A stretch of 45,536 nt of DNA from Lachnospiraceae bacterium (GTDB lineage: Bacteria; Bacillota_A; Clostridia; Lachnospirales; Lachnospiraceae). Positions within the stretch are counted from its first letter, which is position 1. Each line of letters begins with the position of its first letter. Location of the stretch: assembly GCA_024683935.1 (NCBI GenBank), contig JAIKXV010000096.1, positions 1-45,536 of the forward strand, read 5' to 3'. Of this stretch, positions 1-45,536 are shown one piece after another. Under the pieces are notes generated by a model, which was not told the origin of the DNA, made no database searches, and saw nothing but the letters and a program-made list of their open reading frames with translations. The position numbers and the translations under genes were made by a program.

Positions 1-1
1 C

Positions 2-67
2 CACAAGTATAAGTATCATCTCGACGGTACCTATCGCGTCCTCTTCAGCAAAGAACCTTTTCAGCAT
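2..67 (-). CDS. Flp1-like pilin of the Tad pilus (partial, N-terminus only)
   Basis: Only the first 22 codons are in the window; the gene runs off the left edge. The peptide starts MLKRFFAEEDAIGTVEMI and continues into a hydrophobic stretch. That is the layout of short Flp/Flp1-like pilins: a basic N-terminus, a G-x-x-x-E class III cleavage-type motif (Gly13, Glu17) and then a transmembrane helix. A ribosome-binding site reading GGAAAGGAG lies just upstream of the ATG. It is the last visible gene of the tad operon, 75 bp after tadC, and a small hairpin sits in that gap. By family knowledge the prepilin would be processed by the peptidase encoded at 4413-4826 and assembled by the TadA/B/C machinery. 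The call rests on motif and context. Confidence 0.75.
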   Translation of the reverse strand, partial: MLKRFFAEEDAIGTVEMILILV

Positions 68-102
68 CTTTTCTCTCCTTTCCTTAATGTTTTTATGATA
101 AA

Positions 103-118
103 GTCCGTTTTGCCGGAC
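103..118 (-). terminator. Small hairpin between tadC and the pilin gene
   Basis: A GTCCG/CGGAC stem with a six-base loop, followed on the minus strand by TTTATC. It is too weak for a sure terminator. It could be a partial attenuator or an mRNA-processing/stability element that sets pilin dosage relative to the machinery genes. Confidence 0.3.
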
Positions 119-142
119 AATCTCATACGATTCAGCTTTCGT

Positions 143-1498
143 TCACAGCGAGAATGACAGGAATGCCGGTATGATGACTATTATCATCACCACCAGAAGC
201 ATGATGCCCATCGGCAGCAGGAGTTTGGTCCCTGCCTCTTCTCCGGCTCTTTTCGCATTTGCCTTCCTGTCCTCAAAGGCGTCCCTTGCCTCCGCTTCCA
301 GCGCTGCGTTTAATCCCGCATTTCCCTTCTGCAGGTTCTGGGATAACAGGGTTCCGAGCTTGCTGTACCTTCTCACACCGGTTCTGGTACCGAAATTCTG
401 GTATGCTTCGGATTCCGGAACACCGCCCTTCATTTCCCTTACGGTGATCAGCATTTCTTCCAAAGCGTAGCTCTTTTCTTTTTTCCCTGTTTCTCTCTGT
501 TTTTCATAGTCCGAGGCTATCTTTTCAAAAGCACCCCTTATCGTCATTCCGGCGCAGAAAAAGAGGTTCAGCCGGCTTACTATATCGGGATAATCCATCA
601 GCATTTCCTTTTCCCGTTCCCGTATCTTCTTGTCCAGATCCCTGTCTCTGCCGTACCAGATAACCAGTGCGGCCAGGATACTCATCATGAATATAAGACT
701 CGCACTGCTGCCGCCTGACAGTCTGTACGTGATATCCTCATCTCCCAGGGATCCCGGAAGCACCAGGTTTTCTGCGGATACCGTGAGAGCGTCGTATTTT
801 CCGATCTTCCTGATGACCATGTCCCTGAGTCTCCCCGTTGCATCCTTATGTCTCGGAAATACCAGGACCGGGAAGCTGAAATCTTCGTACCTTCCCTGAT
901 AGCTTAGTGTCGCTGTCAGGACTACCGGCGTTCCATTCGTGTCCTTCACCTCTTCCTGTATGGTGCCGCTGCTGTCCAGCACATCATAATCATCCACCGA
1001 CCACTCGATATTTACCGGATAATCTTCCGCCGTATCCATAAGCTCCAGGTCATATTCCACCCTGTCCAAAGACCGGTTTTCGCCCAGTATCTTTTCCGGC
1101 AGCGTATCTCCGATCCGTTCAAATATCTCATCGGTCTCTTCCGCACTGAACCGGCGCTCTCCCACCGTAAGGGCTATGGGATCCTTTATCTCCCGTTCTC
1201 CCACTTTTGCGATAAGATCAACATTCCGGTCTCCCTGCCCGTATCCCTTTCTCTCTATACGGAGATCCTCAAGGCTGCCGCTATTCAGAAAGACGCTCAA
1301 GGCCATGGCGAGGGAGAGAAATATACCGAGACAGAGCACCGCCAGAACCTCGGCAAGCTTATCCGCCCTGTATTTCTCCGCTTCCTTTCTGCCACCGGAA
1401 GCCGGGTTTAACAGGATCTGCTTTTTTATGATCTCTGCGCTGTTTGACAGCTTGAAATGCTTTAAGATGAGAACAGACAGTTTCTTAAATATCTTCAA
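143..1498 (-). CDS. tadC: TadC-like pilus assembly membrane protein with a large inserted domain
   Basis: A type II secretion F-domain (T2SSF) platform protein of the Tad pilus, 451 residues from the chosen start. I chose the TTG at 1496-1498 because it overlaps the TGA of tadB as TTGA and has GGAGG upstream; an ATG at 1564 lies inside tadB. Predicted layout: transmembrane helix about residues 50-71, then a region of about 190 residues without hydrophobic helices (about 72-264). A second helix follows (265-282), then the cytoplasmic T2SSF helical part (283-425) and a C-terminal helix (426-448). The insert resembles atrophied bacterial Ig-like domains (short beta-like segments, an IEWSV motif) and should face outward. 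Typical TadC proteins are about 300 residues, so the insert accounts for the extra length. Confidence 0.82.
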   Translation of the reverse strand: MKIFKKLSVLILKHFKLSNSAEIIKKQILLNPASGGRKEAEKYRADKLAEVLAVLCLGIFLSLAMALSVFLNSGSLEDLRIERKGYGQGDRNVDLIAKVGEREIKDPIALTVGERRFSAEETDEIFERIGDTLPEKILGENRSLDRVEYDLELMDTAEDYPVNIEWSVDDYDVLDSSGTIQEEVKDTNGTPVVLTATLSYQGRYEDFSFPVLVFPRHKDATGRLRDMVIRKIGKYDALTVSAENLVLPGSLGDEDITYRLSGGSSASLIFMMSILAALVIWYGRDRDLDKKIREREKEMLMDYPDIVSRLNLFFCAGMTIRGAFEKIASDYEKQRETGKKEKSYALEEMLITVREMKGGVPESEAYQNFGTRTGVRRYSKLGTLLSQNLQKGNAGLNAALEAEARDAFEDRKANAKRAGEEAGTKLLLPMGIMLLVVMIIVIIPAFLSFSL

Positions 1499-2238
1499 AC
1501 CTTTTCCGCCTCCGAAATGATCTTCTCCGCCATTATGAAACCCGCGATGTATAGAGAAAGGCATACCGTCATGATCACGCAGCCTGTTATATTGTGATAT
1601 AGCGCCGACAGGAATCCGGCGGAAGTGATATTGAGATAGATAATGATCCCAAACGGTACCGCTTCCATAACCCGGTTTTCATATCTCTTCGAGCTGATCG
1701 CGGTTCTGATATCCCGCCTCACGTCCATCTTGTCCCCGATGGATTCCGCGGCCTTCCTTATAATCCTTGTAAAATCACCGCCGCTTCTCTTCGCTGCCGC
1801 AAACACATTGGCAAAATCCTCTATATCCTCTATCCCGCTGCGGTATGACAATTCCAGCAGGATCTTTTCCAGTGTCTCGTTGGAGCGGAGTCTTCTCGTC
1901 AGTATCCGGAATTCATTTCTGATGGGGCTGTCCCCGTACATTTTTTCCATTACCCTTCCCGCCTCAATAAAGGCGTTTTCGACGGAATAACCGGCGTTCA
2001 GGGAAGACTGCACTGCCATAATGGCTTCCCGGAAACCGAGGGACAGCTCATATTTCCGCTTTTCTATAAGGCTTCGCTTCATATATCTTAAAAACACATA
2101 TTCCAAGGGGATTATCAGAATGAGAAATGCTATTGAACTTCTGTAGAATGTCCAGGAGACAAGGCCCGCGAGAACCGCTCCGGCCGAAAGATACATGATC
2201 CTCTCGCCTCCGGAGAACCTGTATTTGTCATAGTTCAA
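1495..2238 (-). CDS. tadB: TadB pilus assembly membrane protein
   Basis: 247 residues with two N-terminal hydrophobic segments, a T2SSF-type helical core (the motif SLNAGYSVENAF, then ALELSYRSG-like and KRSGGDF-type segments) and two C-terminal hydrophobic segments. This is the normal architecture of the TadB/TadC inner-membrane platform pair. The start is TTG, overlapping the tadA stop as TTGA, with GGGGAGG six bases upstream; the next candidate is Met16. By family role it works with TadA and TadC to drive pilin extrusion through the cytoplasmic membrane. Gene order and coupled overlaps place it in the same transcript as tadA and tadC. Confidence 0.85.
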   Translation of the reverse strand: MNYDKYRFSGGERIMYLSAGAVLAGLVSWTFYRSSIAFLILIIPLEYVFLRYMKRSLIEKRKYELSLGFREAIMAVQSSLNAGYSVENAFIEAGRVMEKMYGDSPIRNEFRILTRRLRSNETLEKILLELSYRSGIEDIEDFANVFAAAKRSGGDFTRIIRKAAESIGDKMDVRRDIRTAISSKRYENRVMEAVPFGIIIYLNITSAGFLSALYHNITGCVIMTVCLSLYIAGFIMAEKIISEAEKV

Positions 2239-3428
2239 AGGAACCCTCCCCTTTCCAGCTTTTCCGTAAACAAAAGCTCATTTTTCTTCCTGAGCCTCGA
2301 TCCCTGATATGAATAAAGAGTGCTGCAGGTGATCTCCCCGTCCTCATAACCTGTGATCTCCACTATCTCCAGAACCTTACGGCTCTTATCCCGGAGCCTC
2401 CCGAGATGTACTATGATGTCCACCGCGGAGGCTATCTGTCTCCGGATCGCTGCAAGGGGCAGATCCATTCCCGCCATGAGCACCATCGTCTCCAGCCTCG
2501 AAAGCATATCCTTTGCGGAATTGGCGTGGCCCGTTGAAAGACTCCCGTCATGGCCTGTGTTAGCGGCCTGGAGGAAGTCAAAAGCCGCGCCGTCTCTTAT
2601 CTCACCAACTATGATCCGGTCAGGTCTCATCCTCAGGGACGATTTTATAAGGTCCCTCATGGTCACCGGGATACAGCCTTCCACGTTTGCGTTTCTGGTT
2701 TCGAGGCTCACCAGGTTCGGTATTCCCTGTATCTGCAGTTCGGCCGAATCCTCTATCGTTATGACTCTGGTGTCCTCCGGGATAAATGATGACATAGCGT
2801 TTAAGAATGTGGTCTTTCCGCTGCCGGTGCCTCCTGAAACAAAGATGTTGTACCCGCTTATCACCAGCTTTTTCAGGAATTCCACCACCTCCGGGGTGAT
2901 GGAGCCGAAGCGGATCAGATCCTCCATTTTTATCGGACTGTCCGGGAACCGCCGGATGGTGATTATGGGGCCGTTAAGTGCCACGGGATTCATGACTATA
3001 TTTACTCTGGCTCCGTTTTCCAGCCTGGCATCCACAATGGGAGAGGCCTCATTTACCACCCTGTTGGAACCCGCTGCTATCTGCTGGATAACGTCATTCA
3101 GGCTTTCCTTTGATTCGAAGCGCTTGTCCCAAAGGCTTAAACATCCGTCTCTTTCGATGAAGATGTTCTCCGTGCCGTTTACCATGATCTCCGTCACATG
3201 CGGATCGTCTATCAGGCTCTGTATCACGCCCTTCTTTCTGATGGAATCGAAGAGCTCGTGCATCAGTCTGCGCTTCTCTTCGAGACTTAAGAAGGTTCTC
3301 TTTCCCGCGGAAAGTATGGCGCAGTTTATGATCTCCTCTATCTCCTCATCACTTACTTCCCTTGAAAGATCAATATCTCTCAGTATGGCGTCGTGGAGCT
3401 TTGTCTTTATTTCCGTAAGGTTTTTCAT
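2235..3428 (-). CDS. tadA: TadA/CpaF pilus secretion ATPase
   Basis: A 397-residue member of the VirB11/CpaF branch of type II/IV secretion ATPases. Visible motifs are a Walker A GGTGSGKTT at residues 199-207, an Asp-box segment TIEDSAELQ (224-232), a Walker B region RIIVGEIRDG (271-280) and a His box TGHDGSLSTGHAN (291-303). The N-terminal 170 residues carry the usual CpaF signatures, such as DPHVTEIMVNG and the R-V-N motif. It should hexamerise on the cytoplasmic face and energise Flp pilus assembly through TadB/TadC. Its ATG overlaps the stop of the TadZ-like gene as ATGA. Length and motifs are complete. Confidence 0.95.
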   Translation of the reverse strand: MKNLTEIKTKLHDAILRDIDLSREVSDEEIEEIINCAILSAGKRTFLSLEEKRRLMHELFDSIRKKGVIQSLIDDPHVTEIMVNGTENIFIERDGCLSLWDKRFESKESLNDVIQQIAAGSNRVVNEASPIVDARLENGARVNIVMNPVALNGPIITIRRFPDSPIKMEDLIRFGSITPEVVEFLKKLVISGYNIFVSGGTGSGKTTFLNAMSSFIPEDTRVITIEDSAELQIQGIPNLVSLETRNANVEGCIPVTMRDLIKSSLRMRPDRIIVGEIRDGAAFDFLQAANTGHDGSLSTGHANSAKDMLSRLETMVLMAGMDLPLAAIRRQIASAVDIIVHLGRLRDKSRKVLEIVEITGYEDGEITCSTLYSYQGSRLRKKNELLFTEKLERGGFL

Positions 3429-4402
3429 AGTGCCCTCACAAAGTCGCCCATCGGAGAATCGGACAGACTGTAGAGATTTCCGTTCAGCTCATTCATAAAG
3501 GGAATGCTGATCTCCCTGGTCTTTTCAAGGATCTCACCCAGCTCCATTATGCGGAGCATGGCTTCGTACTGCTCGATCTTTGCCTTTGAAACCGTATCCT
3601 CCCTGACCGGCATGTATATCGTCCTCGCGGCCTGCAGTATATCCAAAAATCCGCTTATCGAGTCGGACAGATCCACCACTATCTTTGAGTAATCACAGCC
3701 GCAGAGTTCATTAAACAGGATGACCCAGGTTTCGCGGCTGACCGACAGTATATCGAGAGGCGAGATCACCGGAGGTACATAGTCCAAAAGTCCCGCCTTT
3801 TCCACCATGCTGGCCAGCTTACAGGGAAAATTCCTTTTTTTCTGATCGATGTAAAAGAGAAGATCGGATAAGTCGCTCATAAAATTATTCTGCAGGAGCT
3901 GGTTAAATCCCGAGTATTCTTCAAGGTTCATATACAGCACCTTTTCCTTCTCCGCCAGAACCTCTCCCAGTGCGAAGGCGAAGGATGTTCTGAAGCTCCG
4001 TCTGATGGGGGAATAAACCACGATCATCTCGGTACTTACACTGCTGATGAGTCCTGTTTCCAACATGGGCTGTTCGGCGTAGTAGCACATCACTTCCCGC
4101 ATGATATTTTCCGATGACTGGTATTTGCAGATGGATTTATGTCCCTTTCCGTCCCTTGCCCCGTCATTCTCTGACAGGACCATCATCTCTCCGGTCTCGC
4201 AGGCTTCAATGTCATCATCCAGGTCATCCTCGGGGATCAGAAGGATGTCTATGTCATTTCCCCTGATGTAATCCTTCAGCAGCTCCTTGTCCGTAAAGCC
4301 CTGTATCTCCAACGGAACCGAACGGCAGTCATTCATATAGCTCATCAGTTTTGTTACGTACTCTTCATCCGGATCAAATACCGCAAGTGTGTTTTTCTTC
4401 AT
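3425..4402 (-). CDS. TadZ/CpaE-like pilus localisation protein with degenerate P-loop
   Basis: 325 residues. Residues 1-65 look like a receiver-type fold (an acidic DPDEEY near the N-terminus and a hydrophobic DIDILLIPEDD strand). From about 125 on there is a ParA/MinD-like fold as in TadZ/CpaE. The expected P-loop reads VVYSPIRRSFRTSFA at 129-143 and lacks the Gly-Lys-Thr/Ser core, so ATP binding is doubtful. Members of this family with altered Walker motifs are known, and in other bacteria they act as polar hubs for the pilus ATPase. It sits between the prepilin peptidase (10-bp gap) and tadA (ATGA overlap). It could also be a diverged two-domain response-regulator relative. Confidence 0.75.
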   Translation of the reverse strand: MKKNTLAVFDPDEEYVTKLMSYMNDCRSVPLEIQGFTDKELLKDYIRGNDIDILLIPEDDLDDDIEACETGEMMVLSENDGARDGKGHKSICKYQSSENIMREVMCYYAEQPMLETGLISSVSTEMIVVYSPIRRSFRTSFAFALGEVLAEKEKVLYMNLEEYSGFNQLLQNNFMSDLSDLLFYIDQKKRNFPCKLASMVEKAGLLDYVPPVISPLDILSVSRETWVILFNELCGCDYSKIVVDLSDSISGFLDILQAARTIYMPVREDTVSKAKIEQYEAMLRIMELGEILEKTREISIPFMNELNGNLYSLSDSPMGDFVRAL

Positions 4403-4412
4403 TTCTCTCCCT

Positions 4413-4826
4413 TCAGATGCTCATTAATATCCCAAGGCTTACCGGCAGTGCCATCGGGATCCTTATCCCTTTTATCTTTCCTGTCCTTACCGCCATAAAG
4501 AGAAGGAGAAGTACGCTGAATGCCGTGACGGGTATCAGCGACTCTTTAAGAACCTCGTGTCCCGTATAGACTGCAATGGACATTATGAATTTGATGTCCC
4601 CTGCCCCTAAGTATCCCCCTGCGTAGAAAACATACAGCAGGGCAAATACCAGAAGGGCCGAAAGGATTCCGTCAACCGCCCCCTCTATGCCTCTCTCCAA
4701 AAAGGCAAAGACAAGACCCAGTACAAAAAAGAAAACATTTTGAAGATTATCAATGTAACGTGCTCTCAGATCTGTAAGGGATGCTGCGATGAGGAACATG
4801 AAAAGAACCGGTCTTCCCATAATCAT
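4413..4826 (-). CDS. Prepilin peptidase (A24 family, TadV/CpaA type)
   Basis: A 137-residue polytopic membrane protein of the short A24A type, without the N-terminal methylase half of PilD. The two catalytic aspartate sites are visible: the Asp in LTDLRARYIDN (about residue 18) and the GxGD motif in YLGAGDIKFIMS. It should cleave the leader of Flp-type prepilins such as the one at 2-67. It is the first gene of the tad operon. Two near-equal starts, ATG and the ATG two codons later, follow a modest GGCGG ribosome-binding site. No clean promoter was identified in the 110 bp upstream. Confidence 0.88.
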   Translation of the reverse strand: MIMGRPVLFMFLIAASLTDLRARYIDNLQNVFFFVLGLVFAFLERGIEGAVDGILSALLVFALLYVFYAGGYLGAGDIKFIMSIAVYTGHEVLKESLIPVTAFSVLLLLFMAVRTGKIKGIRIPMALPVSLGILMSI

Positions 4827-4935
4827 CCGCCTTGAAACTTTAGATCAGTTAATTCCTGTTTTGGAATCTCTGCCGAAACGGCAATTTTGAATTTCAGAAA
4901 ATTGCTTTCTTGAAATGTGAGATTGAGAATACACC

Positions 4936-4970
4936 AATCGGGCCGGTTTGTCCAGCCCGATTTTTGTATT
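4936..4970. terminator. Rho-independent hairpin between upp and the tad operon
   Basis: An 8-bp inverted repeat AATCGGGC/GCCCGATT (4936-4943 and 4955-4962). The U-rich run lies on the plus-strand side (ATTTTTGTATTTT). In the minus direction, which is the direction of upp, only weak U content follows. It probably ends upp transcripts, but the good U-tract faces the opposite way. Confidence 0.55.
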
Positions 4971-4997
4971 TTAATGTGTACAATTTGGAGACAAAAC

Positions 4998-5645
4998 TTA
5001 TTTTGTTCCGAAAATACGGTCTCCGGCGTCTCCCAGACCGGGACAGATATATGCGTTCTTATTCAGCTCGCGGTCCAGGTGGCCGATATAGATCTGCACA
5101 TCGGGATGGGCCTCTGTAAGCGCCTTTACGCCCTCCGGAGCAGCTATGATGCACATGAATTTGATCTTCACTCCACCCCTTTCCTTGATGAATTTTATGG
5201 CGTCGATGGCGGAACCGCCCGTTGCCAGCATGGGGTCGGTTACGATGATCGTCCTTTCGTTTATGGGTGCCGGGAGCTTGCAGTAATAGGAATGTGGCTT
5301 GTGGGTTTCCTCATCCCTGTATAAGCCAATATGTCCCACCTTTGCAGCAGGAAGGAGATTTAAGATACCGTCTGTCATGCCGAGACCTGCCCGGAGTATC
5401 GGTACTATGGCCTGCTTCCTTCCGGCCAGCACGGGAGACACGGTTTTTTCGATGGGGGTTTCCACATCGATATCCCTTAATTCCAAATCCCGCAGTGCCT
5501 CGTATCCCATGAGCATGGCGATCTCATTTACGAGCTGGCGGAACTCTGCAGTTCCCGTGTTCTTATCCCGGAGCCTGGTTATCTTGTGCTGGATAAGGGG
5601 ATGGTCAAGAACTATCACATTTTCTGATTCAATACCTGAGGACAT
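4998..5645 (-). CDS. upp: Uracil phosphoribosyltransferase
   Basis: Converts uracil and PRPP to UMP and pyrophosphate in pyrimidine salvage. 215 residues, the standard length. The PRPP-binding motif [12 protein letters not shown] is present, as are the N-terminal HPLIQHKIT segment and the C-terminal [16 protein letters not shown] signature of Upp. I chose the ATG at 5643-5645 rather than the in-frame ATG 15 bases upstream. The upstream codons (ATGAAAGGAGAAAAA) are really the ribosome-binding site AAAGGAG, placed correctly for the later ATG. It follows the CAP-domain gene with a hairpin in the gap, and stands alone functionally. Confidence 0.96.
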
Positions 5646-5665
5646 TTTTTCTCCTTTCATAAAGA

Positions 5666-5693
5666 CAGCCGTCAGTGCTTATCCTGGCGGCTG
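5666..5693 (-). terminator. Hairpin in the CAP gene/upp gap
   Basis: Inverted repeat CAGCCG/CGGCTG with an additional CAG/CTG inside, followed on the minus strand by TCTTTAT and then the upp ribosome-binding site. It may be a weak terminator of the CAP gene or a structured upp leader. The U-run is short. Confidence 0.45.
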
Positions 5694-5712
5694 CAGTGTT
5701 TTATCTTGATTC

Positions 5713-6162
5713 TCAGCTGCTGAACATATAGGCAACCGTGATCTTTCCGTTGCCGACATAGCTGGAGATCCCTATGCGGGTATACTCACCAAAGACCATG
5801 TTATCATAATGCGCCGGGGACGCTACCAGATTGTCGAACATGATCTTTGAGGCCTCTTCAACATCCTCTGTTTCTCTCACGTAGGAAAGGTTCTCGCCCT
5901 TCCACTTGTTTCCGGGGATCATCTTAACGCCCTGCTCTCCGTTCGGCCTGGTATGGCTCCACTTTGAAGAAGCCTCCTTCGAACGGATATTGGCAATCGA
6001 AATAAGGCTGCTGTCTATAGCCAACGCCTTCAACCCCTGGGATGCCCTAAGCTCATTGATATTCTGCAGCATGGCATTATTAACAGCGTTAGTATTAACT
6101 GCATATGCATCAACGCTAAAAAGCATGGTAAATAGAATTACCATGAAAAGCAATTTTCTCAT
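5713..6162 (-). CDS. Secreted CAP/SCP-domain protein under riboswitch control
   Basis: 149 residues. The N-terminus is a signal peptide (MRKLLFMVILF..., likely cut after VDAYA at about residue 21). The rest is a single small CAP domain: a helix with MLQNINELRASQGL, a KWSHTRPNGEQ segment, a GENLSY motif and a final beta strand ending near GKITVAYMFSS. Bacterial CAP proteins of this kind are exported, but their biochemical roles are mostly unknown. The start at 6160-6162 has GGGGGA upstream; an in-frame ATG at 6192 is inside the riboswitch aptamer and is not a sensible start. The leader carries its own promoter and a c-di-GMP-I aptamer, so expression should follow cellular c-di-GMP. Confidence 0.88.
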   Translation of the reverse strand: MRKLLFMVILFTMLFSVDAYAVNTNAVNNAMLQNINELRASQGLKALAIDSSLISIANIRSKEASSKWSHTRPNGEQGVKMIPGNKWKGENLSYVRETEDVEEASKIMFDNLVASPAHYDNMVFGEYTRIGISSYVGNGKITVAYMFSS

Positions 6163-6183
6163 CGAAAGTCCCCCGTAACAGAG

Positions 6184-6261
6184 GAACTGCAACTGGCTGC
6201 CTCATAAAGGCCCTATAGTTTTGCGCCCCCGTGTTGCCACGGGTTTGCCAATGTACAGTTC
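6184..6261 (-). promoter_or_regulatory. c-di-GMP-I (GEMM-I) riboswitch aptamer
   Basis: Read on the minus strand, the leader shows GGCAAACC, then a hairpin CCCGTG-GCAA-CACGGG with a GNRA tetraloop. These are followed by GGCGCAAAACTATAGGG, a small GCCT/AGGC hairpin and AGCCAGTTGCAG. The order matches the GEMM-I consensus. The closing stem P1 can form from GAACTG (6256-6261) and CAGTTC (6184-6189). The base before CAAACC is G, the residue expected for c-di-GMP rather than the A seen in the cGAMP-preferring variants. It lies directly between a promoter and the CAP gene, about 20 nt before the start codon. Confidence 0.9.
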
Positions 6262-6268
6262 TGCTGGT

Positions 6269-6297
6269 ATTTTAGCGCAAATACGAAATAAGGGCAA
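6269..6297 (-). promoter_or_regulatory. Vegetative (sigma-A type) promoter of the riboswitch/CAP transcript
   Basis: -35 TTGCCC at 6292-6297, a 17-bp spacer and -10 TAAAAT at 6269-6274 on the minus strand. The predicted start falls just before the aptamer's first stem. It begins right after the fliS stop codon, so the CAP gene is not just a tail of the flagellar transcript. Confidence 0.75.
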
Positions 6298-6303
6298 CCC
6301 GGC

Positions 6304-6765
6304 CTATACGGAAAAACCGCGGTTTCCGGGGGCTACATTATTACTGATCCCGGATCTGCCATAGGTAAGTCCGGAATAGACGGTTTCTATGTTTTTCATC
6401 TCCGGGCCGGAACTGTCCTGATCGGCAATCTTTTCAAAGGCGTCATGAAGCTGGGTAAGGAGCTTCTCTGCTTCATCCAGCACCTTTGTGTTATTGCGGA
6501 TCATCGCTTTGTCCAGCAGCAGGGAAATGTAGTTATAGATCCTGTACAGATAAAGGGCGATCTCCTGGGAGTAGTCAAGGACTCCCCTCAGCTGGTCTAT
6601 GCAGCTCTTCGCATGCTGTATGCCCCGGGTCAGCTCGTCCCGGTCCGCAGCATTTTTCGCGTCTTCCAGATATGTTAAAGCAAGTTCATAGGTCAGGACT
6701 ACTATCCTCGTCCTGTTTGCCTGTGAGATCCTGAGGGTAAATTCTTTCTTCTTTTCGTCAGTCAT
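6304..6765 (-). CDS. fliS: FliS-like flagellin export chaperone
   Basis: 153 residues, mostly helical, with the pattern of FliS: an N-terminal RISQANRTRIVVLTYELAL helix, a LTRGIQHAKSCIDQLRGVLDYSQEIALYLYRIYNYIS core and a C-terminal VLDEAEKLLTQLHDAF helix. FliS binds the C-terminus of flagellin in the cytosol and prevents polymerisation before export. It lies 27 bp downstream of flagellin in the same direction, with AAGGAGG nine bases before the ATG, and should share the flagellin transcript. The N-terminus lacks the usual Y-x-x-x-x poly-Q start, and the last 25 residues (GRSGISNNVAPGNRGFSV) look disordered. Confidence 0.85.
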   Translation of the reverse strand: MTDEKKKEFTLRISQANRTRIVVLTYELALTYLEDAKNAADRDELTRGIQHAKSCIDQLRGVLDYSQEIALYLYRIYNYISLLLDKAMIRNNTKVLDEAEKLLTQLHDAFEKIADQDSSGPEMKNIETVYSGLTYGRSGISNNVAPGNRGFSV

Positions 6766-6792
6766 CTATGGGTCCCTCCTTATGACAAAACG

Positions 6793-8130
6793 TCACTGTA
6801 TCAGCTGAAGTGCCTGCTGCGGCGCCTGATTCGCCTGCGCCAGCATGGATGTGGCCGCCTGGACCAGTATCTGCTGGCTGGCATAATTGGTCATCTCCTG
6901 CGCCATGTCGGTATCCTGTATACGGCTCATGGAAGCGCTCAGGTTCTCATTTGATGCTGCGATATAGCTGATGCTGTGCTCCACACGGTTGGTGTAGGCA
7001 CCGATCTGAGCCCTGGCACTGGAAACATACTTAAGGGCGTAGGTTACTCTGTCGATACTCTGCTGGGCGCTGGTCTTGGTCGTCATATTGAGATTATCGA
7101 TATCCAGTCTTTCCAGGCTGATCTTGGGGAGAGAGCATTCCACAACCTCTTCCTCATTGGCGCCTATATGGAGATCCATTGCTCCCTGGCCGGTGAGGGT
7201 GATATTGAATACTAAACCTGATATATTCTTGTAATCATTGACTTTATTACCCTCTGTATCCTTTGTCGTTATCTGCTTGCCATCACCGTCTAACTGCTGT
7301 GTCAGCCGCTTATCAAGCCTGAGATTTATTTCCTCTCCGTTATTGCCTCTTAAGGTGAGATACTGGGTTCCGTCCTCGCATATCTTTACATACCCATCCT
7401 GCTTGGCATCTTCTCCTTCTCTTCCGTATGCTCCTTCCGTAACCCAGGTCCCATTGTAATTCTTTACGCCTGTCGGATCATCCTGATACATAAGTTCCGG
7501 ATCAAGATATTTGGGATATGACATTTCTTTCAGATCTGCTTTTATCACAGGTTTGCCATCCGTTGTTTCAATCGTGGCGTTGATCGTAAGAGAATGGCTG
7601 CCCGGATCAAATGTCTCTGTTAGAGTCACCTTATACTTTCCTGCATTCATCTTATCGTTATACTCTTCGATCTGAACAAGCTTATTATCATCACAGTACC
7701 CGTGATTCTCCAGATGTCCGTCCAGAAGCTTCTGTCCGTTAAGCTCTATCTGCTCTGAGATTCTCTGTATCTCATTGGTGAGCTGTTTCACCTCCTGCTG
7801 TATATCAGCTCTGTCGCTGGCAGACATGGTACCGTTGCTGGCTTTGATGGACAGCTCATTTAATCTCTGAAGCATATCGGTAACTTCATTCAGAGCTCCG
7901 TCAGCAGTTTCCAGTACGGATTTTCCCGTGGTGGCGTTTACGTCTGCTCTTTCAAGGGCTGCCAGCTGCTGGCGCATTCTTCCTGAAATAGCGTAACCCG
8001 TGGGGTCATCCCCTGCAGTATTAATCTTGTATCCTGATGAAAGCTTTCCCGTAGAAAGAGAAAAGGCCGACTCGTTACGAAGAAGGACGTTATTTGTAAT
8101 GATGGCTGTAAGATTACTGTTAATGTGCAT
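6793..8130 (-). CDS. fliC: Flagellin
   Basis: 445 residues, the main filament subunit. The conserved D0/D1 halves are clear. The N-terminus runs MHINSNLTAIITNNVLLRN, then LSSGYKINTAGDDPTGYAIS and NEIQRISEQIELNGQKLLDG. The C-terminus has AQIGAYTNRVEHSISYI, then SRIQDTDMAQEMTNYASQQILVQ and ANQAPQQALQLIQ. The middle (about 150-345) is a variable, beta-rich, surface-exposed domain with no similarity I recognise. The ATG has GGAGG seven bases upstream. A SigD-type promoter lies 140 bp upstream, inside the 3' end of the preceding gene, whose last 11 bases overlap this start. fliS follows. Confidence 0.97.
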   Translation of the reverse strand: MHINSNLTAIITNNVLLRNESAFSLSTGKLSSGYKINTAGDDPTGYAISGRMRQQLAALERADVNATTGKSVLETADGALNEVTDMLQRLNELSIKASNGTMSASDRADIQQEVKQLTNEIQRISEQIELNGQKLLDGHLENHGYCDDNKLVQIEEYNDKMNAGKYKVTLTETFDPGSHSLTINATIETTDGKPVIKADLKEMSYPKYLDPELMYQDDPTGVKNYNGTWVTEGAYGREGEDAKQDGYVKICEDGTQYLTLRGNNGEEINLRLDKRLTQQLDGDGKQITTKDTEGNKVNDYKNISGLVFNITLTGQGAMDLHIGANEEEVVECSLPKISLERLDIDNLNMTTKTSAQQSIDRVTYALKYVSSARAQIGAYTNRVEHSISYIAASNENLSASMSRIQDTDMAQEMTNYASQQILVQAATSMLAQANQAPQQALQLIQ

Positions 8131-11100
8131 GGTTTACCTCCACTATAAAAATCTTCGCAGTCCTGTAAAGAACAGCGGGGTTACTTTCGGCATCCATGCT
8201 CTCTGACCCGTTGGTTTCAACTCTGTCCGTCCCTGGCAGAGCAGTATTTTTGTCTCTTATGGATTTTATATCGGCAGTTTCCGGTATTCTGTTTATATCT
8301 CCGGACAAAGACTTTTCAAAAATAATGTCGCCTCTGTCTATTCCGGCTCTGTCAAGTCCTGATAAAAAGCCTTCGGAAACGCTGCGGAGACGCTCGCTGC
8401 CCTGATCTGTCGAAGAGGTCACAAGCCCGCCTATCCGGCCCTCCGACAGCGTAAATTCGCCGTATACCTGTCCGAATTCCTCAGTCTCAAAGGATACCGC
8501 TGCCTTTGACTCGCCGGTTCCCCTTATGATCTTTACGTTTACAGAAGTAAGCCTTCCCCCTATCTCCATGGGGATCTCATAGTTTTCTGCCCGGGAAAGG
8601 CTCTTTGCAACGGTCAGTCTCCTGTTCAGGCTCTGCAGGGCCTTAATATCCAGATACTTATCCGCGTTTTCAGAGGCTTCCCTGATCTCTGCCTCTGTTT
8701 CTTCCGCCATTTCCCCGTATGCTTCCTTAACATCATCTGCCGGATCTGCTTCAGAAGCCTCTTCCGAAATATCTCCCATCTTTTCAAGGATCTTTTCAGA
8801 GCGGCTCTTTATCCTGTCTCTGATATTTTCCCCGAGAATATTTATAAGCTCATTAAAATAAGCACCTCTGTCATTCATGAGGGAAGCCATGGCATTCACG
8901 TTTTCAGGCGTGATCTCCTGGCCGTAACGGAGCAGCATCTCGTAAACATTATCTTCCTTCAGGGCAGCTTCCCTTATCTCTCCGGATTCCTCTGCTGCGA
9001 AAGCCATATCCGTTTCTTCCTGATCCGTACCGACGTCATTGGTACCGGGGGTATTCCGTCTCATGATATCTGCGAGATCCTCCAGGATGGTATCTCCCCC
9101 GATCTCCGAGATATCCGGAAGCTTTTCCGGAGAGAGGCTGTCATAGAGCTCGTGGCTTAAGTTCTCTGCGTACTGCCGCTCTCTTCTCATTTCATCATCG
9201 GATTCATTATGAAAAGCCGTCTCTATCTGGGCGTCTATCTTCATATTCCGGGAAGCGTCCTCTGCCTCGGTCACTCCGCCGAAATCTTCACCTATGCTGA
9301 AATCCATATGACCCTTACCCCGGGTACGGAGCTCGGTAAGGAGGTTCTTTAATGACAGCTCTTTTCCGCTGTTCACAAGGGAACCGATCACAGCGCCGTC
9401 GGAATTCTCAACCTGTCTTAGCAGTCTGTAGATACCGATGTAAGATGTTGCCTCATCCTCGGATATCTCGTGACTCCTCTCCAGACGGAAAAGATACTCG
9501 CTGAACTTCTCATTTTCTCCGGTGAGCCCCTGCATTTCTGAAACCTTGTCTATAAGTTCCTGCATGCCGGTATGAAGAGGGTTCACGCCCTCCCTGATAA
9601 GGGACACCGTTGCGGCGCCGGTAAGGCGGTTGATAAGGGTCCTTACGGTCTGATCAGCCGCCTTAACATCGGCGATGTTTTTCTCATTTATTTCCATGCT
9701 GTTATAGCCGAGGATACGGACAGCCCTTAAATTCTCTTCCGTTTCCTTTATCCCGAGTTCATGCAGCAGTTCTCCCGCATTCCGGAAAGCATTTCCTATC
9801 CGGTCTCCGAGATCCGCCCTTACTTCGGTTCCCACGGCTTCGTATGTCATGTTTGCAGCCTCGAACTTCAGCTTCAGTTCGTTCCCGGCTTCATAGACAT
9901 CATTCACCGTAAATGCTTCCGCAGAAGAAAAGCTCCCTATCACGGCTGCGGGCATGTTCTTTATTTCCGAAACCTTAAAGAGGGTTTCCTCGGCAAGGCT
10001 TACCTTTTCGTCTATGGATGCGGCATCCTCTGCTCCATCCCGCATAAAGGCCGCACGGTAAAAAGCCTGCTCCTTTATCTTCAGCTCATCCACCCTGTCT
10101 GACAGACCTTCTGTATCAAGGGCAAAGCCGTTATCCGAATCCATGCTGCGGTTTGCCTCGCTATTCATTTTGAGCCTGGTCTCATTTAATATCCGCTCGT
10201 TCTTTATCAGGTTATAACCTTTTATAAGATAGGCGTTTCCGGCTTCATCACCCCTTGCAACCGCTTCGCAGATCTCCTGCATCACATCCCCGGCTTTAAG
10301 GGGGAAGGCAAGGGACTTCAGATCCTCATAGAGGTTCAGGGTATCGGGGTTTAAGGCAAAGCCCGCCTTTATCAGATATTCCGCATCCTTTCTGATGTTC
10401 TCATCAGGCTCTAATCCGGCGTTCTCGATTATGCTTTCTATCTGGCCCGAAAGAGCCTCAAGGTCGTCATTCTCCGCGATCTCGGAAAGATATCCCGTGC
10501 CCTCATTGTCAAAGTAGCCCTTTGCACCGCCGGACCCGCTGCCGGAACCGGAATGCTCAGCCATATACACATTTTCTATCGTGGGCTCTTCCGCGTTTGA
10601 AAGCAGATATTCCATGCTGCCTGCATCCAAAGGCTCTATCTTCGCCGCTGTCCGGAATGCATTAACCGCAGACCTGATATTTTCGTCGGTTTTCGGCAGA
10701 TCCGCAGCTTCAAAGCCGGCAGCCGCATAGTCCTTCAGCGCCTCTTCGTCCTTAAACAGTCCGCTGTTAACCGGAGTTTCGGAAGTGATCTTATTTGCTG
10801 CCGCAACGCTTCCCGTTATCTCTGCTGCCGTTTCCCTGTCGACCGTATCGGTAAATCCCGCTACGTTCACTCCGGATTCCGCCAGTATGACCTTTATCCT
10901 GTCAAGACCCGTTACAGCCTCCGCCTCACTCATGCGTCCGGGCTGGTAGCCCTCCTCCTGCATGGCGCGGAAGTCCTTTTCCGACATGGTGTTTGACATT
11001 ACTGCCATGTAATTATGTGCATTCTTCGCATCAAAGGATGAAACGCCGGAAAGCAGATCCTTCTTTCCGCCCTTTATACCCTTTGATTCTGATACCCCTT

Positions 11101-11272
11101 TAAATCCGTGCGCGGCTTTGCTGCCTTCGCCGATATCCATGACTATGCCGTCCGCTTTTGATTTCACGGCATTATCCTGCATGCCGTATGCTTTCGCCAT
11201 GCGGATATTCCGAGGATCCATGCTGTTTTCTGTAACCGGGGTTTTTGTTTCTGTCTGAAAATTAATATGCAT
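8120..11272 (-). CDS. Large flagellar-locus protein with a FliK-like C-terminal domain
   Basis: 1050 residues, acidic, helix-rich, without signal peptide or membrane segments. I do not recognise the bulk of it. Repeated-looking units of about 60-80 residues contain N-(I/V)-R-x-A and similar motifs, for example DENIRSAVNAFRTAA, PDENIRKDAEYLIKAGF, TEENLRAVRILGYNSMEI and TPENVNAMASLMNDRG. A Gly/Ser linker SGSGSGSGG occurs near residue 245. Residues about 895-985 (PMEIGGRLTSVNVKI..., GFLSGLDRAGID) resemble the C-terminal domain of the hook-length protein FliK. It overlaps flagellin by 11 bp and is preceded by a SigD-type -10 element, which suggests a late flagellar role. The ribosome-binding site is weak. 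It could be an exported flagellar regulator or a cytosolic scaffold. Confidence 0.7.
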   Translation of the reverse strand: MHINFQTETKTPVTENSMDPRNIRMAKAYGMQDNAVKSKADGIVMDIGEGSKAAHGFKGVSESKGIKGGKKDLLSGVSSFDAKNAHNYMAVMSNTMSEKDFRAMQEEGYQPGRMSEAEAVTGLDRIKVILAESGVNVAGFTDTVDRETAAEITGSVAAANKITSETPVNSGLFKDEEALKDYAAAGFEAADLPKTDENIRSAVNAFRTAAKIEPLDAGSMEYLLSNAEEPTIENVYMAEHSGSGSGSGGAKGYFDNEGTGYLSEIAENDDLEALSGQIESIIENAGLEPDENIRKDAEYLIKAGFALNPDTLNLYEDLKSLAFPLKAGDVMQEICEAVARGDEAGNAYLIKGYNLIKNERILNETRLKMNSEANRSMDSDNGFALDTEGLSDRVDELKIKEQAFYRAAFMRDGAEDAASIDEKVSLAEETLFKVSEIKNMPAAVIGSFSSAEAFTVNDVYEAGNELKLKFEAANMTYEAVGTEVRADLGDRIGNAFRNAGELLHELGIKETEENLRAVRILGYNSMEINEKNIADVKAADQTVRTLINRLTGAATVSLIREGVNPLHTGMQELIDKVSEMQGLTGENEKFSEYLFRLERSHEISEDEATSYIGIYRLLRQVENSDGAVIGSLVNSGKELSLKNLLTELRTRGKGHMDFSIGEDFGGVTEAEDASRNMKIDAQIETAFHNESDDEMRRERQYAENLSHELYDSLSPEKLPDISEIGGDTILEDLADIMRRNTPGTNDVGTDQEETDMAFAAEESGEIREAALKEDNVYEMLLRYGQEITPENVNAMASLMNDRGAYFNELINILGENIRDRIKSRSEKILEKMGDISEEASEADPADDVKEAYGEMAEETEAEIREASENADKYLDIKALQSLNRRLTVAKSLSRAENYEIPMEIGGRLTSVNVKIIRGTGESKAAVSFETEEFGQVYGEFTLSEGRIGGLVTSSTDQGSERLRSVSEGFLSGLDRAGIDRGDIIFEKSLSGDINRIPETADIKSIRDKNTALPGTDRVETNGSESMDAESNPAVLYRTAKIFIVEVNHAH
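8268..8295 (-). promoter_or_regulatory. SigD (sigma-28) type promoter for flagellin
   Basis: TAAA at 8292-8295, a 16-bp spacer and GCCGATAT at 8268-8275 on the minus strand, matching the TAAA-N14-16-GCCGATAT consensus of motility sigma factors. It is inside the coding region of the 1050-residue gene and would give a flagellin leader of roughly 130 nt. Confidence 0.75.
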
Positions 11273-11356
11273 TCAAAAATAAAAGGCTTCCCTGCTTTTA
11301 TCTTTTACCTGCGGAACCTTCCCTGTCCCGCCCGAAATCTGTTCTGTATGTCTATT

Positions 11357-11364
11357 ATATCGGC
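11357..11364 (-). promoter_or_regulatory. SigD-type -10 element upstream of the FliK-like gene
   Basis: GCCGATAT, a perfect match to the motility -10 element, 85 bp before the gene. The expected TAAA 14-16 bp further upstream is not present (TTAG or TTTA instead), so promoter strength is uncertain. Confidence 0.55.
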
Positions 11365-11414
11365 TTCTTTACGCTTTTCCTAAAGTCCCCGCCCGTTTTG
11401 AAAGCATCATACCT

Positions 11415-11446
11415 AAAAAACCGCCGCAGTCTGTCTGCGGCGGTTT
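11415..11446 (-). terminator. Strong rho-independent terminator after the 148-residue gene
   Basis: A perfect 11-bp stem (AACCGCCGCAG/CTGCGGCGGTT, 11419-11429 and 11435-11445) with a five-base loop and a run of U on the minus strand. It ends the monocistronic unit at 11469-11915 and separates it from the downstream SigD element. Confidence 0.9.
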
Positions 11447-11468
11447 CCGTATTCTTTTATAAAACAGA

Positions 11469-11915
11469 TCAAAGTGTGATGTTTTCCGTTTCGGGAGGTT
11501 CAGGCTGCTGTCCTCTGATGCGTCCGTCCTCGGAGATGATAACCTTGGAAGGAGCGGCTTTCTTTTCTGCCACGGCTTCCGCAAAGGCGGTATCCTCCGG
11601 GAGATTCTGTATATCCTTAAGGATGTTGGGAAGCTTATCCATGAGCTTTCCTGCCATCCTCTCAAAAGCAAAGGAGCGGTCTGTCACCAGTGCCTTCTGA
11701 TAGGAATTCTCGGGAGAAACCTGAGTACGGATAATACCCTGGTTTCCGCGGGAAAGATCAAGGGTCTTCTGCTGCTCTGTTAAAGAGCTGATGCCCTTTG
11801 CTTCTTCGACGGGACGTATCTTCTGGACGGGTTCTACCCTCTGTCCGCGGTTTATCTCGTCAACCCTGCCCGCATTGTAAAAGCTGGGGAGCGAAGAATC
11901 AATCTTCATTGACAT
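11469..11915 (-). CDS. Unknown small protein of the SigD regulon
   Basis: 148 residues and no family recognised. It is polar and probably partly disordered: the N-terminal half is rich in Gln/Arg/Pro (RVEPVQKIRPVEEAKG) and a Pro/Glu tail QQPEPPETENITL closes it. A central helix FAFERMAGKLMDKLPNILKDIQNL is followed by FAEAVAEKK. It has no signal peptide or membrane segment. The ATG is preceded by AAGGAGG at eight bases. It stands alone between a perfect SigD-type promoter and a strong terminator, just upstream of the flagellin block. That is the profile of late flagellar accessory proteins such as anti-sigma factors, chaperones or export substrates. I see no FlgM signature that would decide it. 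Confidence 0.7.
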   Translation of the reverse strand: MSMKIDSSLPSFYNAGRVDEINRGQRVEPVQKIRPVEEAKGISSLTEQQKTLDLSRGNQGIIRTQVSPENSYQKALVTDRSFAFERMAGKLMDKLPNILKDIQNLPEDTAFAEAVAEKKAAPSKVIISEDGRIRGQQPEPPETENITL

Positions 11916-11985
11916 ATGACCGGCCTCCTTTCCTTAAAATTCAAAACGCGCAAATAAAGAACATGATTCGCATCTTGTGTCTATA

Positions 11986-12012
11986 ATATCGGCTGTTTTT
12001 TAAAATACTTTA
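11986..12012 (-). promoter_or_regulatory. SigD (sigma-28) promoter of the 148-residue gene
   Basis: TAAAGTAT at 12005-12012, an 11-bp spacer (15 bp from the TAAA core) and GCCGATAT at 11986-11993 on the minus strand. This is an almost ideal motility promoter, starting about 28 bp after the glgB stop codon. Confidence 0.85.
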
Positions 12013-12039
12013 TAGCCGGATATTAAGATTTTATGAAAT

Positions 12040-13953
12040 TCAGTCGAACTTATATATTACCGCGCCAAAGGGCGGAAGGGTAAATCCTATGGAATAAGGC
12101 TGATTGTCCCACTCGATCTTTTCAGCCTTGACCGTCTTTTTCAGTTTGGCTCCGGTACCTCCGAATCTGGTCTCATCGCTGTTCAGCACCAGAGTGCATT
12201 TAGCTTCCTTCGGAAGTCCCATTCTGTAGTCGTTTCTTTCCATGGGCGTGAAATTGACAACCACTGCCAGATTATTCTTTCCGGTGGAATTCATCCTGAT
12301 GAATGAATAAAGACTCTTATCCGTATCGTCGGCGTTTATCCACAGGAAGCCCCTGTTGTCATTATCGAATTCCCAAAGGGATCTGTATTCCCTGTATATC
12401 TTCAGGAGTTCCTTTGAGTAGGCATGGAGAGCCGCATGGCCTGTCTCACCGAGAAGGAACCAGTCGATCTCCCTTTCCTCACTCCACTCTCTTTCCTGTC
12501 CGAATTCCTGACCCATAAATAAGAGCTTCTTTCCGCTGTGGGTCATCATAAAGGCGTATCCCGCACGGAGATTTGCGAATTTCTCCTGGGGACTGCCCGG
12601 CATCTTATTGAACATGGAACACTTCAGATGAACCACCTCGTCATGAGAAAGCACGAGAATATAATTCTCGGCGGAATTGTAGCTCATGGCAAAGGTCATC
12701 TTGTAGTGGTTATTCCTTCTGAAATAGGGATCCAGCTTCATGTAATCGCAGAAGTCATGCATCCATCCCATATTCCACTTGAAGGAAAAACCGAGACCGT
12801 CATCCTCGGGCCTCGAGGTAACCTTCGGCCAGGCCGTGGATTCCTCGGCTATCATCATTACGCCGGGATATTTGCCCAGCATATAGGAATTGAGGTGCTT
12901 AAAGAATTCAATGGCTTCCAGGTTCTTGTTTCCGCCGTATTTATTGGCAACCCATTCTCCGTCCCGCTTTCCGTAGTCGAGATAGAGCATGGAAGCCACA
13001 GCGTCCACCCGCAGACCGTCAATATGGAATTCCTCTACCCAGTACGCCGCATTGGCGATGAGGAAATTGCTGACCTCGCTCTTTCCGTAGTTAAAGATCT
13101 TCGTACCCCAGTCCGGATGTTCGCCCTTACGCGGGTCTGAATATTCGAAAAGCGGTTCGCCGTCAAAATTTGCAAGACCGTGCTCGTCTCTGGGGAAGTG
13201 GGCGGGAACCCAGTCCAAAAGCACCCCCACATTATTCTTATGGAGTTTATCCACCAGATATCTGAAATCATCGGGATTGCCGTAACGGGAGGTGGGAGCG
13301 TAGTAGCCGGTGACCTGGTATCCCCAGGATCCGTCAAAGGGATGCTCTGCGATACCCATAAGTTCCACATGGGTATACTTCATCTCCTTCAGATATTCCA
13401 CCAGCCTGTCGGCAAATTCCCTGTAGCTGTAGAAACCGTCATTTTCCTCGGTGGGATGGCGCATCCAGGATCCCATATGGCATTCATATATTGCCATCGG
13501 TTCCCGGTTCATGTCTTTTTGTGCGCGTTCCTTCAGCCATTTGGAGTCACCCCATTTGTAGGGCTTTCCGTTCTTTCCTGAAATGAAGGTTTTAGACGCC
13601 GTTCCGGGACGCAGCTCGGCATAGACCGCAAAGGGATCCGCCTTATATATCGTGGTGCCGTTCGGCTTTTCAATATAGAATTTATAGAGCTGTCCGCTCT
13701 TTACCCCCGGGATGAACCTTTTCCATATTCCGTTGGGCTCCAGCCTCTCCATGGGGTCAGCCTGGGTGTCCCAGTTATTGAACTCGCCAACTACATGGAC
13801 CGCTCTGGCATGAGGCGCCCACACTGCAAAGAAGAACCCCTCCTGCCCGTTTTCCACGCTCTCGTGTGCCCCGAGCTTTCTGTAGATCTCGTAGTGTGTG
13901 CCGTTTCCAAAGAGGTACTGATCGTCTTCCGAAATAAAGATGCTTTCTTTCAT
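12040..13953 (-). CDS. glgB: 1,4-alpha-glucan branching enzyme
   Basis: A GH13 branching enzyme, 637 residues, full length. It transfers alpha-1,4-glucan segments to 6-positions in glycogen synthesis. An N-terminal CBM48 domain (about 35-125, FFAVWAPHARAVHVVGEFNNW) is followed by the catalytic barrel. The barrel has DWVPAHFP (247-254), GLRVDAVAS with nucleophile Asp317, the acid/base Glu370 in IAEESTAW and Asp438 in LSHDEVVH. A C-terminal beta domain closes the protein. The ATG overlaps the stop of the upstream TPR gene (ATGA), so the two are translationally coupled. No other glycogen genes are nearby. Confidence 0.96.
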   Translation of the reverse strand: MKESIFISEDDQYLFGNGTHYEIYRKLGAHESVENGQEGFFFAVWAPHARAVHVVGEFNNWDTQADPMERLEPNGIWKRFIPGVKSGQLYKFYIEKPNGTTIYKADPFAVYAELRPGTASKTFISGKNGKPYKWGDSKWLKERAQKDMNREPMAIYECHMGSWMRHPTEENDGFYSYREFADRLVEYLKEMKYTHVELMGIAEHPFDGSWGYQVTGYYAPTSRYGNPDDFRYLVDKLHKNNVGVLLDWVPAHFPRDEHGLANFDGEPLFEYSDPRKGEHPDWGTKIFNYGKSEVSNFLIANAAYWVEEFHIDGLRVDAVASMLYLDYGKRDGEWVANKYGGNKNLEAIEFFKHLNSYMLGKYPGVMMIAEESTAWPKVTSRPEDDGLGFSFKWNMGWMHDFCDYMKLDPYFRRNNHYKMTFAMSYNSAENYILVLSHDEVVHLKCSMFNKMPGSPQEKFANLRAGYAFMMTHSGKKLLFMGQEFGQEREWSEEREIDWFLLGETGHAALHAYSKELLKIYREYRSLWEFDNDNRGFLWINADDTDKSLYSFIRMNSTGKNNLAVVVNFTPMERNDYRMGLPKEAKCTLVLNSDETRFGGTGAKLKKTVKAEKIEWDNQPYSIGFTLPPFGAVIYKFD

Positions 13954-16472
13954 ATGAAATCCTTCTCCCTTATGATTATCATATCGTCATCATCATAGCG
14001 CTTGCCAACGACCACATCCAGGAAGTGTCCCGGAGTCTTCCGGTTGACATGCCTTATGGCCTCATCCACGATCTCCTCCACCTCGTCTATAGTGACAAAA
14101 TGGTCTGCCGTCTGCCGTTCATCGATCCTGGTATAAAGGGCAAGGATACCCATATCGTCTATCGTGTATTCCTGCTCTTTGGCATATTCCCTGCCGTGGA
14201 ACACCAGATCGTCATTGGTATAGGTGGGGATCTCTATCTTTACATCAAAGATATCGTCGAACCACTCCTTCTTGTTATTACGTTCCAGTATCTTGAAAGA
14301 GGCCTTGGTCTCTTCCAGGATAAGGATTATGGAAGTGTCCGGCTTTGTAAGTACTGACCTTATGTCCTCCAGGGAAGCATCATTCAGGTCGGCCGCATGC
14401 TCAATGACAAGGGCGCAGCCATCCAGTGCCTTTAATACATCGGGTACATTCTTCGTATTGAAGAGATCCGCCGGGATCTTTGCAACCTTACCCACGAACT
14501 CGTCAGGATGCTCGTGCATATATCCGCGTGCAAGGGCGTTGGCCAGATTGACCCTGGCACTCTGCTCATTTCCTGTTATTAAGATATTTCCCCTGTCTCC
14601 CTTAAGCTTCATGCGGTTAAGGGCATCCCTTATGATATCCGGAAGATCATGCATGGGCAGGAATTGGGCGAAGATATCCTTCTCCTCTTCATCAAAGCCA
14701 TGTACTTCCTGGGGCTCCGGAGCCACATATTCCTCTTTCTTTTTCCCGCGGGGCTTTTTCTTTACAACCGGTTCTTCCTCTTCCTCGGGTTCGGGAATAT
14801 CACTGTCTTCCGGCTCCTCTATATCCTCGTCTTCAGGAATGCTTTCTTCCGGTTCGTTGCGCTTCCTGCGGGCATTTACCCTCTCCCGGTGTTCTCTTAA
14901 TAATCCGGTAAGGTCGCTGGTGACCGTCAGGGTCTCCCTCTTCATTCCCTCTTCGGTTGTTTTTTCGGGTTCTTCCGGTTCCTCCGGCTCTTCCTCGAAG
15001 GTAACCTCCGCGGGAAGCTCCTCCGGTTCCACGCTCTCCATCCGGATGCCGTTATTAACCGGCTCTGTTTCCTCCGGTATCTCCGGGAGAGATGCTTCCT
15101 TAACGCCGGGGATCACGCCCACCAGTTCGTTTACAATATCATTGGTCTGCTCTAAGGATCTTCTCTTCGCTTCCACAAGCTTCCGGCGGTCATGCTGCTC
15201 TTTCTGCCTGCTCCAGCCGTTCAGTATATCCTCAATATTGATCTGTCCCGTTATCTGCTTTTCCGCAGTCTCCGGATCAGAAGGAACATTAAGGCTCATC
15301 TGTCCGTCATATTCCTCGGAAATAATGGGGGCAAGCTCTTTTTCCGCATCAGTCTGCCTGTGATTATCTAAATTGAGAGGCGGGCGGTTTGCAAATACAT
15401 CATCATCTGCCGCATTGATCCTAGGAGCGGGAGTTTCCTGCTTCGGAATAAAGGTTTCCGGTGCAGGCGCTTCCTGCTTCGGGCTCTCCGGCTCCTGCTC
15501 GGGGATCGCGTCATCCGCGGTTATCTCATTTATATCCGTATCCGCCTTCATCGGAACTATCGCTTTCATCGACGGAAGCGGCATTTCCTTTTCTCTTAAG
15601 GGCTCTCCGGTCTTCTCTTCCAGATCCACCATATTTTTCTTCAGTTCCGCCTGAAGATTCATGGTGCTGTATCTGTCTAAATTAACAGAGGGTTCCTTTA
15701 TTTCATCCAGACCCAGCCTGCTGTTGACCTCCTTATCGGGGATCCTGTTGGTGGGCTGATTTGAAGGCTGTATATTTGTGATCTCAATGGAAAGGGGCTC
15801 GGATTTTTCCCCGGTATCGATGCTTCCGGTAATATCCTCGGCTCCTGCCAGCACCTCCAGGCCATCCTGGTGGTCATACTTCTGCTGCTGTGCCGGAGTC
15901 AGATCCTCGTACTGCATTTTCAGCTTCATGGCCTCGGTCACGTATTTGCCGTGCCCGAACCACAGGATCAGCCTGTCGCACTCAGCGACGCACTTTTCCC
16001 GGTCTCCGTCCTCGGAATAAAGCCTGGCCAGCTCATATCCCCATCTCTCCTGATAGTCGATATTCTTTAACTGTTCCAGTATCTCTATTCGTTGCTTTAT
16101 GCCTACGTTGGTAAAATCATAGAATTTATACTGCAGTATAAAAGTAGAAGGATCCTGGGGGGCCAGTTCCATGTATTCCTTCAGGTATCCCACGGAATCA
16201 TTTAGGTCTCCCATTTTGATCGAGAGTTCGCAGAGTGCGTATATTATAGACCTGGCGTTGGGACATCTCTCATCTGCCATAAGCAGGATATCCCGCGCTT
16301 CTTCATATCTCCTGTTTACCTTGTAAATCTCGCTGATGAGGCTTAGGGTTCTGACACTCCGGACCTTTCTCCAGTCGATGCCGTCGGCGATGACCAAAGC
16401 CTCGTGAAATTCATGGTTTTGCGCAAGCGACCTTATCTGTTCCAGCCGCACATTATATTCATAGCGATCCAA
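13950..16472 (-). CDS. TPR protein with acidic linker and degenerate AAA-like domain
   Basis: 840 residues from a TTG start with GGAG eight bases upstream. Residues 1-200 form TPR-like helical repeats (EEARDILLMADERCPNA, DSVGYLKEYMELAPQDP and so on). Residues about 200-600 are a low-complexity, Pro/Glu-rich linker that is probably disordered. The C-terminal 230 residues look like an AAA-type ATPase fold: ILITGNEQSARVNLANALARGYM at the P-loop position, ALVIEHAADL at the Walker B position, IILILEET and a C-terminal helical lid. The P-loop lacks the Gly-Lys-Thr/Ser, so nucleotide use is doubtful. It has its own strong promoter and is coupled to glgB. The function is unknown; a glycogen-related scaffold is only a guess from context. 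Confidence 0.75.
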   Translation of the reverse strand: MDRYEYNVRLEQIRSLAQNHEFHEALVIADGIDWRKVRSVRTLSLISEIYKVNRRYEEARDILLMADERCPNARSIIYALCELSIKMGDLNDSVGYLKEYMELAPQDPSTFILQYKFYDFTNVGIKQRIEILEQLKNIDYQERWGYELARLYSEDGDREKCVAECDRLILWFGHGKYVTEAMKLKMQYEDLTPAQQQKYDHQDGLEVLAGAEDITGSIDTGEKSEPLSIEITNIQPSNQPTNRIPDKEVNSRLGLDEIKEPSVNLDRYSTMNLQAELKKNMVDLEEKTGEPLREKEMPLPSMKAIVPMKADTDINEITADDAIPEQEPESPKQEAPAPETFIPKQETPAPRINAADDDVFANRPPLNLDNHRQTDAEKELAPIISEEYDGQMSLNVPSDPETAEKQITGQINIEDILNGWSRQKEQHDRRKLVEAKRRSLEQTNDIVNELVGVIPGVKEASLPEIPEETEPVNNGIRMESVEPEELPAEVTFEEEPEEPEEPEKTTEEGMKRETLTVTSDLTGLLREHRERVNARRKRNEPEESIPEDEDIEEPEDSDIPEPEEEEEPVVKKKPRGKKKEEYVAPEPQEVHGFDEEEKDIFAQFLPMHDLPDIIRDALNRMKLKGDRGNILITGNEQSARVNLANALARGYMHEHPDEFVGKVAKIPADLFNTKNVPDVLKALDGCALVIEHAADLNDASLEDIRSVLTKPDTSIILILEETKASFKILERNNKKEWFDDIFDVKIEIPTYTNDDLVFHGREYAKEQEYTIDDMGILALYTRIDERQTADHFVTIDEVEEIVDEAIRHVNRKTPGHFLDVVVGKRYDDDDMIIIREKDFI

Positions 16473-16533
16473 TTTTTTACTCCAAAAATCCTATAAAACT
16501 GCTTTATTCTGCCCTATGCACATAGTCTTTAAT

Positions 16534-16562
16534 AGCATAACACAGCCATTTACAGGTGTCAA
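16534..16562 (-). promoter_or_regulatory. Strong sigma-A promoter of the TPR-glgB operon
   Basis: -35 TTGACA (16557-16562), a 17-bp spacer and an extended -10 TGT-TATGCT (TATGCT at 16534-16539) on the minus strand. The leader is about 55 nt before the TTG start. Confidence 0.85.
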
Positions 16563-16587
16563 AATCTATGTCCGTGAGTATGGATAT

Positions 16588-16627
16588 AAAAAACGCCTTC
16601 AGGTCCGGCCGGACCGGGAGACGTTTT
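16588..16627 (-). terminator. Rho-independent terminator after rsmA
   Basis: A hairpin AAAACGTC/GGCGTTTT outside and GGTCC/GGACC inside, followed on the minus strand by TTTTTTATAT. It lies within 45 bp of the rsmA stop and separates it from the TPR-glgB promoter. Confidence 0.8.
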
Positions 16628-16629
16628 GA

Positions 16630-17490
16630 TTAATGCGCAATATTACCAAGTATATCCGAAAGCTTCGCAAATTCTTCCAGGGAAAGCTGCTCCCCTCTTA
16701 TTGTAGAAGGCTTTCCCAGCGTTTCTATGGCTTTGCTTATTTCCTCCGGGGAAAACTGAAGGCCGGGATAATTTTTTAATCCGTTCAGCAGGGTTTTCCG
16801 CCTTTGGTTAAAGGAGGCCCTTATGATCTCAAATAAAAGCTCCTCATCTTCGACGCTGACGGAGGGCTCCTTCCGGACCTTCAGATGCATTACCGAAGAA
16901 GAAACCTTTGGTCTCGGGATAAAGCAGTTCGGCGGAACCTCCATAACCGCCGAAGCGTCTGTATGATACTGAACCGCGAGCGACAATGCTCCGTAGGTCT
17001 TTTTCCCGGGAAGGGACAGCATTCTTTCCGCGACTTCCTTCTGTATCATTATCGTCATGCTCTCTATCGGAGCCTTCTTTTCCAGCAGTCCCATTATTAT
17101 CGGGGTTGTGATGTAATAGGGAAGATTTGCAGCGACCTTTACGCTTTTGCAGTCATCGGGGAGGATGCTGAGGATATCGATTTTCATAATATCCCCGTTT
17201 ATAAGAGTTACGTTCTCCCTGTCCTTAAAGCTGCCCTCCAGAATGGGCATCAGCTTCTTATCTATTTCCACTGCGATGACCTGCCCGGCCTTTTCGCACA
17301 GAAAAGCAGTCAGGGCGCCGGTGCCGGGGCCTATTTCCAGAACGGTGTCCTCTTCTCCGATCCCGGCGGCGTCCACTATCCTGCGCAGGACATTTTCATC
17401 GATCAAAAAGTTCTGACCGTATTTTTTCTGGGCTTTTACGTCATATTTTTTTATTATGGCAGCTGTTCCGCCGGATTTGGTCATAGTCAT
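16630..17490 (-). CDS. rsmA: 16S rRNA dimethyladenosine transferase
   Basis: Also known as KsgA. It dimethylates the two adjacent adenines near the 3' end of 16S rRNA during small-subunit maturation, using SAM. 286 residues, normal length. Motifs are KKYGQNFLID (residues 23-31), the SAM-binding LEIGPGTGALT (51-61), the catalytic NLPYYITTPI (about 120-130) and a C-terminal helical RNA-binding part with ASFNQRRKTLLNGL. The gene begins one base after the tatD stop, with two possible ATG codons (Met1 and Met3). This tatD-rsmA order is common in Firmicutes. A terminator follows. Confidence 0.97.
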   Translation of the reverse strand: MTMTKSGGTAAIIKKYDVKAQKKYGQNFLIDENVLRRIVDAAGIGEEDTVLEIGPGTGALTAFLCEKAGQVIAVEIDKKLMPILEGSFKDRENVTLINGDIMKIDILSILPDDCKSVKVAANLPYYITTPIIMGLLEKKAPIESMTIMIQKEVAERMLSLPGKKTYGALSLAVQYHTDASAVMEVPPNCFIPRPKVSSSVMHLKVRKEPSVSVEDEELLFEIIRASFNQRRKTLLNGLKNYPGLQFSPEEISKAIETLGKPSTIRGEQLSLEEFAKLSDILGNIAH

Positions 17491-17491
17491 T

Positions 17492-18265
17492 TCAGTCGCT
17501 CAGACGGTATAGTTTAAGTGCGTTTTGATAGGTGGTCTCACAGACTTCTTCTTTTGAAATACCCTTTATATCCGCGATCGCCTCTGCCACGAGGTTCAGA
17601 TAACCGGAGTAATTCCTCTCTCCCCGGTGGGGCATGGGTGCGAGATAGGGGCAGTCTGTTTCCAGCACGATATTTTCAAGGGGCGTCTTTGCGGCCACTT
17701 CCTTCAGTGTCTTTGCGTTCTTAAAGGTGACCACTCCGCCGATCCCAATATAGAAGCCTTTCTTCACATATCTCTCCGCCATTTCGGCCGAGGCGGAAAA
17801 GCAGTGGATCACTCCCCCCATTTCCTCCGCATGACATTCCGCCAGGATATCAAAGGTGTCCTGTACGGCGTCCCGGGAATGGATGATAACCGGTTTATCA
17901 AGCTCCCGGGCAAGGGAAAGCTGTCTCCTGAACCAGAAAGCCTGGTCTTCTTTATCCGGGCCTTCCTCCCAATAGTCCAGACCGATCTCTCCTATGGCAA
18001 CGATCCTGTCATTTCCACGGGTCTTCTCCGCGATCTCGTCCATAACGCTCTCATCCAGCCCTTCTATTTCCGACGGATGTATGCCAAGAGCCCCGTACGC
18101 CATGGGGTAACGGTCGAGTATCTCAAAGGTGCCGTCCAGTGATTCCCTGTCAGCGGAAACATTCACGAAATGAACGACCCCTTCTTTCATAATGGTCTCT
18201 ATTACCTGATCCCGGTCAGGATCATATTTTTTGTCGTCGTAGTGACAGTGTGTGTCGAATATCAT
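17492..18265 (-). CDS. tatD: TatD-family metal-dependent hydrolase (DNase)
   Basis: 257 residues with the amidohydrolase-type metal site. Visible are the N-terminal THCHYDD with His6 and His8, GEIGLDYWEE, the PVIIHSRDA and GVIHCFSAS histidine motifs and the LETDCPYLAP aspartate motif. TatD/YcfH proteins are 3'-5' exonucleases or related phosphodiesterases. It leads the tatD-rsmA unit. A divergent ECF transporter gene starts about 70 bp away, and the AT-rich gap (with a TATAAAT element on the minus strand) must hold both promoters, which I could not place with certainty. Confidence 0.94.
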   Translation of the reverse strand: MIFDTHCHYDDKKYDPDRDQVIETIMKEGVVHFVNVSADRESLDGTFEILDRYPMAYGALGIHPSEIEGLDESVMDEIAEKTRGNDRIVAIGEIGLDYWEEGPDKEDQAFWFRRQLSLARELDKPVIIHSRDAVQDTFDILAECHAEEMGGVIHCFSASAEMAERYVKKGFYIGIGGVVTFKNAKTLKEVAAKTPLENIVLETDCPYLAPMPHRGERNYSGYLNLVAEAIADIKGISKEEVCETTYQNALKLYRLSD

Positions 18266-18334
18266 TTTCTTTTATCGTCAGTGATAATTATTTATATATT
18301 TACACCATCCGTGATTTGTGATAGATTTTCAGCC

Positions 18335-18841
18335 ATGGAAAAAATAAATACAAAAAGAATAACTGTAACAGCACTGTTTTTAGCGATGAACATCGCCATG
18401 AGCTCCTTCGGGATCCCGGTTCCGGGCGGTCATCTGTATCTCTGTGATGCCGTGATCTGCCTCGCAGCCCTGCTCTTAAATCCCTTTGAGGCTTTTGTGG
18501 TCGGAGGCATAGGATCCTTCCTCGGGGACATGATCTTTTATCCGCTGCCGATGTTCGTTTCCCTTGTAACCCACGGACTTCAGGCCGTTGTGATCTCACT
18601 CTTTGCCCACCGACTCATGCCGGAGCATAAAAAGGCGGGGGCTTATATAGGCGTGATCGTCGGCGGCATCATCATGGTGACAGGATATACCCTGGGAAAG
18701 ATCTTTGTTTACAGCACCTTTGAATACGCCATGATAAAGCTTCCCTACGAAATAGCCCAGGCGGCTCTCGGCGGTATCCTCGGACTGGTGCTCTGCTACC
18801 GTTTCGGTATCCAGAAGCTCTTCAACAAGTACTTTTCCTGA
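18335..18841 (+). CDS. ECF transporter S component (substrate-binding membrane subunit)
   Basis: 168 residues from the ATG at 18335. There is no clear ribosome-binding site, and an in-frame GTG eight codons upstream is possible. About five to six hydrophobic helices are visible. The LYLCDAVICLAALLLNPFEAFVVGGIGSFLGDM segment is typical of energy-coupling-factor S components of the HmpT/DUF1393-like group. Such proteins bind a vitamin or precursor and pair with shared EcfA/A'/T modules encoded elsewhere. No riboswitch is seen in the 70-bp leader, so the substrate cannot be named; a thiamine precursor is one possibility. It is transcribed divergently from tatD, and its stop is one base from the stop of the converging UDP-sugar pyrophosphorylase gene. 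Confidence 0.8.
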   Translation: MEKINTKRITVTALFLAMNIAMSSFGIPVPGGHLYLCDAVICLAALLLNPFEAFVVGGIGSFLGDMIFYPLPMFVSLVTHGLQAVVISLFAHRLMPEHKKAGAYIGVIVGGIIMVTGYTLGKIFVYSTFEYAMIKLPYEIAQAALGGILGLVLCYRFGIQKLFNKYFS

Positions 18842-18842
18842 G

Positions 18843-20069
18843 TTACAGCTCTATGCCGTCCTTCAGTGCCAGTTCACGCGCACTTTCTACTGAGTCTATT
18901 CCGGTGGCGTTCTTTATGGGAGCGAACTCGTGCTCTCTTATAACCTCATAAGGCAGACAGGTATCCAGCTGGTGTATCATATCGAGCACCAGCTGTTCAA
19001 ATTTATAGCCGTTGGGTTTCTCGGGTTTCACGGTGTTTCCGTTATCGTCCATATAGCTTATCTTCTTTTCCACTACATGGAGAGGCATGCGGTCTTCGCT
19101 TACCTTATTTAGCTCGGGTACATGGAAAAGATAATTCAGGATAACACCGAAGTTATAGGCGGGCTCTCCCTTATCATCCTTCGCATCCATCATTTCCTGA
19201 GACAGATCATAATACTCTACGATGGAAGGTCTTCCGTCCTCCAGACACATAACGCCGATCTTTTCATCGGAAGCGGCCTTTTTCACGACCTTTGCGCCGA
19301 CAGAGGAGTTGCTGAGGACAGTTGCTCCTACAAAGCAGGGATCGCAGATACGCTGCAGGATATTATCGACCGCAAAAAGATCGATCCATTCTATCCCTTC
19401 CTTTACCAGCTCTTTATCCAGTCCGACCCGGGCCATGGAGGAGTACCATCCGCCGTTGCCGTTAGGTGAGGTGAAGAGCTTTCCCTTGTCCTCCATATAG
19501 AGCTTTCCGTTATAATCGCAGGCGGGAGCCATGCTCTGCTTGAAGAAGGTTACCCGGTCTTCCCTGTAGCCGAAGAAGTTCTTTTCCTTAAGGAAGTTCA
19601 CTGTAGCCTCATGATTTACCTCGCTGGTCATTATGTAGAGATGGATCCAGGTGTCGGTCTCATGAACCACATCCAAAAGATTCTCTATTATACGCTGGAA
19701 GATATAGACCGGCTTGTTGATGCCGATATCATACATTCCCTTGGGATTGTCGGAACCAAGCCTGGTTCCCATGCCGCCGGCCAAAAGAAGCGCCGCTGTC
19801 TTTCCCTCTTTTATTGCCTTGCAGCCCGCATCATGGAATTCCTTTTCGCGGGACAGTATCTCGGAACGCTGCATAACGGGAAGGGGTGAGAAAACGCCCC
19901 GTTCCAGACCCTTTTCCACATCTCCTATATGGGAGAGCACGCTGAAATCAGTCTCGTCGATCTGATTTAAGAGCTTCTCCTGCCGGTCTGCATCTAACTC
20001 ATCGAAGTATTTGAGAACGTGTTCCTGGCCTATGGGTTTTAATTTTTCCAGTGCTGCTTCTTTTGTCAT
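18843..20069 (-). CDS. UDPGP-family UDP-sugar pyrophosphorylase
   Basis: 408 residues of the eukaryotic-like UDPGP family (UDP-GlcNAc/UDP-hexose pyrophosphorylases). It would make a UDP-sugar and pyrophosphate from UTP and a sugar-1-phosphate. The nucleotide-binding signature LLLAGGMGTRLGSDNPKG is at residues 94-111, with further family motifs such as YIMTSEVNHEATVNF, FFKQSMAPA, SPNGNGGWY and VDNILQRICDPCFVG. It is not a GalU-type enzyme. Substrate preference (GlcNAc-1-P, GalNAc-1-P or Glc-1-P) cannot be read by eye. The ATG follows GGAGGAAG. The leader carries a tandem 17-bp repeat right after the promoter. Confidence 0.88.
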   Translation of the reverse strand: MTKEAALEKLKPIGQEHVLKYFDELDADRQEKLLNQIDETDFSVLSHIGDVEKGLERGVFSPLPVMQRSEILSREKEFHDAGCKAIKEGKTAALLLAGGMGTRLGSDNPKGMYDIGINKPVYIFQRIIENLLDVVHETDTWIHLYIMTSEVNHEATVNFLKEKNFFGYREDRVTFFKQSMAPACDYNGKLYMEDKGKLFTSPNGNGGWYSSMARVGLDKELVKEGIEWIDLFAVDNILQRICDPCFVGATVLSNSSVGAKVVKKAASDEKIGVMCLEDGRPSIVEYYDLSQEMMDAKDDKGEPAYNFGVILNYLFHVPELNKVSEDRMPLHVVEKKISYMDDNGNTVKPEKPNGYKFEQLVLDMIHQLDTCLPYEVIREHEFAPIKNATGIDSVESARELALKDGIEL

Positions 20070-20089
20070 TTACCTTCCTCCGAATTTTA

Positions 20090-20129
20090 TTCTGATAGTA
20101 AAATAATTTTTGTTCTGATAGTGAAATAA
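20090..20129 (-). repeat. Tandem 17-bp direct repeat in the UDP-sugar pyrophosphorylase leader
   Basis: TTCTGATAGTAAAATAA at 20090-20106 and TTCTGATAGTGAAATAA at 20113-20129 (plus-strand reading), differing at one base with a 23-bp period. Both copies lie just downstream of the predicted transcription start, as expected of an operator or an RNA-level element. Confidence 0.7.
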
Positions 20130-20137
20130 ACGAATAT

Positions 20138-20166
20138 ATTATATATTTTCCCAACTTTCTAATCAA
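20138..20166 (-). promoter_or_regulatory. Promoter of the UDP-sugar pyrophosphorylase gene
   Basis: -35 TTGATT (20161-20166), a 17-bp spacer and a perfect -10 TATAAT (20138-20143) on the minus strand. The predicted start is near 20131. Confidence 0.7.
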
Positions 20167-20173
20167 TGCCGTT

Positions 20174-20212
20174 GTAAAAAATAAAGGCCGCCCCGGAACA
20201 GGACGGCCTTTT
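20174..20212 (-). terminator. Terminator of the SPFH gene
   Basis: An 11-bp stem AAAGGCCGTCC/GGGCGGCCTTT (one G-U pair) followed on the minus strand by ATTTTTT. The plus-strand side also carries several T residues, so it may work both ways. Confidence 0.88.
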
Positions 20213-20228
20213 GTAAGCTTTGTTTTTA

Positions 20229-21488
20229 TCAGGGCTTCGGGTGTCCGCAGTTGGTGCAGAACTTGCCCTCGTTCTTTGTACCGCAGTCAGGGCAGAACCA
20301 CTGTGCTCCGGCAGCCGGAGCAGCGGGAGCAGCCGCACCGCAGTTGGTGCAGAACTTACCTGTGTTCTGGGTATTGCATGCAGGGCATGTCCATCCGCCT
20401 GCCGCGGGAGCAGCTCCGCCGGCAACAGCTGCAGCACCTGCAACGGGAGCAGCAGCCTGGGCATTCTGAGCACCTGCCATCTGGAAGAGCTGGCCTGCGT
20501 TCATGCCGCCTGCATTACTTGCCATATTCATACCTGCAAAGCCGAACATAGCACCGCCTGCGCCCTCGTTCTTTGCAGCATCCTGCATAGCCTGAGCCTG
20601 AGCGCCCACGAGGGTAGCTGCTGCCATGCCAGGATTCCTGTTGATGGCATTCCTCTGAGCTTCCTTGATCATCTTCTCGTCTTCTTCATCGGCCTTGATG
20701 GATGAAACACCGAAGGAAGCGATGGTGATACCTCTGTGCTCAGACCACTTCTTTGAAAGGATCTCATTCAGAGCATCCGCTATTTCATTTGTATGTCCGG
20801 GAACCTCGCTGTAACGCACGCCTTTTGCGGAGATCTGTGCGAAAGCAGGCTGCAGGGCTGTGAGAAGCTCGGACTTCAGCTGTGAATCGATCTCTTCTCT
20901 CTCGTATGTATCTGTTACATTGCCGCATACATTGGTGTAGAAGAGCACCGGATCCGTGATCCTGTATGAGTACTCTCCAAAGCACTTTACGGAAATATCG
21001 ATGTCCAGACCGATATTATTATCAACTACACGGAAGGGCACGGGATTGGCTGTGCCGTATTTATTTCCGATGATCTCCTTTATATTTACGAAATAAATCC
21101 TCTGATCCTTGGGAGCGTCTCCGCCGAAGGTAAAACGCTTTCCTACATTCTTAAAGGAATCCAGGATGCCCTTTCCGAGACTGCCGCCGAAGATGGACGG
21201 CTCAGTTGAAGAATCATAGGTGAATTCTCCGGGTTCCGCGCAAACCTCGGCAACCTTACCCTGATCAACGATGATCATGCACTGACCTTCGTTTACAGCG
21301 ATAACGGAACCGTTGGTTATGATGTTGTCTTCGCCCTTTGTATTGGAAGACTGTCTCTTCTCACTGGTCCTTTTCTGACCCTTGACCACTAAAACGGTCT
21401 CATCAATGGAATCACAGTAAAAATACTCTTTCCACTGGTCGGCAAGAACGCTGCCTGCCGCATTACCTAATGCTTGGATTAATCCCAT
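20229..21488 (-). CDS. SPFH-domain protein with two C-terminal zinc ribbons (YdjI-like)
   Basis: 419 residues. The first 270 residues form the SPFH/virion-core-like fold found in Bacillus YdjI: GKVAEVCAEPGEFTYDSSTEPSI, then KRFTFGGDAPKDQRIYFVNIKEI and ALNEILSKKWSEHRGI. An Ala/Gly-rich linker (about 280-365) follows, then two almost identical four-Cys zinc ribbons, CPACNTQNTGKFCTNCG and CPDCGTKNEGKFCTNCG. Relatives act at the membrane in envelope-stress responses with PspA-like proteins; none is in this window. The ATG has GAGGAGG. The gene follows a hairpin after folC and ends at its own terminator. Confidence 0.9.
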   Translation of the reverse strand: MGLIQALGNAAGSVLADQWKEYFYCDSIDETVLVVKGQKRTSEKRQSSNTKGEDNIITNGSVIAVNEGQCMIIVDQGKVAEVCAEPGEFTYDSSTEPSIFGGSLGKGILDSFKNVGKRFTFGGDAPKDQRIYFVNIKEIIGNKYGTANPVPFRVVDNNIGLDIDISVKCFGEYSYRITDPVLFYTNVCGNVTDTYEREEIDSQLKSELLTALQPAFAQISAKGVRYSEVPGHTNEIADALNEILSKKWSEHRGITIASFGVSSIKADEEDEKMIKEAQRNAINRNPGMAAATLVGAQAQAMQDAAKNEGAGGAMFGFAGMNMASNAGGMNAGQLFQMAGAQNAQAAAPVAGAAAVAGGAAPAAGGWTCPACNTQNTGKFCTNCGAAAPAAPAAGAQWFCPDCGTKNEGKFCTNCGHPKP

Positions 21489-21514
21489 AGTACCTCCTCA
21501 TTATTAAAAATCAT

Positions 21515-21540
21515 TGTCATCCGGATTTTGTCCGATGACA
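21515..21540 (-). terminator. Hairpin between folC and the SPFH gene
   Basis: TGTCATC-GGA paired with TCC-GATGACA (one bulged base), loop about five bases, followed on the minus strand by ATGATTTTTAAT. It is a probable folC terminator, or a leader hairpin if the SPFH gene is transcribed from a TGA-TATACT element at the folC stop (21552-21557). Confidence 0.6.
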
Positions 21541-21557
21541 TTTTCCTTACAAGTATA

Positions 21558-23027
21558 TCACTTCCTGAAGAATGAAAAAATACCCCGTTTTTTCTTTTTC
21601 TCCGCCTTTTCACCTTTGGCAGCCCGGTTTTCATTAACGGAGCGCTTCTGAGACGTATTTTCCGCATCCGCGCCTTCCTGATCAAGGGCAGCGCTGTCAG
21701 CGCCCATGATCCTCCGGACTTCCCCGAGGAAATAGAAGGAACCGAAGATGCAGATCACATCATCCTCTTCTGCCTGGGAAACAGCCATGCGAATAGCGGT
21801 CTGAACCGTATTGCAGGGGGTGGCCGTAAGACCGGTGGCGGAATGAAGATACTGCGCCAGCTCCGCCGCAGACAGTGCTCTGTCGGAAGACGGCGTCACG
21901 GTAAAGAACTTCTTTGCAAGAGGGCAGACCTGCTCTGACATTCTGTCATATTCCTTGTCTGCGAGAACTCCCATTATGAAGATGACCTTCTGATCCTCAC
22001 CGAACTGGGACTCGAGGCTCCTTGCAAGAACCATGGCGCCTTCTTCGTTATGGCCGCCGTCCACTATAACGGTGGGGTGGTTCTGCATCAGCTCGAAACG
22101 TCCCGGAACAAGGGTATTCTTAAGACCCCTTCGCATGGAGTCATCCGTGATATCGTCATAACCCCTGGTATAGAGGATCTTGGCAGCCCCTATGGCAAGG
22201 GAAGCATTTCCCACCTGATATACGCCGGGGAGTGTTATTGAAAGATCTTTAAGGCTCGGCAGATCGAAAACCTGTCCCCTCAGGGAAATATCAGTGATCT
22301 TCCCGGGAAGTATCGCCCGGTGAAGCCAGGCTCCTCTTTCCTTGCAGACATTTTCAAATACTTCCTCCACTTCTGGAGGCTGGGGGTACAGCAGTACGTC
22401 CCCGTTTTCTTTTATTATGCCGGCCTTTTCATAGGCTATCTGTTCCAGGGTCTCACCGAGGATCTCCGTGTGATCGTAGCTTATCGTGGTGATAATGGCG
22501 AGATCCGGGGTCTTTATCACATTGGTGGCATCCAGCCTTCCGCCGAGACCTGTTTCCAGCACGACCACGTCCACTTCCTGCTCCAGGAAATAAAGGAATC
22601 CCATGGCGCAGATAAGCTCGAATTCCGACGGATACTGTATCTGGTCACGGCGCATATCCTCTGCACGGTCTTTTACCAGGCCGGTCAGAAAACCGAAGTC
22701 ATCGCCCGAAATATAATAAGGCGCCTGGCCGGGTATCAGTATCTGCATTCTTTCCGTGTAGTCAACCAGGTGAGGCGAGGTATATACCCCTACCCTGTAG
22801 CCGCTCTCCATCAGGATCCTGCTTAAAAATGCGGCAGTAGAGCCCTTGCCGTTGGTGCCGGCAATGTGTACGAATTTCAGCTTGTCCTGGGGGTCTCCCA
22901 GCCGGTGCAGCAGCTCGCTGATGGCTGTGAGATTATAAGGTTCGAGGCCGTTTGCAATGGATCTGGGAGAAAATTTCGGCACCCGGTCCAGGTATTCAAC
23001 GGCCTGCTTATATGTCATTTCCTGCAT
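21558..23027 (-). CDS. folC: Folylpolyglutamate synthase/dihydrofolate synthase
   Basis: Adds glutamate to folates, and in many bacteria also makes dihydrofolate from dihydropteroate. The P-loop HIAGTNGKGST is at 54-64, followed by GVYTSPHLVDYTERMQI, a VLETGLGGRLDATN motif, TTISYDHTEILG, and a C-terminal ligase domain beginning VIVDGGHNEEGA. It is 489 residues. The fold ends near residue 440, and the last 48 residues are an added charged tail ending KAEKKKKRGIFSFFRK. Its ATG lies directly after the folT stop (TAAATG), so uptake and retention of folate are expressed together. Confidence 0.93.
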   Translation of the reverse strand: MQEMTYKQAVEYLDRVPKFSPRSIANGLEPYNLTAISELLHRLGDPQDKLKFVHIAGTNGKGSTAAFLSRILMESGYRVGVYTSPHLVDYTERMQILIPGQAPYYISGDDFGFLTGLVKDRAEDMRRDQIQYPSEFELICAMGFLYFLEQEVDVVVLETGLGGRLDATNVIKTPDLAIITTISYDHTEILGETLEQIAYEKAGIIKENGDVLLYPQPPEVEEVFENVCKERGAWLHRAILPGKITDISLRGQVFDLPSLKDLSITLPGVYQVGNASLAIGAAKILYTRGYDDITDDSMRRGLKNTLVPGRFELMQNHPTVIVDGGHNEEGAMVLARSLESQFGEDQKVIFIMGVLADKEYDRMSEQVCPLAKKFFTVTPSSDRALSAAELAQYLHSATGLTATPCNTVQTAIRMAVSQAEEDDVICIFGSFYFLGEVRRIMGADSAALDQEGADAENTSQKRSVNENRAAKGEKAEKKKKRGIFSFFRK

Positions 23028-23585
23028 TTATGCTTCCTTTGTCACTTCTTCTCTGTTATCTGTTATAGGATGCCTCTTCAGCAGCGCTTCCAGAGGTTTT
23101 ATCACTGCGATTATCAGTATGATGTATATGGGTATCATTACCAGTTCTTTTATCAGTCTTGCAGACATAACGGCAACAAATCCGCCCTTTCCGTAAAGCA
23201 GCGTAAGCCACAGGGAATGGAGCAGAAGATTGACCAGAACCGTATTGATGACCACCGCAAGGATCACCCTGGAAATTCCCGGAAAACTGCCGTCCTTTTT
23301 GTGGAGCAGGGTTCCGAAAATGATACCGCTTATTGCCGCGGAAAAAGTAAAGCCCGGAAAATAAGGACCGGTAGGCCAGATGAGAAAGCCGCCGATATCA
23401 GAGATTATTCCTATGACCGCAGCTATTCCGGGTCCGAAAAGATATCCGGCAACCGCCAGAGGCAGAGAGGAGATCCTGATCTCCAGAATAGTGCTTATGG
23501 GAATTTTTAAAGATGTCGTTATAATACCGATAGCTGTTATCAAAGCAGCCAGGGTTAGCGTTCGCACATTTTTGAACCCGGACAA
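23028..23585 (-). CDS. folT: Folate ECF transporter S component FolT
   Basis: 185 residues, about six helices. The folate-type S-component signatures LEIRISSLPLAVAGYLFGPGIAAVIGIISDIGGFLIWPTGPYFPGFTFSAAISGIIFG are present in shorter runs across residues 38-93. The start chosen is the TTG at 23583-23585. AGGAGG lies nine bases upstream, and a good promoter at 23623-23651 would begin transcription after the more distal in-frame ATG codons. It should bind folates and use the shared ECF energising module. The direct coupling to folC supports folate as substrate. Confidence 0.87.
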   Translation of the reverse strand: MSGFKNVRTLTLAALITAIGIITTSLKIPISTILEIRISSLPLAVAGYLFGPGIAAVIGIISDIGGFLIWPTGPYFPGFTFSAAISGIIFGTLLHKKDGSFPGISRVILAVVINTVLVNLLLHSLWLTLLYGKGGFVAVMSARLIKELVMIPIYIILIIAVIKPLEALLKRHPITDNREEVTKEA

Positions 23586-23622
23586 AACAAAAGTCCTCCT
23601 TCCCGGATACGCATCAGATGCT

Positions 23623-23651
23623 ATTCTACATATAATACGCATATTGTGCAA
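23623..23651 (-). promoter_or_regulatory. Promoter of the folT-folC operon
   Basis: -35 TTGCAC (23646-23651), a 17-bp spacer and -10 TAGAAT (23623-23628) on the minus strand. The leader is only about 30 nt, too short for a THF riboswitch. It fixes the folT start downstream of 23615. Confidence 0.75.
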
Positions 23652-23657
23652 GTGTAA

Positions 23658-24152
23658 TCAGGGCTGCTCCGGTCTTTTCTGCGCTACGCAGCTTCCTCCC
23701 ACTGCGGTTGCCGAGCCGCCTTCGGGCACAGTTATCATCGCAGCGTTTTTTATCGGGCTCTTTCCGCCCGCTCCCTGGGCCGAAATATTCACGGACTGAA
23801 CCGCTTCTCCGGAAGCATTATAAACCGTTATGGTACAGAGGTTATCCGCCATGCCCACGGTGTAATCGCCGGCATCCATAACCGTATTTGCTCCGTCCAC
23901 AAGCTTAAAATAATAGGCTCCTTCGGCGGGATTGGACCGCATATTTACACTGTCCACATCCGGCAGATCCTTCACCTCTTCATCTCCACGGGTTCCGGAC
24001 ATTCCGGCAGCTCCGGTGCCGAGGATCTTCGCCAGGCCTTCATTTTCTGCTATACTGTCCTTTCCTGTCTTTCCGCAGGCGCCTAGGATCAGCATCAGAC
24101 AAAACAGAAACGATATCGTCAATCCCTTTACAACTCTTCTGTTACCATTCAT
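23658..24152 (-). CDS. Small lipoprotein of unknown function
   Basis: 164 residues with a lipoprotein signal: basic MNGNRRVVKG, a hydrophobic stretch and the lipobox LILGAC with the Cys at about residue 26. The mature part is small and Gly/Ala rich. It contains one likely beta domain (EGAYYFKLVDGANTVMDAGDYTVGMADNLCTITVYNASGEAVQSVNI), then a C-terminal Gly/Ala segment with a second Cys. No family recognised. The ATG has AAGGAG six bases upstream and overlaps the end of the HAD gene by 11 bp, so the pair is likely co-expressed. Confidence 0.8.
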   Translation of the reverse strand: MNGNRRVVKGLTISFLFCLMLILGACGKTGKDSIAENEGLAKILGTGAAGMSGTRGDEEVKDLPDVDSVNMRSNPAEGAYYFKLVDGANTVMDAGDYTVGMADNLCTITVYNASGEAVQSVNISAQGAGGKSPIKNAAMITVPEGGSATAVGGSCVAQKRPEQP

Positions 24153-24942
24153 AACCTTCTCCTTTTAAAATATTCTCCAAAGCGTGCTCAACCGTATCCG
24201 TATGGTACTTTCCCATGACCCTGATACTTTCTACAGCGCTGTCCATAGCGACGGGACAGCCTGCCATTTCCAGCATTTCCCTGTCATTCTCATTATCTCC
24301 GAAACAGAGCACGTTTTCCGGATCTATACCGAGCCGGTTCAGTACCTTGGACAAAGCAAGTCCCTTATGTACTCCGGGGGGCATGAAATCCAGCCACTCC
24401 GCCCCGCCGGTAACCACTGTGCATTTATTTTCGAAACTCTTTTTCCAGCCGCTTATCTGCTCCTCCGTGAGTCCGGTTTTCACATAGGCCGAGATCTTGA
24501 AAAAGGGTTCCCTCTTTACCCTGATATCCGCCACCCGCGTCACGTCGTTACGAACAGTGAAACGCATATGTTCATAATAACTCTTATCCCGGTCTGCGAT
24601 ATAGCAGGTATTTATGCCGGAAACCAGAACCTCAGCTCCCTCCACTGCTTCTATGGCGTCTATTATATCCATCGCCAGATTGTCCGTCATCTCCTCACAG
24701 CTTATCATCTCGTCATCAAGGAAGGTGACGCAGCCGTTCTCACAGATATAGCCGATCTCCCGCGCTACCGGCGAAAACAGCCTTTTCAGATTCCCGTACT
24801 GCCTTCCGCTGGCGGCCAAAAACATGATACCTCTCTCCGTAAGCCGGTGGATGAGGCCCGGTGCGGAAGCCGATAATTCCTGGCTTCCGTTTAAGAGCAG
24901 CGTTCCGTCCAGGTCGCTTGCAATCATTTTCAGTCTGCTCAT
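24142..24942 (-). CDS. Cof-type HAD-superfamily phosphatase
   Basis: 266 residues with the HAD motifs I (MIASDLDGTLL, Asp nucleophile at about residue 9), II (FLAASGRQ), III (a Lys in HKGLALSKVL) and IV (CFGDNENDREML). It has the C2-type cap (about 85-185) of Cof/YidA proteins. These hydrolyse sugar phosphates or phosphorylated cofactors, and substrate cannot be read from sequence. It has a promoter 15-40 bp upstream and AGGAGAC before the ATG. It is divergent from the GGDEF gene. Confidence 0.92.
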   Translation of the reverse strand: MSRLKMIASDLDGTLLLNGSQELSASAPGLIHRLTERGIMFLAASGRQYGNLKRLFSPVAREIGYICENGCVTFLDDEMISCEEMTDNLAMDIIDAIEAVEGAEVLVSGINTCYIADRDKSYYEHMRFTVRNDVTRVADIRVKREPFFKISAYVKTGLTEEQISGWKKSFENKCTVVTGGAEWLDFMPPGVHKGLALSKVLNRLGIDPENVLCFGDNENDREMLEMAGCPVAMDSAVESIRVMGKYHTDTVEHALENILKGEGYEW

Positions 24943-24956
24943 TTTTTGTCTCCTAT

Positions 24957-24984
24957 TTTATACATAATAACCTATATCCCTCAA
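24957..24984 (-). promoter_or_regulatory. Promoter of the HAD-lipoprotein unit
   Basis: -35 TTGAGG (24979-24984), a 16-bp spacer and -10 TATAAA (24957-24962) on the minus strand. Confidence 0.6.
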
Positions 24985-25015
24985 AAAAAATATATATTTT
25001 TTCGTCTTTTTGTAT

Positions 25016-25021
25016 TATAAT
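25016..25021 (+). promoter_or_regulatory. Possible -10 element for the GGDEF gene
   Basis: A perfect TATAAT, with no convincing -35 in the T-rich stretch upstream. It is only 10 bp from the chosen ATG, which would make the mRNA leader nearly absent. Confidence 0.4.
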
Positions 25022-25031
25022 TATCGTAATT

Positions 25032-26120
25032 ATGGTCTTCATTCAGAAAATCAAAAACTTTATAACAATGGATGTGGCTGATGAGAACGAAACCAAAAAA
25101 GCCTCTGTTATAATGCGCTGTACTTCCATTGTTTTGTTTGTCTTCTTTGCCATTCAGGTTTTTGTTCTGTTTTTCAGAGGCTATCCCCGGGGCGCCATCA
25201 TCAGTATGGTATGTCTCCTCGGTTATCTTGCCGCTTTTTGCATGACATATCAGGGATACACCGCCATAACCCAGCACTTTATTGAGATCCTTACCCTGGG
25301 CTGGGTTGCCGCCTTTGTCGCCATCATGGGCTGGGACTGCTCATATCAGCATATGATCTTCTCCCTTATGCTCTTTTCCATTCTGACCTCGTATCAGACT
25401 GTACTGTATAAGGCGCTTTTCGCCTCTTTCATATGTATTTTCAGAATTCTGCTCTATTTCTATATTCATACCCATCCGTCTTTTTATACTGTAGATCACG
25501 GGACTCTGCATCTCCTTAATATACTGAATACGTTCTTTACATTTTTACTCTTTTTTATCATATCCGTTCTTTTCTCCAAGGATTCCATGCAGATGGAAGA
25601 AAAGCTGGTGAAATATAATAAGAAGATAGAAAAGCTGGCAAAGACGGATGCCCTGACAAAGCTTCCCAACCGCCGCGATGCGCTTGAACGGATCGAAAAG
25701 CACCTGAAGAGATCAAAGGATCCCGACTTTTATTTGGACATTGCCATCGGGGATATAGACTTCTTCAAAAATGTCAATGATACCCACGGACATGAGGCCG
25801 GCGATGCGGTTCTCGTGCAAATGGCCAATATTATAAAGGAACATATGGGCGAAGACGGCTTCGTGGCCAGATGGGGCGGCGAAGAATTCCTCTTTGTATA
25901 CACGCATATGAACGGCGATGAAGCTGCCCTGAGACTGAATGACCTCAGGACAAAAATATCCCAGACCGTATTCAAATATAATACGATCGAGATGAAGCTC
26001 ACGATGACCTTCGGTCTTCAGGAATATGATTTCCACAATTCCATAGATGATGTCATCAATTCAGCCGACGAAAAATTGTACTACGGAAAGACCCAGGGAA
26101 GAAACCAGGTGGTATTTTAA
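25032..26120 (+). CDS. Membrane-bound diguanylate cyclase (GGDEF)
   Basis: About 362 residues from the chosen ATG. Roughly six N-terminal hydrophobic helices (about residues 28-185) are followed by a short coiled linker and a GGDEF domain from about 205. The active-site motif is RWGGEEF, with TDALTKLPNRRDA and GDIDFFKNVNDTHGHEAGD upstream, so catalysis of two GTP to c-di-GMP is expected. The inhibitory RxxD I-site is not present before the active site (the residues read GEDGFVAR). No ribosome-binding site precedes the ATG, and a TATAAT lies only 10 bp upstream, so translation may be leaderless. A riboswitch for its product sits at 6184-6261. Confidence 0.9.
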   Translation: MVFIQKIKNFITMDVADENETKKASVIMRCTSIVLFVFFAIQVFVLFFRGYPRGAIISMVCLLGYLAAFCMTYQGYTAITQHFIEILTLGWVAAFVAIMGWDCSYQHMIFSLMLFSILTSYQTVLYKALFASFICIFRILLYFYIHTHPSFYTVDHGTLHLLNILNTFFTFLLFFIISVLFSKDSMQMEEKLVKYNKKIEKLAKTDALTKLPNRRDALERIEKHLKRSKDPDFYLDIAIGDIDFFKNVNDTHGHEAGDAVLVQMANIIKEHMGEDGFVARWGGEEFLFVYTHMNGDEAALRLNDLRTKISQTVFKYNTIEMKLTMTFGLQEYDFHNSIDDVINSADEKLYYGKTQGRNQVVF

Positions 26121-26149
26121 ATTTTTCTATTCATCATTGCCCCCTCATG

Positions 26150-26158
26150 TGATATACT
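26150..26158 (+). promoter_or_regulatory. Extended -10 promoter of the zinc-ribbon gene
   Basis: TGA-TATACT with no clear -35. It gives a leader of about 80 nt before the ATG at 26247, in which I see no recognised RNA element. Confidence 0.45.
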
Positions 26159-26246
26159 ATGAAAAGTGAGCGGCGCAATGACCAAATGACATGATCGTTC
26201 GTTGTATCAGGTAAGTTCACGATTAATAATTGGGAGAGTTATTAAG

Positions 26247-26417
26247 ATGGTCTACACTTGCAAGAAATGTAAGTTTATGTTTGACAGGGTTGGTCTTGTA
26301 GAGAGATGCCCTGATTGCGGCAGCGAGAATTTCAGGCCTGCTTCAAAAGAAGAGAAGGCCGAATTTGAGGGTTATCAGAAAGAATTCAGTAAGAAAAGCG
26401 AAAACCGCACCGCCTGA
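26247..26417 (+). CDS. Small zinc-ribbon/rubredoxin-like protein
   Basis: 56 residues. Two CxxC knuckles (YTCKKCKFMF and RCPDCGSENFRPA) sit 17 residues apart, followed by a charged helix KEEKAEFEGYQKEFSKK. The spacing and aromatic residues recall rubredoxin or a structural zinc ribbon; metal identity cannot be decided by reading. The ATG at 26247 is preceded by GGGAG at about 10 bases, better than an in-frame ATG at 26202. It is a single-gene unit with its own promoter and a terminator overlapping its stop codon. Confidence 0.78.
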   Translation: MVYTCKKCKFMFDRVGLVERCPDCGSENFRPASKEEKAEFEGYQKEFSKKSENRTA

Positions 26418-26448
26418 TCATTCCGGCGGAGCGGTCTGCTTCTTTTTT
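26404..26448. terminator. Bidirectional terminator between the zinc-ribbon gene and fabT
   Basis: Stem ACCGC-A-CCGCC/GGCGG-A-GCGGT (26404-26414 and 26425-26435) with a T-run on the plus side (26441-26447) and T-rich sequence on the minus side. It ends the plus-strand gene and the long fatty-acid operon, which converge here. Confidence 0.85.
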
Positions 26449-26452
26449 ATAT

Positions 26453-26893
26453 TCACTTTACATTCAGTTCGGGCATCAGCTCCGATTTGATTATCTGCAT
26501 CATCGAATCCAGATCCTCCAGTTCCTTTTCGGAGAATCTTTTTTTACACCTTTCTACCACCGTATTGATGTAATCCTGACTGATCCTGTAGTATTTCATA
26601 TACTTTTCCGTAGGACAGAGGTGATATTCCCTCTTGTCATTTTCGGACTGCTTTTTTTCTATATATCCCTTTTTAACGAGGCTGTTTACCTTGTATGCAG
26701 CATTGGGACTGGAGATCCCCATAAGGTGCGCGAATTCCGACACCGTAGGCCCTCCTAAGTATTTGATGCATTCCATGGAGAAGGACTCCACCGCAGTCAG
26801 GGTGGCCTCCTTTGTCTCAAACTTGGAATATATCTGCATATAAAAATAAACTCTCAGTGCACTGTATAGATCATTCATGGATTGACTCAGCAT
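26453..26893 (-). CDS. fabT: FabT-like MarR-family regulator of fatty-acid synthesis
   Basis: 146 residues with a MarR winged helix: a helix GPTVSEFAHLMGISSPNAAYKVNSLVKKGYIEKKQSENDKREYHLCPT, visible in parts over about residues 47-95, flanked by dimerisation helices. FabT represses fab genes and is stimulated by acyl-ACP in related Firmicutes. The start is the ATG at 26891-26893, two bases after the fabZ stop with GGAG upstream; an ATG 18 bases earlier is inside fabZ. Unusually it is the last gene of the operon, not the first. The 45-bp palindrome at 34321-34365 is its likely operator. Confidence 0.82.
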   Translation of the reverse strand: MLSQSMNDLYSALRVYFYMQIYSKFETKEATLTAVESFSMECIKYLGGPTVSEFAHLMGISSPNAAYKVNSLVKKGYIEKKQSENDKREYHLCPTEKYMKYYRISQDYINTVVERCKKRFSEKELEDLDSMMQIIKSELMPELNVK

Positions 26894-26894
26894 A

Positions 26895-27347
26895 TTACGC
26901 TCCGATGGCAAATGTGAGTTCTGCCCTGCAGGCCAGAGCTCCGTTTACTCTTGCTTCTGCTTTTCCGGTACCCACCGGTCCCTTCTGCTCGGTTATCTCA
27001 CAGTAAAGCTCCAGTACATCTCCGGGCTCCACCTGTTTTTTGAATCTGGCATTTTTGATACCTCCGAAGAAAGCGATCTTCCCCTTATTTTCCGGAAGGG
27101 AAAGCATGGCCACGGCTCCGGTCTGGGCCAGAGCTTCTATTATAAGCACTCCCGGCATCACCGGATGTCCGGGGAAGTGGCCCTGGAAAAACTGCTCGTC
27201 CATGGACACACATTTTCTCCCTCTGGCCCATACTCCGGGCTCATAATCCTCTATCCTGTCCACCAGGGCAAAGGGATATCTGTGAGGCAGTATCTCCGCT
27301 ATCTCCGCTGCTGTCAGTGTTTTCGGCTCTCTTTCCTGTTCGCTCAT
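26895..27347 (-). CDS. fabZ: 3-hydroxyacyl-ACP dehydratase FabZ
   Basis: Dehydrates 3-hydroxyacyl-ACP to trans-2-enoyl-ACP. 150 residues in the hot-dog fold, with [12 protein letters not shown], the catalytic His57 in [13 protein letters not shown] and Glu71 in [11 protein letters not shown]. It starts four bases after the fabF stop. It is the only dehydratase in the window; no FabM or FabN-type isomerase is present here, so how unsaturated chains are made is not shown. Confidence 0.95.
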
Positions 27348-27351
27348 ATAT

Positions 27352-28590
27352 TCACGCTTTCTTGAAGATCAGGCAGGCATTATGTCCGCCGAATCCGAGA
27401 CTGTTGCTCAATACATATTTTAAATCCGCTTTCCTTCCCTTGCCCGGTACATAATCGAGATCGCACTCGGAATCCGGAATCTTGTATCCTACCGTGGGAG
27501 GGATAAAGCCATTCTCCAGCGCCTGTACGCAGAATACCGCTTCCACGCCGCCTGCACCTCCGAGGAGATGTCCCGTCATGGACTTGGTGCTGGAAACCGC
27601 CAGCTCCTTTGCATGCTCGCCAAAGACCTTCTTTATGGCCTTGGTTTCTCCCGCATCATTCAGATGTGTGGAGGTTCCGTGTGCATTGATGTAATCTATA
27701 TCGGACGCGCTGATCCCGGCATCCTCTATGGCAAGCTCCATACAGCGTCTGCCGCCCTCTCCCTCGGGATCGGGAGCAGTTACATGGTATGCGTCGCAGT
27801 TTGCGCCATAACCCACGATCTCCGCCAGTATCTTCGCTCCACGAGCCTTAGCGTGTTCTTCGGACTCCAGCACTAAAATGCCGGCACCCTCTCCCATGAC
27901 AAAACCGCTTCTCTCGGCGTCAAAGGGAATGCTGGCTCTGTCCGGGTCTTCAGCGTGGCACAAAGCCCTCATGCTGGCAAAACCGCCCACCGCCACAGGG
28001 GTAATGGCAGACTCGGTACCGCCGCAGAGCATCACATCCTCGTATCCGTCCCTGATCCTGTGGAAGGCATCACCTATCGCGTTGCTGCCTCCGGCACATG
28101 CGGTGACGGGGCAGGTGCACATCCCCTTCAGCCCGTATCTGATGGCTACGCTGGCTGCCGCCATATTCGCTATGGTCATGGGTATATAGTGGGGATTGAT
28201 CCTCTCAAAACCCTTTTCCAGTCCTCTGTCGTGCTCCTTCTCGGTGAGTCCTATACCGCCGATACCGCTGGAAATGATGACTCCGGCCTTTTCATCGGGA
28301 TTCTCCTTTGTGGAGGTAAGGCCGCTCATCACATAAGCTTCTTCCGCAGCATACAAAGCATACTGGGTAAAGAGATCTGCGGTACGGGCTTCCTTCTTTC
28401 CGAACTTTTCGGCAAAGTCAAAATTCTTTACCTCTCCGGCAAGCTTTACGCTGTATTCTGCAGTATCAAAACGGCTGATCTCTCCTATACCGTGCCGTCC
28501 CTCTTCAATAGCCTTCCAGCTTTCGGAAACATTGTTTCCTATGGGGTTTACCGTTCCTATTCCGGTAACAACTACTTTTCTTTTCTCCAT
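27352..28590 (-). CDS. fabF: 3-oxoacyl-ACP synthase II
   Basis: Condensing enzyme that elongates acyl-ACP with malonyl-ACP. 412 residues. The catalytic triad is visible: Cys165 in [14 protein letters not shown], His in [12 protein letters not shown] and His in [16 protein letters not shown], with the C-terminal [20 protein letters not shown] lies 10 bases before the ATG. It is between fabG and fabZ in the operon. Confidence 0.96.
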
Positions 28591-28604
28591 ATTAATACCG
28601 CTCC

Positions 28605-29372
28605 TTATGCTCCCATGCCTCCGTCAACTCCGATAACCTGTCCGGTGATATAGGCTGCCTCATCCGATGCGAGGAATGCTGCCAGCGCTCCCACTTCTTC
28701 AGGTCTTCCCGCCCTCTTTAAGGGTATGGCTTTGACGGTGCTCTCTATGGCTTTTTCGCTCATCTTCTTTGTCATATCGGTATCTATATAACCGGGTGCT
28801 ATGGCGTTGACCGTGATCTTCCGGCTGGCCAGCTCCTTCGCGAGACTCTTTGTCAGACCGATGACCGCAGCCTTGCTGGCGGAATAGTTGGTCTGTCCCG
28901 CATTTCCCCGGATGCCTACTATGCTGGCCATGTTTATTATCCTGCCGTAGCGGCGCCGCATCATGAACTTTGCAGCCTCCCTGCAGCAGTAGAAAGTACC
29001 CTTGAGATTCAGATTCATAACCGCTTCGAAATCCTCGGTCTTCATATTGAGAATAAGGCCGTCTCTGGTAATGCCTGCGTTATTCACCAGGATATCCAGG
29101 TGCCCCAGCTTTTCCTCGGCAGTCTTTATAAGATTTACTGCGCTCTCTTCATCTGACACATCCGTCTGCTCGATGAATACCGGGAGATCCATATCGGTGG
29201 TGGCACAGAGCATGGCTGCCTCCTCAGCGGCATCCACATTTCCCGAATAATTGATCATCACGGGATGGCCTGCTTTAGCAAGGGCTATGGCCACGGCTCT
29301 TCCTATGCCCCGGCTGCCTCCCGTAACAAGCGCACATCTTTTTTCTGTCTGTTCCAGCTCTTTTTCCTTCAT
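28605..29372 (-). CDS. fabG: 3-oxoacyl-ACP reductase
   Basis: NADPH-dependent reduction of 3-oxoacyl-ACP. A 255-residue short-chain dehydrogenase with the cofactor motif TGGSRGIG (17-24), the NNAG motif, the catalytic Ser in INMASIVG and Y-x-x-x-K in NYSASKAAV, and the FabG-like C-terminus ITGQVIGVDGGMGA. The first 11 residues (MKEKELEQTEK) are a short extension. The ATG is one base after the fabD stop (TAAGATG). Confidence 0.95.
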   Translation of the reverse strand: MKEKELEQTEKRCALVTGGSRGIGRAVAIALAKAGHPVMINYSGNVDAAEEAAMLCATTDMDLPVFIEQTDVSDEESAVNLIKTAEEKLGHLDILVNNAGITRDGLILNMKTEDFEAVMNLNLKGTFYCCREAAKFMMRRRYGRIINMASIVGIRGNAGQTNYSASKAAVIGLTKSLAKELASRKITVNAIAPGYIDTDMTKKMSEKAIESTVKAIPLKRAGRPEEVGALAAFLASDEAAYITGQVIGVDGGMGA

Positions 29373-29373
29373 C

Positions 29374-30312
29374 TTATAATCCTTCCTTCAGCGCTTCCAT
29401 GTCCTGAACGTTTTCGATGTTGAATATGCGATAGTCCTTTATTTCCAAAGCCTTTGCGGTCTTTCTCACAAAGCCGCTCAAAGCCTTTCCGGGTCCTATC
29501 TCCACAAAGGTATCCACTCCGAGCTTAAAAAGCTCCTTTATCGTGTCCTCCATTTTTACGCTCCTCTGAACCTGGAGCTTTAAGAGCTCCTGAACAGAGT
29601 CCTTCTCATCCTTTTCTCGGCCAAGATAATTAAAGAGCACCGGGATCTTCATCTCTCCGAATTCAATATTCTTAAAGTATTCGAAAAGCTTATCCCCGGC
29701 CGGCCCCATTATGACGGTATGGAAGGGGCCGCTCACTTTAAGTTCTATGGTCCTCTTCGCCCCGGCTTCGCTGCAGAGTGCAGCCGCCTTGTCCACAGCG
29801 GCTTTTTCACCGCCTATTACGGTCTGTCCCGGGCAGTTCAAATTGCATATCTGAACTATGCCCTTATCTTCCGCTGCCTTGCAGCACTCTTCTATCTTCT
29901 CAACAGGAAGGGACAGAATGGCGGTCATTCCGGTGTCCACGCCTTTGGAGCAGTCGGCCATCACCTTTCCGCGGAAGGCAACGGTTTCCACTGCGGTCTT
30001 TCCGTCAAAAACCCCGGCCTTCGAGAGTGCGGAATACTCACCAAGGGAAAGTCCTGCCACATAGTCCGGCTCCTTTATGCCAAGCTCATCAAAAACCCCG
30101 TTTACTCCCACTGCAAAAGCGGTCATACAGGGCTGGGTATATTCTGTCTGATTTATCAGACCCTCCGGGTCCTCGAAACACACCTTTTTCAGATCGAAAT
30201 CCAGCTCCGGTTCATCAAAGGCCTTCCGGAAGGAATCGTACTTTTCATAAAAATCCTTTCCCATGCCGGCGGTCTGACTTCCCTGTCCCGCATACAGAAA
30301 TGCTGTTTTCAT
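29374..30312 (-). CDS. fabD: Malonyl-CoA:ACP transacylase
   Basis: Loads malonyl groups onto ACP. 312 residues. The active-site GLSLGEYSAL has Ser89, the N-terminal motif is FLYAGQGSQTAGMGKDFY, and the His of the dyad is in SGPFHTVIM (about residue 198). AAAGGAG lies before the ATG. It lies between fabK and fabG. Confidence 0.95.
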   Translation of the reverse strand: MKTAFLYAGQGSQTAGMGKDFYEKYDSFRKAFDEPELDFDLKKVCFEDPEGLINQTEYTQPCMTAFAVGVNGVFDELGIKEPDYVAGLSLGEYSALSKAGVFDGKTAVETVAFRGKVMADCSKGVDTGMTAILSLPVEKIEECCKAAEDKGIVQICNLNCPGQTVIGGEKAAVDKAAALCSEAGAKRTIELKVSGPFHTVIMGPAGDKLFEYFKNIEFGEMKIPVLFNYLGREKDEKDSVQELLKLQVQRSVKMEDTIKELFKLGVDTFVEIGPGKALSGFVRKTAKALEIKDYRIFNIENVQDMEALKEGL

Positions 30313-30325
30313 GCTGCTCCTTTCC

Positions 30326-31234
30326 TTATCCCTTAAAATCCGCGCAGATATCCTTGAAAATATCCCTCAGATCTCTGAGTTCCTTCACCTGTCCGCAGGT
30401 CTGTCCGGCCATAAGGGAACCGGTGTCCGTATCTCCGTCAAATACTGCCCTTCTTAAAGCTCCCAGGGTGAATTTCTCCAGTTCCTCCACGGTAGCTCCG
30501 GCTTTTTCTTCCTTTATATACTGGCGGGACATCTTGTTCTTCAGGATCCTGACCGGAGTTCCTCCTATGCGTCCCGTTACCACGGTATCGCTGCCCTTGG
30601 CCTTTATGATCGCATTTTTATAATTCTCATGTATCGGGCACTGGTTGCTTCCGAGAAGACAGGTTCCCACCTGCACTCCCACAGCTCCGAGAGCCAGCGC
30701 TGCATTGAACTGCCTCCTGTCGGCAATACCGCCCGCTGCTATTACGGGAACATCCACCGCATCGCAGACCTGGGGCACCAGCGTCATTGTGGTCATCTCA
30801 CCCACGTGGCCTCCGCTTTCCGTGCCTTCCGCAATGATCGCGTCAGCACCGCAGTCAACCAAATGCTTTGCGAGGATCGGTGCCGCCACCACGGGTATTA
30901 CCGTGATTCCCGCTGCTTTCCAGGCATCCATGTATTTACCGGGATTTCCGGCTCCTGTGGTGACTACCTTTATACCTTCTTCAACAACCACTTTGGCCAG
31001 ATTGTCGACATCGGGATTCATCAGCATGATATTTACGCCAAAGGGCTTATCGGTGTTCTCCCTGCATTTCTTTATCTCATCCCTCAGGGCGCCGGCATTC
31101 ATGCCGCCCACTCCTATCAGTCCGAAGGCTCCTGCATTGGAGCAGTCGGCCGCGAAGTTTCCGGTGGCTATATTTGCCATTCCACCCTGTATAACGGGAA
31201 ATTCCGTTCCCAGTATCTCATTCAGATATTTCAA
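30326..31234 (-). CDS. fabK: Enoyl-ACP reductase II (FMN-dependent)
   Basis: Reduces enoyl-ACP, the last step of each elongation cycle. 302 residues of the nitronate monooxygenase-like flavoprotein fold: PVIQGGMANIATGNFAADCSNAG, EGTESGGHVGEM and VPVIAAGGIADRRQF. FabK is used in place of FabI in many Firmicutes and is resistant to triclosan. The start is TTG, overlapping the fabH stop as TTGA; there is no better start nearby. Confidence 0.93.
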   Translation of the reverse strand: MKYLNEILGTEFPVIQGGMANIATGNFAADCSNAGAFGLIGVGGMNAGALRDEIKKCRENTDKPFGVNIMLMNPDVDNLAKVVVEEGIKVVTTGAGNPGKYMDAWKAAGITVIPVVAAPILAKHLVDCGADAIIAEGTESGGHVGEMTTMTLVPQVCDAVDVPVIAAGGIADRRQFNAALALGAVGVQVGTCLLGSNQCPIHENYKNAIIKAKGSDTVVTGRIGGTPVRILKNKMSRQYIKEEKAGATVEELEKFTLGALRRAVFDGDTDTGSLMAGQTCGQVKELRDLRDIFKDICADFKG

Positions 31235-32190
31235 TTTGCGTTTTCCTTTCCCCTGAAATAAAGCAGTGCTCCTGCCATGGTCAGCCCGCCGCCGAATCCG
31301 ACAAGCATAAGCATCTCGTTATTTTTCAGCATGCCCTTTTCCCACATCTCATTCATGGCAATGGGAACCGAAGCCGCGCTGGTATTTCCGAAATGATCCA
31401 TATTCTTGTAGAATTTCTCAACCGGGGCCTTGTACTTCTTTATTACATGGTCGATTATGCGGGCGTTGGCCTGATGGCAGATGCAGTGATCCACGTCCTC
31501 CATCGTGCGGCCGCTCTTTTCAAAGATGCTGTTCATGACCTTGGGTATCGTGGCCACAGCAAATTTGAAGACCTCCCTGCCGTCCATATGCACGGTAGAG
31601 CTCTTCGACGCCACGCCTTCTATATAGATCTCCAGACCGCCCTTTACTCCTAAATATCTTTCATAGAGAAGATCCCGGTCAGCCCTTATTACAACAGCTC
31701 CGGCACCGTCTCCGAAGAGTACGCAGGTGCTCCTGTCCGTCATATCTATGACCTTTGACAGCTGCTCGACTCCTATCACGATCCCATAGGATTTGTCACT
31801 TGCTGACAGCAGGCCTCTCGCAACCTCCAGTCCGTATATGAATCCGGCACAGGCTGCATTGATATCCAGCACCGGTATGTCCTCGGGAAGAGCGAGCTCC
31901 TTCTGTATAAGGCAGGCCGTGCTGGGGGATGCGTATGTGGGAGTGACCGTTGCTACTACAACGCAGCCCACTTCCTCCGCTCCGATCCCGGATCTTTCAA
32001 AAGCCTGCTTTGCCGCTGACATGGCAAGGCTCAGATTGTTCTCGTCTCCTTCGCAGAAACGCCGTTCATGGATCCCGGTCCTGGTGAAGATCCATTCATC
32101 ATTGGTATCAACTATCTTTGCAAAATCATCATTTGTCATCACCTTTGAGGGGATGCCCGCGCCGGTGGATATGATCTCTATTCCTTTCAT
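31231..32190 (-). CDS. fabH: 3-oxoacyl-ACP synthase III
   Basis: Starts chains by condensing acyl-CoA with malonyl-ACP. 319 residues. Catalytic residues are Cys114 in LDINAACAGFIYG, His in CICHQANARI and Asn in HFGNTSAASVP. A GAGATG region serves as ribosome-binding site within the accA end. It is followed by fabK through a TTGA overlap. Confidence 0.95.
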   Translation of the reverse strand: MKGIEIISTGAGIPSKVMTNDDFAKIVDTNDEWIFTRTGIHERRFCEGDENNLSLAMSAAKQAFERSGIGAEEVGCVVVATVTPTYASPSTACLIQKELALPEDIPVLDINAACAGFIYGLEVARGLLSASDKSYGIVIGVEQLSKVIDMTDRSTCVLFGDGAGAVVIRADRDLLYERYLGVKGGLEIYIEGVASKSSTVHMDGREVFKFAVATIPKVMNSIFEKSGRTMEDVDHCICHQANARIIDHVIKKYKAPVEKFYKNMDHFGNTSAASVPIAMNEMWEKGMLKNNEMLMLVGFGGGLTMAGALLYFRGKENAN

Positions 32191-32194
32191 TTGC

Positions 32195-33118
32195 TTAGTA
32201 CATCTCCCTGAATTTCTTACGTCTGTCCCGTAAAAGCTCTTCTCCGGACATGGTCATCAGTGCCGACAGATTCTTTTCGATCGCCATATCCATGCTGCCA
32301 TACAGCCGCTTCGGATTCTCCTGTCCGCCTCCGAGGGGTTCGGGGATAACCTCGTCACAGACCCCGGCCTTTTTGATATCATCCGCGGTAAGCTTCATGA
32401 TGTCGCAGGCCTCGGCGTGTCTCGATGAATCCTTCCAGAGAATGCTGGCAAATCCTTCGGGACTAAGTACGGAATAAACCGCATACTCCAGCATGAGAAG
32501 GCGGTTGCAGACGCCTATTGCCAGAGCTCCGCCCGAGCTTCCTTCTCCGGTTACTATGGAAATAATGGGAACATGAAAACTGCTCATCTTTGCCATGTTC
32601 CGGGCAATAGCCTCGCCCTGTCCGTGTTCCTCTGCGTCTATTCCCGGAAAAGCACCGGGCGTATCAATGAACGTGATTATCGGACGCCTGAATTTCTCAG
32701 CCTGTTCCATAATGCGGAGCGCCTTCCTGTATCCCTCGGGCTTCGCCATTCCGAAATTGTACGCCACGTTCTCTTCTGCGGTATGGCCCTTTCTGTGGCC
32801 CACGATACTCACAGGAATGCCGTGGAATCTGGCTATCCCGCCGAATATGGCCGGGTCGTCATCATAGAGATGATCTCCCTTCTGCTGGAAAAAGTCGGTA
32901 AAAAGCGCATCGATAAAATCATCGATATGCGGCCTTTCTATCTTTCTCGCCAGAAAGACCTTGTCTTCCGCAGTGAGATTAATGCACGGACGGAGCACCT
33001 TCGCTTTCTCCATGGAGAGATCCAGCATCTCCCTGTCGTCTTCCGCGACTCCGGCAGACCGGAGTTCCTCCATGCGGTGCTTGATCCTGTCCGCTTCCAA
33101 AAGAGATTCCCTTATCAC
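32195..33118 (-). CDS. accA: Acetyl-CoA carboxylase carboxyltransferase alpha subunit
   Basis: 307 residues. It forms the carboxyltransferase with AccD and moves CO2 from biotin to acetyl-CoA to give malonyl-CoA. AccA signatures are DRKGHTAEENVAYNFGMAKPEGYRKALRIM in part, TFIDTPGAFPGIDAEEHGQGEAIARN and GEGSSGGALAIGVCN. The start is GTG, overlapping the accD stop as GTGA, with GGGAGG six bases upstream. The biotin carrier (accB) and biotin carboxylase (accC) genes are not in the window. Confidence 0.95.
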   Translation of the reverse strand: MIRESLLEADRIKHRMEELRSAGVAEDDREMLDLSMEKAKVLRPCINLTAEDKVFLARKIERPHIDDFIDALFTDFFQQKGDHLYDDDPAIFGGIARFHGIPVSIVGHRKGHTAEENVAYNFGMAKPEGYRKALRIMEQAEKFRRPIITFIDTPGAFPGIDAEEHGQGEAIARNMAKMSSFHVPIISIVTGEGSSGGALAIGVCNRLLMLEYAVYSVLSPEGFASILWKDSSRHAEACDIMKLTADDIKKAGVCDEVIPEPLGGGQENPKRLYGSMDMAIEKNLSALMTMSGEELLRDRRKKFREMY

Positions 33119-33993
33119 AGTCTGCCTCCCTTCCCTGCTTCGTAGGAAGAAAAGACTCCGGAATCCTGATGCAGTTTTAAGATGTCATAAAGGACATCCT
33201 TCATTTCATGCCTTTTCACTATCCTGTCCACAAAACCATGTTTATGCAGATATTCCGCTCTCTGGAAACCCTTGGGCAGTTTCACTCCTATGGTCTGCTC
33301 AATGACTCTCGGTCCGGCAAAGCCAATAAGTGCCCCCGGCTCCGCCAGGGTGATATCTCCCAGTGTTGCAAAGCTCGCGGTCACCCCTCCGGTGGTGGGA
33401 TGTGTTAAATAACTGATAAACAGTCCCCCGTTTTCGGAAAACTCCTGCACCGCAGAGCTGGTCTTTGCCATCTGCATAAGGGAATGTATGCCCTCCTGCA
33501 TTCTGGCTCCGCCGCTGGCAGCAAAAATTATCAGCGGAAGCTTCTCTCTTCCCGCTGCCTCCACGGCTCTCGTGACCTTTTCGCCCACTATGCTGCTCAT
33601 GCTTCCCATAAAGAAACGGGTGTCCAGAACTGCTGCCACCACCTTTATGCCGTTGATACGGCCGTAAGCGGTAACCGCAGACTCCTTTAAGCCCGTTTTC
33701 TTTTCAAGCCTTTTTGCCTTTTCCGCATATCCCGGGAAATCCAGGGGATCCCTGGCTGACAGATCGGAATTGATATCCTGTCTGCTTCCCGGATCAAAAA
33801 TAAGTGCCAGCCGCTGATCCGCAGTCATGGCCTGATAGCGTCCGCAAAAAGGGCAGATATTCATATTGTCGGTCCAGACCTGTCTCACGGCTCTCCTGCC
33901 GCAGGCCTTACAGTTCACATAGTCCGGCGCCAGCTTTTTCGTAACTGTCTTTAAGACAGATCTTAATGAACGCTCTTCTTTTTCCATTATCAA
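33115..33993 (-). CDS. accD: Acetyl-CoA carboxylase carboxyltransferase beta subunit
   Basis: Up to 292 residues. The N-terminal zinc ribbon has Cys28, Cys31, Cys47 and Cys50 (NCKACGRR and ICPFCGRY). The crotonase-like carboxyltransferase domain shows [20 protein letters not shown] and [17 protein letters not shown]. Two starts are possible: TTG at 33993, overlapping the acpP stop as TTGA, or the ATG two codons later. The choice does not change the protein meaningfully. Confidence 0.95.
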
Positions 33994-34220
33994 CCTGCTG
34001 CTTCTTTAAGATATTCTACGATATCACCAACTGTCTGAAGCTTAGCCAGGGTTTCATCGGGGATCTTAATGTCCAGTGCTTCCTCGAAAGCCATGTGAAG
34101 CTCAACCAGATCCAGAGAATCAGCTTCCAGATCGTCCATAATGTTAGCTTCGGGAGTGACCTGATCCTCATCACAGCCAAGGGTATCAACGATGATCTTC
34201 TTTACCTCTTCAAATTCCAT
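33990..34220 (-). CDS. acpP: Acyl carrier protein
   Basis: 76 residues, acidic, four-helix ACP. The phosphopantetheine attachment site is Ser35 in [11 protein letters not shown]. It is the first gene of the fatty-acid operon, which fits the need for high ACP dosage. The leader is about 140 nt and carries two inverted repeats. GGAGA lies about 12 bases before the ATG. Confidence 0.97.
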
Positions 34221-34296
34221 ACTTTTCCTGTCTCCTTTTGTTCTTTCCGGCCCGGGTGCTGATAAACAGCCCTCTGTCGCCGGTTGCGGTTTTAAA

Positions 34297-34313
34297 TACT
34301 ACATGACGTAGTA
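34297..34313. repeat. Short inverted repeat in the acpP leader
   Basis: TACTAC-ATGAC-GTAGTA, an 6-bp inverted repeat with a five-base spacer, downstream of the larger palindrome. It is a possible second operator or a small leader hairpin. Confidence 0.5.
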
Positions 34314-34320
34314 ATAAAAG

Positions 34321-34365
34321 TTCAAGGTAATTTAGATAAAATTTTTTTAACTAAATTACCTTGAA
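34321..34365. promoter_or_regulatory. 45-bp palindromic operator candidate for FabT
   Basis: TTCAAGGTAATTTAG (34321-34335) and its exact inverse CTAAATTACCTTGAA (34351-34365) flank a 15-bp A/T spacer. It covers the expected transcription start of the acpP operon, right after the promoter, as a repressor site should. The MarR-type regulator at the end of the operon is the obvious ligand. Binding itself is inferred. Confidence 0.8.
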
Positions 34366-34366
34366 A

Positions 34367-34395
34367 TAAATACTATATTATTCAGTTCTTGTCAA
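34367..34395 (-). promoter_or_regulatory. Promoter of the fatty-acid synthesis operon
   Basis: A perfect -35 TTGACA (34390-34395), then 17 bp and a weak -10 TATTTA (34367-34372) on the minus strand, in a very A/T-rich stretch. It starts just after the stop codon of the MCP-like gene. Confidence 0.6.
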
Positions 34396-34398
34396 GAG

Positions 34399-36603
34399 CT
34401 ATTTTTTATTCTTACGGCCCGGGCGTCCAAAGTGCTGCAGCTCTGCGCTGATCTCCGCCAGCAGTTCACTGCGGGAATCCGCTGCCCCGGCGGCTTCCAT
34501 GGACTCCAGCTCTCTCCTCAGTTCACCCGACAGGATTCTGAGTTCCTTTAACTCAGCTCTGCATTCCTTAAGAAGAGCTGCCCCGTCACCGGATGATCCG
34601 GATCCGTTCTTCAGCTGCTCCTCCGCCTCGGTGAATTTCGTTCTGGCAGCCTGCAGGCTTTCCTTCTGGCCCGCAGCGTAACCCTCCAGTCCCTGCATGA
34701 GGGTATGGGTTTTTTCAAAATCGGAATTCAGCTTGTCAACGGTATCGCTTATTTCCTGTACGGATCTTTCCGTCTGCTCTGCAAGTCTTGATATCTCTCC
34801 GGCTACTACCGCAAAGCCCCGTCCCGCTTCGCCTGCTCTGGCGGCTTCTATGGAAGCATTGAGGGACAGCAGGTTGGTCTCGCTTGCCACATCGGCTATT
34901 ATAGTCGCGGCCTTATTGATATCCTTTACGGATTCACTGGTTTCATCCAGCTGTTCCCTGATATCTTCAATGCTGCTGCCAAGAGCCGCTCCCGACTTGT
35001 CGAGATTGGTAAGCTCTTTGGAAGCATCCTTCATTGCAGCGCCCTCCGGCCGTCCCGGTCCGGATACTCCCTCAGTTCCTTCCAGCGCGGAAAGACTGTT
35101 CTCCGCAGAAGCGATCTTTTCCTCTATTCTTTCGATGCAGTTCTTAAGTACCGACGTATCCTGCGCTGCAGAAGCTTCCGTATCGGCTATCCTCTTTCTC
35201 AGCGACTCGGAGCTTTTTTCAACGGCTGCCAGATCCTGCCGCAGTTCTATATTTTCCTCATCACGGACGCGGTCCGAATCAGCCTTCTCTTTTCTTACGC
35301 TTTCGCTCTCCCTGATCTTCCTTCTCCCGGAGAGCTCCGTAATAAAGAGCAGCGCTATCATTGCAAGGGAGAAGAGTGCACAGATCACTATGGCAGCAAC
35401 TGCTCCGCCATTGCCCGTTTCCTCATCTGAGGTTCCTGCTCCGGCGGGAACGGGCGTCACAGGAGCTTTATCGTCCTTTTCATCCTTGCCTTCGGCTTTT
35501 TCTTCACCCTCTTTTGTATCCCCGGCATTCTGAACCGAGGCCTCTCCGGTTTCACTGTCAGCGCCTGTCACCAGCGCTTCCTTTTTATCTAAGGCTTCCC
35601 CGATCCGGATCACCAGTGGATCCGTTTCCGGGAAACGGGAGATTTCCTTCCGCATATCTTCTATGGCTGATAATACATTGCTCTCCGCTTCCTTCGTATC
35701 CTGACCCGCTGCCGCCTTGCTGCGGAATACTGCAAATGCTTCATTTATCTTATCGAGAGCGGGATCAGATTCTTCCCTGCCGGCGAAATCACAGCCGGTT
35801 ATAAAGTTCAGCCCGGAATCGGTTCCTTCAAAATAAAGATCATAATAAACGGTCTTGAATTCCGAAGAATCCATTCCCTTTAAGGGCAGGACGATGCTCA
35901 CCTTGTCCGTGTCGCTGTTTCCCGTAAATACGGTGTCGCAGACTATGCTGCTCTCCCCGTTCAGGGCCGCCGTCCCCACAGATCTCAGGGCTCCTCCGTG
36001 GCCGGTAGACAGATCTTCTTCTGTCAGGGATGACAGATCCGGTATCTTATCGTCATCAAATTTTAAGCCGGTTAAATATACCTTTCCTTCGTAGCTGCCC
36101 TCCGTTCCGTTGATACGGATAACGGCGCTGTCTCTTCCCGCGGGCCTGTCGAAGCTTCCGGTAAACCTAACCCTTCTGCCCTCTCCGTCATTCAGCTTAA
36201 CGGTCTCCATATTCCGGAGATCCACTTTTATCCTGTAATTCTTTACCAGGTCGGGCTCATCCCGGGTAAGGGCAGTAAGCGCCTTCCTTATTTCCCCGTC
36301 AGATGAAATGAATTCGGAATACAGAGTTACTTCCTCTGTATGGGGCTCAGGCACTGCCTCCGTTTTGGCGGCTTCCTTCTCCTTCTCTGCCTTATCTGCA
36401 GCCTCGTATGCCTCAGCCTCTCTTGCACTGCTCTCTGCCAGCGCAGAAACGTATGCAGCAACTGCCGCCTCCGATTCCGAAGCGGCTTTTTCCGCCTTTC
36501 CTGCCCTGTTGATCCAGCAGATGCAGGTGATGGCAAGAATGATCACTCCGACCAGCGCAGCTATTGTAATTAATGTGGATTTTAATCCGCGGCCTTCTTC
36601 CAA
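34399..36603 (-). CDS. Methyl-accepting chemotaxis-like transducer with unusual ectodomain
   Basis: 734 residues from a TTG start with GGGGAGAG upstream. Helix 1 is at about 9-31, with a long extracellular part (32-398) that begins as an Ala/Glu-rich coiled coil. A beta-rich domain follows (about 110-275, for example [29 protein letters not shown]), then a helical pair and a low-complexity stalk. Helix 2 is at about 399-422. No HAMP domain is visible. A coiled coil leads to the MCP signalling tip [38 protein letters not shown], seen in parts at about 576-613, and the hairpin is shorter than in standard MCPs. It is the last gene of the signalling operon; no che genes are nearby. The ectodomain fold is not recognised. 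Confidence 0.85.
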
Positions 36604-36616
36604 AATCTCTCCCCTT

Positions 36617-39600
36617 TTATCCCTTCAATTTAGTAAGGATACCATCATAATCAAAAACAGTATACGAACTCTCCAAAGCCTTGAATAACTCCTTATCCCC
36701 TTCCGGGATCTCATAATCACTTAACTTTTCGAAAGCAGTATCCAGCCCGTCGATATCCATATTCTCCGCGGCTGTCCGGATCTCTTCCAGGATCTCCTTT
36801 ATTACTTCCGGTGCCGCTTCCGCCTTGTCTCCGGTGTTCTCCTCCGTAAATACGTCATGAAGAATGGTCTTAAAGTACCTGAATTCCTCCAGGAATTCCG
36901 GAGTCTTCTCCCGGACGAAGTCCACATCCTCATTCTTTCCGGCAAACTCCAGCCTTTCCGCTTCTTTGCTGAGCAAAACAGCACCGATAAGCCTTGCTGA
37001 GCTCTTCAGGGCGTGTACCTTTATCGTGTAATTCTTTATATCGTTCTCATTATAAAATCTTTCGATCTCTTCCGCCTTGTCATCTATGGACTTATAGAAG
37101 ATATTGAGAAGCGGCATATAGGCTTCCACCGAACCGCTGTTATTGATGCCGGTATCCAGGTCTATCTCGTCATAGATCTGAAGTGCCTCAAGGGCTTCGC
37201 CTGCTTCCTCTCCCGCAGTCTCCTCCTTTATCATATCCTCCGTGACATAGCTCACCTTTTCGGGCGGCAGGAAGGAAAGGAACATTTCTTCCAGCTTGGT
37301 TCCGTCCACGGGTTTTGACATATAGTCGTCAAAGCCTGAAGCTATATACTCTTCCCTGGCTCCCGCTATGGCGTTGGCGGTCAGGCATACCATCGGGGTT
37401 TTGACATTCGGATCCGCCGGATTTCCCCGGATATCATGCATCGTCTCGATTCCGTCCTTATCCGGCATCATATGATCCATGAAAATGATATCGTATTTCT
37501 TTGCAGCACTCAGGTCCAGTGCCTCAAAGCCGTTATCCGCAGTGTCTATCTTCACGCAGGTTTGCTTTAATAGGCTCTTGAATACCACCAGGTTCATAGG
37601 ATTGTCATCAACCACCAGCACCTCTACATCGGGAGCGACAAACCTTTCCCTGTATGCCTTTCTCCTGCCCATGCTCTCATGGTAAGCTGTCTCATAATCT
37701 CCAAGCTCTGTCCACTTGGATACTCCCTGTTCCAGGCTGAAGGAGAAGGTGGAACCGCTGCCGTATACACTCTCTGCCCGAAGCTCGGAGCCCATCAGCT
37801 GCAGGAGACTCTGGGTAATATTCATACCGAGTCCCACGCCCGCGATATTACGGTTACGTTTTTCTTCAATACGTTCAAACTCGGTAAACAGTTTTTTCAG
37901 ATCATCCTTCTGTATACCGATACCCGTGTCGGAAACCGAAACCTTAAGCAGGATGCAGTCAGCCGCCTTTTCACACATCTCATATCCCACGCGGATGGTA
38001 ATACTGCCTTTTTCCGTAAATTTCACGGCATTGGTAAGGAGGTTTGAGATAACCTGCTTTATCCTCTTCTCATCTCCAAAGAGATACTTGGGAGTCGCGG
38101 GATCGAATTCCGTTATTATCTTTAAGCCCTTGTCATCCGCACGGGTTCTTACCATGCTGATCATATCGTTCAGGAGATCCGACAGATCATAGAAATCGGG
38201 CCTTATCTCCATATCCCCGGTTTCTAACTTTGAGAAGTCAAGGATATTATTGACGAGGCTCAGCAGAGTATTGCCGGCACTCCGTATGCTTTCGGAATAT
38301 TCCGTAATGCCCGGGTCTTCGCTCTCACGGAGTATCAGCTCATTCATTCCCAAAATCGCATTGATAGGCGTACGGATCTCATGGGACATATTTGCAAGGA
38401 AGGCGCTCTTTGCCCTTGTCGTTTCCTCGGCAATGGCTTTCTCAACCTCGAGCTCCCGAACCATGGTCTTTTCATAGTAGATACAGTTTTCTCTGTGGTT
38501 GAAACCGTTATGGATGGCAGTTGCCATCTGGGAACAGCTCTCATAACCGCAGCAGGTGCAGTTGATCTGTCTGGACTCGGGAGTGATCTTATTCATGCTG
38601 ACGAATATCTTCTCCAGCGCCTCTTCGTCCGGTATCTCATAGCGGCATTCCGCTGATCTGTCGGTATAGCTCCGTAGATAATCCTCTAAATTCAGATGCT
38701 TGAACTGTTCATTAAAATTCTTCAGCCTCTCCGCCGGGGTATCATACCGCGACCAGGCGTCTCCGCTCTCATCCTTCTTTGCCATTTCACGGATATCGAG
38801 AAGCGAATAAAGCGCGTCATCCGTTCTGGACTTTTCGGGATTGACAGCCGTCCCACAGATACAGCCCTTTTCGCAGTTCAGCGCATCTATGAAGAGGAAG
38901 GGCGTCTTCGTATCCTTTATCCTGTCCGCATTCTGGTGCATCCATTCATAAAGGCGGCGCTCACCTTCTATCTGTCTGATATAAACCTGATCTCCCAGGA
39001 ACCATCTCACGTTTTCCGCCAGACCGCCGGGCGTCGGATAAAAGAGTCCCAGACCGTATTCGATATCGGTGTGGATCCCCTCGCCCTTGATGTTGTGGTC
39101 CCGCACATACTTCATCAGATGCTCAAAGGTCACATTATACTGAACCAAACCGGCATTCTGGGGATCTTCCATTTCCATTTTCTTGGCGATACAGGGGCTT
39201 ACAAAGGCCAGCTTATCCGTAACCCCCATCTCTTTTCTGGCGTAGATCGCCGCACACATAAGCGGGCTCTGCACCGGGAAAAGCTTCGGCAGGAGCTCCG
39301 GCAGGTATCTTTCTATATATGAAACAACCGCCGGACAGGGCTGGGAAATACCGCCAAGGAAATTGTGTTTTTCAATATAATTTAGATAGCCCCAGGTGGT
39401 AATGTCGGCACCGAAGGACACGCTGATGATACGCCGTATGCCCTGCTTCCTCAGGCCTCCGAGTATTCCCGCATATTCCTCGGGAAAATTCGCTCTGAAT
39501 GCGGGCGCTATCAGCAGAGATATCTTCTCTCCCTTCTTCAGGTCTTCAAAGAAGCGCTCAGTGTCATCTTCAAATTCGCGGGCACCGTGAACACATACAT

Positions 39601-39760
39601 CAATGCAGCTGCCGCATGCCACACATTTGGTGCCGTCAACCTCTATCCGCGCCTTTCCGTTTTCCTCCGTGGAAATACAGGCCCCTATGGCGCTGCAGAC
39701 GTTAATGCATTTATTGCACCCTATACAGTTATCATTTGTATAAACTATACTTCCGCCCAT
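36617..39760 (-). CDS. Hybrid histidine kinase with an [FeFe]-hydrogenase-like iron-sulfur sensor
   Basis: 1047 residues, soluble. Residues 1-60 carry two 4Fe-4S motifs (Cys12/15/18/22 and Cys46/49/52/56). Residues 75-330 resemble the large subunit of [FeFe] hydrogenase: a QPCPAV (Cys142), SPCIAKK (Cys190) and NCEKGC (Cys296, Cys300) set matches the L1/L2/L3 cysteine positions, though L1 and L3 are altered. Residues 400-430 form another Fe-S motif (Cys401, 403, 404, 409, 426). Then come HisKA (His460), HATPase, a receiver (Asp762, Lys816) and HPt (His916). It probably senses redox state, H2 or another gas ligand; catalysis of H2 turnover is doubtful. It lies 10 bp after the lone receiver gene. 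Confidence 0.92.
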
Positions 39761-39770
39761 TTTTTTCCCT

Positions 39771-40136
39771 CTACTTCAGTCTCTCATTAAGGAAGTTTAA
39801 TATATCGTCCTTGGCCGCCGTTTTTAATAAAAAACCGTCGGGTTTCAGATCCAGAAGCTTTACTATCCCCTCTCTGGAATCCATGCCTGTAAGGAAAACC
39901 ACGGGAATATCCTTTGTCGCGGGATCCTTTCTCAGCATTTCCAGAACCTTTGATCCGTCCAGATCCGGCATTTCGTAATCAAGAAGGATCATATCCACTC
40001 TGTGTTTTGATAAGAATTTAATGGCCTTCGTTCCGGCAGTTACCACATCCGTCCGGTATTTATCCCTTATCCATTCCCTCACCATCTTGGCGTAGGAAGG
40101 ATCATCATCAACCAGAAGTATCCTCTTTTTTTCCAC
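39771..40136 (-). CDS. Single-domain response regulator (CheY-like)
   Basis: 121 residues, only a receiver domain. Phospho-acceptor Asp is in ILLDYEMPDLDG, the acidic pair in LLVDDDPS, the Thr/Lys switch residues in VFLTGMD and FLLKTAA. There is no output domain. The start is GTG with GGAGG upstream. Placed between the two hybrid kinases, it is their likely phosphoryl partner through the HPt domains, or a phosphate sink. It could also act on the flagellar motor, but this is only inferred. Confidence 0.92.
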   Translation of the reverse strand: MEKKRILLVDDDPSYAKMVREWIRDKYRTDVVTAGTKAIKFLSKHRVDMILLDYEMPDLDGSKVLEMLRKDPATKDIPVVFLTGMDSREGIVKLLDLKPDGFLLKTAAKDDILNFLNERLK

Positions 40137-40170
40137 CTAATATTCCTCCATCAGGAAACGCTTCTATCCT

Positions 40171-42972
40171 TCACGAATCCTGCAAAAGACTGACAACCCC
40201 GTCATAATCAAAATTACCCGCAGCGTTCTTTATCTTTGAAAAGAGCTCCGCATCCTGCTCCGGTATGCTGTATGCCTCCATATCGGAGATGATCCTCTCA
40301 ATTTCATAGCTGTCCATATCGTCTGCTGCTGTCCGGATCTCACCGTAAACCCTCTTCATAAGCTCAGGGCCGGCTACGGGTTTCTTCTCTGCCGTCCTCT
40401 TTTCTTTATCGAATATCTCTGACAGGACCGGCTTGAATTTCAGGTGATCCTCACGGAAACTCGGATAATGTTTGATGATATAATCCCTGTCTCCGCTCTT
40501 TCCGGCATCCTCCAGCCTCTGCGCTTCATCACCCAGGACCTCCGCTCCGATTATCCGTGCCGAGCTCTTCAGGGCGTGTACCTTTACTGCGAATCCCTTC
40601 CAGTCCTCTTTCCCGTACAGCTTCTCGATATCACCCGAAACCTCATCTATTGATTCATGGAAGATCCGGAGCATGCCTTTGTAGCTGCCGACGGATCCGC
40701 TGTTCTGCAGTCCCTTTTGCCAGTTAATATAGGGACATTCCTTCAGGGCTTTCGGGAGATCTCCTTCATCGGTCCGATCCTCTTCCGCGGGCTCCTCCGT
40801 CCTGCTCATGGAAACCTTATCCCCCGGCAGATACCTGATCAGCAGGTCTTCCAGTTTTTCTGCTTCAACCGGCTTTGAGAGATAATCATTAAAGCCCACC
40901 GAAATGTATTCCTGTCTGGCTCCGCTAATGGCATTGGCCGTTAAGCAGATAACCGGAGTGTCCGTATTCAGACATTTCTCATCCGCCTTCATTTCCCGGA
41001 GGGTCTCTATGCCGTCCTTATTCGGCATCATATGGTCAAGGAATATGATATCATATTTCCTTCTCTCGCTTAAGGAGATCGCTTCATCTCCGCTTGTCGC
41101 CGTCTCGGTCTTAATAAGGGTCTTTTTCACTAAATTCTGAAATACCTTGAGATTCATCATGTTATCGTCCACCACCAGGACGGAAGCATCCGGTGCCGTA
41201 AGCTTCTCATGGTATTTCTCATGATTGATGATATCTTTATGTGAAGCCTGCTTGTAATCGCCAAGGGGCACCCAGTCCACAACTCCCTGCTCCAGCAGGA
41301 ATGAAAAGACGGAACCCTGTCCGTAAACGCTTCCCACGCTGAGTTCGGAGCCCATGAGGTTCAGCAGGTTCATGGATATGCTCATGCCGAGGCCGGTGCC
41401 TTCCACATTTCTGTTCCGGGTTTCCTCTATCCTCTCGAATTTGCTGAAGAGCTTATGCATATCCTCTTCTTTGATACCTATTCCGGTATCAATGACCGCA
41501 ACCTTCAGGATCATCTTTTCCTTTGCCTGCCCTATATGACCGCAGCCTATCCTGAAGGTAACGCCGCCCTTTTCCGTATATTTCACCGCATTGGTCAGCA
41601 TGTTTGTGATGATCTGTTTTATCCTCACCTCATCACCGTGAAGATATCTCGGGGTTTCGGGGTCAAATTCCAGCTTCAGCGACAGGTTCTTTTCCTCTGC
41701 CCTGACAGAGATCATATTTACCAGATCATTTATAAGGGAAGCCAGGTCGTAATCAACCGGATTGATGGACAGTTTCCCCGCTTCTATCTTTGAGAAGTCC
41801 AGAACATCATTTACGAGATTCAGAAGAGTATTTCCCGCGGTCTTTACGTTTTCCGCATATACCAGGATCTCCCTGTCCTCGCTTTCCCGGAGTATCATCT
41901 CGTTCATGCCGAGAACCGCGTTAATGGGCGTTCGTATTTCATGGGACATATTCGAAAGAAAAGCCGACTTTGCCTCATTGGCGGCCATGGCCTGCTCGCT
42001 TCTGATATTGGATTCCATTGCTTCCCGGATCTTTAGCTCCGACCTTCTGATAAGGATAAGGAAGGCGCCAAGGATGATAATGGAAGAGATGATAGTAATC
42101 AGAAGCGGTATACGGAGCTGTGAAAACTCTTCGGTGGCGTCAATCACTGCCACGCAGGTCCACCCATGTTCCAGAGGCATGACATATACCATATAGTCTC
42201 TGCCGCCGTGATCTAAATATGCATATCCGCTTTCGGAGGTTCCGATTATATTCGATATGGCTTTGGAAAGCCGGTCCGTCCCGCTGCTGATATCTGTTCC
42301 TATTAGGGATTTATCCGAATGGGCGATGACCTGGCCGCCTTCATTTATAATATATTCTGCATAGGAAATGCCGTCATGTACGTGTTCCTCTATGATCTGC
42401 TGGAACCTGTCCATCTTCAGGTCGATAGCCACAACGCTTTCCCCGTCTGCCAGAGTCCTGACAATGGTTATGCTGCTTTCTCCGGTCTCCATGTCCACGT
42501 AGGGATCGACTATCACCAGATTGCCGCGTCCCTTTTTCGCCTCTAAATACCAGGGTCTGGTAGTGGGGTCATATCCGGCATCCGGAACCCAGCCCGCGCC
42601 GTCCAGATATTCGCCGTTGATATATGCGTAAATACCGGTAGTATCCACAACCCGGGAATCCAGAACCGCGCTCGTCTCATAGGTGATATAGTCCAGCATA
42701 TCCTGCAGGGAGCGGTTCTCTTTCAGCATGTTATCAAGGGAATAGCCCGTCAGCCGGAGCACATCCACTCCGGACATCAGGTTCTTATCTATCTGATAGG
42801 CTGATTCAATGGCATTGATCCTGCCGTGATCTATGATATCGTTCTTGGTTGCGATATAGAGATTTCTGTAATAGATGGAAACAACGCAGACAAAAAACAC
42901 TATGATCAGGATATACAAAACCTGTCGAAGCGGTGAAGAGCTTCCTTTGAATCTCTGTTCTCTGTGTTCCAT
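40171..42972 (-). CDS. Membrane hybrid histidine kinase with dCache sensor
   Basis: 933 residues. Helix 1 is at about 17-35, the extracellular dCache domain at about 40-285 (contains TTRPWYLEAKK, DPYVDMETGESSITIVR and SLIGTDIS), and helix 2 at about 289-308. There is no HAMP domain. HisKA has His344 in [12 protein letters not shown], followed by HATPase (DTGIGI, GTGLGM), a receiver with Asp646 and HPt with His799. dCache domains bind small ligands such as amino acids or amines; the ligand cannot be named. From HisKA onward it is a close paralogue of the neighbouring hydrogenase-like kinase. It is the first gene of the four-gene operon. Confidence 0.94.
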   Translation of the reverse strand: MEHREQRFKGSSSPLRQVLYILIIVFFVCVVSIYYRNLYIATKNDIIDHGRINAIESAYQIDKNLMSGVDVLRLTGYSLDNMLKENRSLQDMLDYITYETSAVLDSRVVDTTGIYAYINGEYLDGAGWVPDAGYDPTTRPWYLEAKKGRGNLVIVDPYVDMETGESSITIVRTLADGESVVAIDLKMDRFQQIIEEHVHDGISYAEYIINEGGQVIAHSDKSLIGTDISSGTDRLSKAISNIIGTSESGYAYLDHGGRDYMVYVMPLEHGWTCVAVIDATEEFSQLRIPLLITIISSIIILGAFLILIRRSELKIREAMESNIRSEQAMAANEAKSAFLSNMSHEIRTPINAVLGMNEMILRESEDREILVYAENVKTAGNTLLNLVNDVLDFSKIEAGKLSINPVDYDLASLINDLVNMISVRAEEKNLSLKLEFDPETPRYLHGDEVRIKQIITNMLTNAVKYTEKGGVTFRIGCGHIGQAKEKMILKVAVIDTGIGIKEEDMHKLFSKFERIEETRNRNVEGTGLGMSISMNLLNLMGSELSVGSVYGQGSVFSFLLEQGVVDWVPLGDYKQASHKDIINHEKYHEKLTAPDASVLVVDDNMMNLKVFQNLVKKTLIKTETATSGDEAISLSERRKYDIIFLDHMMPNKDGIETLREMKADEKCLNTDTPVICLTANAISGARQEYISVGFNDYLSKPVEAEKLEDLLIRYLPGDKVSMSRTEEPAEEDRTDEGDLPKALKECPYINWQKGLQNSGSVGSYKGMLRIFHESIDEVSGDIEKLYGKEDWKGFAVKVHALKSSARIIGAEVLGDEAQRLEDAGKSGDRDYIIKHYPSFREDHLKFKPVLSEIFDKEKRTAEKKPVAGPELMKRVYGEIRTAADDMDSYEIERIISDMEAYSIPEQDAELFSKIKNAAGNFDYDGVVSLLQDS

Positions 42973-43284
42973 GCCGCGTGAATTCCCCCGAAAGAGTACC
43001 TATGTTCGTATATTATACTATATTATTAAGCTTTTCGGGTAGATTTTTTGTCGGTTTTGTAGTGTTTTCCCTCAATAGTTAAGCGCCAGCGGTACATCCA
43101 TATCCGTAATGATAAATCTTACCATGAATGGATATCCACTCAGGCGCTTCATGAGCTGTGTCTGAAAATACGTCGTGTCAGATTATTCAGGGATCTTGGC
43201 GCAGCGCTTTGTTTTAAGAGGATTGTTAGTCAGTAAGAACAGCAGGTTTGATTGTTTATACTGCCTGTTCTTACTGATAGTATT
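42973..43284. other. Gene-free 312-bp stretch with two long inverted repeats
   Basis: No coding frame with support. A TATAAT for the kinase operon lies at 43012-43017 (minus). An extended imperfect hairpin spans 43081-43149: AAGCGCC/GGCGCTT ends, an ATATCC/GGATAT inner stem and a GTAA/TTAC tip. A second, 13-bp perfect inverted repeat is TCAGTAAGAACAG (43230-43242) with its inverse at 43265-43277; it lacks a good U-tract in either direction. It could be a structured RNA, a palindromic repeat family or the 3' region of the lemA transcript. Confidence 0.5.
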
Positions 43285-43848
43285 TTACAGATCCACGTCG
43301 GGAACTTGTTCTGCGCCTTCTGCCGCTTCGAACAATTCCGCTTTTTCAAACCCGAACATATTGGCAAAGAAGACTCCGGGGAACATCTTTATGGCCTTAT
43401 TATATGAAGCAGCCGCCTCATTATAATTCTGTCTGGCGTATGAGATCCTGTTCTCCGTTCCGGCGAGCTCGTCCATCAGACCCACGTAAACAGTATCTGA
43501 CTTTAATTCCGGATAGCTTTCCGCTACCGCGATCAGCTTATTAAGCGCACTGCTGACCTCTTCGTTGGCCTCCGACTTTTCGGCCATGGTTCCTGCAGCC
43601 ATGAGTTTTTCTCTCGCTTCGTTTACCTCCGCGAATACTTCCGTCTCATGATCCGTAAAGCTCTTCACGGTCTTTACGAGATTCGGAATGAGATCTGCCC
43701 TTCGCTGCAGCTGTGTATCTATATTTGCTGCCTGTTCTTCAACTGCCGTCTGTTTGCTTACCAGGGAATTATATCCCCCGACAAAAAACATGATGATCAC
43801 GACAATAATACCGACTACTGCAAGCAGCACTGCTGTTCCTTTGTTCAT
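43285..43848 (-). CDS. lemA: LemA-family membrane protein
   Basis: 187 residues. One N-terminal transmembrane helix (about 4-25), then a long helical bundle with the LemA signatures FVGGYNSLVSKQTAVEEQAANIDTQLQRRADLIPNLVKTVK and a C-terminal NMFGFEKAELFEAA. The true start is the ATG at 43846-43848 with AGGAGG five bases upstream; an upstream in-frame ATG has no such site. The role of LemA is not firmly known; it is often linked to membrane-associated proteases or envelope stress. It stands alone here. Confidence 0.93.
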   Translation of the reverse strand: MNKGTAVLLAVVGIIVVIIMFFVGGYNSLVSKQTAVEEQAANIDTQLQRRADLIPNLVKTVKSFTDHETEVFAEVNEAREKLMAAGTMAEKSEANEEVSSALNKLIAVAESYPELKSDTVYVGLMDELAGTENRISYARQNYNEAAASYNKAIKMFPGVFFANMFGFEKAELFEAAEGAEQVPDVDL

Positions 43849-43949
43849 CTTAACCTCCTGTTGGCCTTTGACCGCCGTGACCATTTTACCATATAAAACC
43901 GGATTTGATCCCGTATTTTAAATATTCGGATTTTTCTGCATCCGGCGGG

Positions 43950-44531
43950 TCAGTTAAACAATGACTGCTGTTCATATTCCTGGCTTCTGCATAATTCCGG
44001 CATGTCCCTTTTTAAGAATAACTTTGTCATGCTGCTGTCATGTATCCAGTTTCCAATCTGGCCTCTGTCGATGATAAGCGGCATTCTGTCATGGACAGGC
44101 TTCATGACTGCATTTGCAGCGGTTGTAAGCATAGTAAATCGCGGCCCGTCATCTTCAAAGCGGTACAATCCGCCAAGGTAGATGATCCCGGACCCCGGAA
44201 GGCTGAATGTCACCTTTTCTTTATTTTTATTCCACTCAAAGAAACGAACCGCAGGGATTACGCATCTGCGGTTTTGAAGGCTTTCCCGGAACATGGGCTT
44301 TTCATCTGCGCCCTCAGAACGGGCGTTGAAAACCACTCCTTTTTTATCACGTCCCGAAAAGCCCCACTTCATCCCTTCGCAGTACAATTCGTCCTTCCGG
44401 CCCGCTATTACCGGAGCCGACTCCGTGGGCGATATCTCGCGGGATTCAACTAAAAGATCCTTATCAACAGTCCTCACGATCTGATATACTTCGTCCATCA
44501 TGTAACTGCTTACTTCATATCTGGCACACAT
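43950..44531 (-). CDS. SRAP-domain abasic-site protein (YedK/HMCES family)
   Basis: 193 residues. The invariant Cys2 follows the initiator Met (MCARY), ready to form the DNA-protein crosslink with an abasic site in single-stranded DNA. The remaining family residues are NARSEGADEKP, the Glu in RCVIPAVRFFEW and the His in KPVHDRMPLI. It protects abasic sites during replication. MCGRY is more usual than MCARY. It has GAGGGA upstream and is a single gene; no SOS box was identified. Confidence 0.93.
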   Translation of the reverse strand: MCARYEVSSYMMDEVYQIVRTVDKDLLVESREISPTESAPVIAGRKDELYCEGMKWGFSGRDKKGVVFNARSEGADEKPMFRESLQNRRCVIPAVRFFEWNKNKEKVTFSLPGSGIIYLGGLYRFEDDGPRFTMLTTAANAVMKPVHDRMPLIIDRGQIGNWIHDSSMTKLFLKRDMPELCRSQEYEQQSLFN

Positions 44532-44599
44532 AACTTATCCCTCAGCACATTCCGTATTTACTCTCCGGTTTCGGTGATGAAACACGATTGCACTTTTGA

Positions 44600-44941
44600 T
44601 CAGTATCCTATCAATTCCGGCACAACGGCAAAGAAGACCAGATCCTCGGGACCGTTATTTATCATTGAATGGCTGTGTCCCTTGGGACAATAGTGGCATT
44701 CTCCGGCACCGGCCTTCTCACCCGGCTTATCATCATAAATAAAATCGGCTTTTCCACTGATAATATAAATAACCTCGCTGCTCGTAACATGCTTATGCAA
44801 GCCTACGGAGGATCCGGGTTTCAGCCTGCCGTACAGGATCTTTCCGTTTACATCTGTATGCATTTTGGCGATAAGCTCACCTTCCCCGTCCTTAAATCTC
44901 GGTAATATCTGCTCTGTCATATTCTTAAAGTCTATGATCAT
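44600..44941 (-). CDS. Small cupin-domain protein
   Basis: 113 residues, one cupin barrel. Metal-binding-type residues appear in VGLHKHVTSSEVIYIISGKADF (His, His, Glu) and CPKGHSHSMIN (His). Such one-domain cupins bind a metal and may be isomerases, dioxygenases or sensors; function cannot be decided here. GAGGTG precedes the ATG. No clear partner gene is adjacent. Confidence 0.88.
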   Translation of the reverse strand: MIIDFKNMTEQILPRFKDGEGELIAKMHTDVNGKILYGRLKPGSSVGLHKHVTSSEVIYIISGKADFIYDDKPGEKAGAGECHYCPKGHSHSMINNGPEDLVFFAVVPELIGY

Positions 44942-45100
44942 TTCAGCACCTCAAACCTTTCAAATAGTCCCATCCTGATGATGTCTACAGTAGATTTTAT
45001 TATGCCTTTCCCTTTTCGACAACATTCAATTGCCCCACCCATACAGATTTTAAGTAATTGGGCGGGCTAATAGCTATGCAGCGAAAAGTCTGATGTGTAT

Positions 45101-45535
45101 TTACTGTACTTTTATGGTTATCTTGTATTTCTTGTTCAGGTACAGGTAACGGACTTTGATGCTGTCCGTCTGCCTTGGATCTATGTAGAGGTTGTTGCCT
45201 GAGATCGTGGCCTGGGCGTACTTCTGCTTCCGGATGGTGAGTTCTCCGGCATCTATGTCCGTGCCGAAAAGATCCTTTATGGTCTTAACCGCTTTTCTGC
45301 CGCCTTTACTCATGTGCTTTGCATTTTCCCTGGCTTTCGGTTTCTGGACTATAAAAGTGATGGTGTAGGTTACTCCGTCCTCCATTGTAAGGGTGAGGCT
45401 TCCGTCCCTCTTGCAGGTGATCTTCGGTTTCAAAGTCTTCTTATTAACCCTGACCTTTATCCCGCCGGTGGTCTTTACTGCCTTCCTGTCCTTCAGCTTT
45501 TTCCTGGTGGTGAACTTACTGCCCTTTATGACTGT
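45101..45535 (-). CDS. C-terminal part of a probable cell-surface protein (partial)
   Basis: 144 residues to the stop; the reading frame stays open to the right window edge, so the TTG at 45433 is not the real start. The sequence is very Lys-rich and beta-strand-like (GSKFTTRKKLKDRKAVKTTGG, read in parts; SGNNLYIDPRQTDSIKVRYLYLNKKYKITIKV at the end). It has the look of the C-terminal Ig-like or carbohydrate/wall-binding modules of secreted Lachnospiraceae proteins. No sortase motif is at the C-terminus. No family is named with certainty. Confidence 0.6.
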   Translation of the reverse strand, partial: TVIKGSKFTTRKKLKDRKAVKTTGGIKVRVNKKTLKPKITCKRDGSLTLTMEDGVTYTITFIVQKPKARENAKHMSKGGRKAVKTIKDLFGTDIDAGELTIRKQKYAQATISGNNLYIDPRQTDSIKVRYLYLNKKYKITIKVQ

Positions 45536-45536
45536 C

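What the first reader, a model, noticed from the sequence alone, without database searches (positions are those of the whole stretch)
34399..42972. Operon pairing a hydrogenase-like Fe-S sensor kinase, a dCache kinase, a lone receiver and an MCP-like protein
Four genes in one direction with gaps of 34, 10 and 13 bp. Two hybrid kinases end in HPt domains, one receiver has no output domain, and the MCP-like protein has no che genes nearby. No DNA-binding protein is encoded. The unit could integrate an intracellular redox/H2 signal and an extracellular ligand, with output through protein-protein contacts such as the flagellar motor or chemotaxis array. I know of no described system with this composition.
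Basis: partly seen in the sequence, partly recalled or inferred. Interest (0 to 1): 0.8.

Follow-up and report, generated by a model that had tools for sequence, protein, structure and literature searches.

The report
Hydrogenase-like sensor wired to kinase relay
A bacterium related to rumen Lachnospiraceae carries a sensor built on the scaffold of a hydrogen-handling enzyme, joined to a signalling kinase and encoded together with a second, outward-facing kinase and a receptor-like protein of the swimming machinery; relatives have put the same sensor on several different switches, so it looks like a real, movable sensor whose signal (hydrogen or redox state) can now be tested.

Summary
The four-gene operon is real: coordinates, gaps and domains check out. 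It is not conserved as a four-gene unit. In the closest clade (window plus three relatives) the hydrogenase-like kinase and the MCP-like gene stay together (4 of 4), the dCache kinase is beside them in 2 of 4 and the lone receiver only in the window. In two further genomes the MCP-like gene lies without a kinase nearby. What is conserved is wider. The hydrogenase-like module has the signature of group D (M2e) 'putative sensory' [FeFe]-hydrogenases. Among 81 homologues (a best-match sample) it is joined directly, with no PAS domain in the proteins checked, to a hybrid kinase (47), an MCP hairpin (29), a diguanylate cyclase (3) or a GGDEF-EAL protein (1); one is truncated. dCache kinase and hydrogenase-like kinase were fused in two layouts. 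The lone receiver's family sits in 22 of 47 such kinase operons. In the three nearest relatives a paralogous module fused to an MCP abuts hydE-hydG-hydF, which favours H2 sensing; yet 21 of 42 genomes holding the module show neither HydF nor HydG, which would favour a plain Fe-S redox sensor, except that some of these also keep a group B hydrogenase. New variant of a known kind; the output step is inferred.

The parts
40171..42972 (-). dCache hybrid histidine kinase (dCache-HisKA-HATPase-REC-HPt), 933 aa; His344, Asp646, His799 are the expected phosphorylation sites
42157..42675 (-). dCache_1 extracellular domain (Pfam match, residues 100-272) with the residues of the amino-acid-binding motif: Y-x4-R-x-W-Y, later Y and D
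   Evidence: motif residues from PMC10104139 passages
39771..40136 (-). lone receiver, 121 aa, expected phosphorylation site Asp53; no output domain
36617..39760 (-). hydrogenase-like Fe-S hybrid kinase (2x[4Fe-4S]-Fe_hyd_lg_C-FeS-HisKA-HATPase-REC-HPt), 1047 aa; His460, Asp762, His916 are the expected phosphorylation sites
38471..39760 (-). Fe-S sensor module (residues 1-430): cysteines for two ferredoxin-type clusters, four cysteines of the H-cluster [4Fe-4S] site (C142, C190, C296, C300) and Cx2Cx4Cx16C (C401-C426)
36926..37111 (-). HPt domain of the hydrogenase-like kinase (residues 884-945)
40492..40674 (-). HPt domain of the dCache kinase (residues 767-827)
34399..36603 (-). MCP-like protein, 734 aa, TTG start with a strong ribosome-binding-like stretch
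34708..34983 (-). MCP hairpin tip (residues 541-632), the most conserved part of the protein, matching the receptor tip of the E. coli chemotaxis core signalling unit
35779..36351 (-). residues 85-275 of the MCP-like protein, mostly beta strands in the AlphaFold model; no Pfam family
6304..8130 (-). flagellin and FliS genes elsewhere in the window: the organism has flagellar genes

Best explanation
The operon is one local version of a variable multi-kinase phosphorelay built round a movable, group D-type sensory [FeFe]-hydrogenase module. Shown here: the module keeps all cysteines for four [4Fe-4S] sites; it is followed by the kinase after a short linker without a PAS domain; the dCache kinase is its paralogue (51% identical over 626 residues), carries the amino-acid-receptor motif and is fused to it in some relatives; the lone receiver belongs to the family that recurs in these operons. 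Inferred: reduction of the module (by H2 at an H-cluster where HydEFG is present, or by the reduced ferredoxin pool) shifts the linker helix and changes autophosphorylation of His460; phosphate passes to Asp762 and His916, and from the HPt domains of both kinases to Asp53 of the lone receiver, so the receiver sums an inner redox/H2 signal and an outer amino-acid signal. Inferred, weaker: the receiver and the MCP-like protein act on the chemotaxis array or flagellar motor, the MCP-like protein docking through its conserved tip.
Against: The four-gene set itself was seen only in the window among 47 kinase loci. In G034 and G465 the MCP-like gene has no kinase within the stretches fetched and precedes accD/fabH-type fatty-acid synthesis genes, directly or after three other ORFs; in the window too it is followed by that gene set. 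So its place beside the kinase may be incidental. It lacks the usual methylation pattern in 12 of 12 sequences, whereas 21 of 29 FeS-MCP proteins have it (pattern recalled). Matches of the receiver family number 5-10 per genome in 11 of 11 genomes, so partner choice is not shown. No phosphotransfer or ligand was tested. The AlphaFold linker region has low confidence. Unrelated helical bundles reach the same Z as the MCP match.
Confidence: 0.55

Rival explanations
1. The sensor does not use an H-cluster at all. The hydrogenase scaffold with four [4Fe-4S] clusters reads the cell's ferredoxin or redox state, and H2 only indirectly.
For: 21 of 42 genomes holding the module have neither HydF nor HydG over cut-off, among them 4 of the 9 whose record titles do not mark them as MAG or uncultured (those of L010, L017, L032, L078; titles). 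HydG in 33 of 78 distinct genomes. Cluster cysteines and the cores of the three H-cluster loops are the same with and without HydG. Acetogen hits classed as C2 were dropped as not validated hydrogenases in PMC9431212 (passages).
Against: The three nearest relatives have HydE, HydG and HydF beside an FeS-MCP paralogue. Lysine 193, the place of the cyanide-binding lysine (role recalled), is kept in all rows.
Confidence: 0.3
2. The hydrogenase-like kinase and its partners form an ordinary phosphorelay and the MCP-like gene is a passenger: a gene that elsewhere sits before the fatty-acid synthesis genes and came to lie behind the kinase in one clade.
For: In G034 and G465 the MCP-like gene lies upstream of the accD/fabH gene set without kinases in the stretch seen; the window MCP gene also precedes such a set. 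The kinase/MCP pair is confined to one clade of four.
Against: In L001-L003 the pair is kept, with gaps of 51, -11 and 43 bp, and no fab gene was recognised after it in the short stretches seen. Related sensor modules are fused to MCP hairpins (29 of 81).
Confidence: 0.35
3. The real output is c-di-GMP or another receiver-controlled enzyme, not the motor.
For: REC-GGDEF proteins lie in the same operon as the FeS kinase in L009, L010, L013, the module itself is fused to GGDEF or GGDEF-EAL in 4 of 81, and a separate GGDEF gene lies in the window (24861-26120).
Against: No such gene is in the window operon.
Confidence: 0.2

Closest known systems
Group D (M2e) putative sensory [FeFe]-hydrogenase, Thermoanaerobacter mathranii HydS (PMC8163306: introduction and passages; PMC13104023: passages)
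   Same: Two N-terminal [4Fe-4S] motifs, H-domain, Cx2Cx4Cx16C, no PAS domain, C299 absent, Ser for M353, Leu for M497
   Different: In the parts read Tam HydS is described without a fused output domain, its gene flanked by a kinase-like ATPase gene; here the module is joined directly to a kinase, and in relatives to MCP, GGDEF or GGDEF-EAL
HydDB [FeFe] group C1 (histidine kinase-linked) and C2 (chemotactic), both putative (PMC5037454, passages)
   Same: Hydrogenase-type domain linked to a histidine kinase or to an MCP
   Different: Here both outputs occur in one gene family with group D-like pocket residues, plus dCache fusions and c-di-GMP outputs; HydDB membership was not tested
Tripartite hybrid kinases (BarA, TorS, ArcB)
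   Same: HisKA-HATPase-REC-HPt order and active residues
   Different: Sensor module, and a single-domain receiver as the only response regulator in the operon
Amino-acid-binding dCache receptors (PctA; dCache_1AA of PMC10104139, passages)
   Same: Y-x4-R-x-W-Y, Y and D motif residues in matching order
   Different: On a hybrid kinase; ligand not tested
Methyl-accepting chemotaxis proteins
   Same: Conserved CheA/CheW-type hairpin tip
   Different: No usual methylation pattern; outer domain of no known Pfam family; few relatives found

Membership tests
Group D (M2e) [FeFe]-hydrogenase | two N-terminal [4Fe-4S] motifs, H-domain and C-terminal Cx2Cx4Cx16C | tested here: met
   definition from PMC8163306
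Group D (M2e) [FeFe]-hydrogenase | C299 absent, M353 to Ser/Thr (M497 to Leu in Tam HydS), no PAS domain | tested here: met
   Pro141, Ser188, Leu294 by the alignment; no PAS
Group D (M2e) [FeFe]-hydrogenase | groups with Tam HydS in a tree of groups A-D | not tested
   no named reference sequences of groups C and D were at hand
Group D (M2e) [FeFe]-hydrogenase | holds an H-cluster and turns over H2 | not testable with these tools
   maturases present in the three nearest relatives, HydF and HydG both absent in 21 of 42 genomes; the window's own genome is not held
HydDB group C1/C2 | classification by HydDB | not tested
Tripartite hybrid histidine kinase | HisKA, HATPase, REC, HPt with active His/Asp/His | tested here: met
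dCache_1AA amino-acid sensor | residues matching PctA Y121, R126, W128, Y129, Y144, D173 | tested here: met
   alignment, residues named
Methyl-accepting chemotaxis protein | MCPsignal domain with conserved tip | tested here: met
Methyl-accepting chemotaxis protein | consensus methylation sites in the cytoplasmic arms | tested here: not met
   0 of 12 sequences with the pattern used (pattern recalled)
Methyl-accepting chemotaxis protein | binds CheA/CheW | not testable with these tools
   CheW in 41 of 42 genomes of related loci

The most novel reading that the evidence does not exclude
A hydrogenase was turned into a general plug-in redox sensor that no longer needs its hydrogen-activating cofactor: in rumen and gut Lachnospiraceae the same module, its cluster motifs unchanged even where H-cluster maturases were not found, drives a chemoreceptor, a phosphorelay, a diguanylate cyclase or a GGDEF-EAL enzyme, and in this operon its signal is added to an outer amino-acid signal on one receiver that steers swimming.
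Probability: 0.22. Interest if true: 0.82.

Novelty: new variant of a known kind. Interest (0 to 1): 0.6.

Why it matters
How group D 'sensory' hydrogenases pass on their signal without a PAS domain is stated as an open question, and the sensing role itself as a hypothesis (PMC8163306, passages; PMC13104023, passages). Direct fusions of such a module to four kinds of output, with a shared short linker, make both directly testable. In the rumen, where H2 from fermentation feeds methanogens (PMC6776011, abstract start and passages), bacteria that tune kinases or swimming to H2 or redox state would also matter for methane control.

Tried and rejected
The four genes as a conserved unit: rejected. 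H2 sensing as settled: rejected, because 21 of 42 genomes show neither HydF nor HydG, with the caveat that group B1 proteins occur in four such genomes; HydE was not searched across genomes. MCP-like family by genome search: 1 of 397 family genomes at E 1e-60 (that one is G001, the centre), but that call scored at most 2 candidates per genome, so it may miss members; at E 1e-40 full-length matches in 5 of 49 genomes holding the FeS module, and matches to the MCP half only in 2 more. The protein search scored 7993 candidates, a capped set. The module itself: 73 of 397 genomes at E 1e-90, at most 4 candidates scored each; open-frame lengths there were not domain-checked. Outer domain of the MCP-like protein: no Pfam family; Foldseek gave weak matches to carbohydrate-binding modules (E about 0.006) that I do not use; VIA-align rows cover mostly the hairpin, so the outer fold is barely tested. 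Full-length AlphaFold of the kinase: mean pLDDT 71, poor in residues 1-63 and 415-438, so the continuous helix 428-479 is a hint only. Promoter/terminator scan: 15 and 12 found against 11.6 and 8.9 in shuffles, about one standard deviation. Literature: searches; for [FeFe], hydrogenase, GGDEF four papers came up, judged off the subject by title and abstract start only. The 80 loci are the best of 193 confirmed matches, so output shares lean towards the window's own type. Gene calls in fetched loci are simple longest-ORF calls. Six rows, mostly near-duplicates, were dropped from the outgroup tree, which is a quick one with very long outgroup branches. The background for the neighbour count includes ORFs that may not be genes, which makes it low, and the loci are related.

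Full report
Observation. The four minus-strand genes, their gaps (34, 10, 13 bp) and their domains are as described, each of the last three with a ribosome-binding-like stretch. Both kinases carry intact phosphorylation motifs in HisKA, REC and HPt. A scan with domains cut from the four genes found no further kinase, receiver or MCP gene in the window. Pfam scans of 30 other ORFs showed no che gene but did show flagellin and FliS; some ORFs were not scanned. No whole genome is held for the window.

What the hydrogenase-like module is. A protein search found 4899 proteins at E 0.001 among 7997 scored candidates, with the top 120 listed. A scan of the GTDB genome contigs confirmed 193 places, of which the best 80 were kept, most titled Lachnospiraceae. 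The 16 cluster cysteines are invariant in every row that covers them (81 rows with the window). By the alignment to a solved hydrogenase, Pro141, Ser188 and Leu294 stand at C299, M353 and M497 of CpI. Together with Cx2Cx4Cx16C and the lack of a PAS domain, this is the signature given for group D (M2e) and Tam HydS in PMC8163306 (introduction read; passages).

The module is movable. Of 81 rows, 47 are joined to a kinase, 29 to an MCP hairpin, 3 to GGDEF (L044-L046), 1 to GGDEF-EAL (L059, whose GGDEF domain lacks the signature letters), and one (L047) is cut by its contig end. In nine junctions looked at, covering all output types, the same short stretch follows the last cysteine (N-C-I/V-H/Y-Y/F-x-K). 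In the tree all 47 kinase rows lie in one clade with L044-L047 (100/99), beside MCP types. A quick tree with group B1 proteins as outgroup nests the kinase type among MCP types (very long outgroup branches). So an MCP form may be ancestral. In a sample of the family, 73 of 397 genomes carry the module.

H2 or redox? For H2: in the genomes of L001, L002 and L003 a paralogous FeS-MCP gene, about 66% identical to the window's module, lies next to hydE, hydG and hydF (the HydE frame that I called in L091 covers only profile positions 102-340); L076 shows the same neighbours. Against a need for H2: HydF is over cut-off in 20 of 42 genomes and HydG in 18 of 42; 17 have both, 3 HydF only, 1 HydG only and 21 neither. 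Adding, HydG is in 33 of 78 distinct genomes. Many are metagenome-assembled, but the genomes of L010, L017, L032 and L078, whose titles do not mark them so, also show neither. The cluster motifs do not differ with HydG status. Against that inference: these same four genomes encode proteins with TSCCP over the NCBIfam cut-off for group B1 [FeFe]-hydrogenase, so the missing maturases may be missed, or group B1 there may also lack the H-cluster. In acetogens, C2 hits were dropped as not validated (PMC9431212, passages).

The partners. The dCache kinase is a paralogue of the hydrogenase-like kinase (51% over 626 residues). Its outer domain aligns with PctA (E 1.5e-12) with the amino-acid motif residues named in PMC10104139 (passages). 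It lies in the operon, or is fused, in 7 of 47 loci, window included. There are two fusion layouts, which points to at least two events: P0086, and P0104/P0118 with loci L028 and L031. The lone receiver is 48-61% identical to the C-terminal receiver of proteins of about 250-325 aa, or to a 143-aa receiver, in 21 other FeS-kinase operons. Genomes carry 5-10 matches of this family (11 of 11 genomes). Common further neighbours are another hybrid kinase, a kinase with a DegV domain, and a sodium:alanine symporter (clusters; one of each run through Pfam). Adjacent genes carry signalling domains far more often than other ORFs of the same loci: 17 of 32 upstream and 21 of 30 downstream, against 15 of 275. 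This includes the window itself, and the loci are related.

Verdict. The most likely mechanism is a two-input phosphorelay: inner H2/redox and outer amino acid converge through two HPt domains on one receiver, with motility as the likeliest output. Composition and relationships are shown; phosphate flow, ligand and output are inferred. HydDB lists kinase-linked and chemotactic [FeFe]-hydrogenases as putative classes (PMC5037454, passages), so this is a new variant of a known kind. The output swapping, the dCache fusions and the spread where maturases were not found are what a specialist would not expect. I found no paper on them in the searches listed under Tried and rejected, which cover open-licence papers only.

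Noticed in passing
L028 7610-12169, L031 7676-12169; P0086, P0104: Single proteins of about 1500 aa that fuse the dCache kinase and the hydrogenase-like kinase, in two different layouts.
   Followed up: yes
L044 1927-4074, L045 9989-12073, L046 3273-5399, L059 9890-12595: Group D-like hydrogenase module fused to GGDEF (3) and GGDEF-EAL (1): possible H2/redox control of c-di-GMP.
   Followed up: partly
L025 15234-18701 and relatives: Hybrid kinase with a DegV (fatty-acid-binding type, role recalled) domain between REC and HPt, recurring in the operons of the hydrogenase-like kinase.
   Followed up: no
L087, L089, L090, L093: Group B1 [FeFe]-hydrogenase proteins (over the NCBIfam cut-off, with TSCCP) in genomes where neither HydF nor HydG was found over cut-off.
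   Followed up: partly
G001, G002, G003, G004, G010, G012, G017, G024, G027, G031, G037: Expanded family of receivers, mostly on open frames of about 260 aa, 5-10 matches per genome, several next to genes with REC-HPt or kinase ends.
   Followed up: partly
window 143-4826: T2SSF, T2SSE, TadZ-like and prepilin-peptidase genes, as in a Tad pilus cluster.
   Followed up: no
window 24861-26120: Stand-alone GGDEF gene on the opposite strand, overlapping the neighbouring HAD hydrolase ORF by 82 bases.
   Followed up: no
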